Shown: in pieces, positions 1 through 64,000 of the stretch
Position numbering within the stretch: position 1 is the first letter of the stretch
Layout of the letters: the number at the start of each line of letters is the position of its first letter
Origin: Fluctibacter halophilus
GTDB lineage: Bacteria > Pseudomonadota > Gammaproteobacteria > Enterobacterales > Alteromonadaceae
Direction: 5' to 3'
NCBI RefSeq assembly: GCF_020687825.1
Contig: NZ_JAJEWP010000006.1
Coordinates: 186,001-250,000 of the forward strand
DNA: 64,000 nt
Translations under genes and position numbers: made by a program
Notes under the pieces: model-generated
Told to the model about the DNA's origin: nothing
The model's database searches: none
The model's input: the letters and a program-made list of their open reading frames with translations, nothing else

Positions 1-468
1 GCTGCCAATGGCGGCATAAATGTAGAAGATAATGAACATCAACAGCACCACGTAGCCCAATTGCGGCAGCGCCTTGATCAACGAGTTGATCAGTACCCGC
101 AATTCCGGGATCACGGACACCATCCGCAGTACACGGAAAACCCGCACCAGTCGCGCCAGCAACGCCATCTCTGAATCTTGCACCGGGATCAGGCTGATCA
201 CCACAACCAGGGTGTCAAACACGTTCCAGCCAGAACGGAAAAAGCCCTTTTTATTCGGTTCAGCAAGAAATCGAATGGTGATTTCAAACAGGAAAAACAG
301 GGTGATAAACACATCCAGATACTGGGTTATCAGCGCAGCCCAGCCTGGTAAGTCGTAGGTTTTGGCGCCGATTTCCAGCGCCGAAATGATAATAACGCTG
401 ACCACAAACAGCTCAAAAATGCGGTTATTTTTCAGGCGTTGCAGTTGATGTTGAAACCGTTCGTACAT
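1..468 (-). CDS. Voltage-gated-type ion transporter, N-terminal part (cut by window edge)
   Basis: The frame begins at an ATG complementary to 466-468 and runs off the left edge after 156 codons without a stop. The visible part contains transmembrane segments S1 to S4 of the Ion_trans family. S4 carries arginines spaced every three residues (LARLVRVFRVLRM, about residues 118-130), as in bacterial NaChBac-like and Kv-like channels. A further hydrophobic segment (S5) follows at the edge. The pore loop and selectivity filter lie outside the window, so the ion cannot be stated. It would act in the inner membrane. The family assignment is good; sodium versus potassium selectivity is unknown. Confidence 0.85.
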   Translation of the reverse strand, partial: MYERFQHQLQRLKNNRIFELFVVSVIIISALEIGAKTYDLPGWAALITQYLDVFITLFFLFEITIRFLAEPNKKGFFRSGWNVFDTLVVVISLIPVQDSEMALLARLVRVFRVLRMVSVIPELRVLINSLIKALPQLGYVVLLMFIIFYIYAAIGS

Positions 469-506
469 GACTCAAACTCGAAATAATTACAGCGATACAA
501 ACATAA

Positions 507-533
507 AAGAGCCTCCCGGCATGGGAGGCTCTT
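507..533 (-). terminator. Intrinsic terminator after the TPR lipoprotein gene
   Basis: An 11-bp perfect stem (AAGAGCCTCCC with its complement) closes a 5-nt loop and is followed on the minus strand by a T-rich tract (TCTTTTATG). It lies between the end of the TPR lipoprotein gene and the start of the ion-channel gene, which are read in the same direction. Confidence 0.85.
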
Positions 534-585
534 CCAGGGTGGAGCATTAGTGGGGCAAAATCTCGCGATTTTCAAGCCCCGTCGA

Positions 586-3333
586 TCAGATACCGTATTC
601 AGCCTTTAGCGTGGCAAGACGGGCCTGGGCATCAGGATTTGACACATTGCGTGCTGCCAAACGACGTTTAGCCTGGGTATCCCTACCAGCCTTGAGCAAC
701 GCTTCAATGTAATTCAGGAAGATTTCATCATTCTCCAGTGACGCAAGGTCAATGCGCTGATACAGGGTCAACGCTTCGTCCAGATCATCCTGTCGCACTC
801 GAATTTGCGCCAGCGTGTCCACCGCAGCAATGTTTTCAGGCTGCATTTCAACCGCTTTATTGGCCAGGGCTGCAGCCTGGGACAGTTGCCCTTCTTCCAT
901 ATACAGGTAGGCAAGATTGTTCAGCGCGACAAAATTGTTCGGATTCTGCTCCAGCGCTTTCACGTAGGTTTTGATCGCGGAGGCATTGCCACTTGCGCCG
1001 CCGATCTGACGCTCAGCCAGCAACATTTGCGCAGCAATATCCTCAGGCGCGCGTTGCAGGTGGCGCTCAAGCAACGCGATCCCCTCTGCGGTTTTGCCCT
1101 GCAGTTCCAGTGCTGCCAGCAACACAATCAAATTGCGGCTGTTGGGTAGTGCTTCATAGGCATCGCTGGCCAACGGCAGAGCCGTTTCACCGTCCCGCTG
1201 AGACACGCTAATCCGCGCCGAAATGCTTTTCACGAAGGGTTGGTCCAACACATCCTTGGACAATCCCTGCAACGCATTTTGCGCCTGATCAAACTGGCCG
1301 GTTAATGTCAGGAAATGAGCGCGCAACAGGTGTAATTGCTGATCGTCTCGCTGCGTTAACACCTTGTCGAGCAAGCCAAGGGCTTCCTTGGCTTTATTTT
1401 GTGAATCCAACAACAGTAACTTGCCCACAACGGCCTGCTTGTTATTGGGCATCTCCGTCAACCAGGCATCGTAATGTGCTTGTGCCTGTTCGACTTTTTG
1501 TTGCTTTAACAGCGCTTGTCCACGCAATGCCCAATACACCACTGGCACATCATCGCTCACGGTGACGTTACCGGTGACGGACTCAACATCGCTCCAACGC
1601 CCTTCGGTGGCGTAGATACGGGCCAGCAACAAGGCCAAATCGGTACGTTGTGGCGCCTTCTGATAAGCCGCTACGGCCGGCGCCATGCCTTCTTCACCCT
1701 GTTGCTGACGTTTAAAGAACAGGTAATGGGTGGCGAGACCGGGCAAATAGTCTGGCGCCTCGTTAATCACCGCAGTCACTTGCTGTTGAGCACTGTCCAT
1801 ATCCCCTTGCTTGAAGGCCAGGTTCGCCAGTGCCAGTTTGGCCTGCAACATATCAGGCTGGGCAGCCAGCGCCCGTTCAAAAGCCTGCTGGGCAGCGGCC
1901 CAATCATTATTGCGCGAGGCCACTTCACCGAGTAGCAGGTGGGCTTCGGCATCATCAGGGTTTGTGCTCAACCACTGGTTAGCCAACGCCTCTGCCTTGT
2001 CTAGCTGACCCGCAGCAAGATACGCGGTCGCCAGTGTGGTACGCACACCCGGCAATTGAGGAGACTGACTGACCGCTTGCTCAAGGTCGACAATGCCTTC
2101 AACGTCATTGAGGGACAATTTCAACACACCCAGCCGCGCCAGATCATCGGCACTGCGAGAAATGTCGGCCGAACGCTCAACCATCTCTCGGGCTTGCTTG
2201 AGACTGCCCTGCTTGATCAATGCAAGACCAGTACTGCTGAACAACGGCGCATCCTGTTCGGTGATCGAGTCCAGTCGGGTCAACACATCTGATGCTTCAC
2301 CACTCTGGCCCAACTGCAGTTGAGCAGCCGCCAACATTTTCAACGCGGGGTGGTTGTCAGGTAGCGAACTGGCGACAAAACTCAGGTGTTCGGCAGCCGA
2401 TTCAAAGTCTTTGTTCTGATAGGCGGCATAACCGGCAATCAAGCGCAACGCAGGATCGCCTCTGCCCAGGGTGATTGCCCGCTCGGCGTGTTGCTGCGCC
2501 AATGCATGTTGTCCTTCACCTGCGGCGATGGTGGCTTTCAGTTGGTTCAACATCGGATGGTCAGGGTGATCGGCCAGCAGGCGATCGACATGCACCTGGG
2601 CTTCATCCATTCTTCCGGCTTCAACCAATAAACTGCTCAGGATAAAGATGATTTGTTTGTCGTCAGGAAATTGCTGCACATAGACCTGATAAACGTCAGC
2701 CGCCTGTTCAGGGCGTTGTAGCATCAACAGCACCTGACCCTGTAGTTTAAGCACATCAGGGTTGAACGGCGACTGCTTACGCAAGGCTTCTATGGCTGTC
2801 AGTGCGCCCTGGGTGTCATCCTGCAACAGGGGCTGGTAGGCCAAAATCAGTCCTTTGTAGACCGAGTTGGTATCCAACGCACCCAGTTCTTCAATCTGGG
2901 CCAGCGCGTCTTCACGGCGATCCAGTTGCACCAAAGACTGTAGTTTAAAAAACCCTGCTTCGGCCTTTTCTGCATCTGACATACCGGCGGCGGCAACATC
3001 AAGCTCGGTCAGGGCAGCATGGGCACCGGTGCGCTGATAGGCTTTGGACAACAAAGGAATGACCTCAGAGGCTGGCTGGCCGTATTCCAACGCGCGATTC
3101 AATTCCTTTTCAGCGCTGTCGAAGTCATTCATGGCCAGATACACTTTGCCCAGCTCAAAGCGGGCTGTGGCAGATTGCGGGGATTGCTGTACGGCGTTTT
3201 TCAGTTCAACCACCGCCGCTTCAAAATTATTTTGCGCAACGAATTTCTGAGCATTTTCAATATGTTCTTCACTGGTTTGCCCCGAGCACCCCATCAGTGC
3301 ACTTAACAGAATCAACCACAACGCCTTTTTCAT
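586..3333 (-). CDS. PrsT-like TPR-repeat lipoprotein (PEP-CTERM/exosortase-associated type)
   Basis: This 915-aa protein has a lipoprotein signal peptide (MKKALWLILLSALMGC, lipidated Cys16). The rest is an almost continuous array of tetratricopeptide repeats, with repeated A..LG..Y...G....A...Y..AL patterns from about residue 20 to the end. Length, lipobox and repeat layout match the PrsT family (TIGR02917), usually linked to exosortase and exopolysaccharide loci. No exosortase, PEP-CTERM protein or glycosyltransferase is visible here, so a role in envelope sorting or polysaccharide secretion is inferred from the family only. The product should be anchored in the inner or outer membrane, facing the periplasm. 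It is followed by a strong terminator and appears to be transcribed alone. Confidence 0.8.
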   Translation of the reverse strand: MKKALWLILLSALMGCSGQTSEEHIENAQKFVAQNNFEAAVVELKNAVQQSPQSATARFELGKVYLAMNDFDSAEKELNRALEYGQPASEVIPLLSKAYQRTGAHAALTELDVAAAGMSDAEKAEAGFFKLQSLVQLDRREDALAQIEELGALDTNSVYKGLILAYQPLLQDDTQGALTAIEALRKQSPFNPDVLKLQGQVLLMLQRPEQAADVYQVYVQQFPDDKQIIFILSSLLVEAGRMDEAQVHVDRLLADHPDHPMLNQLKATIAAGEGQHALAQQHAERAITLGRGDPALRLIAGYAAYQNKDFESAAEHLSFVASSLPDNHPALKMLAAAQLQLGQSGEASDVLTRLDSITEQDAPLFSSTGLALIKQGSLKQAREMVERSADISRSADDLARLGVLKLSLNDVEGIVDLEQAVSQSPQLPGVRTTLATAYLAAGQLDKAEALANQWLSTNPDDAEAHLLLGEVASRNNDWAAAQQAFERALAAQPDMLQAKLALANLAFKQGDMDSAQQQVTAVINEAPDYLPGLATHYLFFKRQQQGEEGMAPAVAAYQKAPQRTDLALLLARIYATEGRWSDVESVTGNVTVSDDVPVVYWALRGQALLKQQKVEQAQAHYDAWLTEMPNNKQAVVGKLLLLDSQNKAKEALGLLDKVLTQRDDQQLHLLRAHFLTLTGQFDQAQNALQGLSKDVLDQPFVKSISARISVSQRDGETALPLASDAYEALPNSRNLIVLLAALELQGKTAEGIALLERHLQRAPEDIAAQMLLAERQIGGASGNASAIKTYVKALEQNPNNFVALNNLAYLYMEEGQLSQAAALANKAVEMQPENIAAVDTLAQIRVRQDDLDEALTLYQRIDLASLENDEIFLNYIEALLKAGRDTQAKRRLAARNVSNPDAQARLATLKAEYGI

Positions 3334-3444
3334 CTTACTTTCCTTATTATTGTGATGCGGGATACCGCAGAGGTTACCTTACCGCGAAGCAGGCGAGCTG
3401 TGAACGTCAATTTTCTGATAAGACACAATCAATGTCGCGGTTGT

Positions 3445-3474
3445 TTGGTATATCCGTACCATATGGAATATAAT
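3445..3474 (+). promoter_or_regulatory. Candidate sigma-70 promoter for deaD
   Basis: A perfect -10 hexamer TATAAT (3469-3474) sits 18 bp downstream of a TTGGTA -35-like element (3445-3450). It would leave a 5' untranslated region of about 80 nt before the DeaD start at 3560, which fits the long leaders common for cold-shock helicase genes. The assignment is by consensus only. Confidence 0.5.
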
Positions 3475-3559
3475 TGCGGTTTTAAATAACCCGGCGTATT
3501 AAGCGGGCCGTTCTCACGCCATGCCCCCCTACTGACCAGCCGGCAACCAGGGATCTTAA

Positions 3560-5278
3560 ATGACCACCACCACTGATATAACGTTCCGCGATCTAGCATT
3601 GCCTGAACCCATTCTGCAAGCGCTGGAAAAAGTGGGGTATGAAAAGCCTTCGCCCATCCAGGCTGAAAGCATTCCGCTGTTGTTAGAGGGGCATGACCTG
3701 CTTGGACAAGCGCAAACCGGTACGGGTAAAACCGCCGCCTTTGCATTGCCCATGCTGGCACAAATCAACAGCGAACAAACAACACCGCAACTACTGGTAC
3801 TGGCGCCTACCCGCGAACTGGCCATTCAGGTTGCGGAAGCCTTTCAGGTTTACGCCAGTTTTTCCAATAAAATCAAAGTTCTGCCTGTTTACGGCGGACA
3901 ATCCTATGACAACCAAATTCGCCAATTGAAACGGGGTGTTCAAGTGGTTGTCGGTACACCTGGCCGGGTGATTGACCACATCAAGCGCGGCACACTGAAG
4001 CTCGATCAGTTACGCTTCCTGGTGCTCGACGAGGCCGACGAAATGCTGCGCATGGGATTCATCGACGACGTCGAATGGATCCTCAGCCACGCGCCAGAGA
4101 CCCGTCAGACAGCGCTGTTTTCCGCCACCATGCCGGAGCCGATCCGTAAGATCACGCAACGTTACCTGAACGATCCAAAGCAGGTCAAAATCGCCGCTAA
4201 GGTTTCCACTGCCAGCACCATTCGCCAGCGTTACTGCCAGGTTGCCGGACACCACAAACTGGAAGCACTGACCCGTATTCTGGAAGTCGAGCCTTTTGAC
4301 GGTGTGATCATCTTCGTGCGTACCAAAACCGCCACCGTTGAACTGGCGGAGAAATTGTCTGCCCGCGGCTATGATGTGGAACCCCTCAATGGTGATATTC
4401 CACAACAAGCCCGTGAGCGCACGGTCGAACGCCTCAAAAAAGGCACCATCGATGTATTGGTCGCCACCGATGTTGTGGCGCGGGGTTTGGATGTTGAGCG
4501 GGTTAGTCACGTGATCAATTTTGACATTCCCTACGACACGGAATCCTACGTTCACCGTATCGGCCGAACCGGGCGAGCCGGCCGTCAGGGGGATGCCATT
4601 CTGTTCATCTCACACCGCGAAAAGCGCCTGTTGTTTGCGATTGAAAAGGCCACCAAGCAAAAGATCGATGTGATGCCAATCCCATCGGTGTCTGAGCTGA
4701 ACGAAAACCGCCTGACACGTTTCAAACAAAACGTGATCAATGCCCTGGAAGACGACAGCATCGAAAGCCTGATCCCGATTGTTGAATCAATTCAGCAGGA
4801 ATCGGAAGCGTCTCCTGAGAAAATCATGGCTGCGCTGGCCAAACTGGCGCAAGGTGACGAGCCACTGATCCTGAAAGAGAGTGACCGTCCGGATCTGACA
4901 GCCAAGCCACCGCGCCGTGAAAACGGTCCCCGTGACCGCAATGACCGAAATGACCGCGGTGGTCGGGATGATCGTAAGGGCAAAGGTCGACAACGGGGTA
5001 AGCCGGAAGCCGGCATGCAACGCTACCGTATTGAAGTGGGCCACAGTCATGGCGTCAAACCCGGCAATATCGTCGGTGCCATCGCCAACGAAGGGAACAT
5101 TGACAGCAAGCACATCGGCGCGATCGAAATCTTCGACCGTTTCAGCACCGTGGACTTGCCCCAGGGTATGCCGCCAGAAACCCGTGATGCATTGCAAAAA
5201 GCCCGTGTTTCCGGACAACGTCTGGGCCTGCGGGAGTGGCGCGACGAGCCACCAAAACGCAAAAAGCGTAAAGACTAA
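3560..5278 (+). CDS. deaD: DEAD-box ATP-dependent RNA helicase DeaD/CsdA
   Basis: This 572-aa helicase unwinds RNA duplexes during ribosome assembly and cold adaptation, judging from the family. The motifs appear in order: Q-motif region (residues ~5-40), AQTGTGKT (Walker A), PTRELA, TPGR, DEAD within VLDEADEML, SAT, and HRIGRTGR. After about residue 430 there is an Arg/Gly/Asp-rich linker (repeated RNDRNDR-like runs). It leads to a DbpA-type RNA-binding domain (RYRIEVGHSHGVKPGNIVGA) and a basic tail ending RKKRKD. The presence of that domain and the length favour DeaD over RhlE or SrmB. The gene stands alone with its own terminator. Confidence 0.93.
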   Translation: MTTTTDITFRDLALPEPILQALEKVGYEKPSPIQAESIPLLLEGHDLLGQAQTGTGKTAAFALPMLAQINSEQTTPQLLVLAPTRELAIQVAEAFQVYASFSNKIKVLPVYGGQSYDNQIRQLKRGVQVVVGTPGRVIDHIKRGTLKLDQLRFLVLDEADEMLRMGFIDDVEWILSHAPETRQTALFSATMPEPIRKITQRYLNDPKQVKIAAKVSTASTIRQRYCQVAGHHKLEALTRILEVEPFDGVIIFVRTKTATVELAEKLSARGYDVEPLNGDIPQQARERTVERLKKGTIDVLVATDVVARGLDVERVSHVINFDIPYDTESYVHRIGRTGRAGRQGDAILFISHREKRLLFAIEKATKQKIDVMPIPSVSELNENRLTRFKQNVINALEDDSIESLIPIVESIQQESEASPEKIMAALAKLAQGDEPLILKESDRPDLTAKPPRRENGPRDRNDRNDRGGRDDRKGKGRQRGKPEAGMQRYRIEVGHSHGVKPGNIVGAIANEGNIDSKHIGAIEIFDRFSTVDLPQGMPPETRDALQKARVSGQRLGLREWRDEPPKRKKRKD

Positions 5279-5283
5279 GTTTT

Positions 5284-5309
5284 AAAGGCGGCATTGACCG
5301 CCTTTTTTA
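5284..5309 (+). terminator. Intrinsic terminator of deaD
   Basis: The 8-bp stem AAAGGCGG/CCGCCTTT with a 6-nt loop is followed by a run of T residues, five bases after the deaD stop codon. Confidence 0.88.
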
Positions 5310-5399
5310 TTTCCTAATGGAATAAAATTTAACTTTTAAATTCTTTATTGAAATACTTGATTCAGGCAAACTGCGCACACTGAACAGAGAGTAGGCCCG

Positions 5400-6797
5400 A
5401 TGCGTTATTTCCCCTTATTTATCGATACCCAACACTTACACTGCCTGGTCGTCGGCGGTGGGGAAGTCGCTGCACGCAAACTGGAACTGCTCGCCAATAC
5501 TGAAGCCGCCATAACGGTGGTTACCCGGGAAGCCTGTCCGACGGTACAAAAAATGGCCGAGGAAGGACGCATTACCCTGCATCTTCGCCCATTTGAGGAC
5601 AGCGACATTGTCGCTGCGCGGGTGATCTTCGTGGCCACCAATGATGGCGAGCTCAACGGCCATATTCAATCCCTTGGGACCGCCGAGGGCGCGCTGGTCA
5701 ATGTGGTGGATGACGTTAAGCGCTGCAATTTCATTACGCCGTCAATTGTTAATCGTGGTCCGGTCACCATCGCCATGGCCAGCGGTGGCGTTGCACCGGT
5801 ACTGTTGCGCTACCTGCGTCAGAAGCTGGAAGCCTGGATCCCACAACGCATTGCGCGACTGGGCGAGTTTGCCGAGCGTTTCCGTGATCAGGTTAAAGGC
5901 CGCTTTAACACCGTGACCCAACGGCGTTACTTCTGGGAAGAAGTGTTCGATGGCCCAATTGCCGAAGCGATTTTGCAGGGCAACGATGCACAGGCGGAAC
6001 AAGCGATGCTGGACAAGCTGAACAGCGAGCGGCCCGAACAACCCGGCGAAGTGTATCTGGTCGGTGCCGGTCCGGGCGATCCGGAATTGCTGACCTTTCG
6101 TGCACTGCGCCTGATGCAAAAGGCCGATGTGGTTATCTACGACCGGCTGGTGTCCCCCGAAATTCTCGCCATGGTAAGACGTGACGCTGAGAAGCACTAC
6201 GTGGGCAAAGCCAAGAGTAACCATACCCTTCCACAACAGGACATCAACGCCTTACTGGTCAAAGAAGCCAAAGCCGGCAAACGGGTCGTACGGCTCAAAG
6301 GTGGCGATCCGTTTATTTTCGGCCGAGGTGGCGAAGAACTCGAAACCCTGGTTGAGCATCAGGTGCGTTTTCAGGTCGTGCCGGGGATCACCGCTGCCAG
6401 TGGCGCAGCGAGCTATGCCGGTATCCCATTGACCCACCGGGATCATGCCCAATCCGTAGTGTTTGCAACCGGTCATTTACGCGACAATTCCATCGACCTG
6501 GATTGGCCAGCGCTGGTACAAACCGGTCAAACCCTGGTGTTTTACATGGGCCTGACCGGCCTGCCGATCATCTGCGAACAATTGGTGAAGCATGGCATGT
6601 CGGCACAAACCCCGATCGCGATGATCGCCAATGCCACCACGGCGCAACAGCGCGTGGTTACCGGTAACTTAAACACCATCTGTGCGAAGGCCGAAGCGGC
6701 AAACATTCAACCTCCTGCATTGATTGTGATCGGTTCGGTGGTCAGCCTGCACGATTCACTCAACTGGTTTCACCCTGCACCAGAGGCCCTTGCTTAA
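5400..6797 (+). CDS. cysG: Siroheme synthase (trifunctional CysG)
   Basis: This 465-aa protein is a fusion. The N-terminal precorrin-2 dehydrogenase/ferrochelatase (residues ~1-210) has a Rossmann motif VVGGGEVAARK. The C-terminal uroporphyrinogen-III methyltransferase (~215-460) has VGAGPGDPELLT, VVIYDRLV and RLKGGDPFIFGRGGEE. Together they turn uroporphyrinogen III into siroheme for sulfite and nitrite reductases. The residues at the positions of E. coli CysG Asp104 and Ser128 (dehydrogenase/chelatase site) and Asp248 (methyltransferase) are conserved at identical numbering, so all three activities are expected. No assimilatory sulfur or nitrogen reductase gene is adjacent. Confidence 0.95.
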   Translation: MRYFPLFIDTQHLHCLVVGGGEVAARKLELLANTEAAITVVTREACPTVQKMAEEGRITLHLRPFEDSDIVAARVIFVATNDGELNGHIQSLGTAEGALVNVVDDVKRCNFITPSIVNRGPVTIAMASGGVAPVLLRYLRQKLEAWIPQRIARLGEFAERFRDQVKGRFNTVTQRRYFWEEVFDGPIAEAILQGNDAQAEQAMLDKLNSERPEQPGEVYLVGAGPGDPELLTFRALRLMQKADVVIYDRLVSPEILAMVRRDAEKHYVGKAKSNHTLPQQDINALLVKEAKAGKRVVRLKGGDPFIFGRGGEELETLVEHQVRFQVVPGITAASGAASYAGIPLTHRDHAQSVVFATGHLRDNSIDLDWPALVQTGQTLVFYMGLTGLPIICEQLVKHGMSAQTPIAMIANATTAQQRVVTGNLNTICAKAEAANIQPPALIVIGSVVSLHDSLNWFHPAPEALA

Positions 6798-6826
6798 TAC
6801 TTTGTCGTATAGACGCCGCTGAAGTT

Positions 6827-6849
6827 GTCGATATACTGAGTATAACGAC
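6827..6849. promoter_or_regulatory. Imperfect palindrome just upstream of the transglutaminase-like gene
   Basis: A 23-bp sequence reads GTCG-A-TATAC, a TGA centre, then GTATA-A-CGAC. It is an inverted repeat with a single mismatched position per arm. It ends 14 bp before the start codon at 6864 and contains a TATACT that could serve as a -10 element. It looks like an operator, but no cognate regulator can be named. Confidence 0.45.
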
Positions 6850-6863
6850 CAGTCAGGTGAGTC

Positions 6864-7850
6864 ATGCGCGGCATTACACTCGTCATGGCAATCTTGTTGG
6901 CCGTGCTGTCGCACGGTAACGGGTTTGCCAAACAACTCAGCTTTCAACGGACACCGCAGGAAAACGGGGTGGCCCTGCGCTATGTATGGCAGGACCATGC
7001 GGGCCGGCAGCGGGAACTGTCGTTTGTGCTCGACAATCAGGAACTGGACAAGCAATTTCGCAATACCGTGTTGTACAAACCCGATGTGGCCACCCGCTAC
7101 CTGTACATTGAACTGCTCAAGCATGCCCGTGAAGTCAATCCCAGAGAAGCCCGTGTTTCGGTACAACGGTTAGGCAAAGACGTACGGATTGTGGTCAAGG
7201 GGCGCAACGAAACCCTGCGCGAAAAATGGCAAGACTTTATGCTGACTCAGCAAGATGTGGCGTTTCGCGACTACCTGGCAATCCAGTATTTCGTGCCCTG
7301 GACCAATCATATGGGGCAAAAAGGCATCAAGCCGGATCACATCCGCTACCTGCAGGAAAGCCGCCAGATCCTGATGCCCGTCGCCCAAGCCATTTACAAC
7401 ATGCTAGAGCCCGGCAGCAACACCAGGGATTACGTTAACTTGCTGCTCAGTTGGATACAGAGCATTCCCTACAACCCATTGGAAAACCGGCTGACCTCAA
7501 ACGGTGCGGGCTATCTGGCCCCGGTCGAAGTGCTACTGAGCAATCAGGGCGATTGTGACAGCAAAACCACCCTTATGGCGGCACTGATGCGCTCGCTGCT
7601 GCCCCGCCTGCGCATGGAATTGGTGTACCTTCCCCGCCATGCCTTAATGGCAGCGGCATTGTCACACCGGGAGGAAGAACAAACCCTGCAGGTCGGCAAA
7701 AGTCGCTTGTTGTTAATGGAACCCACCGGACCAGCCCCCTTGCCGGTGGGTGAAATCTCGACCCAGTCAGCCAGCAAACTCGCCAGTGGCATGGTGACCC
7801 ATGAAACTATTCCGCTGTATCAGCAGGCTGCGGTTCAAAGCGACGAATAG
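6864..7850 (+). CDS. Periplasmic transglutaminase-like (cysteine protease fold) protein
   Basis: This 328-aa protein starts after a good Shine-Dalgarno (AGGTGA) and carries a cleavable signal peptide (residues ~1-22, hydrophobic core ITLVMAILLAVLS). The C-terminal half resembles the transglutaminase-like superfamily. A candidate nucleophile lies in NQGDCDSKTTLMAALMRSL (Cys near residue 232), followed by a candidate His in YLPRHALMAA and an acidic residue in LLMEPTGP, in the order expected for a Cys-His-Asp/Glu triad. The N-terminal ~150 residues are unrecognised. Its substrate is unknown; bacterial homologues of this fold act as peptidases or amidases. The 3' end overlaps the convergent GGDEF gene by 44 bp. 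Confidence 0.6.
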   Translation: MRGITLVMAILLAVLSHGNGFAKQLSFQRTPQENGVALRYVWQDHAGRQRELSFVLDNQELDKQFRNTVLYKPDVATRYLYIELLKHAREVNPREARVSVQRLGKDVRIVVKGRNETLREKWQDFMLTQQDVAFRDYLAIQYFVPWTNHMGQKGIKPDHIRYLQESRQILMPVAQAIYNMLEPGSNTRDYVNLLLSWIQSIPYNPLENRLTSNGAGYLAPVEVLLSNQGDCDSKTTLMAALMRSLLPRLRMELVYLPRHALMAAALSHREEEQTLQVGKSRLLLMEPTGPAPLPVGEISTQSASKLASGMVTHETIPLYQQAAVQSDE

Positions 7851-8748
7851 CCAGGCGGTTACGACCGGCTGATTTTGCTGCATACAGCTGCTCGTCGGCA
7901 GCCTCCAGCGCGGCCATTTTGTCCATGCCCTTTTCAGGAACCACCACCACAGCACCGAAACTCAGGGTCACATGCTCTGCACAGTCCGAATACTCATGAG
8001 GAATGGCCAGATGACTGAGGTTTTCAATCAGCTTTTGAACAAAGCCTTTGGTGGCTTTTTCGTCACTCTCGGGCAACAACATGACAAACTCTTCACCACC
8101 ATAGCGGGCCACAAAATCTCCGGCCCGTTTGGCCACCTTGGCCAATAACCCCGCGACGCTGATCAACGCATCGTCGCCCACCGCATGACCGTATTTGTCG
8201 TTGTATTGTTTGAAATAATCGATATCCGCCATGCAGATCCCCAGCGGCTTGCCGTGTCGCTTGGCGCGTCGCCACTCCTCTTCAAAGCGCTTATCGAACG
8301 AACGACGATTGGGGATGTCGGTCAAACCATCCATGTCCACCAGCGACTCCAGCAGATCCGTTTTGTGCTTCAACTCCAGTTGCTTGGCGATGCGGGCCCT
8401 GGCCAGCGGCATTTTAATCGGCTTGGTAAAATAGTCCGCCGCGCCCATTCTGAGACCCTTGACCTCATTTTCGTCTGAATCCTGACCGGTGACAAAAATG
8501 ATCGGAATGGATTTGGTGTCGGGGTGGTTTTTGAGGGATTTTAGCACCGTATACCCACTCATATCGGGCAAACGGATGTCCAACAACACCAGATCGGGTT
8601 TTTCCTCACAGGCCAGTTCGATGGCACGTTTTCCCGTATCAGCCATGATCACCCGATAATCTTCAGACAAGCCCTGGCCGATAATGCGCAGATTGATCTG
8701 CTCATCATCGACAGCAAGGATCACCGGTTGTGACTTCTTTCGTGGCAT
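7807..8748 (-). CDS. Response regulator with diguanylate cyclase output (REC-GGDEF)
   Basis: This 313-aa protein has an N-terminal receiver domain (residues ~8-125) with the acidic pair DDE near residue 14 and phosphoacceptor Asp57 in LVLLDIRLPDMSG. A GGDEF domain follows (~150-305), with the active-site motif RYGGEEF. An RxxD product-inhibition site (RAGD) lies exactly five residues before GGEEF. It should make cyclic di-GMP when phosphorylated and be feedback-inhibited. No histidine kinase is adjacent, so it is an orphan regulator. A clear Shine-Dalgarno (AGAGGT) supports the start. Two further c-di-GMP/phosphorelay genes lie at 19-21 kb. Confidence 0.92.
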   Translation of the reverse strand: MPRKKSQPVILAVDDEQINLRIIGQGLSEDYRVIMADTGKRAIELACEEKPDLVLLDIRLPDMSGYTVLKSLKNHPDTKSIPIIFVTGQDSDENEVKGLRMGAADYFTKPIKMPLARARIAKQLELKHKTDLLESLVDMDGLTDIPNRRSFDKRFEEEWRRAKRHGKPLGICMADIDYFKQYNDKYGHAVGDDALISVAGLLAKVAKRAGDFVARYGGEEFVMLLPESDEKATKGFVQKLIENLSHLAIPHEYSDCAEHVTLSFGAVVVVPEKGMDKMAALEAADEQLYAAKSAGRNRLAIRRFEPQPADTAE

Positions 8749-8953
8749 CGTAACCTCTTAACAAAACGGTCAATACTGTATCGGCCCACAATGGCCAAGT
8801 CTTACTGCTCTCATCACCAGGCAGGTAAAAAGAACTTGTCCACGGGCATCGCACGGTGTGCCCGAAAGTAAGGCCGCTCGCAACTGCTCACCGCAACATT
8901 TTTACCTGTGAGACCGCGATTTCGATCAATCCCACAGCCAATGAAGTGCAAGA

Positions 8954-10351
8954 CTACAGTTGCGTTTCAGCAAACTCCGCCAGGCGGCTACGCACCACAC
9001 CATCCAGGTTCATGGTTGCACTGCCGGAAAAGTTCTTAAATTTTTCCACCAGATAAGTCAGGCCCGACGTGACTGCAGACAGGTAGTTGCTGTCGATTTG
9101 CGCCAGGTTACCGCTACAAATCAATTTGGTGCCTTCACCACAACGGGTAATGATGGTTTTCAATTGGGATGCAGTGAGGTTTTGTGATTCGTCCAGGATC
9201 ACAATGGCATTCTGAATACTGCGCCCACGCATGAAATTCACTGACTTGAACTGAATGTTGGCTTTTTCCATGATGTAATTCATCGAGCCTTTCACGTTCT
9301 CATCATTTTTATGCAGCACTTCCAACGAGTCGGTGATAGCCGCCAGCCAGGGGGCCATCTTCTCTTCTTCGGTGCCCGGCAAAAAGCCGATCGACTCGGC
9401 AATTTCCGGTGTGCTGCGGGTCACGATGATCTTGTCATACATGTTTTTCTCGACCACCATTTCCAAGGCAGCAGCCAATGCCAGCAAGGTTTTACCACTG
9501 CCCGCCGGGCCGGTCAGGATGACCAGATCAATGTGTGGGTCCAATAGCGCATGCATCCCCATCGCCTGACCGATATTCTTGGGTGAAATCCCCCACGCAC
9601 TGCGCCCCATCATGCGCTCATAGCCCAGATCTAACACCTCAAGGCTGTCTTCAGTAATCGACTCTACCAGTCCGGCAAAACTGTGGCTTTCGTCAATCAG
9701 AAACTCATTCACATAGGCTTCCGGCAACAGCTTGCGGTCGATGGTGTGAATGGTATCCCGACCTTCGCTGCGGCTGTCCACCGATTTAACTTTGTCCCAG
9801 AAATTGCCCGGAAACACGTGATAACCCTTGGACAGGTATTTGATGTCACTGACCAGCTGATCGGTGCGGTAATCCTCAACATGTGCCAATCCGGCGCCTT
9901 TGGCTTTCAGTCGCATGTTGATGTCTTTGGTCACCAGTACCACCTGGCGGGGCGCTTTCATCCCCTGCAGATGCAACGCCGCATTGATGATGCGGTTATC
10001 GTTTTCATTACTGGTGAACACCTGCTGTTCAATGGGCAGCCCATGGTCGGCGAAGATCGACAGGGTGCCTGAAGGCGCTGATACACCGGAGCCCCGTCCG
10101 GCCATGGAAACACCGGCCACTAACTGCTCTGGTGTAGCGTTGTGCAGCAAATCTTCCATTGAACGAATCGACACCCTGGCATCCCGGGCGACGTCTTTTT
10201 TGCTGTCTTTGATGTAATCGAGTTCTTCCAGGACCGTCATCGGAACGACAACGTCGTGTTCTTTGAAAGAGAGAAAGGCGAGTGGTTCGTGTAGCAGAAT
10301 GTTGGTGTCCAGAACGTAAATCTTGGTGTCTGTCACTTTCTTTTTAGGCAT
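8954..10351 (-). CDS. PhoH-family ATPase with N-terminal PIN domain
   Basis: This 465-aa protein has a PIN nuclease domain at residues ~10-150 (KIYVLDTNILLHEP with conserved acidic residues). The C-terminal PhoH ATPase (~240-460) has Walker A GPAGSGKT and Walker B IVILDESQN. The PIN-PhoH (PhoH2/YlaK) architecture is associated with RNA unwinding and cleavage. Its biological role in gammaproteobacteria is poorly defined. It is divergently arranged with rapA across a 224-bp gap. Confidence 0.88.
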   Translation of the reverse strand: MPKKKVTDTKIYVLDTNILLHEPLAFLSFKEHDVVVPMTVLEELDYIKDSKKDVARDARVSIRSMEDLLHNATPEQLVAGVSMAGRGSGVSAPSGTLSIFADHGLPIEQQVFTSNENDNRIINAALHLQGMKAPRQVVLVTKDINMRLKAKGAGLAHVEDYRTDQLVSDIKYLSKGYHVFPGNFWDKVKSVDSRSEGRDTIHTIDRKLLPEAYVNEFLIDESHSFAGLVESITEDSLEVLDLGYERMMGRSAWGISPKNIGQAMGMHALLDPHIDLVILTGPAGSGKTLLALAAALEMVVEKNMYDKIIVTRSTPEIAESIGFLPGTEEEKMAPWLAAITDSLEVLHKNDENVKGSMNYIMEKANIQFKSVNFMRGRSIQNAIVILDESQNLTASQLKTIITRCGEGTKLICSGNLAQIDSNYLSAVTSGLTYLVEKFKNFSGSATMNLDGVVRSRLAEFAETQL

Positions 10352-10575
10352 CCGTCACCCCATAGCAATAAATGGCACAAAGAGGATAAGCGCTCATTAG
10401 ACCATGCATCGGTGCGACGCCGAGCTTTTCGCCGCAACCCCTGCATCACTGAAAAGCCCTTAAGACCACAATAAACCACTTTTTGCCGATCTTCACCTAC
10501 TTTTATAGCATCCGTGAACGATTGCGTTACAATGCGCGCCCCCAACGCTATCAAACCCTGTCAGGAGGTATCATT

Positions 10576-13389
<2,814 letters not shown>

Positions 13390-13392
13390 ACC

Positions 13393-14067
13393 ATGGCTTT
13401 GCTTCACTATAACCCACCGACCACGCCATACCTGCAGATCGTTTACCGGGATGATGATCTGATCATCCTCGACAAACCCAGTGGCTTGCTCAGCGTGCCG
13501 GGCAAAGCAGCCGAACACAAAGACAGCCTGGCACTGCGGGTTGCACGAGTCTGGCCCGAAGCGCGCATTGTGCATCGTCTCGACATGGCAACGTCGGGAC
13601 TTATCGTCATGGCACTGGGCAAGGACAACCACAGAACCTTGTCACGCCAGTTCGAACTGCGCCAGACCCACAAACGTTACGAAGCACGGGTATGGGGTGT
13701 GCCACAGGACACTACCGGAACGGTCAACCTGCCGCTGATTTGTGATTGGCCGAACCGTCCCAAACAGAAAGTCGATATGGACAATGGCAAGCCCTCAGAG
13801 ACCCATTGGCAGGTGCTGGCGCGGGGCAACCATCAAACCCTGATGTCACTGACACCGATCACCGGACGTTCTCACCAGTTGCGGGTGCATATGTTGAGCC
13901 TCGGTCATCCTATCCTTGGCGACCGTCTGTACGCCCATGAACAGGCGCTGGCGATGGCGCCCCGGTTGCAGCTTCACGCCTGCGAGCTGGGCCTGACCCA
14001 CCCAAGGACCGGGGAAGACCTGCACTTTCACAGTCCCAGTGGATTTCGGGTGGATTGCGCTGATTAA
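13393..14067 (+). CDS. rluA: Pseudouridine synthase RluA (23S rRNA U746 / tRNA U32)
   Basis: This 224-aa enzyme isomerises uridine to pseudouridine in 23S rRNA and tRNA. The catalytic motif HRLDMATSG (Asp near residue 63) and the conserved blocks KPSGLLSVPGK, PLICDWPNRPKQKV and PITGRSHQLRVHM match E. coli RluA over its whole length. It starts three bases after the rapA stop and convergently overlaps the LytTR regulator gene by 4 bp. Confidence 0.95.
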   Translation: MALLHYNPPTTPYLQIVYRDDDLIILDKPSGLLSVPGKAAEHKDSLALRVARVWPEARIVHRLDMATSGLIVMALGKDNHRTLSRQFELRQTHKRYEARVWGVPQDTTGTVNLPLICDWPNRPKQKVDMDNGKPSETHWQVLARGNHQTLMSLTPITGRSHQLRVHMLSLGHPILGDRLYAHEQALAMAPRLQLHACELGLTHPRTGEDLHFHSPSGFRVDCAD

Positions 14068-14918
14068 CTGAAACGTTGTTTCAGGGACTCTTTGTAACGC
14101 CGGGATAAACTTACCACCTGACCGCTTTGCAGGGTAATTTCGCCGTCGCCACTGGGCAAATAGCTGATGTGGGCTATGGCGCTGTGGTTCACCGCCGCAG
14201 AACGGTGTACACGACTGAAACCACCAGCGGCCATCCGCTCTGACAACGTGCTCAGAGTACCCCGTAGTGGATAGATCCGACCGCCACTGTGCAAATTGAC
14301 ATAGTTTCCGGCCGCTTCCATCCACTCAATATCCCGCACTTTAACCAAAAACTCCCGATCCAGTTTTTTAACCAGAAAATGCTCCGGAATGTCGCTATCC
14401 GCGCTCGGTTTTTCCGGGGTCTGACCAACAAAGTCCGCTTCGCCGCGCAGCCGACGGTAGATGAACGAACCACCCTGATACATCACGAAGAAGGTCAGAT
14501 ATCCCCACACGTCTTTGCGGTATTCGTAGAAAAACTCTCGCCCCCAGGGACCAAACTCATAATTCCCACCGGCCAGGGCATACACCCCTTCGCGTATCGC
14601 GACCATCAACACCACATGCAACACACTGACCAGGGTTGCCAGTAACAGGTGCATAACCAGTTGACGACGCCAGTGTTCGAAGCGCAGAGGCATGCGCTTC
14701 CAGGCCAGGTACATGGGTACCAGCAGGATCAGGGTCGCGATGGCACTGGAATACTCCCAGCAAAAAGGTTCCCACAGCGCAAACTCGGCAACCCCGTCAC
14801 GGGTGGCTTCCATCCAGGCTGATGTGGCATTGATGGTGTTGTTGATCAGAATGTACAGGCTGACCGCCACACCCGTGTAAAAATAAGGTCGTTGTTCGAA
14901 TCGACTGAATAACGTCAT
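14064..14918 (-). CDS. Membrane-bound LytTR-family transcriptional regulator
   Basis: The product is 284 aa from the ATG at 14918. Upstream in-frame codons to 15014 are possible but lack a Shine-Dalgarno and would run through the palindromes upstream. The N-terminal half has four predicted transmembrane helices (residues ~10-150). A LytTR DNA-binding domain occupies ~185-284, with the typical I.WMEAAGNYV.L.....I and F.RVHRSAAVN patterns. It lacks a receiver domain, so it is probably a one-component membrane sensor. It is divergent from an acyltransferase gene 114 bp away, and regulation of that gene is the likely job. The sensed signal is unknown. Confidence 0.85.
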   Translation of the reverse strand: MTLFSRFEQRPYFYTGVAVSLYILINNTINATSAWMEATRDGVAEFALWEPFCWEYSSAIATLILLVPMYLAWKRMPLRFEHWRRQLVMHLLLATLVSVLHVVLMVAIREGVYALAGGNYEFGPWGREFFYEYRKDVWGYLTFFVMYQGGSFIYRRLRGEADFVGQTPEKPSADSDIPEHFLVKKLDREFLVKVRDIEWMEAAGNYVNLHSGGRIYPLRGTLSTLSERMAAGGFSRVHRSAAVNHSAIAHISYLPSGDGEITLQSGQVVSLSRRYKESLKQRFS

Positions 14919-14976
14919 TGGTCCCTGTATTCCACCGTTTGTCCCCAGAGCACACCAGGTCAGCCTTTGACACTGG

Positions 14977-15012
14977 CAGCAGCGCTGTTGCTCGGGCTTA
15001 CTTGGTGTAAGC
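14977..15012. promoter_or_regulatory. Two palindromes in the LytTR/acyltransferase divergent region
   Basis: A near-perfect 14-bp palindrome CAGCAGCGCTGTTG (14977-14990) is followed by an inverted repeat GCTTAC-TTGGT-GTAAGC (14996-15012). Both lie in the gap between the divergent genes, where operator sites would be expected. The link to the LytTR regulator is inference; LytTR proteins more often bind direct repeats. Confidence 0.4.
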
Positions 15013-15032
15013 ATTTAACCTGAGAGACGACC

Positions 15033-16265
15033 ATGACTCAAGTCCAATCCACCCGCCGCGTCGACCTAGACTGGCTGCGCTTCCTCGCTTTTTGTCTGCT
15101 CATCCTGTATCACGTGGGCATGTATTATGTGGCCGACTGGGGCTGGCACATCAAAAGTCCTCATCAAAGCGAGCCATTACAGGATGTGATGATCCTGTCC
15201 AACCAATGGCGCATGTCGATGCTGTTTTTTATCTCTGCCATGGCCCTTGGACTGGTCAGTGAACGCTATAGCGCCGGGCGACTGCTGAAATTACGCAGTC
15301 ATCGCCTGTTGGCACCCTTACTGTTAGGTATGTTGGTGATTGTCCCACCGCAACTGTTTTACGAACTGGTTTACCGGGGAGATTGGCAGGGCGGATATCT
15401 GGGCTTTCTGGCAGAGTATTACAACATGGACACCACACTGGCCCCGGACAAGCAGTCAGACATCGGTCTGTTGACCTGGAATCACCTGTGGTTTTTGCCC
15501 TATTTGTGGGTGTATACGCTGATCTGGATAGTACTGAAACCGGCGCTGGATGCCGTGGCCACATCGCTCAACGCACGCCCCGTGTCACCGTTGATATGGG
15601 TGGCAACGATGGTGATTGGTCTGGCCGTCATCTGGCAACTGCTGCGCCATTTGTACCCAACTACCCACGATTTGATCCATGACTGGTACAGCCATGCGAA
15701 ATACGGATTCGTATTTGTGTGTGGGTACTTACTGTCTAAAAATGATCAGGTTTGGGAGGCCATCGCCCGTTGGCGCTGGTATTTCCTGGGCACCGCAGTC
15801 GTTGCCTACGGCGTGATCATCGCGGACCGTCACGGCATGCTGCCGTTTCTGAACGAAAACACCGTTCAGATTGTGTGGGTGCGCAGTCTGATCGCTGCCG
15901 TATTGAGCCTGAATCACTGGGCCTGGATCCTCACACTGGTGGGTTTCGCCGCCATTCACTTGCGTGTCGCGCCAGCATGGTTGCCCACCGCCAACCGAGC
16001 CATTCTGCCATGCTATGTCTTGCACCAGAGCGTGATCATTGTGCTGGCGGTGATGCTGGCCCCGTTTGCAATCCCTATGGCACTGGAAGCCGTGACCCTG
16101 ATACTGCTCACCACAGTGGTGTGCTGGTTGGGCTTTCGATGGGTCGATAAGACCCGCATCAGTCGCTGGTGGTTTGGCCTGGGTACCCCCAAACCCGAAT
16201 CATCCGACCCAGTAGCGCCGATCCCTGCATTGTCACCTCAAGTATCAGCCCAGACTGACCGATAA
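15033..16265 (+). CDS. Acyltransferase-3 family integral membrane protein
   Basis: This 410-aa protein has about ten transmembrane helices and the N-terminal signature of the acyltransferase 3 family (RRVDLDWLRFLAFCLLILYH, with the conserved D-WLR and the histidine of the first helix). Members O-acylate cell-surface or periplasmic glycans, for example OPG succinylation by MdoC. The acceptor here cannot be told. It starts after a weak Shine-Dalgarno, is divergent from the LytTR regulator, and is followed 7 bp later by the DUF3530 gene, so those two are probably one transcript. Confidence 0.85.
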   Translation: MTQVQSTRRVDLDWLRFLAFCLLILYHVGMYYVADWGWHIKSPHQSEPLQDVMILSNQWRMSMLFFISAMALGLVSERYSAGRLLKLRSHRLLAPLLLGMLVIVPPQLFYELVYRGDWQGGYLGFLAEYYNMDTTLAPDKQSDIGLLTWNHLWFLPYLWVYTLIWIVLKPALDAVATSLNARPVSPLIWVATMVIGLAVIWQLLRHLYPTTHDLIHDWYSHAKYGFVFVCGYLLSKNDQVWEAIARWRWYFLGTAVVAYGVIIADRHGMLPFLNENTVQIVWVRSLIAAVLSLNHWAWILTLVGFAAIHLRVAPAWLPTANRAILPCYVLHQSVIIVLAVMLAPFAIPMALEAVTLILLTTVVCWLGFRWVDKTRISRWWFGLGTPKPESSDPVAPIPALSPQVSAQTDR

Positions 16266-16272
16266 TAAGAGG

Positions 16273-17166
16273 ATGACTGTAAACACCCGATATCGCCATT
16301 TGCTACATTGTCTGAACCTTGCTGCGCTCCTGTTGTGGTCGAGCGCGGCACCGGCGCGGGTGGGTGATGAGCGCCAGTTGATGCAGGACATCGCATCTCA
16401 GCGGCTGCCCGATACCTATCAGACACTGCTGGTCGGCGATCGGGAAGTGGTGATGGTTGAATATCCGGCCAGGACCCCCATCACTCGCGGACTGGCGGTT
16501 TTGATCACCGAGGCCGGTGGCGTACCGCAGGATGACCATCAGTTGGCCCGTCTTGCCCGTCAACTGACCCACTATGGCTGGCACACGCTGACCATGGCAG
16601 CACCACCACTGGGCGATCCACAAATACTTCTGACATTGCCTCCAGCGACGGATGCGGCGCCTCAAGCTGCCCCCGAGCAAGAAGCTGAGGCAGCCCTGCA
16701 TGGGCGTGCCGATCTGCTTCACTCCCCCGTCCAACACCTGCAGGCTCAACAGTACGCCCTGCAACAACAAATGTTGCAACTTGAAGACCGGCGTGCCGAG
16801 GTGGCGGGTTTCTACCTGATCATCGCCCAGGGCACCACCGCGGCCTCACTGGCCCGCCTGTACACTGAGCAGGCGATCCCGCAACCGGATGGACTGGTCA
16901 GTCTGGGGGCGTTTTTACCCGAGCGGAACCTCAACAAAGCGTTGCCAGAAATGTTTGCCCAATTACAGCCCGCGTTACTGGACGTTTATTCTGCCTGGGA
17001 TAACCGCTGGACCCTGTCGACCACCGACGCCCGTCGGGTCGCCGCAACCCGGGGGCTTAAACTGCACTACCGGCAACAGGAACTGGTGGGCCAGCCCCGG
17101 GATGAGCAGCAAACCCTGCGTCTGGCAAAGATGATTTATGGGTGGTTAACCTACATGGGTTGGTAG
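16273..17166 (+). CDS. DUF3530 family protein, secreted, alpha/beta-hydrolase-like
   Basis: This 297-aa protein has a Shine-Dalgarno AAGAGG and a signal peptide (residues ~1-28, cleavage near APARVG). The sequence resembles DUF3530 proteins, which are predicted to have an alpha/beta-hydrolase fold. A GLAVLITEAGG strand-loop and a later VAGFYLIIAQGTTAASLARLY segment sit where a nucleophile elbow might be, but the canonical G-x-S-x-G is replaced by AQGTTA. It may therefore be non-catalytic. A Gln/Glu/Ala-rich stretch interrupts the middle (~residues 120-180). It follows the acyltransferase gene closely and is probably co-expressed with it. Confidence 0.7.
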   Translation: MTVNTRYRHLLHCLNLAALLLWSSAAPARVGDERQLMQDIASQRLPDTYQTLLVGDREVVMVEYPARTPITRGLAVLITEAGGVPQDDHQLARLARQLTHYGWHTLTMAAPPLGDPQILLTLPPATDAAPQAAPEQEAEAALHGRADLLHSPVQHLQAQQYALQQQMLQLEDRRAEVAGFYLIIAQGTTAASLARLYTEQAIPQPDGLVSLGAFLPERNLNKALPEMFAQLQPALLDVYSAWDNRWTLSTTDARRVAATRGLKLHYRQQELVGQPRDEQQTLRLAKMIYGWLTYMGW

Positions 17167-17170
17167 CCGG

Positions 17171-17215
17171 GTGAAAAAATTATTTCACGAAATTTCAATT
17201 GGATAATTTATCCAA
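17171..17215. promoter_or_regulatory. Tandem palindromes upstream of a small unknown gene
   Basis: GTGAAA-6nt-TTTCAC (17171-17188) is followed by TTGGATA-ATT-TATCCAA (17199-17215, perfect 7-bp arms). They lie between the DUF3530 stop and the start of the 115-aa gene at 17268. The first could be a weak terminator; the second looks like an operator. Confidence 0.45.
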
Positions 17216-17267
17216 CCTGTCGAAGGTCGCGTAAATCACTAATCCACGGCTATAATAGGGGCAAACC

Positions 17268-17615
17268 ATGATAATAACCGCCGGGAAGAGAGTGGACGTA
17301 CAAAGGTTTATTGACCGTAAAGCCAAACAACTGACGTTTTTTGTGCGCGGCTTCTGGGAACTACGCATCCCTTACCGGGAAGTCGACCTGTACTTCTGGG
17401 ATACGCTGGAAGAATGGGCCCATATTGAATCACGTTGTGACGCCCCCTACAGCCAGAAAGAGCGGGTGTTCTGGCATTTGCTCCATCAACTGCATTACTG
17501 GCCGGAACAGAAACTGTTGCGCGACCCTTACCTGCGTAGCGAACTCACCACCTGTATTGAATACCTTGAAGGCGAAGGCCAATATCCACTGGACTGCATC
17601 GGTATCCGTCCCTAG
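17268..17615 (+). CDS. Small hypothetical protein
   Basis: I do not recognise this 115-aa protein. It has no signal peptide or membrane segment, is rich in aromatic residues (about six Trp, many Tyr and Phe) and charged residues, and ends in a GQYPLDCIGIRP tail. The ATG at 17268 follows an AGGGG Shine-Dalgarno. Two palindromes lie 50-100 bp upstream, so it may be individually regulated. It is followed by the AmpG-like gene after about 95 bp. Codon use looks like that of its neighbours. Confidence 0.7.
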   Translation: MIITAGKRVDVQRFIDRKAKQLTFFVRGFWELRIPYREVDLYFWDTLEEWAHIESRCDAPYSQKERVFWHLLHQLHYWPEQKLLRDPYLRSELTTCIEYLEGEGQYPLDCIGIRP

Positions 17616-17711
17616 TTCACTGCCACACAAAATCCTGTCACTGACATTGCCTTTCAGGGTCAACCATGATCCAATAGCCCTTTGTTACTTGTCTACCCGG
17701 TTTGGTTGTCT

Positions 17712-19079
17712 GTGATCCGTCATACCCTGTCCTACTACCGTGATCGTCGTCTGTTGACCATTTTTCTGTTCGGCGTTGCATCCGGCTTTCCCTGGGTCAT
17801 GATCAGCTCAGCCATGTCTGCGTGGCTGAAAGAGGAAGGACTGACCCGCTCGGCGATTGGGCTGTTCGGCTCCATCTTCATTGCCTATTCGATCAATTTT
17901 CTGTGGTCACCGTTACTGGACCGTTTGCGTCCACCGTTTCTGGGCCAGCGACGGGGCTGGATTTTCATTACCCAATTTTGCATCGTGGTGTTTTGTGGCC
18001 TGCTTGCCACCACCAACATTACGCAGGATATCGCGCTGGTGGCGTTGCTTGGATTTGCCATAGCCATCAGCTCAGCCACCCAGGATATCGCGATTGATGC
18101 CTACCGCATCGATGTGATTGCTACCCATGAACGGGAAAAACTGGCGGCAGCATCCGCCATGGCAACAGCGGGCTGGTGGACTGGCTATGGCGGCTTAGGT
18201 GCCGTACCGTTTTTCATTGCCGATTTGCCCGGCTGGCAATGGTCCGAAATTTACTGGGTACTGGGTGCAATGATGTTGATGCTGATGGCAACCTGCCTGT
18301 TCAGCCGCGAACCCCAAACCCACCGTGAAGCACAACAACAGGCCGCTACCGCACGTTATCAGGCAATGCTGGGGGGACAAACGCCGACCCTGGCAACCCG
18401 CATGTCCAGCTGGTTGCTGGTCACTCTGGTGGAGCCGTTCCGGGAATTTTTCACCCGCAATGGCACCCGTCTGGCGTTGTCGATTCTGTTGTTCATATTC
18501 CTGTTCAAGATTGGCGAAGCCTTCCTTGGCCGCATGAGCATCGTGTTTTACAAGGAAATCGGCTTTACCAATACCGACATCGGCAATCTGTCCAAACTGT
18601 TGAACTGGTGGGTTACCCTGGTGTTTGCAGTGTTGGGCGGCATGGTCAACATCCGCTACGGCATTTTCAAAGGCCTGATGACAGGTGGTATTGCGATGGC
18701 TGCCAGTAACCTGATGTTTGCCCTGATGGCGCAGGTGGGACCGGACAAAGCCCTGTTCGCCGCGACCATCTTTGTGGATGGCTTCACCGCCGCCTGGAGT
18801 TCAGTCGCGTTGGTGGCGTTTATCTCCTTGTTGTGTAACCAGGCGTTTTCTGCCTCACAGTATGCGCTGATGGCGTCATTGGGGGTACTGGGCAGAACCA
18901 TGCTGGCATCGGGCAGTGGCTTCCTGGTCGACGGTCTGGGCGGTAACTGGACGGTGTTTTTCATTCTCACCGCCATCATGGTGATACCCAGCTTGGTGTT
19001 TTTATGGTCTATCCGTCATCACATCGACCATCTGGAGGCCAGACAAGCGGCACAAAGCGCGCCTTCTACGACGGGCTGA
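17712..19079 (+). CDS. AmpG-like MFS permease (muropeptide transporter type)
   Basis: This is a 12-helix major facilitator protein of about 455 aa. Conserved features are FGVASGFPWVMI in helix 1, RRGWIF in the loop before helix 3 and SSATQDIAIDAYRIDV in helix 4, all matching AmpG-type permeases that import anhydromuropeptides for cell-wall recycling. The start is uncertain: the GTG at 17712 places the first helix as in E. coli AmpG, while a TTG at 17682 would add ten residues; neither has a clear Shine-Dalgarno. The gene overlaps the convergent GGDEF gene by 14 bp. Confidence 0.85.
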   Translation: MIRHTLSYYRDRRLLTIFLFGVASGFPWVMISSAMSAWLKEEGLTRSAIGLFGSIFIAYSINFLWSPLLDRLRPPFLGQRRGWIFITQFCIVVFCGLLATTNITQDIALVALLGFAIAISSATQDIAIDAYRIDVIATHEREKLAAASAMATAGWWTGYGGLGAVPFFIADLPGWQWSEIYWVLGAMMLMLMATCLFSREPQTHREAQQQAATARYQAMLGGQTPTLATRMSSWLLVTLVEPFREFFTRNGTRLALSILLFIFLFKIGEAFLGRMSIVFYKEIGFTNTDIGNLSKLLNWWVTLVFAVLGGMVNIRYGIFKGLMTGGIAMAASNLMFALMAQVGPDKALFAATIFVDGFTAAWSSVALVAFISLLCNQAFSASQYALMASLGVLGRTMLASGSGFLVDGLGGNWTVFFILTAIMVIPSLVFLWSIRHHIDHLEARQAAQSAPSTTG

Positions 19080-20022
19080 TACACACCCGATTGCGGCCAC
19101 TTTCCTTGGCTTCGTACAGGGCCTGATCGGCCTTCTCAAGCCATACAAGCGGTTGCTGGTAACTGTCTTGCAGTTCAGCGATGCCCAGGCTGACAGTAAA
19201 CACAATGGTATGCTCTTCGTGTTCTACCGGCACATGCTCAGCCAGTTTTCGGATGCGCTCGGCGACAATACGTGCCTGCTTTGCCGTTGTATCCGGCAGC
19301 AGGATGGCGAATTCTTCGCCCCCATAACGACCGCAAACATCGGTCTCACGCACCGACTTTTTGATGATCCTGGCAAGCATTTTGATCACGTCATCCCCGC
19401 CGGGGTGACCATAGGTATCATTTACCCGTTTAAAATGATCAATGTCCAGCATGATCAACGATGCCGGATGGCCTGCACGCTTGCTGCGCTTATACTCCAA
19501 ATTAAATTGCTCTTCCCAGAAACGGCGATTATACAGGCCGGTTAAGCCATCAACCCGGCTCATATTTTCGAGGGTCTCGTTGAGTCGTTGAATCTGCAGT
19601 TTACCCAGTGCCTCATCGGTAACGTCGTACACCACCAGACAAATTTGCTCCACCTGATCATTCAGTGAGGTCAGCGGAAACACCGTGACATTCTGGAACA
19701 TGTGTTCTGAGGCCGACGTGATGGGTCGATTACTTTCAAACTTAAACAGGTAAGGACGTTGCTCCCAGATCATGAACGCTGAACTGCGCAGGTTGAACAC
19801 CGGCTCGGCTTTGCGTTGAAACCAGTCCCGGTCAATTTCCTTGAAAAAATCGAACAGGCACTTGCCTCTGATTTGACTGGGCAATATGCCGCTGTGGTTT
19901 TCCATAAACTGGTTCCACACCAACACGTTGAATTGTTTGTCGAGCACTGCCAGGCCGACTTCAATCGAGCCCAGCAGATCATGCTGCCAATGCAATTCGT
20001 TGAAGGTCTCGTCGCTACTCAT
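19066..20022 (-). CDS. PAS-GGDEF diguanylate cyclase
   Basis: This 318-aa protein has an N-terminal PAS-like sensor domain (residues ~12-135, with LDKQFNVLVWNQFMENHSG). A GGDEF domain follows (~155-315), with active-site motif RYGGEEF and an RxxD inhibitory site (RETD) five residues before it. It should synthesise cyclic di-GMP in response to a signal sensed by the PAS domain. Its ATG overlaps the stop of the upstream REC-CheC gene (ATGA at 20019-20022), so the pair is translationally coupled and probably acts in one circuit. Confidence 0.92.
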   Translation of the reverse strand: MSSDETFNELHWQHDLLGSIEVGLAVLDKQFNVLVWNQFMENHSGILPSQIRGKCLFDFFKEIDRDWFQRKAEPVFNLRSSAFMIWEQRPYLFKFESNRPITSASEHMFQNVTVFPLTSLNDQVEQICLVVYDVTDEALGKLQIQRLNETLENMSRVDGLTGLYNRRFWEEQFNLEYKRSKRAGHPASLIMLDIDHFKRVNDTYGHPGGDDVIKMLARIIKKSVRETDVCGRYGGEEFAILLPDTTAKQARIVAERIRKLAEHVPVEHEEHTIVFTVSLGIAELQDSYQQPLVWLEKADQALYEAKESGRNRVCISPS

Positions 20023-21047
20023 TCATCACCTGTGAGGTCGACCAATCTTTCGAACATCAGATCCATCGAATGATCGGGAAACAACAACAATAGGTCAAAG
20101 TTAATGCCATGGCTCTTGATCGCATAGCCGATTTCAACCGCCATGATCTTACTCCAGCGCGACACATTGTTGCTCAGCAAGGCATCGACGTCACAGTGGC
20201 GGCCCAACACAATCGGGTGATTGTGGCTGAAATTGACGTGCAATTGGGTCGACAATGCATGCAGACAGGCACTGATCAGGATATTGGACACATCCAACAG
20301 GGCTTCCAGTTCCAGCTCTTCGGTGACTACGGTATTTTTATAATCCAGCAATTTGACCATATCGGCGAAGTTCGCATCATTGAAGATCAGCAGCGCTTCT
20401 CCCTTAATGCCGGCGCTGATAAAGCCCTGGGAAATTGCCGACACCTGTGCATTGCGCTGCACTTCTGCAATCGCCATATGCAGCTCGGTGGACTCAATCA
20501 GGTTAACGTTGGGGATCGGTAAATCGATAAACTCATCCAACAGCGTCGCCAGCTTTTCACCGGCCTGTCCCATGGCCACGTTGGCCATTTCGCGAAAAAT
20601 GTCGAGCTTCTCCGACATTGGACTGTCGATACTGACGACCTGCTGTTGCTCTTTTTCCCGTCGTGACGCACCTTGATCACCGGCATACAAACCGTATTGT
20701 TCGAGGATTTCCGACAGTTTCAGGTTATCAATCGGCTTGCGAATGAAATCCAGCGCACCCAGCTTCAGCATGCGCTCCCGGGCTTCGGGCTGAACATCGC
20801 CGGACACCACAATCACCATGGTCGGCAAATCCTGATCCTTGATCGCCTGCATCGTCTGGTAACCATCCATGACCGGCATGTTCAGATCCAGAAACATCAC
20901 GTCAGCTTTGCCCTGATGTATCTGTTCCAGCGCCATTTTGCCATTTTCAGCGAAGGAAATGTCGACATCCCAGCCATCTGGGATCGAACGCGCCATTTGC
21001 CGCCGTGCAAAACCGGAGTCATCGCAAATTAACACTGCCGTACTCAT
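20019..21047 (-). CDS. Response regulator fused to a CheC-type phosphatase domain
   Basis: In this 342-aa protein residues ~3-120 are a receiver domain with DD at 9-10, phosphoacceptor Asp54 (MFLDLNMPVMDG) and the K of RKP near 104. Residues ~145-340 are CheC/CheX-like. A full D-x3-E-x2-N-x22-P phosphatase motif starts at Asp149 (E153, N156, P179). A second copy has Glu248, Asp252, Asn255 and Pro278, with the usual catalytic Glu replaced by Asp. CheC proteins dephosphorylate CheY-like receivers. The translationally coupled PAS-GGDEF gene follows. No chemotaxis operon is nearby. Confidence 0.88.
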   Translation of the reverse strand: MSTAVLICDDSGFARRQMARSIPDGWDVDISFAENGKMALEQIHQGKADVMFLDLNMPVMDGYQTMQAIKDQDLPTMVIVVSGDVQPEARERMLKLGALDFIRKPIDNLKLSEILEQYGLYAGDQGASRREKEQQQVVSIDSPMSEKLDIFREMANVAMGQAGEKLATLLDEFIDLPIPNVNLIESTELHMAIAEVQRNAQVSAISQGFISAGIKGEALLIFNDANFADMVKLLDYKNTVVTEELELEALLDVSNILISACLHALSTQLHVNFSHNHPIVLGRHCDVDALLSNNVSRWSKIMAVEIGYAIKSHGINFDLLLLFPDHSMDLMFERLVDLTGDE

Positions 21048-21118
21048 GTGGCGCCCGCACCCCTCGATTGATCACATTTTCGCCAAACCGGCGACATTTA
21101 ACCCTACAACCGTACTCT

Positions 21119-21392
21119 GTACAAGGCTAGAGCATAATTTAGGCATATGAAAGAGAAGACTTTTTTATTCCTATGCGAATTCCGGAAAGAGCATCACACC
21201 GAGAAAAGATGCTGTATGGCAGGGTGGTACTGATTCGCCTTTACACAGAAATCGTCAGACGATACTCGCGTCTCCAGATCCCGAAGCGGATTGATGTTCA
21301 GGCGCGGGGGTCACAGGGCGTGCGTTTACGTTGAACGTCACGCATCAATTCGAGCAGCTTCTGATAGATGTACGCAATGATAAAGGCTGATA
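21119..21392. repeat. Left copy of imperfect direct repeat (thyA 3' end plus downstream flank)
   Basis: This stretch matches 26639 to about 26927 in the same orientation. Shared landmarks are GTACAAGnCTnGAGCA at the outer edge (21119 and 26639), CAT(A/G)TGAAAGAG, the stop-codon region, GGATTGATGTTCAG and ACGTCACGCATCAA. Similarity continues at least 70 bp past the ThyA stop codon. The two copies delimit the bacteriocin island. Confidence 0.8.
21194..21392 (-). pseudogene. Decayed C-terminal fragment of thymidylate synthase (thyA remnant)
   Basis: Reading the minus strand gives AYIYQKLLELMRDVQRKRTP, then, after a frameshift, RLNINP, DLET, SSDDF, QYHPAIQH and FSV followed by TGA. These line up in order with residues ~213-283 of the intact ThyA encoded at 26711 ([42 protein letters not shown]). 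Relative to intact ThyA it has a frameshift near the CDPR region and loss of about four codons after INP. It begins about 30 bp beyond the exporter stop codon. It is most simply the displaced original 3' end of thyA after insertion of the island. Confidence 0.88.
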
Positions 21393-21422
21393 ATGATGAG
21401 TAGCCAATACTTCCCTGTATGA

Positions 21423-23591
21423 TCAACTTGCTGTCTTACAATCTTCGACGGTTAAGTTGACCAGAACACCATTTCTTAAACAATAAACCTGCTCTGCCAT
21501 GGCAATCGTTTCTTGCCGATGAGCGATCATAATGCGTGTCATCGGAAAATGTTGAATCTGTTCGCTGATCTTGGCTTCATTATCTTTATCTAAATGACTT
21601 GTGGCTTCATCCATGAATAGTACGCAAGGCGATCGATACAAAGCCCGGGCCAGTAATAATCGCTGCACTTGTCCACCGGATAGGTTTGAACCCATATCAC
21701 CTACCAATGAGTTATACCCCATCGTCATTTCAGTGATGTCATCATGAATGACGGCTAATTTGGCACAGTGTTCAATTTTCAGATAATTCGGCTGCGGGTC
21801 AAAAAAACTGATGTTATCGGCAATAGACCCCGCCAATAACGTATCATCTTGCATGACAGCAGCAATCTTTTGTCGATACATCTTCAGGCCAAGCTGAGTA
21901 ATATCTTTACCGTCGAGCGATACTTTGCCCGAGGTTGGCTGCAATAGACCCAACATAATTTTCATCAATGTCGTTTTACCCGCCCCGGAAGCCCCGGTAA
22001 TGGCGATTGACTCGCCAGCAGAAATTGTCAAGTTGACGTTATTTAGGATTGGCTTTTCTTGTTCAGAATAACGGAAGCAAATATTCTCCAGCTTGAGTTC
22101 ACCGGTATAACTATCAGATAAATTTTCATCGGCTAGATACATTGCCTCGCCTTCGCGATTTGCTTCTTGTTCAGATAATGCGATATCGGAAATACGATCG
22201 AGGTGTAAACGCATCATCCTAAACTGAATAATCTGCTCAATTAAATTGGTATAGCGTTCAGTAAGCTGCCCTTTGTACGCAATGAAGGCCAATACCATTC
22301 CAACCGTTAAACTATTTCCCATCACCATCACTGCGGCAAAATATATGACTAACACATTTTCTAACCCAAACAGCAGTTTGTTGAATGATTCAAAACTAAT
22401 ATCTAACCGGCCTAAACGGATTTCACTATTAATCACTTCAGCATAGCGATTTTGCCAGATGCCTTGACGTTGAGACTCATTGCCAAAGAGCTTTATCGAT
22501 TGAATACCGCGAATATTTTCCAAAAAGTAGGACTGCTCTTTGGCTGACGCCTGAATCATTTCTTCGGTTGCATGATGAAGAGGACGATACAATGCTAAGC
22601 GAACTAGCGTGTAGAGAACTATTGCACCCAGTACTACAGCCGTTAGTTTCAGAGAATACAGCGACATCATAACCAACACACTGATCGCCATAACACCATC
22701 GACCAGGGTTTCCACAAAGCCCGTCGTTATTCGTTCCCGAATGTGTGCCAACGAGCCGAATCGGGATACAATATCGCCAACATGTCGCGACTCAAAATAG
22801 TTCATTGGCAAGCGCAGTAAATGTCTGAGCAGGTTAATGCCCATTTGCATGTTGAGTAAGCTGGAAAGCCTTAGAATCAACCAGCTTCTTACCGCGTTAG
22901 TTACTACACTAATAATGGCAATGAGTGTAAATCCTATCGCCAATACTGTAAGCAATGGTTTGTCAAAGCTGACTAAAACTTCATCGACAACCCACTGCAT
23001 ATAGTACGGTGTCATCAATGCAAAGAGCTGTAGCACCAAAGACAGACCAATCAGTTTTACCAAGCCTGTTTTTAAGCCTGACATTGAAGACCACAGCTGG
23101 GTAAACTTCATTTTGGCTTTTTCTTCTTTGATTTCGAACTTACTCGTCGGCGTAAGCTCTAAACAGATTCCAGTGAAATGCTTACTAAACTCTTCTCTCG
23201 TAAAGCTGCGCTTACCAACTGCAGGATCGTTGACAAAATATTTGCCACCCTTTCCTTTACCGGAAACCTTGGTTAAAACAACAAAATGATTCATATCCCA
23301 ATGCAAAATACAGGGCGTTTGCAGTTTATGAACTTCATCAAGGGGACATTGTAAAGCACGGCTTGCCAGACCTAAGTTGTCACCCAGCTCAATTAGCTGT
23401 TGAAGATCCATACCCTTCAAATTTGCGGAATAGCGTTTGCGCATTGCAGGCATTTCGATTTGGTAACCATAGTAGCCTGCAATCATTGCTAAGGAAGCAA
23501 GGCCACACTCCGCCATTTCTGATTGCAAAATCAACGGAGTTACCGTGCTCACTGAGAAGTTTAATGAATGTTCTTTTATATCCGAAGTCAT
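21423..23591 (-). CDS. C39-peptidase ABC exporter of double-glycine bacteriocins (CvaB/LanT-like)
   Basis: This 722-aa protein is an inner-membrane exporter that cleaves leader peptides after GG and pumps the mature peptide out. An N-terminal C39 peptidase (residues ~15-145) has Cys in EMAECGLASLAMI, His in DMNHFVVL and Asp in VNDPAVG. The six-helix transmembrane domain (~165-445) is followed by an ABC ATPase (~485-715) with Walker A GASGAGKTT, signature LSGGQ and Walker B VLFMDEAT. All catalytic residues are present. Its ATG overlaps the stop of the small upstream gene (TAATG), so translation is coupled. It is the last gene of the island and visibly AT-rich compared with the flanks. Confidence 0.95.
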   Translation of the reverse strand: MTSDIKEHSLNFSVSTVTPLILQSEMAECGLASLAMIAGYYGYQIEMPAMRKRYSANLKGMDLQQLIELGDNLGLASRALQCPLDEVHKLQTPCILHWDMNHFVVLTKVSGKGKGGKYFVNDPAVGKRSFTREEFSKHFTGICLELTPTSKFEIKEEKAKMKFTQLWSSMSGLKTGLVKLIGLSLVLQLFALMTPYYMQWVVDEVLVSFDKPLLTVLAIGFTLIAIISVVTNAVRSWLILRLSSLLNMQMGINLLRHLLRLPMNYFESRHVGDIVSRFGSLAHIRERITTGFVETLVDGVMAISVLVMMSLYSLKLTAVVLGAIVLYTLVRLALYRPLHHATEEMIQASAKEQSYFLENIRGIQSIKLFGNESQRQGIWQNRYAEVINSEIRLGRLDISFESFNKLLFGLENVLVIYFAAVMVMGNSLTVGMVLAFIAYKGQLTERYTNLIEQIIQFRMMRLHLDRISDIALSEQEANREGEAMYLADENLSDSYTGELKLENICFRYSEQEKPILNNVNLTISAGESIAITGASGAGKTTLMKIMLGLLQPTSGKVSLDGKDITQLGLKMYRQKIAAVMQDDTLLAGSIADNISFFDPQPNYLKIEHCAKLAVIHDDITEMTMGYNSLVGDMGSNLSGGQVQRLLLARALYRSPCVLFMDEATSHLDKDNEAKISEQIQHFPMTRIMIAHRQETIAMAEQVYCLRNGVLVNLTVEDCKTAS

Positions 23592-23755
23592 TATGATGGA
23601 ACTACTAGAGCTATAAACCCAAACATTAGGAACATGTAAATCACAAACAACACTACTAACGTTTTAGACCGCAGTAGGGAAGATAAAAAGGCAAAGCTAA
23701 CTTCGTGTTGAGCTGCACTTCTCAACATATCTTTAGGACGTTTCATTTTCTTCAT
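23591..23755 (-). CDS. Small single-helix membrane protein, candidate immunity factor
   Basis: The product is about 54 aa from the ATG at 23755 (MKKMKRPKDM); starts at 23746 or 23728 are also possible. A basic, polar N-terminus is followed by one strong transmembrane helix (LVVLFVIYMFLMFGFIALVV) reaching the C-terminus. It overlaps the end of the upstream 75-aa gene and its stop overlaps the exporter start by one base. I do not recognise a family. Its place between bacteriocin and exporter genes and its size fit a bacteriocin immunity protein or an exporter accessory subunit, which is inference. Confidence 0.6.
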   Translation of the reverse strand: MKKMKRPKDMLRSAAQHEVSFAFLSSLLRSKTLVVLFVIYMFLMFGFIALVVPS

Positions 23756-23960
23756 TATTAACACGCAACCTTCTTCTAAAAGCGTTTCCAAAAATACTTT
23801 CACCCCTAATTAGCTGAACTAGAACATATATATTAAATGCAATTAGTAATAAGAAAATGCTGACAGAAAAAACGCCTAACGAACCATGCGTAATAGCTAA
23901 GGTTAAAGATAGTTTTAGAGCAGAAAATGAAAACAGAGGTATCAGGAGTGCTTTAATCAT
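23733..23960 (-). CDS. Small two-helix membrane protein, candidate immunity factor
   Basis: This 75-aa protein has two predicted transmembrane helices (residues ~4-24 and ~30-52), then a basic stretch FRRRLRV and an acidic tail. The ATG overlaps the stop of the CPBP gene (ATGA, 23957-23960), so it is translated in a coupled chain CPBP, this gene, the 54-aa protein, the exporter. No family was recognised. Small hydrophobic proteins in such positions are often self-immunity proteins, but nothing in the sequence proves it. Confidence 0.65.
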   Translation of the reverse strand: MIKALLIPLFSFSALKLSLTLAITHGSLGVFSVSIFLLLIAFNIYVLVQLIRGESIFGNAFRRRLRVNNEENETS

Positions 23961-24418
23961 ATCACCAACATCAAGAAGAATATAAATATCACATTATTAG
24001 AGGCATGAACAATTGTTGGCGATAAAATTGAATCGCTCTGTATTCTTAGCACACCTAAAATCCAACCTAAAACAAATAGCATTATGGGGACCAGCAAATT
24101 ACCGCTATAATGCAACACAGCCCAAAGGGCAGACGAAACAGTCAAAACCAATATCATTTTTAAGGCGCTTAATAGCTTAAAAAGTAGATATCTAAAAATG
24201 AACTCTTCAACCAATGGTCCGATCAGGCCAATAAAAATCAGGCTCCACCATACGCCATACTGGTTAAGCACATTTTTACTGCTAGTTACCTCTGAACTGA
24301 GATAGTCGGTATTCAGGTAAAGAAAATATAGAGTAATTAAGTATATAGAAAATAGAACGTACGCCTTATTCGAAGAAAAAATTAAAAGACGTCTTAATTT
24401 TTCCGAATCCATATTCAT
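23957..24418 (-). CDS. CPBP-family intramembrane protease (Abi/CAAX type)
   Basis: This 153-aa protein has four or five transmembrane helices and carries the CPBP motifs: EEFIFRYLLF (motif 1, the Glu-Glu pair and Arg), an HYSG-type motif 2 (LHYSGNLLVP) and HASNN (motif 3). CPBP proteins are frequent in bacteriocin loci, where they contribute to immunity or peptide processing. It follows the two bacteriocin genes across an intrinsic terminator and heads the coupled chain of small genes leading to the exporter. It is shorter than typical housekeeping CPBP proteases. Immunity is more likely than leader cleavage, since the exporter has its own peptidase. Confidence 0.8.
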   Translation of the reverse strand: MNMDSEKLRRLLIFSSNKAYVLFSIYLITLYFLYLNTDYLSSEVTSSKNVLNQYGVWWSLIFIGLIGPLVEEFIFRYLLFKLLSALKMILVLTVSSALWAVLHYSGNLLVPIMLFVLGWILGVLRIQSDSILSPTIVHASNNVIFIFFLMLVI

Positions 24419-24471
24419 GTATACATCCGCACCAGAAAAATACCGTTCAATTTACAACGTGGTATTGAAAA

Positions 24472-24496
24472 AAGGCGGCCAAGACAACCGCCTTAT
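24472..24496 (-). terminator. Intrinsic terminator between bacteriocin genes and immunity/export genes
   Basis: On the minus strand a 7-bp stem AAGGCGG/CCGCCTT with a 9-nt loop is followed by TTTTTTC. It lies 14 bp after the stop of the second peptide gene. Read-through would be needed for the downstream genes unless they have their own promoter, giving higher expression of the peptides. Confidence 0.8.
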
Positions 24497-24508
24497 AGGG
24501 TTCGACCA

Positions 24509-24670
24509 TTACAGTCTGTTTGTAGCAGCTCTCATGCTATCTGAATTGTGGCTTGCGCCACTCCAGTTTAAAGAACTCATGGTGTTGTAAGCGCCAACGG
24601 CTCGATTGGCCAACCAACCCCAAAAACCGCCTTGAACTGCTTTGATTTCTTTACTTGATAGTTCTCTCAT
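24509..24670 (-). CDS. Double-glycine bacteriocin (microcin-like) precursor, peptide A
   Basis: This 53-aa peptide is too short for routine gene calling. It starts with the leader MRELSSKEIKAVQGG, a typical double-glycine leader of the form M-R-x-L-x-x-x-E-[IL]-x-x-V-x-GG, as in microcin V-type precursors. The predicted 38-residue core begins FWGWLANRAV and ends RAATNRL. It has three tryptophans, many small and polar residues, net positive charge and no cysteine. A Shine-Dalgarno AAGGAG lies eight bases before the ATG and overlaps the stop of the sister gene, so the two are translated together. The C39 exporter encoded downstream would cleave after GG. The product looks new to me, but no database search was possible. 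Confidence 0.88.
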   Translation of the reverse strand: MRELSSKEIKAVQGGFWGWLANRAVGAYNTMSSLNWSGASHNSDSMRAATNRL

Positions 24671-24682
24671 CTTGACAGCTCC

Positions 24683-24823
24683 TTAAGGTTTCATGCTTTT
24701 TGCGAATTTGTACCAGCCATAAATGCTTGCAGCGTTGCCCGCTAGGTGGATGGCCAGGGCAACTCCAATTGGAATTACACCACCATTGACTTGCTTAATT
24801 TCATTCACGCTCAATTCACGCAT
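24683..24823 (-). CDS. Double-glycine bacteriocin (microcin-like) precursor, peptide B
   Basis: This 46-aa peptide has the leader MRELSVNEIKQVNGG, which shares 10 of 15 positions with the leader of the neighbouring peptide. The predicted 31-residue core begins VIPIGVALAIHLAG and ends FAKSMKP. It is markedly hydrophobic, with small-residue spacing (AGNAAS) like the helix-packing motifs of two-peptide bacteriocins, and has a basic C-terminus. A GGAGT Shine-Dalgarno precedes the ATG at 24823; an in-frame ATG 15 bases upstream is less likely because it overlaps that site. The cores of the two peptides are unrelated, which fits a two-component bacteriocin, though two independent toxins are also possible. 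Confidence 0.87.
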   Translation of the reverse strand: MRELSVNEIKQVNGGVIPIGVALAIHLAGNAASIYGWYKFAKSMKP

Positions 24824-24842
24824 AATGTTATACTCCATGTAT

Positions 24843-24994
24843 CCAACGACACGAGTGTGGTTGGGTATCTAAATTTCTCAATCTCGTAAGAGAATGAGGG
24901 TTTACTAAGGCTGGCTTTCGTTTTGCTCGCTAAAGTTGACGTGAGCCAGCCGCACTTTTCTGACAAAGCCTCTTCCGACGAAGTGCTTTGCCAG
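24843..24994. promoter_or_regulatory. Structured leader upstream of the bacteriocin peptide genes
   Basis: The 190-bp spacer between the HlyD gene and the first peptide gene holds three inverted repeats. At 24843-24864 CCAAC/GTTGG arms enclose an ACAC/GTGT stem. At 24909-24916 and 24944-24951 there are perfect 8-bp GGCTGGCT/AGCCAGCC arms 27 nt apart. At 24960-24969 and 24985-24994, 10-bp arms match at nine positions. None is followed by a clear T-run. They could be attenuators, mRNA stabilisers or operator sites that raise peptide expression over the adaptor gene. Confidence 0.5.
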
Positions 24995-25012
24995 AAAATC
25001 ACTTTAAATCTA

Positions 25013-26269
25013 TTAGCTTACGCGCCCCTTCAGGCTATATATGGGCTCAAGCAGCCATTCAATGAGCGTTCGTTGCTCTAACATAATATCCGCCTCAAAC
25101 AGCATGCCGCTTTTTAATTCAAACTCTTGCCCGTATGCTTGTATTTTCTGTTGGGCTAATTTTGCCCGTAAGCGATATACGGCTTCCTGGAATGGAATCG
25201 GTAACTGTACTTCGTTTGGTGTGATTAGTGCCCGGTCGATACGTACAATTTCACTTTCAATAAAGCCAAAACGTTGATAGGGAAAAGCATCAAAACGCAG
25301 ACGCGATATTTGCCCCTTGGCGATAAAACCAGCACTTCGGGTGGGTAAAAGTAGCTCTGCCACCAGCTCAGAGCCTTCAGGCAAAATATGAAGCAGCGGC
25401 TTAGATTGAGCCTTTGAAGGTGAAAGCGTTTCCCCCTCGACCACTTGAATACCCGTGACCGTGCCTGCATGACTAGCAGCTATCGTGTAGCGATGGCTGT
25501 TCTGAACTTGAGCCAGTTGATTTTCAATAGCCGACTTTTCACGCAACAAGCTATTAATGCGTAATGTATATTGTTGAGGTAAGTTTGCTTTATCAAAAAC
25601 GGCTTGGTTAATCTGATTGTTTTGCTGTAACAGTAAACGAGCAATGTTTTGTTTTTCCTGCTGCGCTTCTAATAAAGATTTCTTTTGATTTTCTTTCTCA
25701 TATTTTGAAACATACCCGCTGCTATTTAACCGCTCAACATCTTCTTGTTGTGCCAATAATAGCGCCAGCTTTTCGTTAGCAAGAATCAATTGCCTTTCCA
25801 AGGCTAACTTTTCGCTATTTAATGCTATTACTTTGTTTTCGAGGTTCCTGTTTTCTTCAACTTGAATTGTTTTATATTGTTTTATTTCTTCATCAATCAG
25901 CGCTAGTTGTGAGATCAGCTCACCTTGCAACTTACCACTTAAGCTTTTGCCATCCGCGCTATTTTTATGAACTACCATGGTTGCTAAGGGCTGACCCTTT
26001 TCGACTTTATCGCCCTCACTTACAAATAAACTATCTACCGTACCACCTTGAGTCGCAAAGCTTTTTATGACGCCTCCATTAGGCATTAAAAAGCCGCGAA
26101 CCGTCTCTTTTCGAGAATATTCTGCATTAATTAAGAATGCGACTATGGCAATAGCAATAGCCGCTACAATCGAAACAGTTAGCTTAATAGATAGTGGCTG
26201 TGCAAGAATAATAGCACCAGTCAAGCGCTCACTTTGATGGGAAACAGCTTCCTTTCTGAACAACGACAT
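25013..26269 (-). CDS. HlyD-family periplasmic adaptor for bacteriocin secretion (CvaA-like)
   Basis: This 418-aa protein has a short cytoplasmic N-terminus (MSLFRKEAVSHQSERLTGAI, typical of CvaA-type adaptors) and one transmembrane helix (~residues 30-48). A lipoyl-like half motif (~60-95) is followed by a long coiled coil (~105-250, rich in Glu, Gln, Leu and Lys) and a beta-barrel C-terminal region. It would link the C39 ABC exporter to an outer-membrane TolC channel not encoded here. It is the first gene of the island operon on the minus strand, immediately upstream of the two bacteriocin peptides, unlike many systems in which the adaptor sits next to the exporter. Confidence 0.9.
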   Translation of the reverse strand: MSLFRKEAVSHQSERLTGAIILAQPLSIKLTVSIVAAIAIAIVAFLINAEYSRKETVRGFLMPNGGVIKSFATQGGTVDSLFVSEGDKVEKGQPLATMVVHKNSADGKSLSGKLQGELISQLALIDEEIKQYKTIQVEENRNLENKVIALNSEKLALERQLILANEKLALLLAQQEDVERLNSSGYVSKYEKENQKKSLLEAQQEKQNIARLLLQQNNQINQAVFDKANLPQQYTLRINSLLREKSAIENQLAQVQNSHRYTIAASHAGTVTGIQVVEGETLSPSKAQSKPLLHILPEGSELVAELLLPTRSAGFIAKGQISRLRFDAFPYQRFGFIESEIVRIDRALITPNEVQLPIPFQEAVYRLRAKLAQQKIQAYGQEFELKSGMLFEADIMLEQRTLIEWLLEPIYSLKGRVS

Positions 26270-26710
26270 AACAACCCCTCAACCTCAGGGTCATATTAAT
26301 TCCCATATAATATCGGAGTCAACCGAGTTTACTATAAATTGTTAGGTCAAATTTAATACCCATCCTATTCTTCCCAGCAAAAATCAGCACCCCATTAATT
26401 TATATACATTTTATTGGATTGCTGCATACCTTGAGTTTGTACTGTTCTCACACATCAACCGGCTAATTATCGTTCAACAATGTGTATGTAAATCCCTCTT
26501 GATACACATCGCACTGCATTGCGGCAGATGTGTTATTCGGATGGTTGATAAAACCCGGACACGCTTCAACGCATTCATCAGGTTTTGTCAGCGGTTGCTT
26601 GGAGTGACGAGTGATATGCAACCTCACGCTACCGATGGGTACAAGTCTGGAGCACAAAAAGACATGTGAAAGAGGTGTTTTTTATACCACCAATGACATT
26701 GCGCGTTTGA
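26270..26710. other. AT-rich gap upstream of the bacteriocin operon, with a doubtful 64-codon ORF
   Basis: The 441-bp stretch between the HlyD start and the thyA stop is expected to hold the operon promoter. On the minus strand a TTGACT element (complement of 26320-26325) is followed after 17 bp by TTAATA, a mediocre -10. A 64-codon open frame at 26463-26657 starts with TTG without a Shine-Dalgarno. Another frame (MSFCAPDLYPSVA) starts just upstream at a better ATG but soon stops. I see no recognisable protein. The part from 26639 upward belongs to the thyA direct repeat. Confidence 0.4.
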
Positions 26711-26927
26711 TCACACAGAGAAGGGGTACTGGATCGCAGGGTGACACTGATACCCTTCCACACTGAAATCGTCAGTGGAGACCCAGGTTTCAATGTCTTG
26801 CAGCGTTTTGATGTCCGGATTGATGTTCAGACGGGGCGGTTCAAACGGTTCGCGGGTCAATTGGACATCACGCATCAACGGCAACTGATTCTCGTAAATG
26901 TGTGCGTTAACAATCTTATGGTACGCC
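26639..26927. repeat. Right copy of imperfect direct repeat (thyA 3' end plus downstream flank)
   Basis: This is the counterpart of 21119-21392. It covers the last ~70 codons of the intact thyA and about 70 bp beyond its stop codon. The two copies are diverged throughout, including the non-coding part, so they are not a recent exact duplication. Confidence 0.8.
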
Positions 26928-27562
26928 TTACCGGGTTTATGGCCGGTGATCTGCGCCACCAGCGCCAGAAAAACAAACACCTGAATCTGGTTGAAGTTGA
27001 GTCCCAGCGGCACATCACAGGAACGCTGATAGCTGGTCAGGTGCAAAGTATCACCCAACAATGAAAAGGTGTGGGTGTGCATGCAGGGTCGCAAACAGCC
27101 ACGGTCAAATTCACCGGGATTGTAGAACGTCACGATCTCACCCCGATCATCAATGCCACGGCTGAGGTTATCGATGACCTTTTTCAACTGATCCAGGTGC
27201 CCGCCATCCGGCGTCGCCCAGGCACGCCCCTGCACACCGTACACGCGCCCCATATCATCCTCGCCTTTGCGGTGAGGGTTATTCAACCAGGCCTGGTTTT
27301 CATTGGCGTTGGCATTCCAGGTGTTACAACCGATGGCACGAAACTGAGCGGCGCTGTCGTAACCGCGCAGATAACCCAATAATTCGGCGATTGCCGCCTT
27401 GTAAAAACTCTTGCGGGTGGTGATCAGGGGGAACACATTGTTACCGACGTCGTATTCAAGATCGGCATTGATCACGGTCAGGCAGCGCTGGCCGGTACGG
27501 GCATTTTCGACCCAGTGTCCCTGCTCAACAATGCGACGGCACAAATCCAGATACTGCTTCAT
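26711..27562 (-). CDS. thyA: Thymidylate synthase
   Basis: ThyA methylates dUMP to dTMP using methylene-tetrahydrofolate. The 283-aa product from the ATG at 27562 is of the longer Vibrio/Alteromonas type. The catalytic Cys160 lies in [11 protein letters not shown], and the dUMP/folate-binding segments ([29 protein letters not shown]-terminal [10 protein letters not shown]) are intact. The ATG overlaps the lgt stop (ATGA, 27559-27562), so the conserved lgt-thyA coupling is kept. The 3' ~70 codons may have been replaced when the neighbouring island arrived, since a decayed second copy lies at 21194-21392. The partner enzyme dihydrofolate reductase is at 57.1 kb. Confidence 0.96.
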
Positions 27563-28374
27563 GATGACCCCTTGACCGCATGATTGGATGCACCACGTCG
27601 AAACGCCCACACCATCAACGCCAATCCACCCAGCACCATCGGCAGTGACAGGATCTGGCCCTGGGAAATCAGCCCGCCATACAGGCCAATGTGCGCATCG
27701 GGCTCCCTGAAGTACTCGACAATAAAGCGGAAACTGCCGTAGCCGAGCAGGAACAATCCACTCACGGCGCCCATTGGTCGGGGCTTACGACTGAACAGCC
27801 ACACCATCAGAAACAGCACAACCCCTTCCAGGGCAAACTCGTACAGCTGTGACGGGTGACGGGGTTCTGGCCCTGCACCGGGAAAGATGATCGCCCAGGG
27901 AACGTCCGAGGTGCGCCCCCACAGTTCTGCGTTGATGAAATTGCCGATCCGGCCAGCACCCAGGCCGATGGGTACCAGGGGAGCGACAAAATCGCCGACC
28001 TGCAGAAAGTGGCTGCGGCTCTTGCGGGCGAACCACCACAATGCCACCAGCACACCCAGCAAGCCACCGTGGAACGACATCCCTCCAGTCCATATCTTGA
28101 ACAGGTACAGAGGGTCATCCAGAAATGCACCGAACTGATAAAACAGCACATAACCCACCCGACCACCGAGGATCACCCCCAGGAAGCCCAGGAACAACAT
28201 GTCACTGAGCTGGTCTTTCGACCAGTCGGTGCGCGAAAGACGGGCGCGGGCCAGTAACCAGGCGGCAATGAAGCCCACCAGATACATCATTCCGTACCAT
28301 TTCGGACTGAAAAATCCCCATTCTACGATGGATGGATTGATTTCGGGCAGGGTGTAATGGCTATCCGCTAACAT
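27559..28374 (-). CDS. lgt: Prolipoprotein diacylglyceryl transferase
   Basis: This 271-aa inner-membrane enzyme attaches diacylglycerol to the lipobox cysteine of prolipoproteins. It has seven transmembrane helices. The Lgt signature [14 protein letters not shown] and the conserved [12 protein letters not shown] motif are complete. It sits between the TauE-like gene and thyA and is translationally coupled to thyA by a 4-bp overlap. Confidence 0.96.
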
Positions 28375-28381
28375 TCAACTT

Positions 28382-29173
28382 CTATCCTAACAACATGCGC
28401 AAGCTGACCAGGATCAGAAAGCCTGCAAAAATTCGTTTTAACCGCCGGGTATCCAGGCGATGGCCTATTTTAGCCCCGATACGGGCCGTAAATACAGAGG
28501 TAATCACAATCCCGACGGTGGCAGGCAGATAGACATAGCCAAACGCGCCGGGGGGCAAATCATGCAGTTGCCAGCCGGTTACTACAAAGCTGGCCGAGCC
28601 AAACAAGGCAATCACCAGACCGCAAAATGCCGCACATCCGATGGCCTGCTTCATATCCACCCGGAACCACATCAGTGCAGGCACCAGCAACGCGCCGCCA
28701 CCAATCCCCATGAATGCCGAGATACAGCCAACCACCAGACCAATCAGTACCAGCGCGGTTTGTGAAATGGCCGTTTCTGAGCGCCGTTGACCACCGAACA
28801 CCATTTGCGCGGCAATCGCCATCACCAGATAGGCAAACACCGATTTCACCACTTCACCGGGTAACACACTGGCCAACCAGGCACCGACCATCGCGCCCAG
28901 CACGATACCAATACTGCAGCCGGTGACAATGTGTCGCGACAGGTTGCCCAGTTTATAGTGGGCCCGCGCCGATGACATGGCGGTCAATACGATGGTCGAT
29001 AACGACGTGGCAATCGCCATTGGCATGGCCACGTCCAGCGAGACATCCAACACGTGGGGCAACAGGTACACCAGCGCCGGCACGATCAATAATCCACCGC
29101 CGATCCCCAGCATCCCGGCCAATACGCCCACCAAAGCACCGAGCGCCACACAGGCAAAAAAGATGATGAACAT
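28382..29173 (-). CDS. TauE/SafE-family membrane transporter
   Basis: This 263-aa protein has about eight transmembrane helices in two homologous halves, each starting with a glycine-rich signature (GMLGIGGGLLIVPAL near residue 22 and AFMGIGGGALLVPAL near 155). The family exports sulfite, sulfoacetate or related organic anions; the substrate here is unknown. A GAGGGG Shine-Dalgarno supports the start. It lies between ptsP and lgt, 7 bp from lgt, in a single minus-strand operon. Confidence 0.88.
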   Translation of the reverse strand: MFIIFFACVALGALVGVLAGMLGIGGGLLIVPALVYLLPHVLDVSLDVAMPMAIATSLSTIVLTAMSSARAHYKLGNLSRHIVTGCSIGIVLGAMVGAWLASVLPGEVVKSVFAYLVMAIAAQMVFGGQRRSETAISQTALVLIGLVVGCISAFMGIGGGALLVPALMWFRVDMKQAIGCAAFCGLVIALFGSASFVVTGWQLHDLPPGAFGYVYLPATVGIVITSVFTARIGAKIGHRLDTRRLKRIFAGFLILVSLRMLLG

Positions 29174-29192
29174 CAGTACCCCTCAGGTTTCC

Positions 29193-31490
29193 TTAACTAC
29201 CGGCCCTCACCAGACCGCCTAATCCCACAGACTCGAGGTAAGCATTTACCGCTTCGCGCACCGCAGCAGGATGCTCATAGTGCATAACCCTTTCCAATAA
29301 CTGATGGGTGTCTGCCAGCGCGACACTGCGGATCACCCATTTAACCTTCAACAGGTTGTGACTGTTCATACTCAGGCGTCGATAGCCCATGGCCATCAGC
29401 AAAATTGCACCACCGGGTTCGCCGGCCATTTCGCCGCACACGGTGACCGGCACGTTAAGACGCTGCGCTTCATCCACAATGTGCTGCAATGCCATCAAAA
29501 CCGCTGGGTGATAACTGTCATACAAGCCCGCCACCCTGGCATTGTTACGATCGACAGCCAGCAGATACTGGGTCAAGTCGTTGCTGCCAACGGAAAAGAA
29601 ATCGACAATGGGAGCCAGTTTATCGAGCTGATAAACCAGCGCAGGGACTTCTATCATCACCCCGACCTTTGGCATCACTACCCGATTATCGGTTCCCCGA
29701 CACTCTTCGGTCACTTCGTGAAATGCCTGACGAATGAGACGTTTGGCCTCTTTAACTTCAGACACCGACGTGATCATCGGCAACATGACCTGCAGATTTT
29801 CCAGCCCCAGACTGGCGCGCAACATGGCGCGAACCTGAACCAGGAAGATTTCCGGGTGATCCAGGGTCAGGCGGATCCCACGCCAGCCAAGAAAAGGGTT
29901 TTCCTCGTTAATGGGAAAATACGGCAGGGGCTTGTCCCCCCCGACATCCAGGGTGCGCATGGTGATTTGTTTGTCCGGACTGACCGACAGCATGGCGCGG
30001 TACAAATCATGTTGTTCCTGCTCCGACGGAAAACGTTCGCGCATCATAAACGGCACTTCGGTGCGGTATAGCCCCACTCCATCACCCTGGTTAAAGTGAT
30101 CACTTTCCAGCTCAGCGGACAAACCAGCGTTAATGTACAGGTCAAGCGCACAATTATCGGTTGAAATGGTCGGCAATTCTGCCTGTGCCTGAATACGATC
30201 AGACAACTCCATTTCTTCATCAACCAATACCCGAAATTCCCGCTGTATTGCATCACTGGGCGAGACAATGACTTCACCGGAATAGCCGTCGAGTAACACC
30301 TGACGGCCATCCAGCATGGATAACGGCACATCGGTCAATCCCATGACGGCAGGCACGCCCATGGCCCTGGCCAGAATGGCAGCATGAGAGTTATTCGAGC
30401 CTCGCATCGACACGATACCGCGCACCCGATCTTTGGGGAACTCTGCCAGCATCGGTGCACTGACTTCTTCCGCCACCAGGATCACATCGCCTTCAGGCAT
30501 GGTCGGCGTCACTGCACCTTTGTCCGGTTGCAGAATGTTGGCCAGGATTCGGTTAGACAAATCTTCCATGTCCACAGCCCGCTCTTGCATGTAGGGGTCG
30601 CTCATGTCGCGGAAGCGTTGAATGTACGCATCAACCACGTATTTGAGTCCGCTGGCAGCATCCCAGCCTTCGCGAATACGCGCTTCCACTTCATGCCCCA
30701 GGCTGTTGGCATCCAGCAGGTGATGATAGATCTGGAAAATGGCCAGTACGTCAGAGGGTACTTCTCCTTCAATCCGCGCAGACAGCTCGTCAACCTGACT
30801 GCGGGTCGCATACACGGCACTTCTGTAACGCTGAATTTCACTATCGACAGCCAACGAACGGCGGGGCACATGATTGTTCAGACTGACCTTGTAGCCAGGC
30901 ACGAAACCAACCCCCATGCCCAGTCCGGTTGCCCCGGGAACGCCGCGCAAGGTTTTTTGCCATTGGCGACTGCTGGAGGCCGTTGTTGGATCATTCAGGG
31001 TCATCAAACCACGGGCTTCTGCGTGCTTGATCTCCAGCGCCAATTGCGCCGCCAAGGTAACCAGGAAGGCTTCTTCATCTTCGCTGAAACGGCGCTTACC
31101 GCGTTGCTGCAATGTCAGTACGCCGAGCACCTTACGCTGATGAATGATCGGCGCGCCTAAAAATGCGTGGTATTTTTCTTCTTTGACTTCAGGGTAATGC
31201 TTGAAGCGCGGATGCGCTCTGGCATCGCTGATATTGAGCGGTTCCTCGCGCTGACCAATCAGGCCGATCAAGCCTTCTGAGAATCCAATCGCCACTTTGC
31301 CAACCGCGTCGGCTGCCAGACCCTCAGTGGCCATCAACAGAAAATGCTGCTTCTCATAGTCGGCCAGGTAAATAGAACAGGAATCAACCTTCAGTGCCGT
31401 GCGCAAACGGTTCGCCAGGCATTGCAGCGCATCCTCCAACACCGGTATTTGGTTGACTTCCTGGACAATGCGCTTGAGGGTTGTGAGCAT
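29193..31490 (-). CDS. ptsP: Phosphoenolpyruvate-protein phosphotransferase PtsP (EI-Ntr)
   Basis: This 765-aa enzyme I paralogue feeds the nitrogen phosphotransferase system. An N-terminal GAF domain (residues ~15-160) is followed by the PEP-utiliser domains. The phospho-accepting His lies in MRGSNNSHAAILARAMG (~residue 370), and the PEP-binding TIM barrel is at ~430-750 (TLDVGGDKPLPYFP, GSNDLTQYLLAVDRNN, VTVCGEMAGEPG). The active-site Cys of the CGEMA motif is present. It starts three bases after the rppH stop, the same order as in E. coli. Confidence 0.95.
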   Translation of the reverse strand: MLTTLKRIVQEVNQIPVLEDALQCLANRLRTALKVDSCSIYLADYEKQHFLLMATEGLAADAVGKVAIGFSEGLIGLIGQREEPLNISDARAHPRFKHYPEVKEEKYHAFLGAPIIHQRKVLGVLTLQQRGKRRFSEDEEAFLVTLAAQLALEIKHAEARGLMTLNDPTTASSSRQWQKTLRGVPGATGLGMGVGFVPGYKVSLNNHVPRRSLAVDSEIQRYRSAVYATRSQVDELSARIEGEVPSDVLAIFQIYHHLLDANSLGHEVEARIREGWDAASGLKYVVDAYIQRFRDMSDPYMQERAVDMEDLSNRILANILQPDKGAVTPTMPEGDVILVAEEVSAPMLAEFPKDRVRGIVSMRGSNNSHAAILARAMGVPAVMGLTDVPLSMLDGRQVLLDGYSGEVIVSPSDAIQREFRVLVDEEMELSDRIQAQAELPTISTDNCALDLYINAGLSAELESDHFNQGDGVGLYRTEVPFMMRERFPSEQEQHDLYRAMLSVSPDKQITMRTLDVGGDKPLPYFPINEENPFLGWRGIRLTLDHPEIFLVQVRAMLRASLGLENLQVMLPMITSVSEVKEAKRLIRQAFHEVTEECRGTDNRVVMPKVGVMIEVPALVYQLDKLAPIVDFFSVGSNDLTQYLLAVDRNNARVAGLYDSYHPAVLMALQHIVDEAQRLNVPVTVCGEMAGEPGGAILLMAMGYRRLSMNSHNLLKVKWVIRSVALADTHQLLERVMHYEHPAAVREAVNAYLESVGLGGLVRAGS

Positions 31491-31493
31491 CGA

Positions 31494-32054
31494 TCAGCTC
31501 GAGTTGGAGCGACGACGTCGTCGCGATTTATTGTTTTGGCCCTGCGAACGGGTTGGATTGCGCCCGACCTGACGTCCACCGACCGGCATGGTCACTGGCG
31601 CAAACTCTTTCATCACGCGACGGTACACATCGCGCTTGAACGAAACCACATGCCGTACCGGGTACCAGTAGCTGACCCATCGCCAGTCATCGAATTCAGG
31701 ATGACTGGATTTGAGCACATCAACGTCCTCTTCGTTGCACGTCAATCTCAGCAAAAACCACTTTTGCTTCTGACCGATACACACCGGATTGCTGCCCTGA
31801 CGAATCAATCGCTTAGGCAACTTATAACGGACCCAATTTTTGGTCACGCCGAGTATTTCAACTTGCTCCGGCTGTAACCCTACTTCCTCGTGCAGCTCCC
31901 GATACATGGCTTGTTCGGCAGTTTCACCTTGATCAATTCCGCCTTGTGGAAACTGCCATGAATGTTGGCCATAGCGTTTGGCCCAAAAAACCTGCCCTAA
32001 CCGATTGCAGATTACGATGCCAACATTCGCGCGGAATCCTTCGCCATCAATCAC
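31494..32054 (-). CDS. rppH: RNA pyrophosphohydrolase RppH
   Basis: This 186-aa Nudix enzyme removes pyrophosphate from mRNA 5' ends to trigger decay. The Nudix box is [20 protein letters not shown], and the RppH-specific blocks [19 protein letters not shown] and [10 protein letters not shown] are complete. The start is a GTG at 32054 preceded by GGGAG five bases away, which gives the expected N-terminus [13 protein letters not shown]. The C-terminus has an Arg/Ser-rich basic tail. It is the first gene of the rppH-ptsP-tauE-lgt-thyA operon. Confidence 0.95.
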
Positions 32055-32196
32055 CTAGACTCCCGGGCGTATAAATGTGTTATATCCCTGCATTCTTCCA
32101 CAAACTTGCCACCTTTCAAAGCAATAAAACGTTTACGCCTATCCCCTTTTGCCGTTAGCATTCTTGCCATAACAATTGCCCGAATCTGCTTTGCTT

Positions 32197-32829
32197 ATGT
32201 CTCAACAACGGTTTCTTGCTCTTTATGCCCTGCTCGCCCTCAGCTACCTGTTTGTCATGGGCACAGGACAATACCCCCTGCATTATCTGCACAAAGCAGC
32301 GCCGGTACTGATGCTGCTATGGATGGTGTGGCGTGCCGGAGCCCATTGGCTCGGCGCCGGACTGGCGGTGTTGTTGTCTGCTACCGGGGATATTCTACTG
32401 GCGCTGCCGTTGGCGAGTAGTTTCATGCTCGGACTCAGTGCCTTTTTACTTGCCCATCTGGCCTACATGGCTGTGCTGTGGCCAATGGCCGACCGACAAC
32501 GCTGGCGCCATCCCGCACTGATTGCGTTGTTTCCTGCCCTCATCGGCATGGCCTTTTGGGTATTGCCCAGTACCGGTGAACTGATGCTCCCCGTCGCGGT
32601 GTACATGCTGGTGTTAAGCATCATGGCCATTACTGCCATGCTGGTGCCAGCGCAGCAGCCATGGCTCCTGGCGGGTGCCTGGCTATTTGTGGTATCGGAC
32701 GCGTGCATTGCGATCAATAAGTTTACCCTGCCATTCGCCGCGTCAGGATGGGTGATCATGGTGACCTATTACCTGGCCCAATACTGTCTGATCCGGGGGA
32801 TCTGTGCCCATGCTTCCCGTTCCCGCTGA
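32197..32829 (+). CDS. YhhN/TMEM86-family membrane protein (lysoplasmalogenase-like)
   Basis: This 210-aa protein has about eight transmembrane helices. The YhhN signature includes LLSATGDILLALP near the middle and VVSDACIAINKF near the end, with acidic residues inside helices as in TMEM86B-type lysoplasmalogenases. The substrate in bacteria is unknown. I chose the ATG at 32197; a TTG seven codons upstream is possible, and neither has a good Shine-Dalgarno. Its 3' end overlaps mutH by about 20 bp. Confidence 0.8.
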   Translation: MSQQRFLALYALLALSYLFVMGTGQYPLHYLHKAAPVLMLLWMVWRAGAHWLGAGLAVLLSATGDILLALPLASSFMLGLSAFLLAHLAYMAVLWPMADRQRWRHPALIALFPALIGMAFWVLPSTGELMLPVAVYMLVLSIMAITAMLVPAQQPWLLAGAWLFVVSDACIAINKFTLPFAASGWVIMVTYYLAQYCLIRGICAHASRSR

Positions 32830-33490
32830 TCGCGCGCCGGACAGCGTTAACACCCTGATCAAGCGCGCCCAGGCACTGGCCGGTCTTAGCCTGGGTGAGC
32901 TGGCATTACAGGCCAATGTTCAGGTACCTGAGCATTTTCGCCGTGAAAAAGGCTTCACCGGACAACTGTTGGAGCGTTTCCTCGGTGCTGAGGCGGGGGC
33001 CAAAGCCCAGCAGGACTTCCCTGACCTTGGCATCGAACTGAAATCAATCCCCATCGATCCGAGCGGTCAACCGCTGGAAACCACGTACGTGTGCTACGCC
33101 CCACTGCTGGGGGTGGCCGGGATAGATTGGGCTTCGAGCAATGTGTGCAACAAGTTACGTCATGTTCTGTGGGTGCCGATTGAAGGCGATCGCAGCATCC
33201 CTCCCGCCGAGCGGCGCCTGGGTACCCCCTTTCTGTGGTCACCCAACGCCGATCAATACGCCATCCTCAAAGCCGACTGGGAAGAACTGATGGAACGGGT
33301 CGCGTTAGGGCACGTCGACAGCATCACAGCCCGTCTCGGCCAGGCCCTGCACATGCGGCCCAAAGCGGCAGACGGCAGCGCCCTGACCGACGCCATTGGC
33401 CAGGAAGGGCAGCGTATCCGAACCCGTCCCCGGGGTTTCTACCTGCGCACCACCTTTACCGCCCAAATCCTCGCTGACCAATTCGGCTAA
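32810..33490 (+). CDS. mutH: DNA mismatch repair endonuclease MutH
   Basis: MutH nicks the unmethylated strand at hemimethylated GATC sites. The product is 226 aa from the ATG at 32810 (a GTG at 32804 would add two residues). The catalytic triad D-x6-E-x-K is intact in QQDFPDLGIELKSIP (Asp69, Glu76, Lys78), and the C-terminal LPRGFYLR-type motif is present (RPRGFYLRTTF). Its presence implies Dam-directed mismatch repair and helps place the organism among gammaproteobacteria. It overlaps the convergent aldehyde dehydrogenase gene by 4 bp. Confidence 0.95.
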   Translation: MLPVPADRAPDSVNTLIKRAQALAGLSLGELALQANVQVPEHFRREKGFTGQLLERFLGAEAGAKAQQDFPDLGIELKSIPIDPSGQPLETTYVCYAPLLGVAGIDWASSNVCNKLRHVLWVPIEGDRSIPPAERRLGTPFLWSPNADQYAILKADWEELMERVALGHVDSITARLGQALHMRPKAADGSALTDAIGQEGQRIRTRPRGFYLRTTFTAQILADQFG

Positions 33491-34920
33491 GCGCCGGGGG
33501 TGCGGATCACCATCAGGCGCAGTTCGGTCATGTCCTCAATGGCATAGCGGATCCCTTCTCGTCCCAGTCCGGATTCCTTCACGCCACCGTAAGGCATATT
33601 ATCCACCCGCCAACTGGGGACATCGCCGATCACAACACCGCCAACGTCCAGCACATCCCAGGCCTTGTGGGCTTTGTACAAATCGCGGGTAAATATCCCC
33701 GCCTGCAAACCAAACTGGCTGTTGTTGACTTCCTCAAGGGCCGCATCAAAGTCGGAGAAAGGTGCGATGATGGACACCGGACCGAAGGCTTCTTCGGCAC
33801 ACACCTTGGCATCGGCCGGAACATTTTCCAGCACCGTTGCCTGCAGCATGGCGCCGTCGCGCTGACCACCACACAACACTGTAGCCCCTTTATCCCGTGC
33901 TTCATCAATCCAGGCCGCCAGTCGTCCCGCTTCACCCTCGCTGATCATCGGCCCGATAAAGGTCTTTTCATCCGCCGGATCGCCATGCACCAGTGCCGCA
34001 ACTTTTTCCACGTAGCGCTGTTTGAAGGTCGCGTAGATGTCCTGATGCACCAGTACCCGCTGCACACTGATACAGCTCTGGCCGGATTGATAGTAGGCCC
34101 CAAAGACAATGCGCTCAATGGCATCCTCCAGGTCGGCATCGGCATCCACCACACACGCCGCATTCCCACCCAGCTCAAGTACCACCGGCTTCTTGCCGGC
34201 GCGGGCTTTCAGATCCCAACCCACATCAGGCGAGCCGGTAAAGCTGAGCAGTTTGAAGCGATCGTCAGTAGTGAACAGGTCCGCACCATCACGACTGCAC
34301 GGCAAGATTGAAAATGCCCCTTGGGGTAAATCGGTCTCGGCCAACACCTCACCAATGATCAACGCACCAATGGGTGTGCGGCTGGCCGGTTTGAGCACAA
34401 AAGCACAGCCTGCAGCGATGGCCGGCGCCACTTTGTGTGCGGCCAGATTCAACGGAAAGTTGAACGGTGAAATGAACGAACAGGGCCCGATGGGAACGCG
34501 CTTCACCATGCCCTGATAACCACGGGCACGGGGCGTCACTTCAAGGTTGATCACTTCGCCGTTGATCCGCACCGCTTCTTCTGCGGCAATCCGGAAGGTA
34601 TCGATCAGACGGGTCACTTCTCCGCGGGCATCTTTGATTGGCTTGCCCGCTTCCACGCACAGGGCATCTGCCAACTCATCAAATCGATCTTCAAACCGCT
34701 CCACACAATGCTGCAAAATCGCCTGACGCTCATAAGGCTTCATTGCGTTCAGTGCCGGTTGGGCAGCTTCTGCCGCCGCAATCGCACGATCAATCACGTC
34801 GGCATCGGCCATCGCGACCTGGGTCGCGGGCTCGCCAGTGTACTTGTTGGTCACCGTGAGATCCTGATTGGCAAACACGGCTTCATTGGCCAGATAATAG
34901 GGGTAAGCTTTGGCTAACAT
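33487..34920 (-). CDS. NAD(P)-dependent aldehyde dehydrogenase
   Basis: This 477-aa protein belongs to the aldehyde dehydrogenase superfamily. The catalytic Cys lies in YYQSGQSCISVQR (~residue 282) and the general-base Glu in VVLELGGNAACVV (~248). The cofactor segment GPCSFISPFNFPLNLA and FTGSPDVGW are also present. The substrate aldehyde is unknown. It starts 9 bp after the acetolactate-synthase-like gene with a good Shine-Dalgarno (AAGGAT), so the two are one operon and probably share a pathway. Confidence 0.88.
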   Translation of the reverse strand: MLAKAYPYYLANEAVFANQDLTVTNKYTGEPATQVAMADADVIDRAIAAAEAAQPALNAMKPYERQAILQHCVERFEDRFDELADALCVEAGKPIKDARGEVTRLIDTFRIAAEEAVRINGEVINLEVTPRARGYQGMVKRVPIGPCSFISPFNFPLNLAAHKVAPAIAAGCAFVLKPASRTPIGALIIGEVLAETDLPQGAFSILPCSRDGADLFTTDDRFKLLSFTGSPDVGWDLKARAGKKPVVLELGGNAACVVDADADLEDAIERIVFGAYYQSGQSCISVQRVLVHQDIYATFKQRYVEKVAALVHGDPADEKTFIGPMISEGEAGRLAAWIDEARDKGATVLCGGQRDGAMLQATVLENVPADAKVCAEEAFGPVSIIAPFSDFDAALEEVNNSQFGLQAGIFTRDLYKAHKAWDVLDVGGVVIGDVPSWRVDNMPYGGVKESGLGREGIRYAIEDMTELRLMVIRTPGA

Positions 34921-34929
34921 GCTAAATCC

Positions 34930-36570
34930 TTACAGCGATTGACTGAGGTTACGAATGGATTGGTTGAGGGTCTCATCATTGAGACTGTAGTCAACCGGAA
35001 CGTCGATCACATGAACAGCCGGGTCATCCAGACATTCATTGATCCGCGGCAACAGCTCTTCGGTGGCCGAAATGCGCCAGCCTTTAGCACCGTAACTGTT
35101 GGCGTACATAACAAAATCCGGGTTGCCGTAATCAAGGCCAAAATTGGCAAAGCTCATGTGGGCTTGCTTCCACTTGATCATGCCGTAAGCGTCATCACGC
35201 AGAATGATCACCACAATGTGCAGGCCCAGGCGCACCGCGGTTTCCAGCTCCTGGCTGTTCATCATAAAGCCACCATCTCCGCACACCGTAATGACCGGCT
35301 TGTCAGGATACACCAGCTTCGCCGCCATCGCAGAGGGCAGGCCCGCGCCCATGGTTGCCAGGGCGTTATCCAACAACAACGTGTTGGGGAAGTAGGCCGG
35401 ATAATTACGCGCGAACCAGATTTTGTAGACGCCGTTGTCCAGGGTCACGATGCCGTCTTTGGGCATGGCCTTGCGCACATCACGCACCAGCCGTTCAGGC
35501 AAGACCGGAAAACGGTCATCCTGTTCGCTGGCCGTGCGGTGCTCTACGTAAGCGGCATGCACTCGCTTGAAAAACTCAAATGACCACTTTGGCGACGGGG
35601 TGATTTTCTCTTTGATTTGCCAGATGCTGTTGGCGATGTCACCGGTCACTTCGAGCTGCGGGAAGTACACCGGATCGACCGCTGCACCGTCGAAATTGAT
35701 GTGGATGACTTTCTTGCCGTTCACATGCATGAAAAACGGTGGCTTCTCGACCACGTCATGACCCACATTGATGATCAGGTCTGCATAGTGGATCACGCGG
35801 TGGACAAAGTCACCGTCAGACAACGCCGTATTGCCCATGAACAGCTCGCCACTCTCATCCAGCACTCCTTTACCCATCTGGGTAGTGATGTAGGGGATAC
35901 CCGTCTTGGCGACAAATTCACGCAGCATCTTGGCGGTCAGCTTGCGGTTCGCCCCCGCACCGATCAGGAGTACCGGAGCAGTGGCCTTTTCAATCATCTC
36001 CACCGCCGCGTTGATGGCCTTGTACTCGGCAATCGGACGGCGCATCATGCTGGCCGGTAACAATGCCGCCTGCGTGGCCTCTGCAGCAATGTCTTCCGGC
36101 AATTCAATGTGCACGGCCCCGGGACGCTCATCGTGGGCCAGACGGAACGCCTCTCGCACAATCGACGGGATCCGGTCACCACTGACCACCTGTGAGGTGT
36201 ATTTGGTGATAGGGCGCATCATGTCCACCACATCGATGACCTGAAAACGCCCCTGCTTACTGGTTTTAATTGGTTTCTGACCGGTGATCATCAACATTGG
36301 CATCGCCCCCAACTGAGCATACGCGGCTGGCGTCACCAAATTGGTGGCCCCGGGACCGAGGGTCGACAAACACACGCCAACCTTGCCGGTCAGGCGACCA
36401 TAGGTGGCAGCCATAAACCCTGCGCCTTGTTCGTGGCGGGTTAAAATTAACTCAATGGAGGAGTGACGTAATGACTCCAACAGGTCGAGGTTTTCTTCGC
36501 CGGGAATACCGAAAATATACTCAACGCCTTCGGCTTCCAGTGCTTTGACCATTAAATCCGATGCTTTCAT
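34930..36570 (-). CDS. Acetolactate synthase-like thiamine-diphosphate enzyme
   Basis: This 546-aa protein starts at the ATG at 36570, after an AAGAGGA Shine-Dalgarno. The catalytic Glu lies in ILTRHEQGAGFMA (~residue 50). The ThDP/Mg motif GDGGFMMNSQELETAVRLG is near 430, and FGIPGEENLDLLE marks the N-terminal domain. It resembles catabolic, AlsS-like acetolactate synthases more than IlvB/IlvI, and no small regulatory subunit gene follows. The next gene is an aldehyde dehydrogenase, so the product might be something other than acetolactate for branched-chain amino acids. The gene is divergent from the YfhL ferredoxin. Confidence 0.83.
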   Translation of the reverse strand: MKASDLMVKALEAEGVEYIFGIPGEENLDLLESLRHSSIELILTRHEQGAGFMAATYGRLTGKVGVCLSTLGPGATNLVTPAAYAQLGAMPMLMITGQKPIKTSKQGRFQVIDVVDMMRPITKYTSQVVSGDRIPSIVREAFRLAHDERPGAVHIELPEDIAAEATQAALLPASMMRRPIAEYKAINAAVEMIEKATAPVLLIGAGANRKLTAKMLREFVAKTGIPYITTQMGKGVLDESGELFMGNTALSDGDFVHRVIHYADLIINVGHDVVEKPPFFMHVNGKKVIHINFDGAAVDPVYFPQLEVTGDIANSIWQIKEKITPSPKWSFEFFKRVHAAYVEHRTASEQDDRFPVLPERLVRDVRKAMPKDGIVTLDNGVYKIWFARNYPAYFPNTLLLDNALATMGAGLPSAMAAKLVYPDKPVITVCGDGGFMMNSQELETAVRLGLHIVVIILRDDAYGMIKWKQAHMSFANFGLDYGNPDFVMYANSYGAKGWRISATEELLPRINECLDDPAVHVIDVPVDYSLNDETLNQSIRNLSQSL

Positions 36571-36695
36571 GTCGTCCTCTTGATGGTTGACCACGTCAGA
36601 TGTGGTTAGCCCCAGTATAGACGACTCAAACTTATTCGATATTTCAATTAGTTATTGTTCATCATAGGTCGTCATGTGCAGGCCTTAAAAGTCCC

Positions 36696-36713
36696 CCTTG
36701 ATGCAGATCAAGG
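36696..36713. promoter_or_regulatory. Perfect FNR/Anr-type box upstream of the YfhL ferredoxin
   Basis: CCTTGATGCAGATCAAGG is an 18-bp palindrome containing the exact FNR consensus TTGAT-N4-ATCAA. Its centre lies about 60 bp upstream of the transcription start predicted from the adjacent promoter, the class I activator position. FNR/Anr sites respond to oxygen limitation. Confidence 0.72.
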
Positions 36714-36729
36714 GCACCATGAATAGTCC

Positions 36730-36758
36730 TTGAGGACAGCAACGCTGGCACCTATGCT
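36730..36758 (+). promoter_or_regulatory. Sigma-70 promoter of the YfhL ferredoxin
   Basis: TTGAGG (36730-36735) and TATGCT (36753-36758) are separated by exactly 17 bp. Transcription would start near 36765, leaving about 20 nt before the ATG at 36784 and including the GGAGG ribosome-binding site. Confidence 0.65.
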
Positions 36759-36783
36759 GATCCCGAAAGTGGAGGATAACCCC

Positions 36784-37026
36784 ATGGCATTACGTATTGC
36801 TGAAGACTGTATTAATTGTGATCTGTGCGAGCCTGAGTGCCCCAACGAGGCCATCGCGATGGGCGACAGTGTCTATCAGATTGATCCTGAACGCTGCACT
36901 GAATGTGTTGGGCACTATGATGAACCCAATTGCATGACCGTCTGCCCCATCGATTGTATCGAACCGGATCCCGAACGGATCGAAAACAAGGTGCAGTTAC
37001 TGCAAAAGTTTAATCGTCTGCACTGA
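36784..37026 (+). CDS. yfhL: YfhL-family 2[4Fe-4S] ferredoxin
   Basis: This 80-aa electron carrier has cysteines 9, 12, 15 and 19 forming the first C-x2-C-x2-C-x3-C cluster motif. Cysteines at about 37, 40, 49, 53 and 57 form the second, with the eight-residue insertion between Cys40 and Cys49 (CTECVGHYDEPNC) characteristic of the YfhL/Alvin type. The start has a GGAGG Shine-Dalgarno seven bases upstream. An FNR box and promoter precede it, so expression should rise under low oxygen. It overlaps the convergent CAP-domain gene by 17 bp. Confidence 0.93.
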   Translation: MALRIAEDCINCDLCEPECPNEAIAMGDSVYQIDPERCTECVGHYDEPNCMTVCPIDCIEPDPERIENKVQLLQKFNRLH

Positions 37027-37624
37027 GGTCGGATGGCTCAGTTTCCGTGATAAACGGCTTGGCGATATAGACTGCCCAGTACTCGACATGGGGACTGGGC
37101 CACTCTCGGATAAACGCCACACCCATTTCATGTTGCTGGGCAAAAAAGGGATGTTCGGCCAGTAAATGCGTGCGATGCACAGGCGAGTCTTTAAATTGTC
37201 GCCAGGCCTCCTCTGCGGTGGCAAAACCGCCGGCCACCGCTTCCACCTGATTGTGATAAAAGCTCGGATAGTCGGGGTCCAGTGGATAACCGGCCTCGCG
37301 CAGGCGGGCGTTCGCACCGAGGTTACCGGCATAGTGCGTCACCATGCCCTTGCGCGCCATTTCCTGCGCTTTTGCCAATGCCACAGCATTCAGTAGCGGC
37401 ACACAGGTCAATTGTGTACGTTGCTGGCCGTAATCCGTCATGATCAACCGAGCCAGTTTGCGCGCTTGCGGTGAGTTACCACAGTCTTGCACGTCTACAT
37501 CGCTCACCGGCATGCTACCCAGTTGATAAGCCAGCACTTCGCCTTCGCTGGGAACGGGACCCGCAATCGCAGAGCAGGCCAGACAACAGGCAAAAGTCAG
37601 CGTCGTGACCAATCCCTTTTTCAT
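37010..37624 (-). CDS. Secreted CAP/SCP-domain protein
   Basis: This 204-aa protein has a signal peptide (residues ~1-21) and a CAP (SCP/PR1-like) domain at ~55-195. The domain has the helix LNAVALAKAQEMARKGMVTH with His, a second His region in SPVHRTHLLAEHPFF, and the strand EMGVAFI...EYWAVYIAKP. Bacterial CAP proteins are exported and of uncertain function. The ATG overlaps the stop of the membrane AraC regulator (ATGA, 37621-37624), so the two are translationally coupled. Confidence 0.82.
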   Translation of the reverse strand: MKKGLVTTLTFACCLACSAIAGPVPSEGEVLAYQLGSMPVSDVDVQDCGNSPQARKLARLIMTDYGQQRTQLTCVPLLNAVALAKAQEMARKGMVTHYAGNLGANARLREAGYPLDPDYPSFYHNQVEAVAGGFATAEEAWRQFKDSPVHRTHLLAEHPFFAQQHEMGVAFIREWPSPHVEYWAVYIAKPFITETEPSDLSADD

Positions 37625-38742
37625 GGTTCCTCCTGACCAACCGCTGCAGGTGGCTTACCCATGTGGTGGATGTATTTCACAAACACCTGGGACAGAAATT
37701 TCTCCGATTGGAAGCCCAGTCGTCGAGCCACGGTCGATACCCTGGCATCGGTGCGCATCAGTATCTTCTTGGCGTATTCCAGCCGGTAATGGTACATAAA
37801 CGCGCGAAAGTTTCGCTTCAGTAACACCCGGGTGGCCTGTGCTAATACAATGGGGTCCACCTTTGCTGCGGCGGCAAACTGGTCGAGGCGCAGACCGATG
37901 TGCTTGTAGGCCTTGTCACGGATCAACGCATGTTCGGCCTTGTTCAGCGTGTCCCGCATTACACTCTCAGCATACACGTGCGTGTCCCGATACTCCGGCG
38001 GCAACGGCGAAGGCGCAAAAGGACGTAGTTCTAATAACACCAGCAGCGTGGCCAGAAAGGCAGCGGCATAAAACAGGTTGTTGACCACCTGCCAGAACGT
38101 CACGTTAAGCAAACCAAAAGTCGCAAATGTGGTCAGTATGATGGCCACAAAAGCAACCCCCATCAGGCCCATGAAACAGCCTGGCGCGACATGAAAACGG
38201 TACAGATGCACATCCACCACCTGATCAGACAGCTGGCCATGATACTGATAAAACAATTCCACACACCGGGTGGCCATCACCAGAACGATAAACCCGGTCA
38301 ACAGGTGCGGACCATACACGTACCAGTATTCGAGCAACTGCCCAACCGGTGGATGCTCAAGCATGTCCAGCCGGGCAGTCGCGGTCTGAAACAGCAGCGG
38401 AAACTGACCAACCAGAATAACCAACGGGGGTCCATAGCGCAGAGCAGGGGAATAGCGTGGCGATTTCTGCACCATGGCGTTGACACAGCTCAGCAACAAT
38501 CCGGCCGACAACGCCGGTAAACACTGAAACAAGCCAGCCAGAAACACCCACGCCGTGGACACACCAAACGCGCGCATCCATTCATCCACCAGCATGCCGG
38601 GCCATATCAATACGGCGATGAGGAGATATTTACCGTGTACCAGCCGATCAAAACGGGCCCAAATCAATGCCAGCGTGATCAGCCAGACGCCCAGTAGCGC
38701 CAAAACCACACTTTGGTAAGGATTCAGGTTTTCCACATTCAA
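37621..38742 (-). CDS. AraC-family regulator with N-terminal membrane domain
   Basis: This 373-aa protein has about seven transmembrane helices in residues 1-240. An AraC-type double helix-turn-helix lies at ~270-365 (KHIGLRLDQFAAAAKVDPIVLAQ and VSTVARRLGFQSEKFLSQVF). The layout suggests a one-component sensor that binds DNA from the inner membrane. It sits directly after ygiF on the minus strand (one base gap) and is coupled to the CAP-domain gene, which is its most obvious target or partner. The signal is unknown. Confidence 0.85.
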   Translation of the reverse strand: MNVENLNPYQSVVLALLGVWLITLALIWARFDRLVHGKYLLIAVLIWPGMLVDEWMRAFGVSTAWVFLAGLFQCLPALSAGLLLSCVNAMVQKSPRYSPALRYGPPLVILVGQFPLLFQTATARLDMLEHPPVGQLLEYWYVYGPHLLTGFIVLVMATRCVELFYQYHGQLSDQVVDVHLYRFHVAPGCFMGLMGVAFVAIILTTFATFGLLNVTFWQVVNNLFYAAAFLATLLVLLELRPFAPSPLPPEYRDTHVYAESVMRDTLNKAEHALIRDKAYKHIGLRLDQFAAAAKVDPIVLAQATRVLLKRNFRAFMYHYRLEYAKKILMRTDARVSTVARRLGFQSEKFLSQVFVKYIHHMGKPPAAVGQEEP

Positions 38743-40245
38743 TCACCAGTATGCGTCGACATCCATTGCGACATTGCGACTCTTTTCCATCACTGCCAGC
38801 AAGGCATGGATTTGCTCATTGCTCCACAATAGCAGCTCGGACTTATTGGCCAGATCGGCATGACTCAGTTTTTCCTGCAGGAACAACAACACTTTGAGTT
38901 CAGCAATGCCATCCAGCAAGTCTAGCCAAGGCGCGCGGAAACGGTCACGGTTTTCTTCATCAAACAGATTACCCAGCAGAAACCCATTGTACAGGGTCTG
39001 ACGCAACGCCGACTGCTGATAAACGTAATCCTGTGCGGTCAGGCTTTGTGAAAAGGGCATGCTCTGCAGCACATTATGCCAGCCTTGGGATAACCAGCCT
39101 TTGGCGTGTTCAATCAGGGTTGAATGCCAGTTTTCAGACGCTTGCCGCCAGGGCCGCGTAACCAGCAATTTAACCAACGCCAGTTGCACCGATACATAGC
39201 GTGGCTGCATCAGCAGTTGCTGCGGATGATGACGATTTAACAGGCTATCGCTGCAGCCCCTCAGGAACGCCACCAACTCATCATTTTTACCCAGCCGTTT
39301 GCGGTAGGGGCCTTTACGGGAACGCAGCAGTTTCAGGTGAACCGCCTGTTCCAGCCAGTGCCAATGACTGACTTGTGCCATCAGCGCTTTGTGCAACGAC
39401 AACAAGGGCTCACATTGCAACGAGGGCAAGTACAGGGTCAGTGCCTGCAATGCTACCCGCATGCCTTCCACCACACCGTCCAGGTCAGTCACTTTACCGC
39501 TTTGCAGATAAACCTGCTCATGGTGTTGCCAGTGAGCCAGGGCACCTTCGAGACCCCGACAAAAACCCGTTTCACAGGTGTCCTGTGGGCGCACGGATAG
39601 AAAGGCCGGCAACGGCCTGGCGCGCAACAACTGATCGGCGGCCAGCATGTAGCCTCGCGCAGCCTTGCTGAGCTGGCCCAACTGACACGGCGTGCCCTGG
39701 ACAATTTTTTCTGCCAGCTCGAACAGGGCCGACGGATCGCCCTTTTTTAATTCCAATTCAATTTCGCAGATCGGCAGCGTGTGACTGCCGCTGCGAATGA
39801 CACCTTCGTCAAGGACCATTTCAATCACACAGTCTTCGGACCAGGCGATGTCATAACAATGGCGGGTAAAATCAGTGCTGAACAGCGGCGTCAGGCTCGC
39901 CTGCAAGCGACTGACGCTGACATCCGCCGGCCAGACTTCAGCCGGAAAAGCCTCCAGGTCCGGTGTGTCGCCATCCAGTGGGACATTGTATTCTGGTCGT
40001 TGATGGAGGCCGCCTATGATCTTGCCGGCAGTCTTGATGGTTTGCTCATATTGCCCTTCCCGACAGCGCACCCGCAGACCGATGTCATGCCCGCGCAAGT
40101 CCTTTCCCGGCGTATCAAAATACTGATTAAACAGGTGAAAATGGTGGGGTTCTCCGGTCAGCGTCAACGACTGCAGCAAGCTGGACTGAATAAACCCTTT
40201 GGCCTTTTCAGTGACTAACAGCTTGAGTTCAATTTCCTGTTCCAT
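38743..40245 (-). CDS. ygiF: CYTH-CHAD inorganic triphosphatase (YgiF-like)
   Basis: This 500-aa protein has an N-terminal CYTH triphosphate-tunnel domain (residues ~1-200) starting with the ExExK motif EIELK, and with Arg/Lys/Glu residues in strands GLRVRCREG, EQTIKT and ICEIELELKKGD. A C-terminal CHAD domain (~215-495) is rich in His, Arg and Gln helices and is predicted to bind polyphosphate. The E. coli YgiF enzyme hydrolyses inorganic triphosphate. As in E. coli, it is divergent from the SH3-domain gene ygiM. Confidence 0.9.
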   Translation of the reverse strand: MEQEIELKLLVTEKAKGFIQSSLLQSLTLTGEPHHFHLFNQYFDTPGKDLRGHDIGLRVRCREGQYEQTIKTAGKIIGGLHQRPEYNVPLDGDTPDLEAFPAEVWPADVSVSRLQASLTPLFSTDFTRHCYDIAWSEDCVIEMVLDEGVIRSGSHTLPICEIELELKKGDPSALFELAEKIVQGTPCQLGQLSKAARGYMLAADQLLRARPLPAFLSVRPQDTCETGFCRGLEGALAHWQHHEQVYLQSGKVTDLDGVVEGMRVALQALTLYLPSLQCEPLLSLHKALMAQVSHWHWLEQAVHLKLLRSRKGPYRKRLGKNDELVAFLRGCSDSLLNRHHPQQLLMQPRYVSVQLALVKLLVTRPWRQASENWHSTLIEHAKGWLSQGWHNVLQSMPFSQSLTAQDYVYQQSALRQTLYNGFLLGNLFDEENRDRFRAPWLDLLDGIAELKVLLFLQEKLSHADLANKSELLLWSNEQIHALLAVMEKSRNVAMDVDAYW

Positions 40246-40391
40246 CGGGTCTCGGTGATTGTATCAGGGGGATAAAACGCAACGATACTCTTTCCCCCAG
40301 ACCTTGGCAACGATGCCCCTGTACAATCAAGCACTTGCCTTTGTTCTGCTCACGCCATACCATTTGTGGCTCAACAAGGAGATGAACAACA

Positions 40392-41003
40392 ATGAGCCGA
40401 ACCACACGGGTGTTGAGTCGCCTGGTATTTGCTTGTGTTTTGCTGACCCCCCTGAGCCATGCTCAGGAAGGCAGCGAGGCCGACGGTGAAGTCCGTTATG
40501 TCACCGACAACCTGTACACATTCCTGCATGCCGGACCGGGGCGAAATTACCGTATCCTGGGATCGGTCGAAGCGGGAACACGCGTCACCCAACTGCAAGT
40601 GGACGCAGAAAACAATTTCGTTGAAGTCATCGATGATAAGCAGCGCACCGGCTGGGTGGATGGCACCTTTATTACCAGCGAGCTCACTATCAGAGAGCGC
40701 GTTCCAATCCTTGAGCAGCGATTGCAGGAGGCCAACGAGCAATTGGCGGAACAAGAGGCGCTCAATCAGCGCCTGAATCAACAGGTACAAACCCTGACCA
40801 CCCAGAACGAGCAGGTGAACAAGCAGTTGTCAGAACTGCAAAGCCGTAACCAGGACATTCAACAGGAATTGAACACCAGCGATCAGACCGCACAAATCCA
40901 ATGGTTTACCCGCGGTGGCATCGTCGCCCTGGCGAGCATCATTCTTGGCGTCATCATCGCTTACCTGCCCAAAAAACGTCGTCGCAACGACCAATGGATG
41001 TAG
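40392..41003 (+). CDS. ygiM: SH3-domain membrane protein YgiM (TIGR04211 family)
   Basis: This 203-aa protein has a signal peptide (~1-24) and a bacterial SH3 domain (~30-95, with VTDNLYTFLHAGPGRNYRILG and RTGWVDGTFI). A long coiled coil (~100-165, Gln/Glu/Leu-rich) leads to a C-terminal transmembrane helix (~172-192) ending in the cytoplasmic basic tail PKKRRRN. It likely lies in the periplasm anchored to the inner membrane. Its conserved pairing with ygiF suggests a shared role, but that role is not known. Confidence 0.88.
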   Translation: MSRTTRVLSRLVFACVLLTPLSHAQEGSEADGEVRYVTDNLYTFLHAGPGRNYRILGSVEAGTRVTQLQVDAENNFVEVIDDKQRTGWVDGTFITSELTIRERVPILEQRLQEANEQLAEQEALNQRLNQQVQTLTTQNEQVNKQLSELQSRNQDIQQELNTSDQTAQIQWFTRGGIVALASIILGVIIAYLPKKRRRNDQWM

Positions 41004-41019
41004 CATTCAGTCAATGACC

Positions 41020-41046
41020 CTGCCCGCTTTAGCGGGCAGCTGTTAT
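41020..41046 (+). terminator. Hairpin terminator after ygiM
   Basis: A perfect 9-bp stem CTGCCCGCT/AGCGGGCAG with a very short loop is followed by a modestly T-rich stretch. It lies 16 bp after the ygiM stop. Apart from this hairpin and the putA promoter and palindrome, the 308-bp gap to putA holds no gene. Confidence 0.65.
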
Positions 41047-41145
41047 TGTCATAACTCCCAGCTCCCTTGATCCTCCCCGTAATCAGTAAACTTGTGCTTA
41101 CACCATCACCGCTTTGGGGCCCTGTCACTTTTGTACCGACTTCCA

Positions 41146-41174
41146 TTGTCCCTGTTGGTTTAGGTAGCTATACT
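41146..41174 (+). promoter_or_regulatory. Sigma-70 promoter of putA
   Basis: TTGTCC (41146-41151) and TATACT (41169-41174) are separated by exactly 17 bp. A start near 41181 gives an untranslated leader of about 130 nt that contains the palindrome at 41254-41274. Confidence 0.62.
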
Positions 41175-41253
41175 CCACCGAAAATTTAACCTGTGGTAAC
41201 GCCCCTCGGCGTCGTGGTTTACAACAGCAGGCAGCGCCTGTTACATCCGATGT

Positions 41254-41274
41254 TTTCGGTAGCGCGTACCGAAA
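41254..41274. promoter_or_regulatory. 21-bp perfect palindrome between promoter and putA start
   Basis: The arms TTTCGGTA and TACCGAAA (8 bp, perfect) flank the 5-nt centre GCGCG. It ends 37 bp before the putA ATG. It could be an operator for a proline-responsive regulator or an mRNA hairpin; no regulator gene is adjacent. Confidence 0.6.
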
Positions 41275-41311
41275 GCAAACAGCAACGGCAATTCAGTCTT
41301 TGGAGTCTTAC

Positions 41312-44300
41312 ATGTTGTTCAACGGCAATCTCACCACCACCAGCCTGACCCGTCAGAAAATCCGCAACTTTTATCGGATTGACGAGAACATGGCCGTGGA
41401 TCAGATACTGCCTGATGCAGAAGTGAATATGCGCGCCCGCAGCCGAGCGTGGGAACGGGCCCGCAAGATGGTCTTACAGATCCGCCGAGAGCAGGAAGGT
41501 AATGGCCTGGTAGAAGCCCTGTTGAACGAATATTCGTTGTCCTCCGCCGAAGGTGTGGTGTTGATGTGCCTGGCGGAAGCTTTGCTGCGGGTACCGGATA
41601 AGAAAACCCAGGACGAACTGATCCGCGACAAATTGTCGAAAGGAAAATGGAGTAGCCACCTGGGTAACAGTGAACACCTGTTCGTTAACGCGTCCTCCTG
41701 GGGCTTACTGCTGACCGGATCGATGGTGAACTTTGCCGATGCCAAAAAGCGTGAGCAATTTGGCTTTTTGAAGAAAACCCTCGGTAAAGTGGGCGAGCCG
41801 GTGATCCGTAAAGCCATGAACGTGGCCATGAAGGTCATGGGTCAGCAGTTTGTGATGGGTGAAACCATTGAAGCCGCCGTGAAACGAGCCGAGGACAAAG
41901 AACGCAAAGGCTATGTGTATTCCTATGACATGCTCGGCGAGGGCGCCCGCACCCAAAAGGATGCTGACCGCTACTTCGACAGCTACGCCCGCGCCATCGA
42001 AGCCATCGGTAAGGCCGCTGCCGGCCGTGGTCCCCGCCGCAGTCCTGGCATTTCGGTTAAATTGTCGGCGATTCACCCTCGCTATGAGTTTACCCACCGT
42101 GACCGGGTCATGGCGGAGCTACCGGAAAAACTCAAAGCCCTGTGCCTGCTGGCCAAAAAACACGACATCGGTCTGACCGTGGATGCCGAAGAGTCAGAGC
42201 GTCTGGACATTTCCCTGGATATCATCGAAACCGTCTTCAGTGATCCGGATCTGGATGGCTGGCAGGGCTTCGGCCTGGCCGTACAGGCCTACCAAAAGCG
42301 TGCCCTGTTTGTGATTGACTGGTTGCGCGAACTGACCGAATCAGTCGGCCGAAAAATGATGGTGCGGCTGGTCAAAGGCGCCTATTGGGACTCGGAAATC
42401 AAAAACGCCCAGAAAGACGGGCTGGAGCACTTCCCGGTGTTTACCCGTAAGTCGTCGACCGACGTTTCTTACCACGCCTGTGCCAACCGTTTGCTGGATT
42501 ACCGCGACACCATTTATCCACAGTTCGCCACCCACAACGCCTACACGGCGTCGGTCATTATTGAACTGGCAGGGGATGACAAAGAAGGCTTCGAGTTCCA
42601 GTGCCTGCACGGCATGGGTGACAGCCTGTACAACCAAATCGTTACCGAAGAAGGCATTCAGTGCCGGGTGTACGCACCGGTGGGATACCATGAAGACCTG
42701 CTGGCCTACCTGGTGCGCCGCTTGCTGGAAAACGGCGCCAACTCGTCGTTCGTGAACGCCATTGTCGATGACACCAAACCGGTCGAAGCATTGCTCGAAG
42801 ATCCGGTCGAAAAAACCCAACGGATGGGCGACAAATACAACGAACAGATCCTGATGCCCATCGAGCTATACGGCAAGGAACGGGACAACTCCCGTGGCCT
42901 CGATTTGACCGACATTAATCACATCACGCCATTGCGTGACAACATGCAGCGCTGGTTCAATGACCACCTGCTCAACGAGGAAGACGTTCCCAGCGGATGT
43001 CACCCGGTGCGCAACCCCGCTCGTCAGAATGAAATTGTCGGTTACCACCACTACACCACAGCGGAAGAAATGCTCAGCAAGTTGACACTGGCCGACAATA
43101 CCTTTGCCGAGTGGTCACAGACCCCGGTTGCAGAGCGTGCCGACCTGTTGCGCCATACCGCCAACATCCTTGAACGCCACATGGATGAGCTGATGGCGCT
43201 GTGCGTCAAGGAAGCCGGTAAAGTCGCTCAGGACAGCATTGACGAAGTCCGCGAAGCGGTTGATTTCTGTCGCTATTACGCCGCCAGGGCGGAAGAGCTG
43301 TGCCAGGATGATCGTCTCGAATCCCGTGGCGTGGTGCTGTGTATCAGTCCGTGGAACTTCCCGCTGGCGATTTTCCTCGGCCAGGTTGCCGCGGCGGTTG
43401 TCACCGGCAATACCGTGCTGGCCAAGCCTGCCGAGCAAACCAGTCTGATCGCAAAACGTGCCGTACAGTTGATGGAATCGGTCGGCATGCCTGAGGGCGT
43501 GGTGCAGCTGATCATCAGCGAAGGGCCTGCAGTGGGCGAAACACTGTTACCGGATGAACGGATCAAAGCGGTGATGTTCACCGGCTCTACCCAAACCGGT
43601 ACTCTGATCGCCCGTGCGCTGTCCAATCGAGGTGGTGAGCCAGTACCACTGATTGCCGAGACCGGTGGTCAGAACTGCATGATCGTGGACTCCACGGCTT
43701 TGCCCGAGCAAGTGGTCGACGATGTGATCAACTCCGGCTTCCAGAGTGCCGGACAACGCTGCTCCGCGTTACGGGTATTGTTCCTGCAGGAAGACATTGC
43801 CGACACCGTCATCGATATGCTGGTAGGTGCCATGAAAGAGCTGCATATTGGTGATCCGGCCATGCTGAGCACCGACATCGGTCCGGTGATCGATCAAAAA
43901 GCGCTGAACAACCTGAATGCCCACAAAGAGGCGATGCAGTCGAAAGGTAAACTGATCCACGCCTGTCAGACACCGGATTTGGACGGCCACTTTTTCGCCC
44001 CACACCTGTACGAGATTGACAGCATTGATGTGCTGGAAAAAGAGGTGTTTGGTCCGTGTATTCATGTGGTGCGCTTCAAAGCGGGTGAACTGGAGCAGAC
44101 CATCGATATCATTAACAGTACAGGGTATGGACTGACCATGGGGATCCACTCCCGCATCGACGAACGTGCGTTTGAACTGGCCCAGTTGTCGCGGGCCGGC
44201 AACGTTTACATCAACCGCAACATGATTGGCGCCATTGTGGGCTCCCAGCCGTTCGGCGGACGCGGACTTTCAGGTACCGGTCCCAAAGCCGGCGGCCCTA

Positions 44301-45106
44301 ACTATCTTGCCCGTCTGATGATTGAAAAGGCCACTCCGAAACCGTTAAGCGAATCTGAGGTGCCAGAGCAGGAACCGGCACTGGAAAGTAACCGGGACGC
44401 CACACAGGTAGCAAATACCCTGATGGATCAGGCATTCAGCGCGGAAAAAATCTGGCGACTCACAGCCCTCAACGACAGAGTCTCGGCAGTGCGTCAGTTG
44501 CTTGCCAATATTGCCCGGGTCGACATTGTCGAAGAGCTGGCCGACGACTTGAACGCCACCCTGGCGACTGCACGTTCGCAGCTGATCAACATTGAAAAGC
44601 ACCTGCGTAAGCCGATCACCCTGCCGGGGCCAACAGGTGAGTCCAACAAGCTCTATTACGAGCCGCGTGGCATTCTGGTGTGTTTTGCCGATAAAGACGT
44701 AACCTTCGAGTACTGGACTCTGTCCATCGTCACCGCGTTGGCGACCGGCAATACGGTCATCGCCGTGGTGTCAGATCTGTTCTACGAAGAAGCGTTGGCG
44801 TTCAAAGCCAAATTCAATGCGACTCACGCGCCGGAAGGCGTTCTGCAAGTTGCCAAGTTGTCTCAACTGGAAGCCCTGTTGTCGCACCCACAACTGGCCG
44901 GTGTGGTCATTGACAGTGCCAGTGACCGTCGTGCTTACATCGCTCACCGCCTGGCAGAGCGTGACGGTGCCATCCTTCCGGTCATCACCTCTGAGTATCA
45001 GGACAACCTGATCCAGCGTTTGTTGACCGAGAAAACCATCAGCATCGACACCACCGCGTCAGGGGGTAACACCTCGCTGATGACATTGGTCGACGAAGAC
45101 GACTGA
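41312..45106 (+). CDS. putA: Bifunctional proline dehydrogenase / glutamate-semialdehyde dehydrogenase PutA
   Basis: This 1264-aa enzyme oxidises proline to glutamate at the inner membrane face. The proline dehydrogenase barrel (residues ~170-480) contains YSYDMLGEGART, KLSAIHPRYE and the C-terminal YAPVGYHEDLLAYLVRRLLE with FAD/proline contacts. The aldehyde dehydrogenase (~540-1010) has the catalytic Cys in SAGQRCSALRVL and Glu in LIAETGGQN. A C-terminal ~200-residue domain follows, as in long PutA types. The N-terminus begins directly with the arm region and lacks the ribbon-helix-helix DNA-binding domain of E. coli PutA, so it should not repress its own gene. The ATG at 41312 has a GGAG ribosome-binding site. 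Confidence 0.95.
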   Translation: MLFNGNLTTTSLTRQKIRNFYRIDENMAVDQILPDAEVNMRARSRAWERARKMVLQIRREQEGNGLVEALLNEYSLSSAEGVVLMCLAEALLRVPDKKTQDELIRDKLSKGKWSSHLGNSEHLFVNASSWGLLLTGSMVNFADAKKREQFGFLKKTLGKVGEPVIRKAMNVAMKVMGQQFVMGETIEAAVKRAEDKERKGYVYSYDMLGEGARTQKDADRYFDSYARAIEAIGKAAAGRGPRRSPGISVKLSAIHPRYEFTHRDRVMAELPEKLKALCLLAKKHDIGLTVDAEESERLDISLDIIETVFSDPDLDGWQGFGLAVQAYQKRALFVIDWLRELTESVGRKMMVRLVKGAYWDSEIKNAQKDGLEHFPVFTRKSSTDVSYHACANRLLDYRDTIYPQFATHNAYTASVIIELAGDDKEGFEFQCLHGMGDSLYNQIVTEEGIQCRVYAPVGYHEDLLAYLVRRLLENGANSSFVNAIVDDTKPVEALLEDPVEKTQRMGDKYNEQILMPIELYGKERDNSRGLDLTDINHITPLRDNMQRWFNDHLLNEEDVPSGCHPVRNPARQNEIVGYHHYTTAEEMLSKLTLADNTFAEWSQTPVAERADLLRHTANILERHMDELMALCVKEAGKVAQDSIDEVREAVDFCRYYAARAEELCQDDRLESRGVVLCISPWNFPLAIFLGQVAAAVVTGNTVLAKPAEQTSLIAKRAVQLMESVGMPEGVVQLIISEGPAVGETLLPDERIKAVMFTGSTQTGTLIARALSNRGGEPVPLIAETGGQNCMIVDSTALPEQVVDDVINSGFQSAGQRCSALRVLFLQEDIADTVIDMLVGAMKELHIGDPAMLSTDIGPVIDQKALNNLNAHKEAMQSKGKLIHACQTPDLDGHFFAPHLYEIDSIDVLEKEVFGPCIHVVRFKAGELEQTIDIINSTGYGLTMGIHSRIDERAFELAQLSRAGNVYINRNMIGAIVGSQPFGGRGLSGTGPKAGGPNYLARLMIEKATPKPLSESEVPEQEPALESNRDATQVANTLMDQAFSAEKIWRLTALNDRVSAVRQLLANIARVDIVEELADDLNATLATARSQLINIEKHLRKPITLPGPTGESNKLYYEPRGILVCFADKDVTFEYWTLSIVTALATGNTVIAVVSDLFYEEALAFKAKFNATHAPEGVLQVAKLSQLEALLSHPQLAGVVIDSASDRRAYIAHRLAERDGAILPVITSEYQDNLIQRLLTEKTISIDTTASGGNTSLMTLVDEDD

Positions 45107-45112
45107 TCTGGT

Positions 45113-45153
45113 CTGGGTTGTCATCTTGCGGTGACAACCCAGCGCCAACTTTT
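45113..45153 (+). terminator. Terminator of putA
   Basis: The 11-bp perfect stem CTGGGTTGTCA/TGACAACCCAG with an 8-nt loop begins a few bases after the putA stop. It is followed, about 8 bp later, by a TTTTT run. Confidence 0.75.
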
Positions 45154-45231
45154 TATTCACCACGCTGCAAAAATACACGGCCCTGAACTAGGCTTAGGGA
45201 ATCAACCTGGGCGTTTGGCAGTGGGCCATGC

Positions 45232-45612
45232 ATGAATGTAGCATTTTGTATCGTTGAAAATATCGTGTGGGTGCGGTTCTCCGGCCACATCGATGCGCTG
45301 GATCTGATCCAGCTTTCAGCCGATGACAACTACCTTGAGTCTCTGCGCAAATACCGCCGTGTTATCTTTGACTACTCCCAGGCAACATCGGTCAATATGG
45401 GCTTTGAAGAGATCCGGCAACTATCAACCATCACCCGGGTAGAGTGCAATTTTACCGAACACCTGCACGGTGCCATTGTTCCTCTGGACGATGCCGGCTG
45501 GATCCGGGCCAAACGTTACGCGGAAACAGTCAAACCCTATGGCTGGGAAATGGTTATCGTTGATTCCACCGAACAGGCGTTTGAGCACCTGGGCGCCCGC
45601 ATACCGGGCTAG
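45232..45612 (+). CDS. Small cytoplasmic protein, possibly STAS/SpoIIAA-like
   Basis: This 126-aa protein has no signal peptide or membrane segment. The alternation of short strands and helices (VWVRFSGHIDALDLIQLSAD, YRRVIFDYSQATSVN) is reminiscent of STAS-fold proteins related to SpoIIAA, in particular the strand-D-S/T segment VIFDYSQAT. I cannot confirm a family from sequence alone. It stands between the putA terminator and a LysE gene that has its own Shine-Dalgarno. Confidence 0.65.
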   Translation: MNVAFCIVENIVWVRFSGHIDALDLIQLSADDNYLESLRKYRRVIFDYSQATSVNMGFEEIRQLSTITRVECNFTEHLHGAIVPLDDAGWIRAKRYAETVKPYGWEMVIVDSTEQAFEHLGARIPG

Positions 45613-45667
45613 CGCGTCAACGGCAACCTTGCTATCGTAACAAGCCCATGATGAACAAGGAGACGTT

Positions 45668-46318
45668 ATGCCTGCACTGGACACCTGGTTGGCTTTCGCC
45701 CTGGCGGCAGCGCTATTGTGCATATCGCCCGGCCCGTCAAATCTGTACATCATGGCCCGCAGTCTGAGTCAGGGCTATCAGGCAGGCACCGCGGCGGCAT
45801 CAGGTATGGCCTTGGGTTCACTGACCTACGTACTGGCCACAGCACTGGGTATCGCGGTGATTTTTACCTATTCCCCACTTGCATACCTGGTCCTGAAACT
45901 GGCCGGTGCCGGATATCTCATATACCTCGGTGTGCAGTATTTTCGCCATGGTCAGGCGCATCACCCGGAAAAGCCCACCGTACGTTGGATGACCCGGCCA
46001 GCCATCTTTCGCCAAAGCATCGTGGTGGAATTGACCAACCCCAAAACCGCCCTGTTTTTTCTGGCATTCCTGCCACAATTTGTCGATCCCGACCAGGGCG
46101 CGGTGATGCTGCAGTTATTCGTACTGGGCATTACCTACACGATTATCGGCCTGCTCAGCGATCTCACCGTTGTCATGCTGTCAGGTACACTGGGGCGCTG
46201 GTTGTCGCAACACCCGCGCTTCAGTCAGTGGCAGGATTACACCTCAGGCGTGATGCTACTGGGGCTAGGCATGTTTATTCTTTACCAGACGGTGTCTGAG
46301 CAACCGGCATCAAACTGA
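45668..46318 (+). CDS. LysE/RhtB-family amino-acid exporter
   Basis: This 216-aa inner-membrane protein has six transmembrane helices and the family signature CISPGPSNLYIMARSLSQG near residue 20, plus NPKTALFFLAFLPQF near 120. Members export amino acids such as threonine, homoserine or lysine; the substrate cannot be predicted. An AAGGAG Shine-Dalgarno supports the start. Its position downstream of putA may be relevant to amino-acid balance, but there is no sign of co-transcription. Confidence 0.88.
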   Translation: MPALDTWLAFALAAALLCISPGPSNLYIMARSLSQGYQAGTAAASGMALGSLTYVLATALGIAVIFTYSPLAYLVLKLAGAGYLIYLGVQYFRHGQAHHPEKPTVRWMTRPAIFRQSIVVELTNPKTALFFLAFLPQFVDPDQGAVMLQLFVLGITYTIIGLLSDLTVVMLSGTLGRWLSQHPRFSQWQDYTSGVMLLGLGMFILYQTVSEQPASN

Positions 46319-46352
46319 GTATTTCAACCACGCACCATTACGGAGAACGGTT

Positions 46353-46862
46353 ATGGCATTGCTGGCCAGATTGCTAAAAGCATTACACTCGGCAAACAGT
46401 CCCTGGCAACTGGCACTGGGTTTCGCCCTGGGCATGCTGTTGGGGTTGACGCCCCTGTGGCGACCACACAATCTGTTGGTGCTGTTGGTGGTATTGGCTA
46501 CCCGCGTCAACCTGTCGATGTTTTTACTCGGCTGGGCGTTGTTTTCGCTGCTGGCAGTGGGTCTCGATCCGGTGTCCGTCGCACTCGGTGAAGGGTTATT
46601 GGCGGCGCCGGCATTGCAAGGACTCTGGGAAGCTCTGTATGCCACCGGCATTGGCCGGCTCAGTCAGTTTAACCATACACTGACCCTCGGCAGTCTGGTG
46701 CTGGGCCTGGTCCTGTTTTTGCCCATCGCAGTGATCAGCAAGGTGTTTATTGTCCGCTACCGTCAACACATGCAACGCTGGGCGGATCGCTTTTTCCTGG
46801 TGCAATGGCTGAAAACCAGTCGCGCTTTCAAACTGTTCCAAACGATGAGGGGCGAATCATGA
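46353..46862 (+). CDS. TIGR03546-family membrane protein
   Basis: This 169-aa protein has about four hydrophobic helices and an amphipathic start (LLARLLKALHSANSPWQLALG). The segment GFALGMLLGLTPLWRPHNLLVLLVV is typical of TIGR03546, and DUF2062-related proteins share this LG..P style. It always occurs with the TIGR03545 protein encoded by the next gene, whose ATG overlaps its stop (ATGA at 46859-46862). The function is unknown. Confidence 0.85.
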   Translation: MALLARLLKALHSANSPWQLALGFALGMLLGLTPLWRPHNLLVLLVVLATRVNLSMFLLGWALFSLLAVGLDPVSVALGEGLLAAPALQGLWEALYATGIGRLSQFNHTLTLGSLVLGLVLFLPIAVISKVFIVRYRQHMQRWADRFFLVQWLKTSRAFKLFQTMRGES

Positions 46863-48616
46863 ACAGCATTTTCCGTTGGCAGGGATTGGTCGGTTTCGGG
46901 GTCTTTATCGCAACCCTCGCAGTGCTGGTGGCACTGTTTCTGGATACCGGGTTACGGCTGGCGCTGGTGTGGGCACTGGAAGACGTTCAGGGTGCGGAAG
47001 TGAACGTAGAGCGGGTCGAACATCAGTGGCAACCTTTCGGTGTCAGCGTGTACAGTCTGGCAATGACCGATCCGGCTAACCCCGACACCAATCAGCTTGA
47101 AGCTCAACGTATCAGTGCCACCCTCAACCCCTGGTCGCTGCTGATGCAAAAACTGGAAGTCGACCAACTCACCATTGACGGTCTGGCCTTGTCGACACCC
47201 CGTCAATCCACCGGCGCCGTATACCGTCCTGTTGAGCAACAAGACACGGTATCAACGTTTGCGCTACCCGAGGGCGCGCCAAAAGACATCGACAGTTTGC
47301 TGGCGGCGTTGCCGCTGCAAACCCCGCAAGCCGCAGATGCCCTGAAGCAGGCTTATCAGCAACAGCAGACGCAGGTTAAAGCAGCGTATGAAAACCTGCC
47401 GGATAAAAGCCGCATCGATGACTACAAACAAAAAATCGATGCACTGAAGCAAGCAGATACAAAAAGCCCTGAAGCCATTTTGGCTGCCAAGCAGCAATTG
47501 GATGACATTAAAAAGGCACTCAAAAAAGACCAACAGGCCATCAACGACTTCAAGCAAACGGTTGCTCAGGCGCGCGAAGCGATCAGTCCCAAACTGGCCG
47601 CACTCAAAGCCGCCCCTGGCAAAGACTATGCCCAAGCCAAAGCCCTGGCTGGCGGTGATGCCGGGGCCATCACCGACCTGACCCGTCACCTGTTTGGGGA
47701 CAAAGCCGCGCAGACCGTTTCTTACCTTTTAGCCGCCACAGACACCCTGGCGCCGATGCTGAACAGCTCTGAACAGCAACAGGAAGCGGCAAGTCGCGCT
47801 GAAGGACGCTGGATCACCTTTGATGATGCCAGCAAAATTCCGGACGTTTGGATCAAGGATGCCAGCGTGTCCGTGATCCTGCTCGACCAGACCCTCAGTA
47901 CGGTGTGGCAGGACATCACCTACCAACATGATCTGATCGGCAAGCCGACCCGCTTTTCGGCCACGGCATCCACATCGCCTCGCTGGCAGGGCATCGATCT
48001 GAAAGGCGACTTCGCCTTCTCCGAAACCGGCCTCAACGGCCAGCAGCAATGGGATATCAAAGGGCTATTGTTGCCTGCCGCCGAATTGCTGAACAGTCCG
48101 CGCCTGACCACCGCCCTTAAAGACGGCTTACTCAACGCCAGCGGCAAACTGTCGATCAGTGGCAACCAACTGGACGGGAACGGCCGCTTCAATCTGCCAC
48201 GGCTGAGTATGCGTGCCGACACGGATAATCAAAAACTGCGGGTAATCGCCGATGCACTGCAGCAGTTAACATCACTGAACGTCGGTTTGAACCTCAGTGG
48301 CGACTACCGCACCCCCGATGTGGCATTCAGTTCGGATCTGGGCCGTCAGCTGGCCAGTGCCATGGTCAGCTCTCTGTCACCTGAGGTAGAACAGAAACTG
48401 AACCAATGGCAATCGGGCTTGTTGAATGACGCCAATGCGCAAAGCGGTGCCACCGAGAGCGGCCTGGGCCAATGGCAGCAATGGCTGAGCAACGGTGATC
48501 AGATGCAGCAACAAGTGGATAAATTGCTCGAAACTCAGCTGGATGGCGCGCTTGACAAGCAGAAAGACAAACTCAAAGACAAGCTCAAAAACCTGCTAGG
48601 TAAAGATGATCCCTGA
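46859..48616 (+). CDS. TIGR03545-family protein (AsmA-like, periplasmic)
   Basis: This 585-aa protein starts at 46859, overlapping the upstream stop; an in-frame extension to 46805 would run through the neighbouring gene and is unlikely. A single N-terminal transmembrane helix (~8-30) is followed by a region reminiscent of AsmA-type proteins (RISATLNPWSLLMQKLEVDQLTIDGLAL). A long Lys/Gln/Ala-rich coiled coil (~170-260) and a second beta-rich part follow, and it ends in a Lys/Asp-rich tail. With TIGR03546 it forms a conserved pair of unknown function, probably in envelope biogenesis. Confidence 0.85.
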   Translation: MNSIFRWQGLVGFGVFIATLAVLVALFLDTGLRLALVWALEDVQGAEVNVERVEHQWQPFGVSVYSLAMTDPANPDTNQLEAQRISATLNPWSLLMQKLEVDQLTIDGLALSTPRQSTGAVYRPVEQQDTVSTFALPEGAPKDIDSLLAALPLQTPQAADALKQAYQQQQTQVKAAYENLPDKSRIDDYKQKIDALKQADTKSPEAILAAKQQLDDIKKALKKDQQAINDFKQTVAQAREAISPKLAALKAAPGKDYAQAKALAGGDAGAITDLTRHLFGDKAAQTVSYLLAATDTLAPMLNSSEQQQEAASRAEGRWITFDDASKIPDVWIKDASVSVILLDQTLSTVWQDITYQHDLIGKPTRFSATASTSPRWQGIDLKGDFAFSETGLNGQQQWDIKGLLLPAAELLNSPRLTTALKDGLLNASGKLSISGNQLDGNGRFNLPRLSMRADTDNQKLRVIADALQQLTSLNVGLNLSGDYRTPDVAFSSDLGRQLASAMVSSLSPEVEQKLNQWQSGLLNDANAQSGATESGLGQWQQWLSNGDQMQQQVDKLLETQLDGALDKQKDKLKDKLKNLLGKDDP

Positions 48617-48694
48617 GTGGGTCAAAGGCAGGCTGGCATTGCACTGCAAAGCTCGGCATAATGCGCTTATGAGTCACAATCAGAGACGTACGAC

Positions 48695-48973
48695 ATGCGC
48701 TGGATAACCGTCGTGTTGCTCACCTTGCTGGTGATGCTGCAGTACCGTCTTTGGTTCGGCAAACATTCGTTCCCCGATTATCTGGCCATGCAAGAGGAAG
48801 TGGCGGCGCAACGCGCACAAAACGCCAACCTGACCCAACGCAATGACTTGTTGAAAGCGGACATTAACGATCTGAAAATTGGCCTGGAAGCCATGGAAGA
48901 GCGTGCGCGCAACGAGTTGGGACTGATCAAAACGGGTGAAACCTTTTACCGAATTTTACCCAACGACCAATAA
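48695..48973 (+). CDS. ftsB: Cell division protein FtsB
   Basis: This 92-aa bitopic protein has an N-terminal transmembrane helix (WITVVLLTLLVMLQYRLWFG) and a periplasmic coiled coil (VAAQRAQNANLTQRNDLLKADINDLK). The conserved ARNELGLIKTGETFYRI motif that contacts FtsL and FtsQ is intact. It heads the conserved block ftsB-ispD-ispF-truD-surE-pcm. Confidence 0.95.
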   Translation: MRWITVVLLTLLVMLQYRLWFGKHSFPDYLAMQEEVAAQRAQNANLTQRNDLLKADINDLKIGLEAMEERARNELGLIKTGETFYRILPNDQ

Positions 48974-48981
48974 CCAAACCG

Positions 48982-49680
48982 ATGACCATCACGTCTGATT
49001 TCCCTGTCGTGGTACCCGCCGCAGGGGTTGGCAAGCGCATGGGCGCAGACCGCCCCAAGCAGTACCTTCTCATTCACGGTAAAACCGTTCTGGAACATAC
49101 CTTGCTCCTGTTGCTGGCCCATCCCCGCATTCGCTATGTGGTGGTGGCGATTGACCCACAAGACCCGTATTTTGATGCACTGGACATCGCCGATCATCCC
49201 GACATCAAGCGTGTCGACGGCGGCAAAGAGCGCGCCGACTCGGTCCTTGCAGGGCTGCAACTGATTGCCGATCAGGATTGGGTACTGGTACATGATGCGG
49301 CCCGCCCCTGTGTGCGTCACGACGATATTGATGCCCTGCTGGCGCTGGCCGATCAACATAACGGCGGCGGTATACTGGCCACGCCGGTGCGCGATACCAT
49401 GAAGCGCGCCAGCGAGCAGTTTCCGGACAGGGTTGATCATACCGCGCCTCGGGAACACCTGTGGCATGCGCAGACACCGCAGTTTTTCCCCGCAGGCCAA
49501 CTGCGTCAGGCCTTGGAGCAGGGAATGGCGAAAGGATTACCCATCACCGATGAAGCCTCAGCCATGGAAGCCGCGGGATATCCGGTGCAACTGGTCGAAG
49601 GCAGCGAACAGAACCTCAAGATCACACGACCAGATGATCTGGCGTTGGCAGAATACTATTTATCCAGGAGGACAACCTGA
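48982..49680 (+). CDS. ispD: 2-C-methyl-D-erythritol 4-phosphate cytidylyltransferase
   Basis: This 232-aa enzyme is the third step of the MEP isoprenoid pathway. The nucleotide-binding motif [19 protein letters not shown] and the [11 protein letters not shown] segment are complete. Its TGA overlaps the ispF ATG by one base (TGATG, 49678-49682), so the consecutive MEP enzymes are translationally coupled. Confidence 0.96.
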
Positions 49681-50156
49681 TGCGGATCGGTCACGGCTTC
49701 GACGTACACAAATTTGGTGGTGAAGGCCCTATCGTCATTGGCGGCGTCACCATCCCTTACTCTCAGGGGCTGCTGGCCCACTCGGATGGCGATGTCGCAC
49801 TGCACGCCTTGTGTGATGCGCTGCTTGGCGCAATGGGCCTGGGTGACATCGGGCGGCATTTCCCGGATACCGATCCGGCCTTTGCCGGTGCCGACAGTCG
49901 CGACTTACTGCGTCAGGTTATCTCGCAAGTTCACCAAAGAGGTTACCAGGTGGGCAATCTGGATCTGACCATCGTAGCCCAGGCCCCTAAAATGGCACCT
50001 CATATCGACGCGATGTGCCAACACATTGCGACGGATGTAGGTGTGGATGTCTCGCAGGTCAACGTTAAGGCCACGACCACTGAAAAGCTTGGTTACACCG
50101 GGCGCAAGGAAGGCATCGCCTGCCATGCTGTGGTGTTACTGGTGGCTGACAAATGA
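49680..50156 (+). CDS. ispF: 2-C-methyl-D-erythritol 2,4-cyclodiphosphate synthase
   Basis: This 158-aa enzyme forms the cyclodiphosphate of the MEP pathway. Metal-binding residues lie in [11 protein letters not shown] (Asp, His), and the [22 protein letters not shown] and [16 protein letters not shown] motifs are intact. Its stop overlaps the truD start (ATGA, 50153-50156). Confidence 0.96.
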
Positions 50157-51229
50157 CCGTGACACTGAGCACAGAGCATTGGCATTACCTGCACGGATGC
50201 CCTTCTGCCACCGGTACCCTTAAAGCAGCGCCGGAAGATTTTCAGGTCGAAGAAATCCTCGGGTTCAGTCCCAGCGGGGAAGGCGAGCATGTGTTTTTAT
50301 GGACCGAGAAACGCGGTCTCAACACAGCCTATGTGGCAGAGCAGCTTGCAGCCTACCTGAACCTGCCGCTGCGGGCAGTGACTTACGCCGGACGTAAGGA
50401 CAAGCATGCCCTTACCCGCCAATGGTTTGGTTTGCACATGCCCGGTCAGGAGATGCCGGACCTCAGTGGTTTGAACGTGCCGGGATTTCGCGTTCTGAGC
50501 CAACATCGACACAACAAAAAGTTGCGCACCGGCGTTCTCAAAGGCAATCAATTCACCCTGCAGGTCAGAGACATCGATGACAGGACAGCCGTGGAGCACC
50601 GTTTGCGCGCCATCGCCGACAGTGGTGTGCCCAATTACTATGGTCAGCAACGGTTTGGCGATAGTCGTCACCACGCCAACGGCGGTAACCTTAACCTGGG
50701 CGAGCGACTGATCGCCGGTGAAGCCATTCGCAATCGCAACAAACGCAACCTGGCCATCTCGGCTTTGCGCAGTTGGTTGTTTAACCAGGTCGTAAGCTGT
50801 CGTCTTGCCCGCCAAGATCAACCCGCGCCACTGGCCGGTGATGTGTTTTTACTGGCTGGCAGTAACAGTTTTTTCGTTGCGCAAGGTGTGGATGCACAAA
50901 TACTGCAACGTCTCGAACAACGTGATATTTTACTGTCTGCACCACTGTGGGGGAAAGGCCCGTTGGCCAGCCAGCACGGCGCCCTGGCCCTGGAACAGGC
51001 AGCCTTGGCTGATCACCAGCCGGTGTGCGCGTTTCTGGCCTCGCTCGGGCTGGATCAGGAGCGGCGCACATTGATGCTCTACCCTAAAGAATTGCAGTGG
51101 CATTGGCCCGATGACAAGACCCTCAGTATCACCTTTTCGTTGCCCAGTGGCTGTTTTGCCACCGCAGTGATCCGGGAGGTCTGCCAACTCACCAAACAGG
51201 AGGACAAACATGAAGCTATTGCTGAGTAA
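50153..51229 (+). CDS. truD: tRNA pseudouridine(13) synthase TruD
   Basis: This 358-aa enzyme has catalytic Asp within [15 protein letters not shown] (~residue 81) and the TruD-specific motif [11 protein letters not shown]. The 3' end contains the surE ribosome-binding site and overlaps the surE start by 20 bp. It is slightly longer than E. coli TruD (349 aa) but otherwise regular. Confidence 0.95.
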
Positions 51230-51968
51230 CGATGATGGCGTGTTTGCTGAAGGTTTGGCCGTTCTGCATCAACACCTCAGCCAGCGTCACGATACCACGG
51301 TGATCGCACCGGACAGAAACTGTAGCGGCGCCAGCAATGCGCTGTCACTTCATCAGCCGCTGCGGATCCAGAAAATGAAAAACGGCTTTTATGCGGTCAA
51401 CGGAACCCCGTCCGATTGCGTGCACCTGGGGCTCAACCGGTTTATGCAGGAAGAACCCCAATTGGTGGTATCGGGGATTAATCATGGCGCCAATCTCGGT
51501 GATGACGTGATTTATTCAGGTACTGTGGCGGCAGCAACAGAAGGGCGCTATATGGGCCTGCCGGCCATCGCCGTGTCGTTAACCAACTACAAAGGCGGCC
51601 ATTTTGATACCGCGGCCAAGGTCGTGCTGGATATCCTTGAACGGCTCGAAAATCACCCGTTGGCGCCCGACCAGATCCTCAATATCAACGTGCCCGATGT
51701 CCCCTATGAAGAACTGGCCGGTATCGAAGTGACTCGCCAGGGACGTCGTCACCGTGCAGAATCGATGGTGAAAGACACCGACCCTTATGGGCGTGATATT
51801 TATTGGTACGGGCCAGTGGGCAGCGAGCAGGATGCCGGACCCGGCACCGACTTTTATGCCATATCCCGGGGCTATTGTTCAGTCACCCCCCTGAGCGTCG
51901 ACATGACGGCCTATCAGAGCCTGGATGAGATGCAAAGCTGGCTGGAAAAAAAACATAACAATGACTGA
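51210..51968 (+). CDS. surE: 5'/3'-nucleotidase SurE
   Basis: This 252-aa metal-dependent survival phosphatase has the N-terminal Asp-Asp motif [13 protein letters not shown], followed by [13 protein letters not shown] and [23 protein letters not shown], the complete SurE signature. An AGGAGG ribosome-binding site lies inside the end of truD. The pcm gene follows, as in most gammaproteobacteria. Confidence 0.96.
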
Positions 51969-52016
51969 AACACAGTCAGACAACGGAACCATAAAGACTG
52001 ACGGAATGCTGTAACT

Positions 52017-52655
52017 ATGATCCAATCATCCCGCAAGGGCGACACCCTCGCCCGCTTATTACAACAAGAGGGGATCAGCGATCCCCGGGTGCTGTCCGCC
52101 ATTGCAGCTACACCCCGTGAGCTCTTTCTGCCCGACGCATTGCGTCACAAGGCATACCAGAATACCGCGTTGCCGATTGGTCAGGGCCAGACCATTTCGC
52201 AGCCCTACATCGTGGCCAGAATGACCGAGCTGTTGCTGACCAGCCTGTCGCCCCAAAGCACAGTGTTGGAAATCGGCACCGGTTCGGGTTATCAGACTGC
52301 GATCCTGGCCCAGGTGTTCTCGCATGTGTATTCGGTTGAACGGATTAAATCACTGCAATTCCAGGCAAAACGCCGCATGAACCAGCTTGATCTGCACAAT
52401 GTTTCCATGAAGCACGGCGATGGCTGGCAGGGCTGGCCGAGCAAGGGACCCTTCGACGGCATTATCGTCACCGCGGCCGCCAGTCACCTGCCCACGGCGC
52501 TGATCGAGCAGCTCACAGAACAGGGTAAATTAGTGATCCCGGTAGGCAGTGCCGAGCAACATCTGCAATGTATTCACCGTACCGACGAGGGTTTCGACAC
52601 AGAAGTCGTCGAATCGGTGCGATTTGTCCCCCTGATCGCCGGCGATATCATCTGA
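52017..52655 (+). CDS. pcm: Protein-L-isoaspartate O-methyltransferase
   Basis: This 212-aa enzyme repairs isoaspartyl residues in aged proteins. The SAM-binding motif is [17 protein letters not shown], with the substrate region [15 protein letters not shown] and the post-II motif [14 protein letters not shown]. It lies between surE and the DUF368 gene in the stationary-phase block. Confidence 0.96.
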
Positions 52656-52673
52656 TCACAACAGGAACCCAGC

Positions 52674-53642
52674 ATGGACAATCTTCATAAAGCGCCGGCC
52701 AGGCAATGGAAAGACTACCTGCCTATCAGCCTCAAGGGCATGATGATGGGTGCTGCCGATGCAGTACCCGGCGTTTCCGGCGGCACGATTGCCCTGATGA
52801 CCGGGGTGTACGAAGAACTGATCCATGCCCTCCGGCAGTTTGGTCCACATACCCTGATGCTGCTGTTCAAGCAAGGCATCAAGCCGGCCTGGCAACAGGT
52901 TCACGGCAGCTTCCTGCTGGCCCTGTTTGGTGGTGTACTGCTGAGCCTGTTGACCATTGCCAATGCGGTGCTGCACTGGATGGACACCGTACCCGAACGT
53001 CTGTGGGGCTTCTTCTTCGGCCTGGTCCTGGCAACGGTGTTTTCGGTGGCGCGACATGTGCAACAATGGCACCTGCGTTCAATCGTGGCGTTTGTGGTCG
53101 GCACCGCAGCGGCCTATGCCATTACCACGTTAACCCCCGGCCAGCTCGTGGCAACACCGCTGACGGTTTTTGTGGCTGGCATGATTGCCGTGTGTGCCAT
53201 GATCCTGCCGGGTATTTCCGGCAGTTTCATGCTGTTGCTGATGGGCATGTATACCGCCATGCTAAGTGCCATCAAAGAATTTCAAATCGTTACGCTGGCC
53301 ATTTTCGCCAGTGGCTGCGTCATTGGTCTGCTGAGCTTTTCCCATTTACTCAGTTGGATGTTCGACCGCTTCAAGAACATGACCCTGGCGTTGATGTGTG
53401 GTTTCCTGCTCGGCTCATTGAACAAAGTATGGCCGTGGAAACACACCCTGGAAACGATGTTAAACCGTCACGGCGAACAGGTTCCGGTGGTGCAGGAAAA
53501 CGTATTCCCGGCCCAGTATTCGGTCTTGACGGGTCGCCCGGACGAGTTGTGGATTGTATTGGCCATGATGGTCCTGGGTGCACTGATCGTCGCCTGGATG
53601 GATCACTGGGGACGTAAACAGGGCGTTGACCCGCAAGGTTGA
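52674..53642 (+). CDS. DUF368 (polyprenyl-phosphate transporter-like) membrane protein
   Basis: This 322-aa protein has about eight transmembrane helices. The DUF368 signature is MMMGAADAVPGVSGGTIALM near residue 25, repeated in the second half as ICAMILPGISGSFMLLLMG-like (~165-185). Members of this family have been linked to undecaprenyl-phosphate recycling; that role is carried over from the family. It lies between pcm and nlpD, and its stop is a few bases before the nlpD start. Confidence 0.87.
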   Translation: MDNLHKAPARQWKDYLPISLKGMMMGAADAVPGVSGGTIALMTGVYEELIHALRQFGPHTLMLLFKQGIKPAWQQVHGSFLLALFGGVLLSLLTIANAVLHWMDTVPERLWGFFFGLVLATVFSVARHVQQWHLRSIVAFVVGTAAAYAITTLTPGQLVATPLTVFVAGMIAVCAMILPGISGSFMLLLMGMYTAMLSAIKEFQIVTLAIFASGCVIGLLSFSHLLSWMFDRFKNMTLALMCGFLLGSLNKVWPWKHTLETMLNRHGEQVPVVQENVFPAQYSVLTGRPDELWIVLAMMVLGALIVAWMDHWGRKQGVDPQG

Positions 53643-53647
53643 GCCAG

Positions 53648-54478
53648 ATGAGCAGGATAGCGCACTGGACCATCGCAACCACCACGGCACTGAGCATCAT
53701 TGTCATCGGTGGCTGTGCCCAGCGCACGACCCCGGCACCGGTGATTGAACTCTATCAGGGCAAAGACTACCGCGACTTTGAGGCCGATAGCTGGACACAG
53801 AAAACCTATCAGGTCAAAAAAGGCGACACATTGTTTGCCATCGCCTGGCAAACCGGAAATGACTACCGCGATCTGGCCCGCTGGAATAACATCCCAAAGC
53901 CTTATCACATCTACCCTGGGCAACAATTAACGGTACGAAAAAACGCCAATGCGGCGCCCTCTGCCACTGCGAAAAACACTGGTCAGACCTCAAAAATAAA
54001 TGCAAATCAGGCAGTTGACCGCCCTCAGAAGCAGGCGTATGGTGATGAAAAAAGCAGCACAAAAACCACGGCTGATTCAAACGCCGCAAGTGATTTTCCA
54101 TCACGGGTTTCGCGCTGGCAATGGCCTGCGAATGGCGCGCTTCTGAACCGTTTTTCGTTACAGGAGCAAGGCAACAAAGGCATAGATATCAGCGGTAAAT
54201 CAGGCGATCCAATCGTCGCTGCTGCAGATGGCAAGGTGGTGTACACCGGTAATGCGTTACGGGGTTACGGTAACCTGGTCATCATTAAACACAGTGAAAC
54301 CTTTTTAAGTGCCTATGCGCACAATAAGGACATCAAGGTTTCCGAACAGCAATGGGTTAAAGCGGGGCAAGTGATTGCCTCCATGGGCAGGAGCGGGACC
54401 GAGTCGGTTAAGCTTCATTTTGAAGTAAGGTATAAGGGCAAGTCTGTTGACCCTTTGCGTTACCTGCCACGCCAATAA
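53648..54478 (+). CDS. nlpD: NlpD-type lipoprotein (LysM and degenerate LytM)
   Basis: The product is 276 aa from the ATG at 53648 (a TTG at 53639 would add three residues). The lipobox IGGC lipidates Cys23, a LysM domain (~60-105) is at YQVKKGDTLFAIAWQTGNDY, and a LytM/M23 domain (~165-275) follows. The usual metal ligand His of H-x3-D is replaced by Asn (NKGID), so it should be catalytically dead and act as an amidase activator, as NlpD does for AmiC. The rpoS gene follows 72 bp downstream; in relatives the main rpoS promoter lies within nlpD. Confidence 0.92.
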   Translation: MSRIAHWTIATTTALSIIVIGGCAQRTTPAPVIELYQGKDYRDFEADSWTQKTYQVKKGDTLFAIAWQTGNDYRDLARWNNIPKPYHIYPGQQLTVRKNANAAPSATAKNTGQTSKINANQAVDRPQKQAYGDEKSSTKTTADSNAASDFPSRVSRWQWPANGALLNRFSLQEQGNKGIDISGKSGDPIVAAADGKVVYTGNALRGYGNLVIIKHSETFLSAYAHNKDIKVSEQQWVKAGQVIASMGRSGTESVKLHFEVRYKGKSVDPLRYLPRQ

Positions 54479-54550
54479 CAATAAATAATAATTATAAGTA
54501 AAGGGGAGTTTTAAAGATAAAACACTGAAAACCTTGCAGGAGATGTGGTC

Positions 54551-55534
54551 ATGGGTGATACCAAAGCCGTAGTGGTAGAAAAAGCTGCCGCCAAAGACCT
54601 TAACAAAGACATCGACAAAGAACTCGAAGAGATCGAAGCCGATGATACTGACCCTATGGAAGAAATTCTGGCCGGTCAGGAAGAAATCCAGAAAAACCTC
54701 GACGCTACTCAACTCTATCTCGGTGAAATCGGTTACTCGCCGTTATTATCCGCCGAAGAAGAAGTCTACTTTGCCCGCCGGGCGCTGAAAGGCTGTGAAG
54801 CCTCACGTAAACGCATGATTGTCAGTAACCTCCGACTGGTGGTTAAGATTGCCCGACGCTACAACAACCGTGGACTGGCATTACTTGACCTGATTGAAGA
54901 AGGTAACCTTGGCTTGATCCGGGCGGTGGAAAAGTTTGATCCGGAACGAGGATTCCGCTTCTCAACCTACGCCACCTGGTGGATCCGCCAAACCATCGAA
55001 CGGGCGATCATGAACCAGACGCGCACCATACGCTTGCCGATCCATGTGGTCAAAGAGCTGAATGTGTACTTGCGCGCCGCGCGGGAACTGGCGCAGAAGC
55101 TAGATCATGAGCCAACCGCCGAAGAAATTGCCAGTGCTTTAGATAAGCCGGTCGAGGATGTCAGCAAGATGTTGCGCCTTAACGAGCGTATCACCTCGGT
55201 AGATACCCCCATCGGTAGCGATAACGACAAAGCATTGCTGGACATCATCGCCGACGAAAAAGGCCATGGCCCCGAAGAAGAACTGCAAGATAAAGACATT
55301 AAGTCCAGTATTGTACGCTGGCTGCAGGAACTGAACCCGAAACAGCGGGAAGTACTGGCACGCCGGTTTGGTCTGATGGGCTACGAACCGTCGACGCTGG
55401 AAGATGTTGGTGCCGAAATTGGCCTCACCCGTGAGCGGGTGCGCCAAATCCAGGTCGAAGCACTGCGTCGCCTGCGCGACATGCTTGGCCATCAGGGACT
55501 CAATCTGGAAGCCTTGTTTAATCAGGCCCTGTAA
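54551..55534 (+). CDS. rpoS: RNA polymerase sigma factor RpoS
   Basis: This 327-aa stationary-phase and stress sigma factor has region 1.2-2.4 at ~50-165 ([46 protein letters not shown]). Regions 3 and 4 extend to the end ([21 protein letters not shown]), with the RpoS-specific N-terminus [14 protein letters not shown]. The ATG at 54551 lies eight bases after GGAG; an in-frame GTG six bases upstream is less well placed. mutS, often next in relatives, is absent here. Confidence 0.96.
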
Positions 55535-55548
55535 ATCTCCTGAACAAT

Positions 55549-55575
55549 AAAAAAGCCTCGAACGAGGCTTTTTTT
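55549..55575. terminator. Bidirectional terminator between rpoS and tpx
   Basis: The perfect 11-bp stem AAAAAGCCTCG/CGAGGCTTTTT with a 2-nt centre has T-runs on both strands. It separates two convergent genes and can serve both. Confidence 0.92.
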
Positions 55576-55593
55576 GTGTCTGATGTAACCGCG

Positions 55594-56097
55594 CTAGTCC
55601 TTATCGAGTGCAGCCAACGCCTGGTCATAATCGGGCTCGTCAGCGGTTTCAGCAACCTGCTCGTTGTACAGCACCACGCCCTGACGATCGATCACCACCA
55701 CCGACCGTGACAACAAACCTTTCAGTGGCCCGGTGGTAAACGTCACCCCGTAATCTTTACCAAAACTGCTGCGAAAGGTGGAGCCGGTCAGCACATTGTC
55801 AATGCCCTCGGCACCACAAAACCGCGCTGCGGCAAACGGCAAATCTGCCGACACACACACAACGGTGGTGTTTTCCAGACCGGCAGCCTTCTGATTAAAA
55901 GCGCGCACAGAGGCAGCACAGGTCCCCGTATCCACCGATGGGAAGATGTTCAGTATGATATGCCGTCCGGACAAATCCTCCATTGTCAGCTCGCTTAAAT
56001 CCCCCTTTACCAATGTGAATTCCGGTGCCTTGCTACCCACCGCAGGCAATGCCCCTTCGGTATCCACCGGGTTCCCTTGTAATGTAACGCGTGCCAT
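55594..56097 (-). CDS. tpx: Thiol peroxidase Tpx
   Basis: This 167-aa atypical 2-Cys peroxiredoxin reduces hydrogen and alkyl peroxides with thioredoxin. The peroxidatic Cys60 lies in FPSVDTGTCAASVRAFN and the resolving Cys94 in AAARFCGAEG, as in E. coli Tpx. A near-perfect Shine-Dalgarno (GGAGGT) supports the start. Confidence 0.95.
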   Translation of the reverse strand: MARVTLQGNPVDTEGALPAVGSKAPEFTLVKGDLSELTMEDLSGRHIILNIFPSVDTGTCAASVRAFNQKAAGLENTTVVCVSADLPFAAARFCGAEGIDNVLTGSTFRSSFGKDYGVTFTTGPLKGLLSRSVVVIDRQGVVLYNEQVAETADEPDYDQALAALDKD

Positions 56098-56222
56098 GTA
56101 GACCTCCTTGATGATTAGATGAGGTCTCAGTGTAGTTCACCTGCCCTCCCTTTGCAGGCTACCTTGTGGATGGCGATGACTGTACACAGACCCTCAACCT
56201 GGGCTACAGTCACTACATATCC

Positions 56223-57107
56223 ATGTCAGGGTGTTGTCCAGTGGTACGATGGTTGTTATTGATGGTGTTTGTCGTCGTTGGCAGTGCTGCTTATGCTGAC
56301 AATGGGCTGCGCACGGTCTACTACCCGGTGCCGTCCAACCTGGAAGACAAGCGCAGTCAGTACCCCGAAGAACTGCTGTCACTGTTATTGACTCAACAGC
56401 AAGGGTTTAAACCGCAAGCGGTTTATTTTACCCACACCCAGGACAGGGCATTGCGCTTGCTGGAAAAGCAACAACTCGATGTAATGTGGAGCGGTGTGGA
56501 TGACACTCGCCTGCAACGTTTTAGGGCCATTCGCTATCCACTGACCAAAGGTCTGTTGGGCTACCGATTACTGATGGTGAACCGTGGCTCTGCGCTGGCA
56601 ACCGGCAAGGCGTTCGATTTGACTAACCTGCGCTTCGGTCAGGGTGCCGGATGGCCAGACACACACATTCTGCGCCACAACGGCCTTACGGTGATCACCG
56701 CCACCACTTATCAGGGATTGTTTTCAATGCTGGCTGCCCAGCGCTTCGATGCCTTTCCCCGCGCAGTGTCTGAAGTCTGGCTGGAATTGAATGCGCCAGG
56801 TAACCAACGCTTCACGGTCAACGATAGCGTGGCGTTGTACTACCCATACGCCTTGTTTTTCTACGTCCGCAAGGATGATGAGGAACTGGCTGACGCGTTG
56901 CAGCAGGGATTTGAGCGGATCATCGCCTCCGGCGCGTTTGAAAAAGCCTTTCACCACTGGCACGGTGAAGATCTGTTACGGGCGAACCTGTCGGGACGGC
57001 AACTGCTGATGCTGGACAATCCATCTTTTCAAATTGCGCCCCATGAGCGGGAACGTTATCTGTTGCCTAACCATCTCACCGGCACCACCCAGCCTTTAAC
57101 CCCTTAA
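56223..57107 (+). CDS. Periplasmic solute-binding-like protein (SBP_bac_3 type)
   Basis: The product is 294 aa from the ATG at 56223, which puts a signal peptide (VVRWLLLMVFVVVGSAAYA) at the N-terminus; the frame is open to 56166. The body resembles type-3 extracellular solute-binding folds (LRTVYYPVP near the start, LEKQQLDVMWSGVDDTR, LTKGLLGYRLLMVN, ALFFYVRKDDEELADALQQGFERII). No transporter permease is adjacent and no second domain is present. It may be an orphan sensor or a diverged family member. It overlaps the convergent folA by 4 bp. Confidence 0.78.
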   Translation: MSGCCPVVRWLLLMVFVVVGSAAYADNGLRTVYYPVPSNLEDKRSQYPEELLSLLLTQQQGFKPQAVYFTHTQDRALRLLEKQQLDVMWSGVDDTRLQRFRAIRYPLTKGLLGYRLLMVNRGSALATGKAFDLTNLRFGQGAGWPDTHILRHNGLTVITATTYQGLFSMLAAQRFDAFPRAVSEVWLELNAPGNQRFTVNDSVALYYPYALFFYVRKDDEELADALQQGFERIIASGAFEKAFHHWHGEDLLRANLSGRQLLMLDNPSFQIAPHERERYLLPNHLTGTTQPLTP

Positions 57108-57595
57108 CGCTGACGCTCAAGGGTTTCAAAGCGGTAGGCGTAAGGGTTTTTGTCATCCGCCTCGTGGTGTTCCTGCTCGACACAGGCCCATGTCGCCACA
57201 GCCTGATAGTCTGGGAAGTGGGTATCACCGTCCACATCAAGGGCAATGTGGGTCAGGTACAGTCTGTCCGCCCGGGGTAGCAGCGCGGCATAGATTGCAC
57301 CACCACCAATGATCATGACTTCGTCTTCATTAGCGACCAATGTCAGGGCGGTATCGATGTCATTTACCACTTCGGCATCGGCCAGGGTGTAGCTGCTATC
57401 GCGACTGATCACCACATTCCGTCGGCCAGGTAACGCACGGCCAATCGATTCGTAGGTCTTGCGCCCCATCAGCACAGGCTTTCCCAGGGTAACACGTTTA
57501 AAATGGGCCAGATCTGCCGGCATGTGCCAGGGCATGTCATTGTCTTTACCAATCACTCGTCCACGAGCCATGGCTGCGATCATTGAGAGTTTCAT
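57104..57595 (-). CDS. folA: Dihydrofolate reductase
   Basis: This 163-aa enzyme reduces dihydrofolate to tetrahydrofolate. Motifs are MIAAMARGRVIGKDNDMPWH (catalytic Asp in the DMPWHMPAD region), LMGRKTYESIGRALPGR and MIIGGGAIYAALLP. It complements the ThyA-type thymidylate synthase encoded at 26.7 kb, which produces dihydrofolate. The start at 57595 has no clear Shine-Dalgarno. Confidence 0.95.
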   Translation of the reverse strand: MKLSMIAAMARGRVIGKDNDMPWHMPADLAHFKRVTLGKPVLMGRKTYESIGRALPGRRNVVISRDSSYTLADAEVVNDIDTALTLVANEDEVMIIGGGAIYAALLPRADRLYLTHIALDVDGDTHFPDYQAVATWACVEQEHHEADDKNPYAYRFETLERQR

Positions 57596-57685
57596 CGGAG
57601 ATTACTGCACCGTAAGTCGTTCGTGGCCTGCAACGCTAATCAAAGCGGCCTCACAACGCAAGCATCGCGGGGCAATCAGCATAAA

Positions 57686-57710
57686 AAAAGCCGGTAAAAC
57701 CGGCTTTTCG

Positions 57711-57711
<1 letters not shown>
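57686..57711 (-). terminator. Terminator of obgE
   Basis: The stem AAAAGCCGGT/ACCGGCTTTT has a short loop and a run of seven T on the minus strand. It overlaps the very end of the obgE coding region. Confidence 0.85.
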
Positions 57712-58883
<1,172 letters not shown>

Positions 58884-58974
58884 TTACCTCAACCTCGAAA
58901 TACCTGATTGGATCAAAATACCATTAAAGCACAGACTGCTGGGGTCTGCTTGCCAGCCATGGTTACTGGCAACA

Positions 58975-59000
58975 AAAAGCCCCGCGGATGCGGGGCTTTT
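58975..59000 (-). terminator. Terminator of rpmA
   Basis: The perfect 11-bp stem AAAAGCCCCGC/GCGGGGCTTTT with a 4-nt loop is followed by T residues on the minus strand, 22 bp after the rpmA stop. Confidence 0.88.
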
Positions 59001-59021
59001 CACATCGATTAGATCGACTGC

Positions 59022-59279
59022 TTATTCAGCAACGATGCTGACGAATTTACGGTTCTTAGGACCTTTGGTCTCGAACTGTACTTTACCGTCAGTCAGGGCG
59101 AACAAAGTGTGGTCTTTACCTACACCCATGTTGTCGCCGGCGTGGAACTTAGTGCCACGTTGACGAACAATGATGTTGCCCGCTAATACAGACTCACCAC
59201 CGAAACGCTTTACACCCAAGCGTTTGCTTTCTGAGTCACGACCGTTGCGAGTACTACCACCCGCCTTTTTATGTGCCAT
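59022..59279 (-). CDS. rpmA: 50S ribosomal protein L27
   Basis: This 85-aa protein has the N-terminus [21 protein letters not shown] and the motif [15 protein letters not shown] diagnostic of L27, whose N-terminal tail reaches the peptidyl-transferase centre. An AGGAG ribosome-binding site supports the start. It lies 16 bp after rplU. Confidence 0.97.
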
Positions 59280-59295
59280 CTGTTCGTACTCCTAC

Positions 59296-59607
59296 TTAAG
59301 CTTTAATACCAGTGATCTTCACTTCAGTGAACCACTGACGGTGACCCATTTGCTTACGAGAATGCTTACGACGACGGAACTTGACGATATTCACTTTATC
59401 GCCACGACCGTGAGTAACTACTTCAGCAGTTACCTTGCCGCCATTCACATAAGGGGTACCAATCTTGATATCGTCACCGTTGCTAACCATCAAGATGTTA
59501 TCGAATTCAACAGTGTCGCCAGGGGCAACTTCGATCTTCTCCAGACGAACGGTTTGGCCTTCGGCCACACGGTGTTGTTTACCACCACTTTGGAAAACCG
59601 CGTACAT
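59296..59607 (-). CDS. rplU: 50S ribosomal protein L21
   Basis: The product is 103 aa from the ATG at 59607, which has a GGAG ribosome-binding site and the expected N-terminus [14 protein letters not shown]; the frame is open upstream to 59646. The C-terminal [19 protein letters not shown] motif of L21 is present. It is the first gene of rplU-rpmA. Confidence 0.97.
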
Positions 59608-59659
59608 ACTAAACTCCGCTCTGCGTACTATGACGCTACAATTCAAAAACAGGGCGCGA

Positions 59660-59688
59660 ATTGTACGGCAAGTGCCCTATTGCCGCAA
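59660..59688 (-). promoter_or_regulatory. Sigma-70 promoter of rplU-rpmA
   Basis: On the minus strand TTGCGG (complement of 59683-59688) and TACAAT (complement of 59660-59665) are separated by exactly 17 bp. The predicted start is about 45 nt before the rplU ATG, and the discriminator following TACAAT is G+C-rich (TCGCGCCC), as is usual for stringently controlled ribosomal genes. Confidence 0.72.
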
Positions 59689-59836
59689 GCCCAAAATTTG
59701 ATTTTTTTGGTTAAAATTCCAGCGCCGTCGGCCAGGGTAAGGATTTTCTCGTCAGGGTGACTGGATACCGTGGTCAATTTCTGTAAAAATCCGTGCCATT
59801 CATACAGCAACCGTGATGTTGAGTGAGCCAGGCAGT

Positions 59837-60808
59837 ATGCAACTCGAACAGATCCGCCAGCTAGCCGACGCCGACATGCAAAGCGTCAACCAGTTGATCC
59901 AGCAACAGGTCGCCTCCGACGTGGCACTGATCAATCAACTCGGTTTCTACATCGTCAACAGTGGCGGTAAGCGTTTGCGCCCGCTGCTCACCGTGCTCGC
60001 CGCCCGTGCGGTTGGGATCCAGTCAGATCAACATCACACCCTGGCCGCGATCATTGAGTTTATTCATACCGCCACCCTGTTGCATGACGACGTGGTCGAC
60101 GAATCCACCATGCGCCGGGGCCGGGAAACGGCCAACGCCGTCTTTGGTAACCAGGCCAGCGTATTGGTAGGTGACTTTTTATATACCCGATCCTTTCAGA
60201 TGATGGTCAGTCTGGATCGCATGCGTGTCATGGCGATCCTGTCGGATGCCACCAACGTGATTGCCGAAGGGGAAGTGATGCAGTTGATGAACTGCAACGA
60301 CCCCGACACCACCGAAGCCCGGTACATGGACGTGATCTACAGTAAGACCGCTCGACTGTTCGAAGCAGCAACCCAACTGGCAGCGGTTTTGTCCGATCAG
60401 ACTCCGGCGATTGAGCAGGCCATGCAAGACTACGGCAAATACCTGGGTACGGCATTCCAGCTGGTTGACGACATTCTCGATTACGCCGCCGATGCCGACG
60501 AGATGGGCAAGAACGTGGGTGACGATCTAGCCGAAGGTAAACCAACATTGCCGCTGCTGTATGCCATGTGGCACGGCACGCCCGAACAGGCCGCATTGAT
60601 CCGTGATGCCATCGAGCACAACAACGGCATGGATCACCTCGATGCGATCCTTGCTGCCATGCACAGCACCGGTGCGCTGGAGTACACCAAGCAAAAGGCC
60701 TTGCAGGCCGCCCAGCAAGCCATTGATGCGCTGGCCCCCCTGCCGGAATCAGACTACAAACAAGCACTGATTGGGCTGGCACACATTTCGGTTGAACGGG
60801 CCAGCTAA
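59837..60808 (+). CDS. ispB: Octaprenyl diphosphate synthase
   Basis: This 323-aa trans-prenyltransferase makes the ubiquinone side chain. The two Asp-rich motifs are LLHDDVVDES and LVDDILDYAAD. I chose the ATG at 59837 because MQLEQIRQLADADMQ aligns with the E. coli IspB N-terminus; starts at 59813 and 59816 would add seven or eight residues. It is divergent from rplU, the conserved arrangement. Confidence 0.95.
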   Translation: MQLEQIRQLADADMQSVNQLIQQQVASDVALINQLGFYIVNSGGKRLRPLLTVLAARAVGIQSDQHHTLAAIIEFIHTATLLHDDVVDESTMRRGRETANAVFGNQASVLVGDFLYTRSFQMMVSLDRMRVMAILSDATNVIAEGEVMQLMNCNDPDTTEARYMDVIYSKTARLFEAATQLAAVLSDQTPAIEQAMQDYGKYLGTAFQLVDDILDYAADADEMGKNVGDDLAEGKPTLPLLYAMWHGTPEQAALIRDAIEHNNGMDHLDAILAAMHSTGALEYTKQKALQAAQQAIDALAPLPESDYKQALIGLAHISVERAS

Positions 60809-60828
60809 CGCACATTTCGCACGGTCAC

Positions 60829-60857
60829 AAAAAGCCGCCTGAGGGCGGCTTTTTTTA
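60829..60857. terminator. Bidirectional terminator between ispB and a membrane-protein gene
   Basis: The stem AAAAGCCGCC/GGCGGCTTTT with a TGAG loop has A/T-runs on both sides and sits between convergent genes. Confidence 0.9.
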
Positions 60858-60860
60858 TGC

Positions 60861-61523
60861 CTATAGGTGCGCCTTGAGCCGCACTTCCGCCAGATAACAG
60901 ATCGTTTTGAGCACCAGCGCGTATTGCAGGGTCAACAGACACACCGCCGTCGCCGGGCCAATCACCTCACGAAACACCTCAGGCTCGACATTAGACGCGA
61001 TCGCAATGGCACCGGTGACGACCCCGAAAAAGCCCATCAACAGCCCGGCATTGCCCAGCACCTGAAAAAAGCGCGCCCTGGCCAACATGGCTGATTGATC
61101 TGCAACGATCTGGCCATTGAGCAGTTGAGCCAGCGCGTTGCGGGGAGTGCCGGCGGGTACCGAACACCAGGCGATCAGAATTGCCGGAGGTAATACGATC
61201 AATAAACTGGGCAGGTTAATGAACATGCTCAGACCGCCGCTGAGCCATAAACTCATCAACACCACCGCGACAATCACGGCAACCGAGATAACAAACATCA
61301 TCACTCCTCGTTGGGTTTTCAGTGCAAACCGCAGTGCAATATCCAGCACCTGCTGTAAAAGCCAGACATTGGCCGTCGCCGGATGGGTCTGGTGCTGTTG
61401 TTGATACGCTTCGGTAACATCGCCGCTGATTGCATCGTTAAGCGCATCGGGCAACGACCAGTCCAGTATCACCTGGTAGATACGTGGAAGCTGCCGTACG
61501 TGTTGAAGTTTGTGATCAGCCAT
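60861..61523 (-). CDS. Four-helix membrane protein paired with a PadR regulator
   Basis: This 220-aa protein has a cytoplasmic N-terminal part (~1-70) and four transmembrane helices in two hairpins (~74-120 and ~165-215). The second pair (FQVLGNAGLLMGFFGVVTGAIAIAS) vaguely recalls MotA/TolQ proteins, but no partner is present. I do not recognise the family. Its ATG overlaps the end of the PadR gene by 8 bp, an arrangement common for PadR-controlled membrane proteins. Confidence 0.72.
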   Translation of the reverse strand: MADHKLQHVRQLPRIYQVILDWSLPDALNDAISGDVTEAYQQQHQTHPATANVWLLQQVLDIALRFALKTQRGVMMFVISVAVIVAVVLMSLWLSGGLSMFINLPSLLIVLPPAILIAWCSVPAGTPRNALAQLLNGQIVADQSAMLARARFFQVLGNAGLLMGFFGVVTGAIAIASNVEPEVFREVIGPATAVCLLTLQYALVLKTICYLAEVRLKAHL

Positions 61524-61866
61524 GTCCCGGGGCCCCTCGCAACATATCGAGCCCTTCCGCCAGGGTGCGCAGATTACGCAGGCTGGCCTTTAATGCCGAC
61601 TGGCCCTGAGCGGTGACCGAATAGTACTTCTTCGCCCTGCCGCCGCGCTGCGCAGTGGCTTCACCCATCTGACTTGTCACCAGCCCCTTGTCTTCCAGAC
61701 GCGCCAGGGTGGTGTACAGGGCACCGATGGCCACATCCCGATGTATCTGCGCTAACAGGGTCTGGCGTATCTCCACGCCATAGCTGCGATTGCCAACCCG
61801 CAGAATGCTTAGCAATACGGTCTGCTCAAATTCACCCAACGGGCGCTGTTGTGTGTCCATGTCCAC
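61516..61866 (-). CDS. PadR-family transcriptional regulator
   Basis: This 116-aa protein has a winged helix of the PadR type: LGEFEQTVLLSILRVGNRSYGVEIRQTL, then VAIGALYTTLARLEDKGLV, then the wing GGRAKKYYSVTAQGQ. It lacks the longer C-terminal dimerisation helix and belongs to the short PadR-s2 type. It probably represses itself and the overlapping membrane-protein gene. Palindromes of the ACTA-n-TAGT type lie just upstream. Confidence 0.9.
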   Translation of the reverse strand: MDMDTQQRPLGEFEQTVLLSILRVGNRSYGVEIRQTLLAQIHRDVAIGALYTTLARLEDKGLVTSQMGEATAQRGGRAKKYYSVTAQGQSALKASLRNLRTLAEGLDMLRGAPGHG

Positions 61867-61880
61867 TCCACCTCATTTCA

Positions 61881-61927
61881 ACTACAATTTAGTACAAATA
61901 AAGAACCGATTACAACTACTTTGTAGT
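61881..61927. promoter_or_regulatory. Candidate PadR operators
   Basis: Two related inverted repeats, ACTA-CAATT-TAGT (61881-61893) and ACTAC-TTT-GTAGT (61915-61927), lie 15-60 bp upstream of the PadR start. They also lie in the gap before the divergent amidohydrolase gene, so both directions could be controlled. Confidence 0.5.
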
Positions 61928-62029
61928 AGTATCAATAATCGCGACGTTGGCAGACTTGGTCGCAATTCCACCCACGCAGGTCGTACTGGTCTACACTTGT
62001 AGCACCCCGACTACCACAGGATTGGTTAC

Positions 62030-63487
62030 ATGGCCGACGCTCCCGTACTGCCGATTAAGTTTGATAGCACCTCCAACGGCGAATTCGTTCCACCTACCCT
62101 CAGCCAGCGTGAACAACAGATCAACGCGCTGGCACAGGACACCCTCGATACCAATGCGCGCCACCTGGGGCTGTCACGGCGACAGTTTTTGCTCACCAGC
62201 AGTGCTGCGGCGGCTACCCTGTTGTGTGCCAATCAGGTCAACGCCGCCCATGGCCTGACCGGCGGTTTCTATGCGCTGGCGTCAGACAGTGGCGTGGAGA
62301 CCGGGCTTGCCGATCAGACCCTGCAGGGGGACGAGTTTATCTTTGACATTCAGGGCCATTTCGTCGACCCCAACGGTCGCTGGCTGAACAGCGTACCCGA
62401 TGGCGCCAGACCCTTTTCCGGCCTGCCCAATGCGGCCTGTGGACTGGCCGACGCGCCGGGCGAGCGCAGTTATCTGCAATGCCTGGGGCCGGAGCAATTT
62501 CTGAAAGATGTGTTTATGGACAGCGACACCCAGATGATGGTGTTGTCGTTTGTGCCGTCCCGTCGCGAGTCAGAACCGCTGACCATCGAAGAAGCCGATG
62601 CCACCCGCCAGATCGTTGAATCACTGGACGGCGATCATCGCTTATTGTTGCACGGGCGAGTTAACCCCAATCAGGATGGTGATTTGCAGGGCATGGATGA
62701 ACTGGCAGAACGCTGGAAGGTCAGCGCGTGGAAAACCTACACCCAGTGGGGACCGAGCGGTCAGGGGTTCTACCTGGACGATGACGTCGGTCTGGCCTTT
62801 ATCGAAAATGCCCGCCGCCTGGGGGTCAACAACATCTGCATCCACAAGGGGATCCCGTTTGGGGCGCAGTCCTATGAGCACAGCCTGTGTACGGATATCG
62901 GTCGTGTGGCAAAACGCTTTCCCGACGTCAACTTCATCATCTACCACAGCGGTTTCGATCCCCAGGTCACCGAGACCGCCTACGCCCCGGATGCCAACAA
63001 AGCCGGCGTCGATTCACTGGTCACCTCTCTGCTGGAAAACGGCATCGCACCGAACAGCAACGTGTATGCCGAGCTGGGCTCAACCTGGCGGTTCGTGATG
63101 CGTCACCCGGAGCAGGCCGCTCATTTGCTCGGTAAGCTGCTTAAATACGTCGGTCATGACAATGTACTGTGGGGCACCGACAGCATCTGGTATGGGTCGC
63201 CACAGGATCAGATACAGGCCTTCCGCGCCTTTCAGATCAGCGAGGCATTTCAGCAACAACATGGTTATCCGGCACTCACCGCCGAGTTAAAGCGTAAAGT
63301 GTTCGGCCTCAACGCCACGGTGCCCTACAAGGTCGATACGCCCAAGATCAGTGCACAGCTACAGCGCGATAACATTGCCCGCTCACGGGCCAACTATGCC
63401 AACAACCCGCAACCCCATTTTCAAACCTACGGGCCAAAAACACGGCGTGAATTTCTCAATCTGATGCGTTGGGAACAGCAGGGATAA
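62030..63487 (+). CDS. Tat-exported amidohydrolase-family protein
   Basis: This 485-aa protein has an unusually long N-terminus (~48 residues) before a twin-arginine signal (LSRRQFLLTSSAAAATLL) with cleavage near VNAA. The mature part is an Amidohydrolase_2 TIM barrel with FDIQGHFVDPNG near the start, ICIHKGIPFG and FIIYHSGFDP in the middle, and LWGTDSIWYG near the end. The first metal-site His of the usual D-x-H-x-H is Gln (DIQGH). The substrate is unknown. It is divergent from the PadR gene. Confidence 0.83.
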   Translation: MADAPVLPIKFDSTSNGEFVPPTLSQREQQINALAQDTLDTNARHLGLSRRQFLLTSSAAAATLLCANQVNAAHGLTGGFYALASDSGVETGLADQTLQGDEFIFDIQGHFVDPNGRWLNSVPDGARPFSGLPNAACGLADAPGERSYLQCLGPEQFLKDVFMDSDTQMMVLSFVPSRRESEPLTIEEADATRQIVESLDGDHRLLLHGRVNPNQDGDLQGMDELAERWKVSAWKTYTQWGPSGQGFYLDDDVGLAFIENARRLGVNNICIHKGIPFGAQSYEHSLCTDIGRVAKRFPDVNFIIYHSGFDPQVTETAYAPDANKAGVDSLVTSLLENGIAPNSNVYAELGSTWRFVMRHPEQAAHLLGKLLKYVGHDNVLWGTDSIWYGSPQDQIQAFRAFQISEAFQQQHGYPALTAELKRKVFGLNATVPYKVDTPKISAQLQRDNIARSRANYANNPQPHFQTYGPKTRREFLNLMRWEQQG

Positions 63488-63489
63488 AG

Positions 63490-63517
63490 CGAAAACGCCC
63501 CCGACGACGCGGGGGCG
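63490..63517 (-). terminator. Terminator for the minus-strand gene at the right edge
   Basis: The stem CGCCCCCG/CGGGGGCG with a 6-nt loop is followed on the minus strand by TTTTCGC. It separates the convergent amidohydrolase gene and the edge gene. Confidence 0.75.
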
Positions 63518-63524
63518 GGCATGA

Positions 63525-64000
63525 TTAGCGCAGATCATCCCGTAGCGGACGATCCACCAGGCGTACAGGTGCAGATTGCTGCTCCAGCAACGCCAGTTGC
63601 TTCTGATCAAACAGACGTAAATGGCGCAGTGCATAAGGCGCCTGCAAACCACGCTGGGCCAGCAGTTCGCCATCAAACGGCATCACCAGTTCGCTGCGAC
63701 CGCTGTTCAGGCTTTGGGCCACATGGGTTTCCATCGCCGGTACCAGCGCGCCTTTGGCGTTGGTCGCGTACAGCACCGCGCGGGCTTCGAACCGACTCGG
63801 CGTGTTCACATCCACCTGCACCAGCGCACGGGGCTCGGCGCCCTGAACCAGTTGGGTGTCTGCCAGTGATGCGGTGGGTTGCCCGACACCGAAGGCCACT
63901 TTGGCCGAACGGCGAACGTTCAGACCATCCTGCTCGGTACGCACATCGACCCACACTTCCTGCAGTCCGTGGATAGGTGCCGGCAAAGACGCCATGGCCT
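63525..64000 (-). CDS. C-terminal part of an unrecognised (possibly DUF4785) protein, cut by window edge
   Basis: The frame is open from the right edge to a stop at 63525, giving at least 156 visible residues; an internal Met near 63995 is probably not the start. The sequence is beta-rich (VWVDVRTEQDGLNVRRSAKVAFGVG, ALVQVDVNTPSRFEARAVLYATN), like immunoglobulin-type domains of exported proteins, and ends LVDRPLRDDLR. DUF4785 is a guess from general appearance and could not be checked. Confidence 0.5.
   Translation of the reverse strand, partial: AMASLPAPIHGLQEVWVDVRTEQDGLNVRRSAKVAFGVGQPTASLADTQLVQGAEPRALVQVDVNTPSRFEARAVLYATNAKGALVPAMETHVAQSLNSGRSELVMPFDGELLAQRGLQAPYALRHLRLFDQKQLALLEQQSAPVRLVDRPLRDDLR

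Follow-up and report, generated by a model that had tools for sequence, protein, structure and literature searches.

Two adjacent genes for short double-glycine (GG) precursors, P1 and P2, lie on the minus strand of the DNA analyzed here (the window, that is, the whole 64 kb stretch, with coordinates counted from its first letter). Judged from their sequences, P1 and P2 are real genes, because pairs in the same order are present in relatives and purifying selection acts on the core of each. Together they probably specify one unmodified two-peptide bacteriocin (a probability of about 0.6), for which export would be provided by a C39/HlyD/TolC path and protection by the small membrane protein I1, with I2 or a CPBP protein.

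Table 1. Features of the P1-P2 group in the window, in minus-strand order.
Feature	Position	Strand	Evidence or remark
HlyD-type membrane-fusion protein, 418 aa	25013..26269	-	PF13437, 36.3 bits (cut-off 22.2); TIGR01843, 132 bits (below cut-off of 209)
5' hairpin CCAAC...GTTGG upstream of P1	24843..24864	-	3' arm ends 19 nt before P1 start codon
P1 ribosome-binding stretch TGGAGTATAACATT	24824..24837	-	shared with related loci whose cores are unrelated
P1, double-glycine precursor, 46 aa	24683..24823	-	TIGR03949, 30.7 bits (cut-off 21.5)
P2, double-glycine precursor, 53 aa	24509..24670	-	open reading frame, leader, Shine-Dalgarno sequence
Intrinsic-terminator-like hairpin right after P2	24472..24494	-	10 pairs, then TTTT
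CPBP (Rce1/Abi-like) membrane protein, 153 aa	23957..24418	-	PF02517, E 4.1e-18
I1, 75 aa, two TM-like segments	23733..23960	-	co-conserved with P1-P2; candidate immunity protein
I2, 54 aa from internal ATG, one TM-like segment	23591..23755	-	candidate accessory/immunity protein
Peptidase-C39 ABC transporter, 722 aa	21423..23591	-	PF03412, 3.1e-32; putative leader removal and export

The tandem precursor genes

The first-pass annotation had described two tiny minus-strand genes, each with its own Shine-Dalgarno sequence, and their coordinates, strand and lengths were all as claimed. It had also described near-identical double-glycine leaders in front of unrelated cores, which is evident from the sequences themselves: P1 consists of the leader MRELSVNEIKQVNGG and the core VIPIGVALAIHLAGNAASIYGWYKFAKSMKP, and P2 of the leader MRELSSKEIKAVQGG and the core FWGWLANRAVGAYNTMSSLNWSGASHNSDSMRAATNRL. 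The mature P1 core (31 aa; 3287.9 Da, average mass, unmodified) is hydrophobic with a basic end, and the mature P2 core (38 aa; 4201.6 Da, average mass, unmodified) contains three Trp, is polar and basic and has a net charge of +2, in agreement with the characters originally assigned to them. P1 starts at the second ATG in frame, five codons downstream of the start chosen by the ORF lister; the latter falls within the ATGGAGTATAACATT-ATG ribosome-binding stretch. P2 starts 12 nt downstream of the P1 stop, and the proposed overlap between that stop and the P2 Shine-Dalgarno sequence was found in the shared stretch TAAGGAG.

A scan of the 64 kb window for open reading frames with both a leader and a Shine-Dalgarno sequence returned P1 and P2 and nothing else. 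As a null, first-order Markov sequences matched in length (n=300) yielded a mean of 0.37 such ORFs per sequence (maximum 3) and one tandem pair in the whole set. The view that these are genuine double-glycine precursors is upheld.

Homologous pairs in relatives

Ortholog pairs in the same order were found at five loci: the window, G625 (locus L263), G013 (L037), G459 and Shewanella benthica KT99 (L092). The tandem pair is thus co-conserved in S. benthica and three family members, and the nearest relatives are Alteromonadales, as expected for the Gram-negative, Alteromonadales-type host that had been proposed. Transporter homologs were present at E <= 1e-100 in 25 of 59 genomes (own genome included). 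The named C39 loci are the best 80 of at least 560 listed, and leader scans of these and their flanks gave pairs clearly homologous to P1-P2 in G013 and S. benthica KT99. More distant pairs were seen in Algicola sagamiensis (L083), where P2 scored 109 bits and P1 was weak (31 bits, with a C-terminal likeness by eye), and in an Alteromonadaceae MAG (L116).

A P1 profile built from the window, L037, L092 and L094 matched 40 of 345 family genomes at E <= 1e-4. Four of these (G000, G625, G013 and G459) fell below 1e-20, and the remaining 36 were at 1e-10 or weaker. G000 and G013 were themselves members of the profile and G625 and G459 were independent of it; G459 and G013 belong to one genus. In both independent finds P2 directly follows P1 and I1 lies further on. 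A P2 profile searched on 340 family genomes gave G020, G013, G459 and G000 below 1e-20 and G625 at 3.6e-7, with G020, G013 and G000, and not G459, among the profile members. In an evenly drawn sample of the order (394 genomes), P1, P2 and I1 matched the own genome alone below 1e-10, so the cassette appears to be rare. No match to P1 or P2 was obtained by tblastn against plasmid records at E 1.

A strong P1 (over 80 bits) is present in six loci, and in five of them P2 lies 10-27 nt behind it. The exception is L094 (Shewanella sp. MBTL60), in which the P1 homolog has no P2 homolog within the 384 nt after it. Conversely, L070 (Colwellia demingiae) has a P2-like gene with no P1 beside it.

Purifying selection on the cores

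Synonymous (pS) and nonsynonymous (pN) change was compared by Fisher tests on the cores alone. Proportions are given in place of ratios, because of saturation at many synonymous sites and non-independence of the pairs. Purifying selection, whose absence had been named beforehand as a refuting result, was found in both cores, synonymous change exceeding nonsynonymous change. For P1, pS was 0.78 and pN 0.13 between the window and G625 (16/20 synonymous and 9/70 nonsynonymous sites; p 3e-8), and 20/21 synonymous against 17/69 nonsynonymous sites differed between the window and S. benthica. For P2, the values were 0.90 and 0.37 between the window and G625 (19/21 and 28/75 sites; p 1e-5) and 0.18 and 0.01 between G013 and G459 (5/28 and 1/101 sites; p 0.002). 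Fisher p was below 0.05 in 18 of 20 pairwise core tests, which are not independent; the exceptions were P1 of G013/G459 (p 0.23), which are too similar, and P2 of G625/S. benthica (p 0.066). Across the cassette, w between G013 and G459 was 0.76 for I1, 0.26 for P1, 0.10 for P2 and 0.18 for CPBP, each from few changes, which makes I1 (82% identity) the least constrained cassette gene in this comparison.

Peptide features and predicted structure

The P1 core carries a ladder of small residues at every fourth position (G5-A9-A13-A17-G21), a register shared by S. benthica, and its hydropathy is TM-like (17-residue mean 1.73). No TM-like segment was found in the window P2 core and no strict GxxxG in either window core; the GxxxG-like pairs of P2 are S18-S22, A24-S28 and S30-A34. 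The P2 peptides of G013 and S. benthica contain A8xxxG12xxxG16, and neither this motif nor GxxxG was found in P2 of G625. AlphaFold models are mainly helical, at low-to-moderate confidence, over residues 16-43 of P1 (mean pLDDT 78) and 6-40 of P2 (mean pLDDT 67).

The class IIb model TIGR03949 (lactobin A/cerein 7B) is passed by P1 in four of five scored orthologs, a match that rests partly on the leader. Its cut-off was missed by P1 of G013 and by the Algicola P1-like peptide, and was reached by none of six scored P2 and P2-like peptides. Window P1, P2 and I2 had no match in Pfam; S. benthica P1 scored 18.2 against Bacteriocin_IIc, below the cut-off of 27.1. Matches to solved structures (antibody, nanobody, superoxide dismutase) were set aside as chance (E 0.19 or worse).

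Gene neighborhood and immunity candidates

From 26.3 to 21.4 kb, the minus strand encodes the HlyD-type adaptor, P1, P2, the terminator-like hairpin, CPBP, I1, I2 and the C39 transporter, so that the C39 transporter expected beside the pair flanks the group at one end and the adaptor at the other. CPBP, I1, I2 and the terminator-like hairpin are absent from the first-pass annotation. CPBP and I1 overlap by 4 nt, I1 and I2 by 23 nt (if I2 uses its internal ATG; an alternative start is GTG 23803) and I2 and C39 by 1 nt; because of these overlaps, the four genes look co-translated. The GC content of the group (21000-26700) is 36-46%, against about 49-57% on the flanks, which suggests a foreign origin for the block. 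The group adjoins a thymidylate-synthase-like gene (named by eye). The genome contains two TolC-family ORFs, one of which shares the contig of the window and lies immediately before the window's first base. Scans of seven group proteins against Pfam and NCBIfam revealed neither a siderophore-attachment protein nor a sensor kinase or regulator. The genome has a second C39 ABC transporter (contig C13; L063 6441-9956; 43% identity), where the position of the adaptor is taken by an ORF and an uncharacterised 326-aa ORF (4857-5837) adjoins; a leader scan of that locus gave no GG-leader ORF nearby.

I1 (67-76 aa) is present in all five ortholog loci, three of which seeded the first I1 profile and two of which (G625 and G459) were found by it, and both copies examined (window and G625) have two TM-like segments. 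I1 was searched in two samples, as distinct from the 345-genome family sample: in the 394 order genomes nothing outside the own genome fell below 1e-3, and among the 59 relatives two did, both of which carry P1-P2. Neither I1 (13.2 bits in Pfam, cut-off 25) nor I2 reached a Pfam or NCBIfam cut-off. A clear I2 is present in three of the five loci (window, G625 and S. benthica); G459 has a weak match (E 0.015), and none was found in the G013 locus. CPBP is present in the window, G013 and G459, and was not found in G625 or in the S. benthica sequence examined.

Immunity to sakacin 23K and to plantaricins EF and JK is reportedly conferred by CPBP/Abi proteins (PMC8538875), and a CAAX protease is associated with thermophilin 13 according to PMC10059821; in Caulobacter, the account in PMC5380434 has the neighboring CaaX protease as dispensable. 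As the main immunity protein, CPBP was downgraded on account of its absence from G625 and the S. benthica sequence examined. I1, in five of five loci against three of five for CPBP, is the better candidate, and the distribution of I1, I2 and CPBP across the loci, with the dispensability of the Caulobacter protease, places it first. I1 is therefore the best candidate for a putative immunity protein, with I2 a candidate accessory or immunity protein and CPBP a possible second immunity factor.

Terminator-like site and 5' hairpin

Nine terminator-like sites were found in 21000-26700, against 4.9 expected, and the hairpin behind P2 was matched in stability by 3 of 30 shuffles. Similar hairpins lie 3' of P2 in four of six other pair loci; G013 and G459 do not support a post-P2 terminator as a universal feature. 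A sigma-70 scan gave 11 sites, with 13.6 expected by chance, and these were left unused. No Rfam family reached its gathering score on 24300-25100, and a match to Hsp90_CRE (score 23.8, gathering 50) was rejected.

Allowing two mismatches, the ribosome-binding stretch TGGAGTATAACATT precedes the first peptide in 15 of 81 sources, one of which is the window. The hairpin upstream of it has counterparts of the CCGAC...GTCGG type at the same place in relatives. A test set of 22 non-redundant upstream regions with TGGAGTATAACATT (up to four mismatches) and a leader was drawn from all loci gathered, regions at least 80% identical upstream having been removed. In 15 of these regions a perfect 5-bp stem has its end 16-22 nt upstream of the ATG, and seven have no such stem there, whereas resampling (n=200) gave a mean of 6.4 and a maximum of 11. 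The distance of the stem end peaks at 19 nt (12/22), and the arms covary with compensating changes: CCGAC/GTCGG, CCAAC/GTTGG (window), CTCGAC/GTCGAG and CCGATG/CATCGG. Hairpins of this kind, about 19 nt before the first GG peptide, are found in many Alteromonadales C39 loci, including the window, L068, L069, L072, L104, L115 and L257. These features are compatible with an mRNA-stabilizing hairpin, a regulatory hairpin or an operator in the DNA.

A movable cassette among C39 loci

In three loci (window, G013 and G459) HlyD and C39 enclose the cassette; in S. benthica the cassette comes after HlyD-C39. In G625, there is no C39 within the 16 kb examined and two C39 domains lie about 1.1 Mb away; a 33-residue C-terminal remnant of HlyD (L263 7928-8026) is found just upstream of P1-P2-I1-I2. 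The P1-P2 order and the 10-27 nt spacing are kept despite these changes of place.

A wider leader scan covered 81 C39 loci (the window and 80 relatives) and would miss atypical leaders such as that of Algicola P1. At least one GG-leader ORF was present in 51 of the 81 loci, a few of which (e.g., L105 and L140) look like chance; if the two-peptide reading is true, these loci would open up a large set of peptides. The clusters comprised 52 single, 17 double (window included), two triple (two copies of one contig) and one quadruple. L079 (4348-13727) and L080 (1756-7310) hold six to eight different GG-leader genes whose upstream regions and leaders are near-identical and whose cores are unrelated, as would be seen if the cores were exchanged behind a constant front part. 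Pseudoalteromonas sp. XMcav2-N (L108 11148-11658) has four near-identical tandem peptides of GG/GA type, with the core GGSVYGKVTKDGWEIGF... In C. demingiae, the related HlyD-peptide-C39 locus (L070 3377-10923) is flanked by an obg-like and a folA-like gene (both named by eye); in the window (57104-58880) these two genes adjoin with no insert.

It is conceivable, at slightly less than even odds, that these loci represent an undescribed family of Gram-negative two-peptide bacteriocins, in which a movable P1-P2-I1-I2 cassette plugs into different C39/HlyD loci of marine Alteromonadales, within a wider C39 set that shares the 5' hairpin, ribosome-binding stretch and leader before changing, sometimes paired, cores.

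A probable two-peptide bacteriocin and the alternatives

The two-peptide reading is favored by the adjacent genes with their own ribosome-binding sites, the terminator-like hairpin, the C39/HlyD neighbors, the conserved order and the constant presence of I1. In the proposed mechanism, the C39 domain would cut after the GG, and peptides of ~31 and ~38 residues would be exported by the ABC part together with the adaptor and a TolC. The transmembrane helix of P1 would pack through its small-residue ladder against the helix of P2, and the pair would cross the outer membrane of close relatives by a receptor and then permeabilize the inner membrane. I1, with I2 and/or CPBP, would shield the producer.

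Other observations weigh against a joint role: the window P2 has neither GxxxG nor a TM-like segment and fails TIGR03949, I2 is clear in three of five loci, single GG clusters outnumber pairs (52 to 17), and L094 and L070 are unpaired. The predominance of single clusters in related C39 loci, the P1 of L094 that lacks a P2 homolog and the lone P2-like gene of L070 would also suit two independent one-peptide class II bacteriocins with a shared operon and exporter; two small membrane proteins also match two peptides in number, so that I1 and I2 (or CPBP) could be one immunity protein each. This arrangement is nevertheless unlikely, given that P2 follows a strong P1 at 10-27 nt in five of six loci despite cassette moves and transporter loss, and given the class IIb features on P1.

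It is quite improbable that the peptides are self-directed, in the manner of the gonococcal nap island. There, according to PMC11798529, peptides with GG motifs encoded beside a C39 peptidase in a low-GC island promote stationary-phase autolysis, have no antibacterial activity and leave competitors alive. The complete C39-HlyD pair and the constant small membrane partners speak against such a role here, and the rare, patchy distribution suits antagonism better, although this is not decisive. Secreted pheromones, which are also exported by C39 transporters (as noted in PMC6363468), are a very improbable alternative, in view of the immunity-like membrane partners and of a scan of seven group proteins that gave no sensor kinase or regulator.

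Comparison with known systems

Among the titles and abstracts listed in searches of the open-access literature, none dealt with a two-peptide GG bacteriocin in Alteromonadales, which does not prove its absence. The available portion of a study of Pseudoalteromonas isolates (PMC10456417) reports no GG pair in that genus, and in the text of PMC9746304 covered by a word search, two-peptide, Shewanella and Pseudoalteromonas are unmentioned. The only Gram-negative two-peptide bacteriocin with demonstrated killing met in the literature searched is the Cdz system of Caulobacter (glycine-zipper, contact-dependent).

With the class II microcins of Enterobacteriaceae (MccV and others), the group shares the GG leader and the genes for a C39 ABC transporter, a membrane-fusion protein and TolC, and its candidate immunity genes are adjacent, as the microcin immunity gene is. 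These microcins are single peptides of ~5-10 kDa, according to PMC10233263, whereas P1 and P2 have predicted masses of 3.3 and 4.2 kDa, and the seven window proteins scanned included no siderophore-attachment protein. The Neisseria nap island, as presented in PMC11798529, likewise combines cationic GG peptides, low GC and a C39 peptidase, but has three peptides, a FapF-type partner and autolysis in place of antagonism.

Cdz (CdzC/CdzD/CdzI) is similar in having two small GG-type peptides, a Gram-negative host, type I secretion, a small transmembrane immunity protein (CdzI; here the candidate I1) and a CaaX-type protease nearby (dispensable in Caulobacter). However, the CdzC and CdzD precursors are 86 and 84 aa, against window cores of 31 and 38 aa, and the mature Cdz peptides are surface-bound, contain extended glycine zippers and are composed to 75% of glycine and small hydrophobic residues. 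The window pair was not filed as Cdz because its cores contain no glycine zipper; their G/A/V/I content is 48% (P1) and 26% (P2).

The Gram-positive class IIb bacteriocins (lactococcin G, plantaricins EF and JK; the lactobin A/cerein 7B family) share with P1-P2 the two adjacent GG-leader genes, the short predicted-helical peptides and membrane-bound immunity proteins (candidates in the window), including those of CPBP/Abi type (as covered in PMC8538875 and PMC10059821), and P1 passes TIGR03949. The window pair differs in its Gram-negative host and HlyD/TolC export path (genes only), in the lack of a strict GxxxG in its cores, in the failure of P2 to reach the family model and in the scores of I1 and I2, which are below family cut-offs. 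At the level of sequence, P1-P2 resemble class IIb more than they resemble Cdz, and they are provisionally termed class IIb-like, since of the points that define class IIb, joint action at about 1:1 is a prediction here and the window P2 carries GxxxG-like pairs in place of a strict motif. If the reading is true, such a short, class IIb-like pair, accompanied by a defined membrane partner, would offer a tractable example of how a two-helix pore-former crosses an outer membrane.
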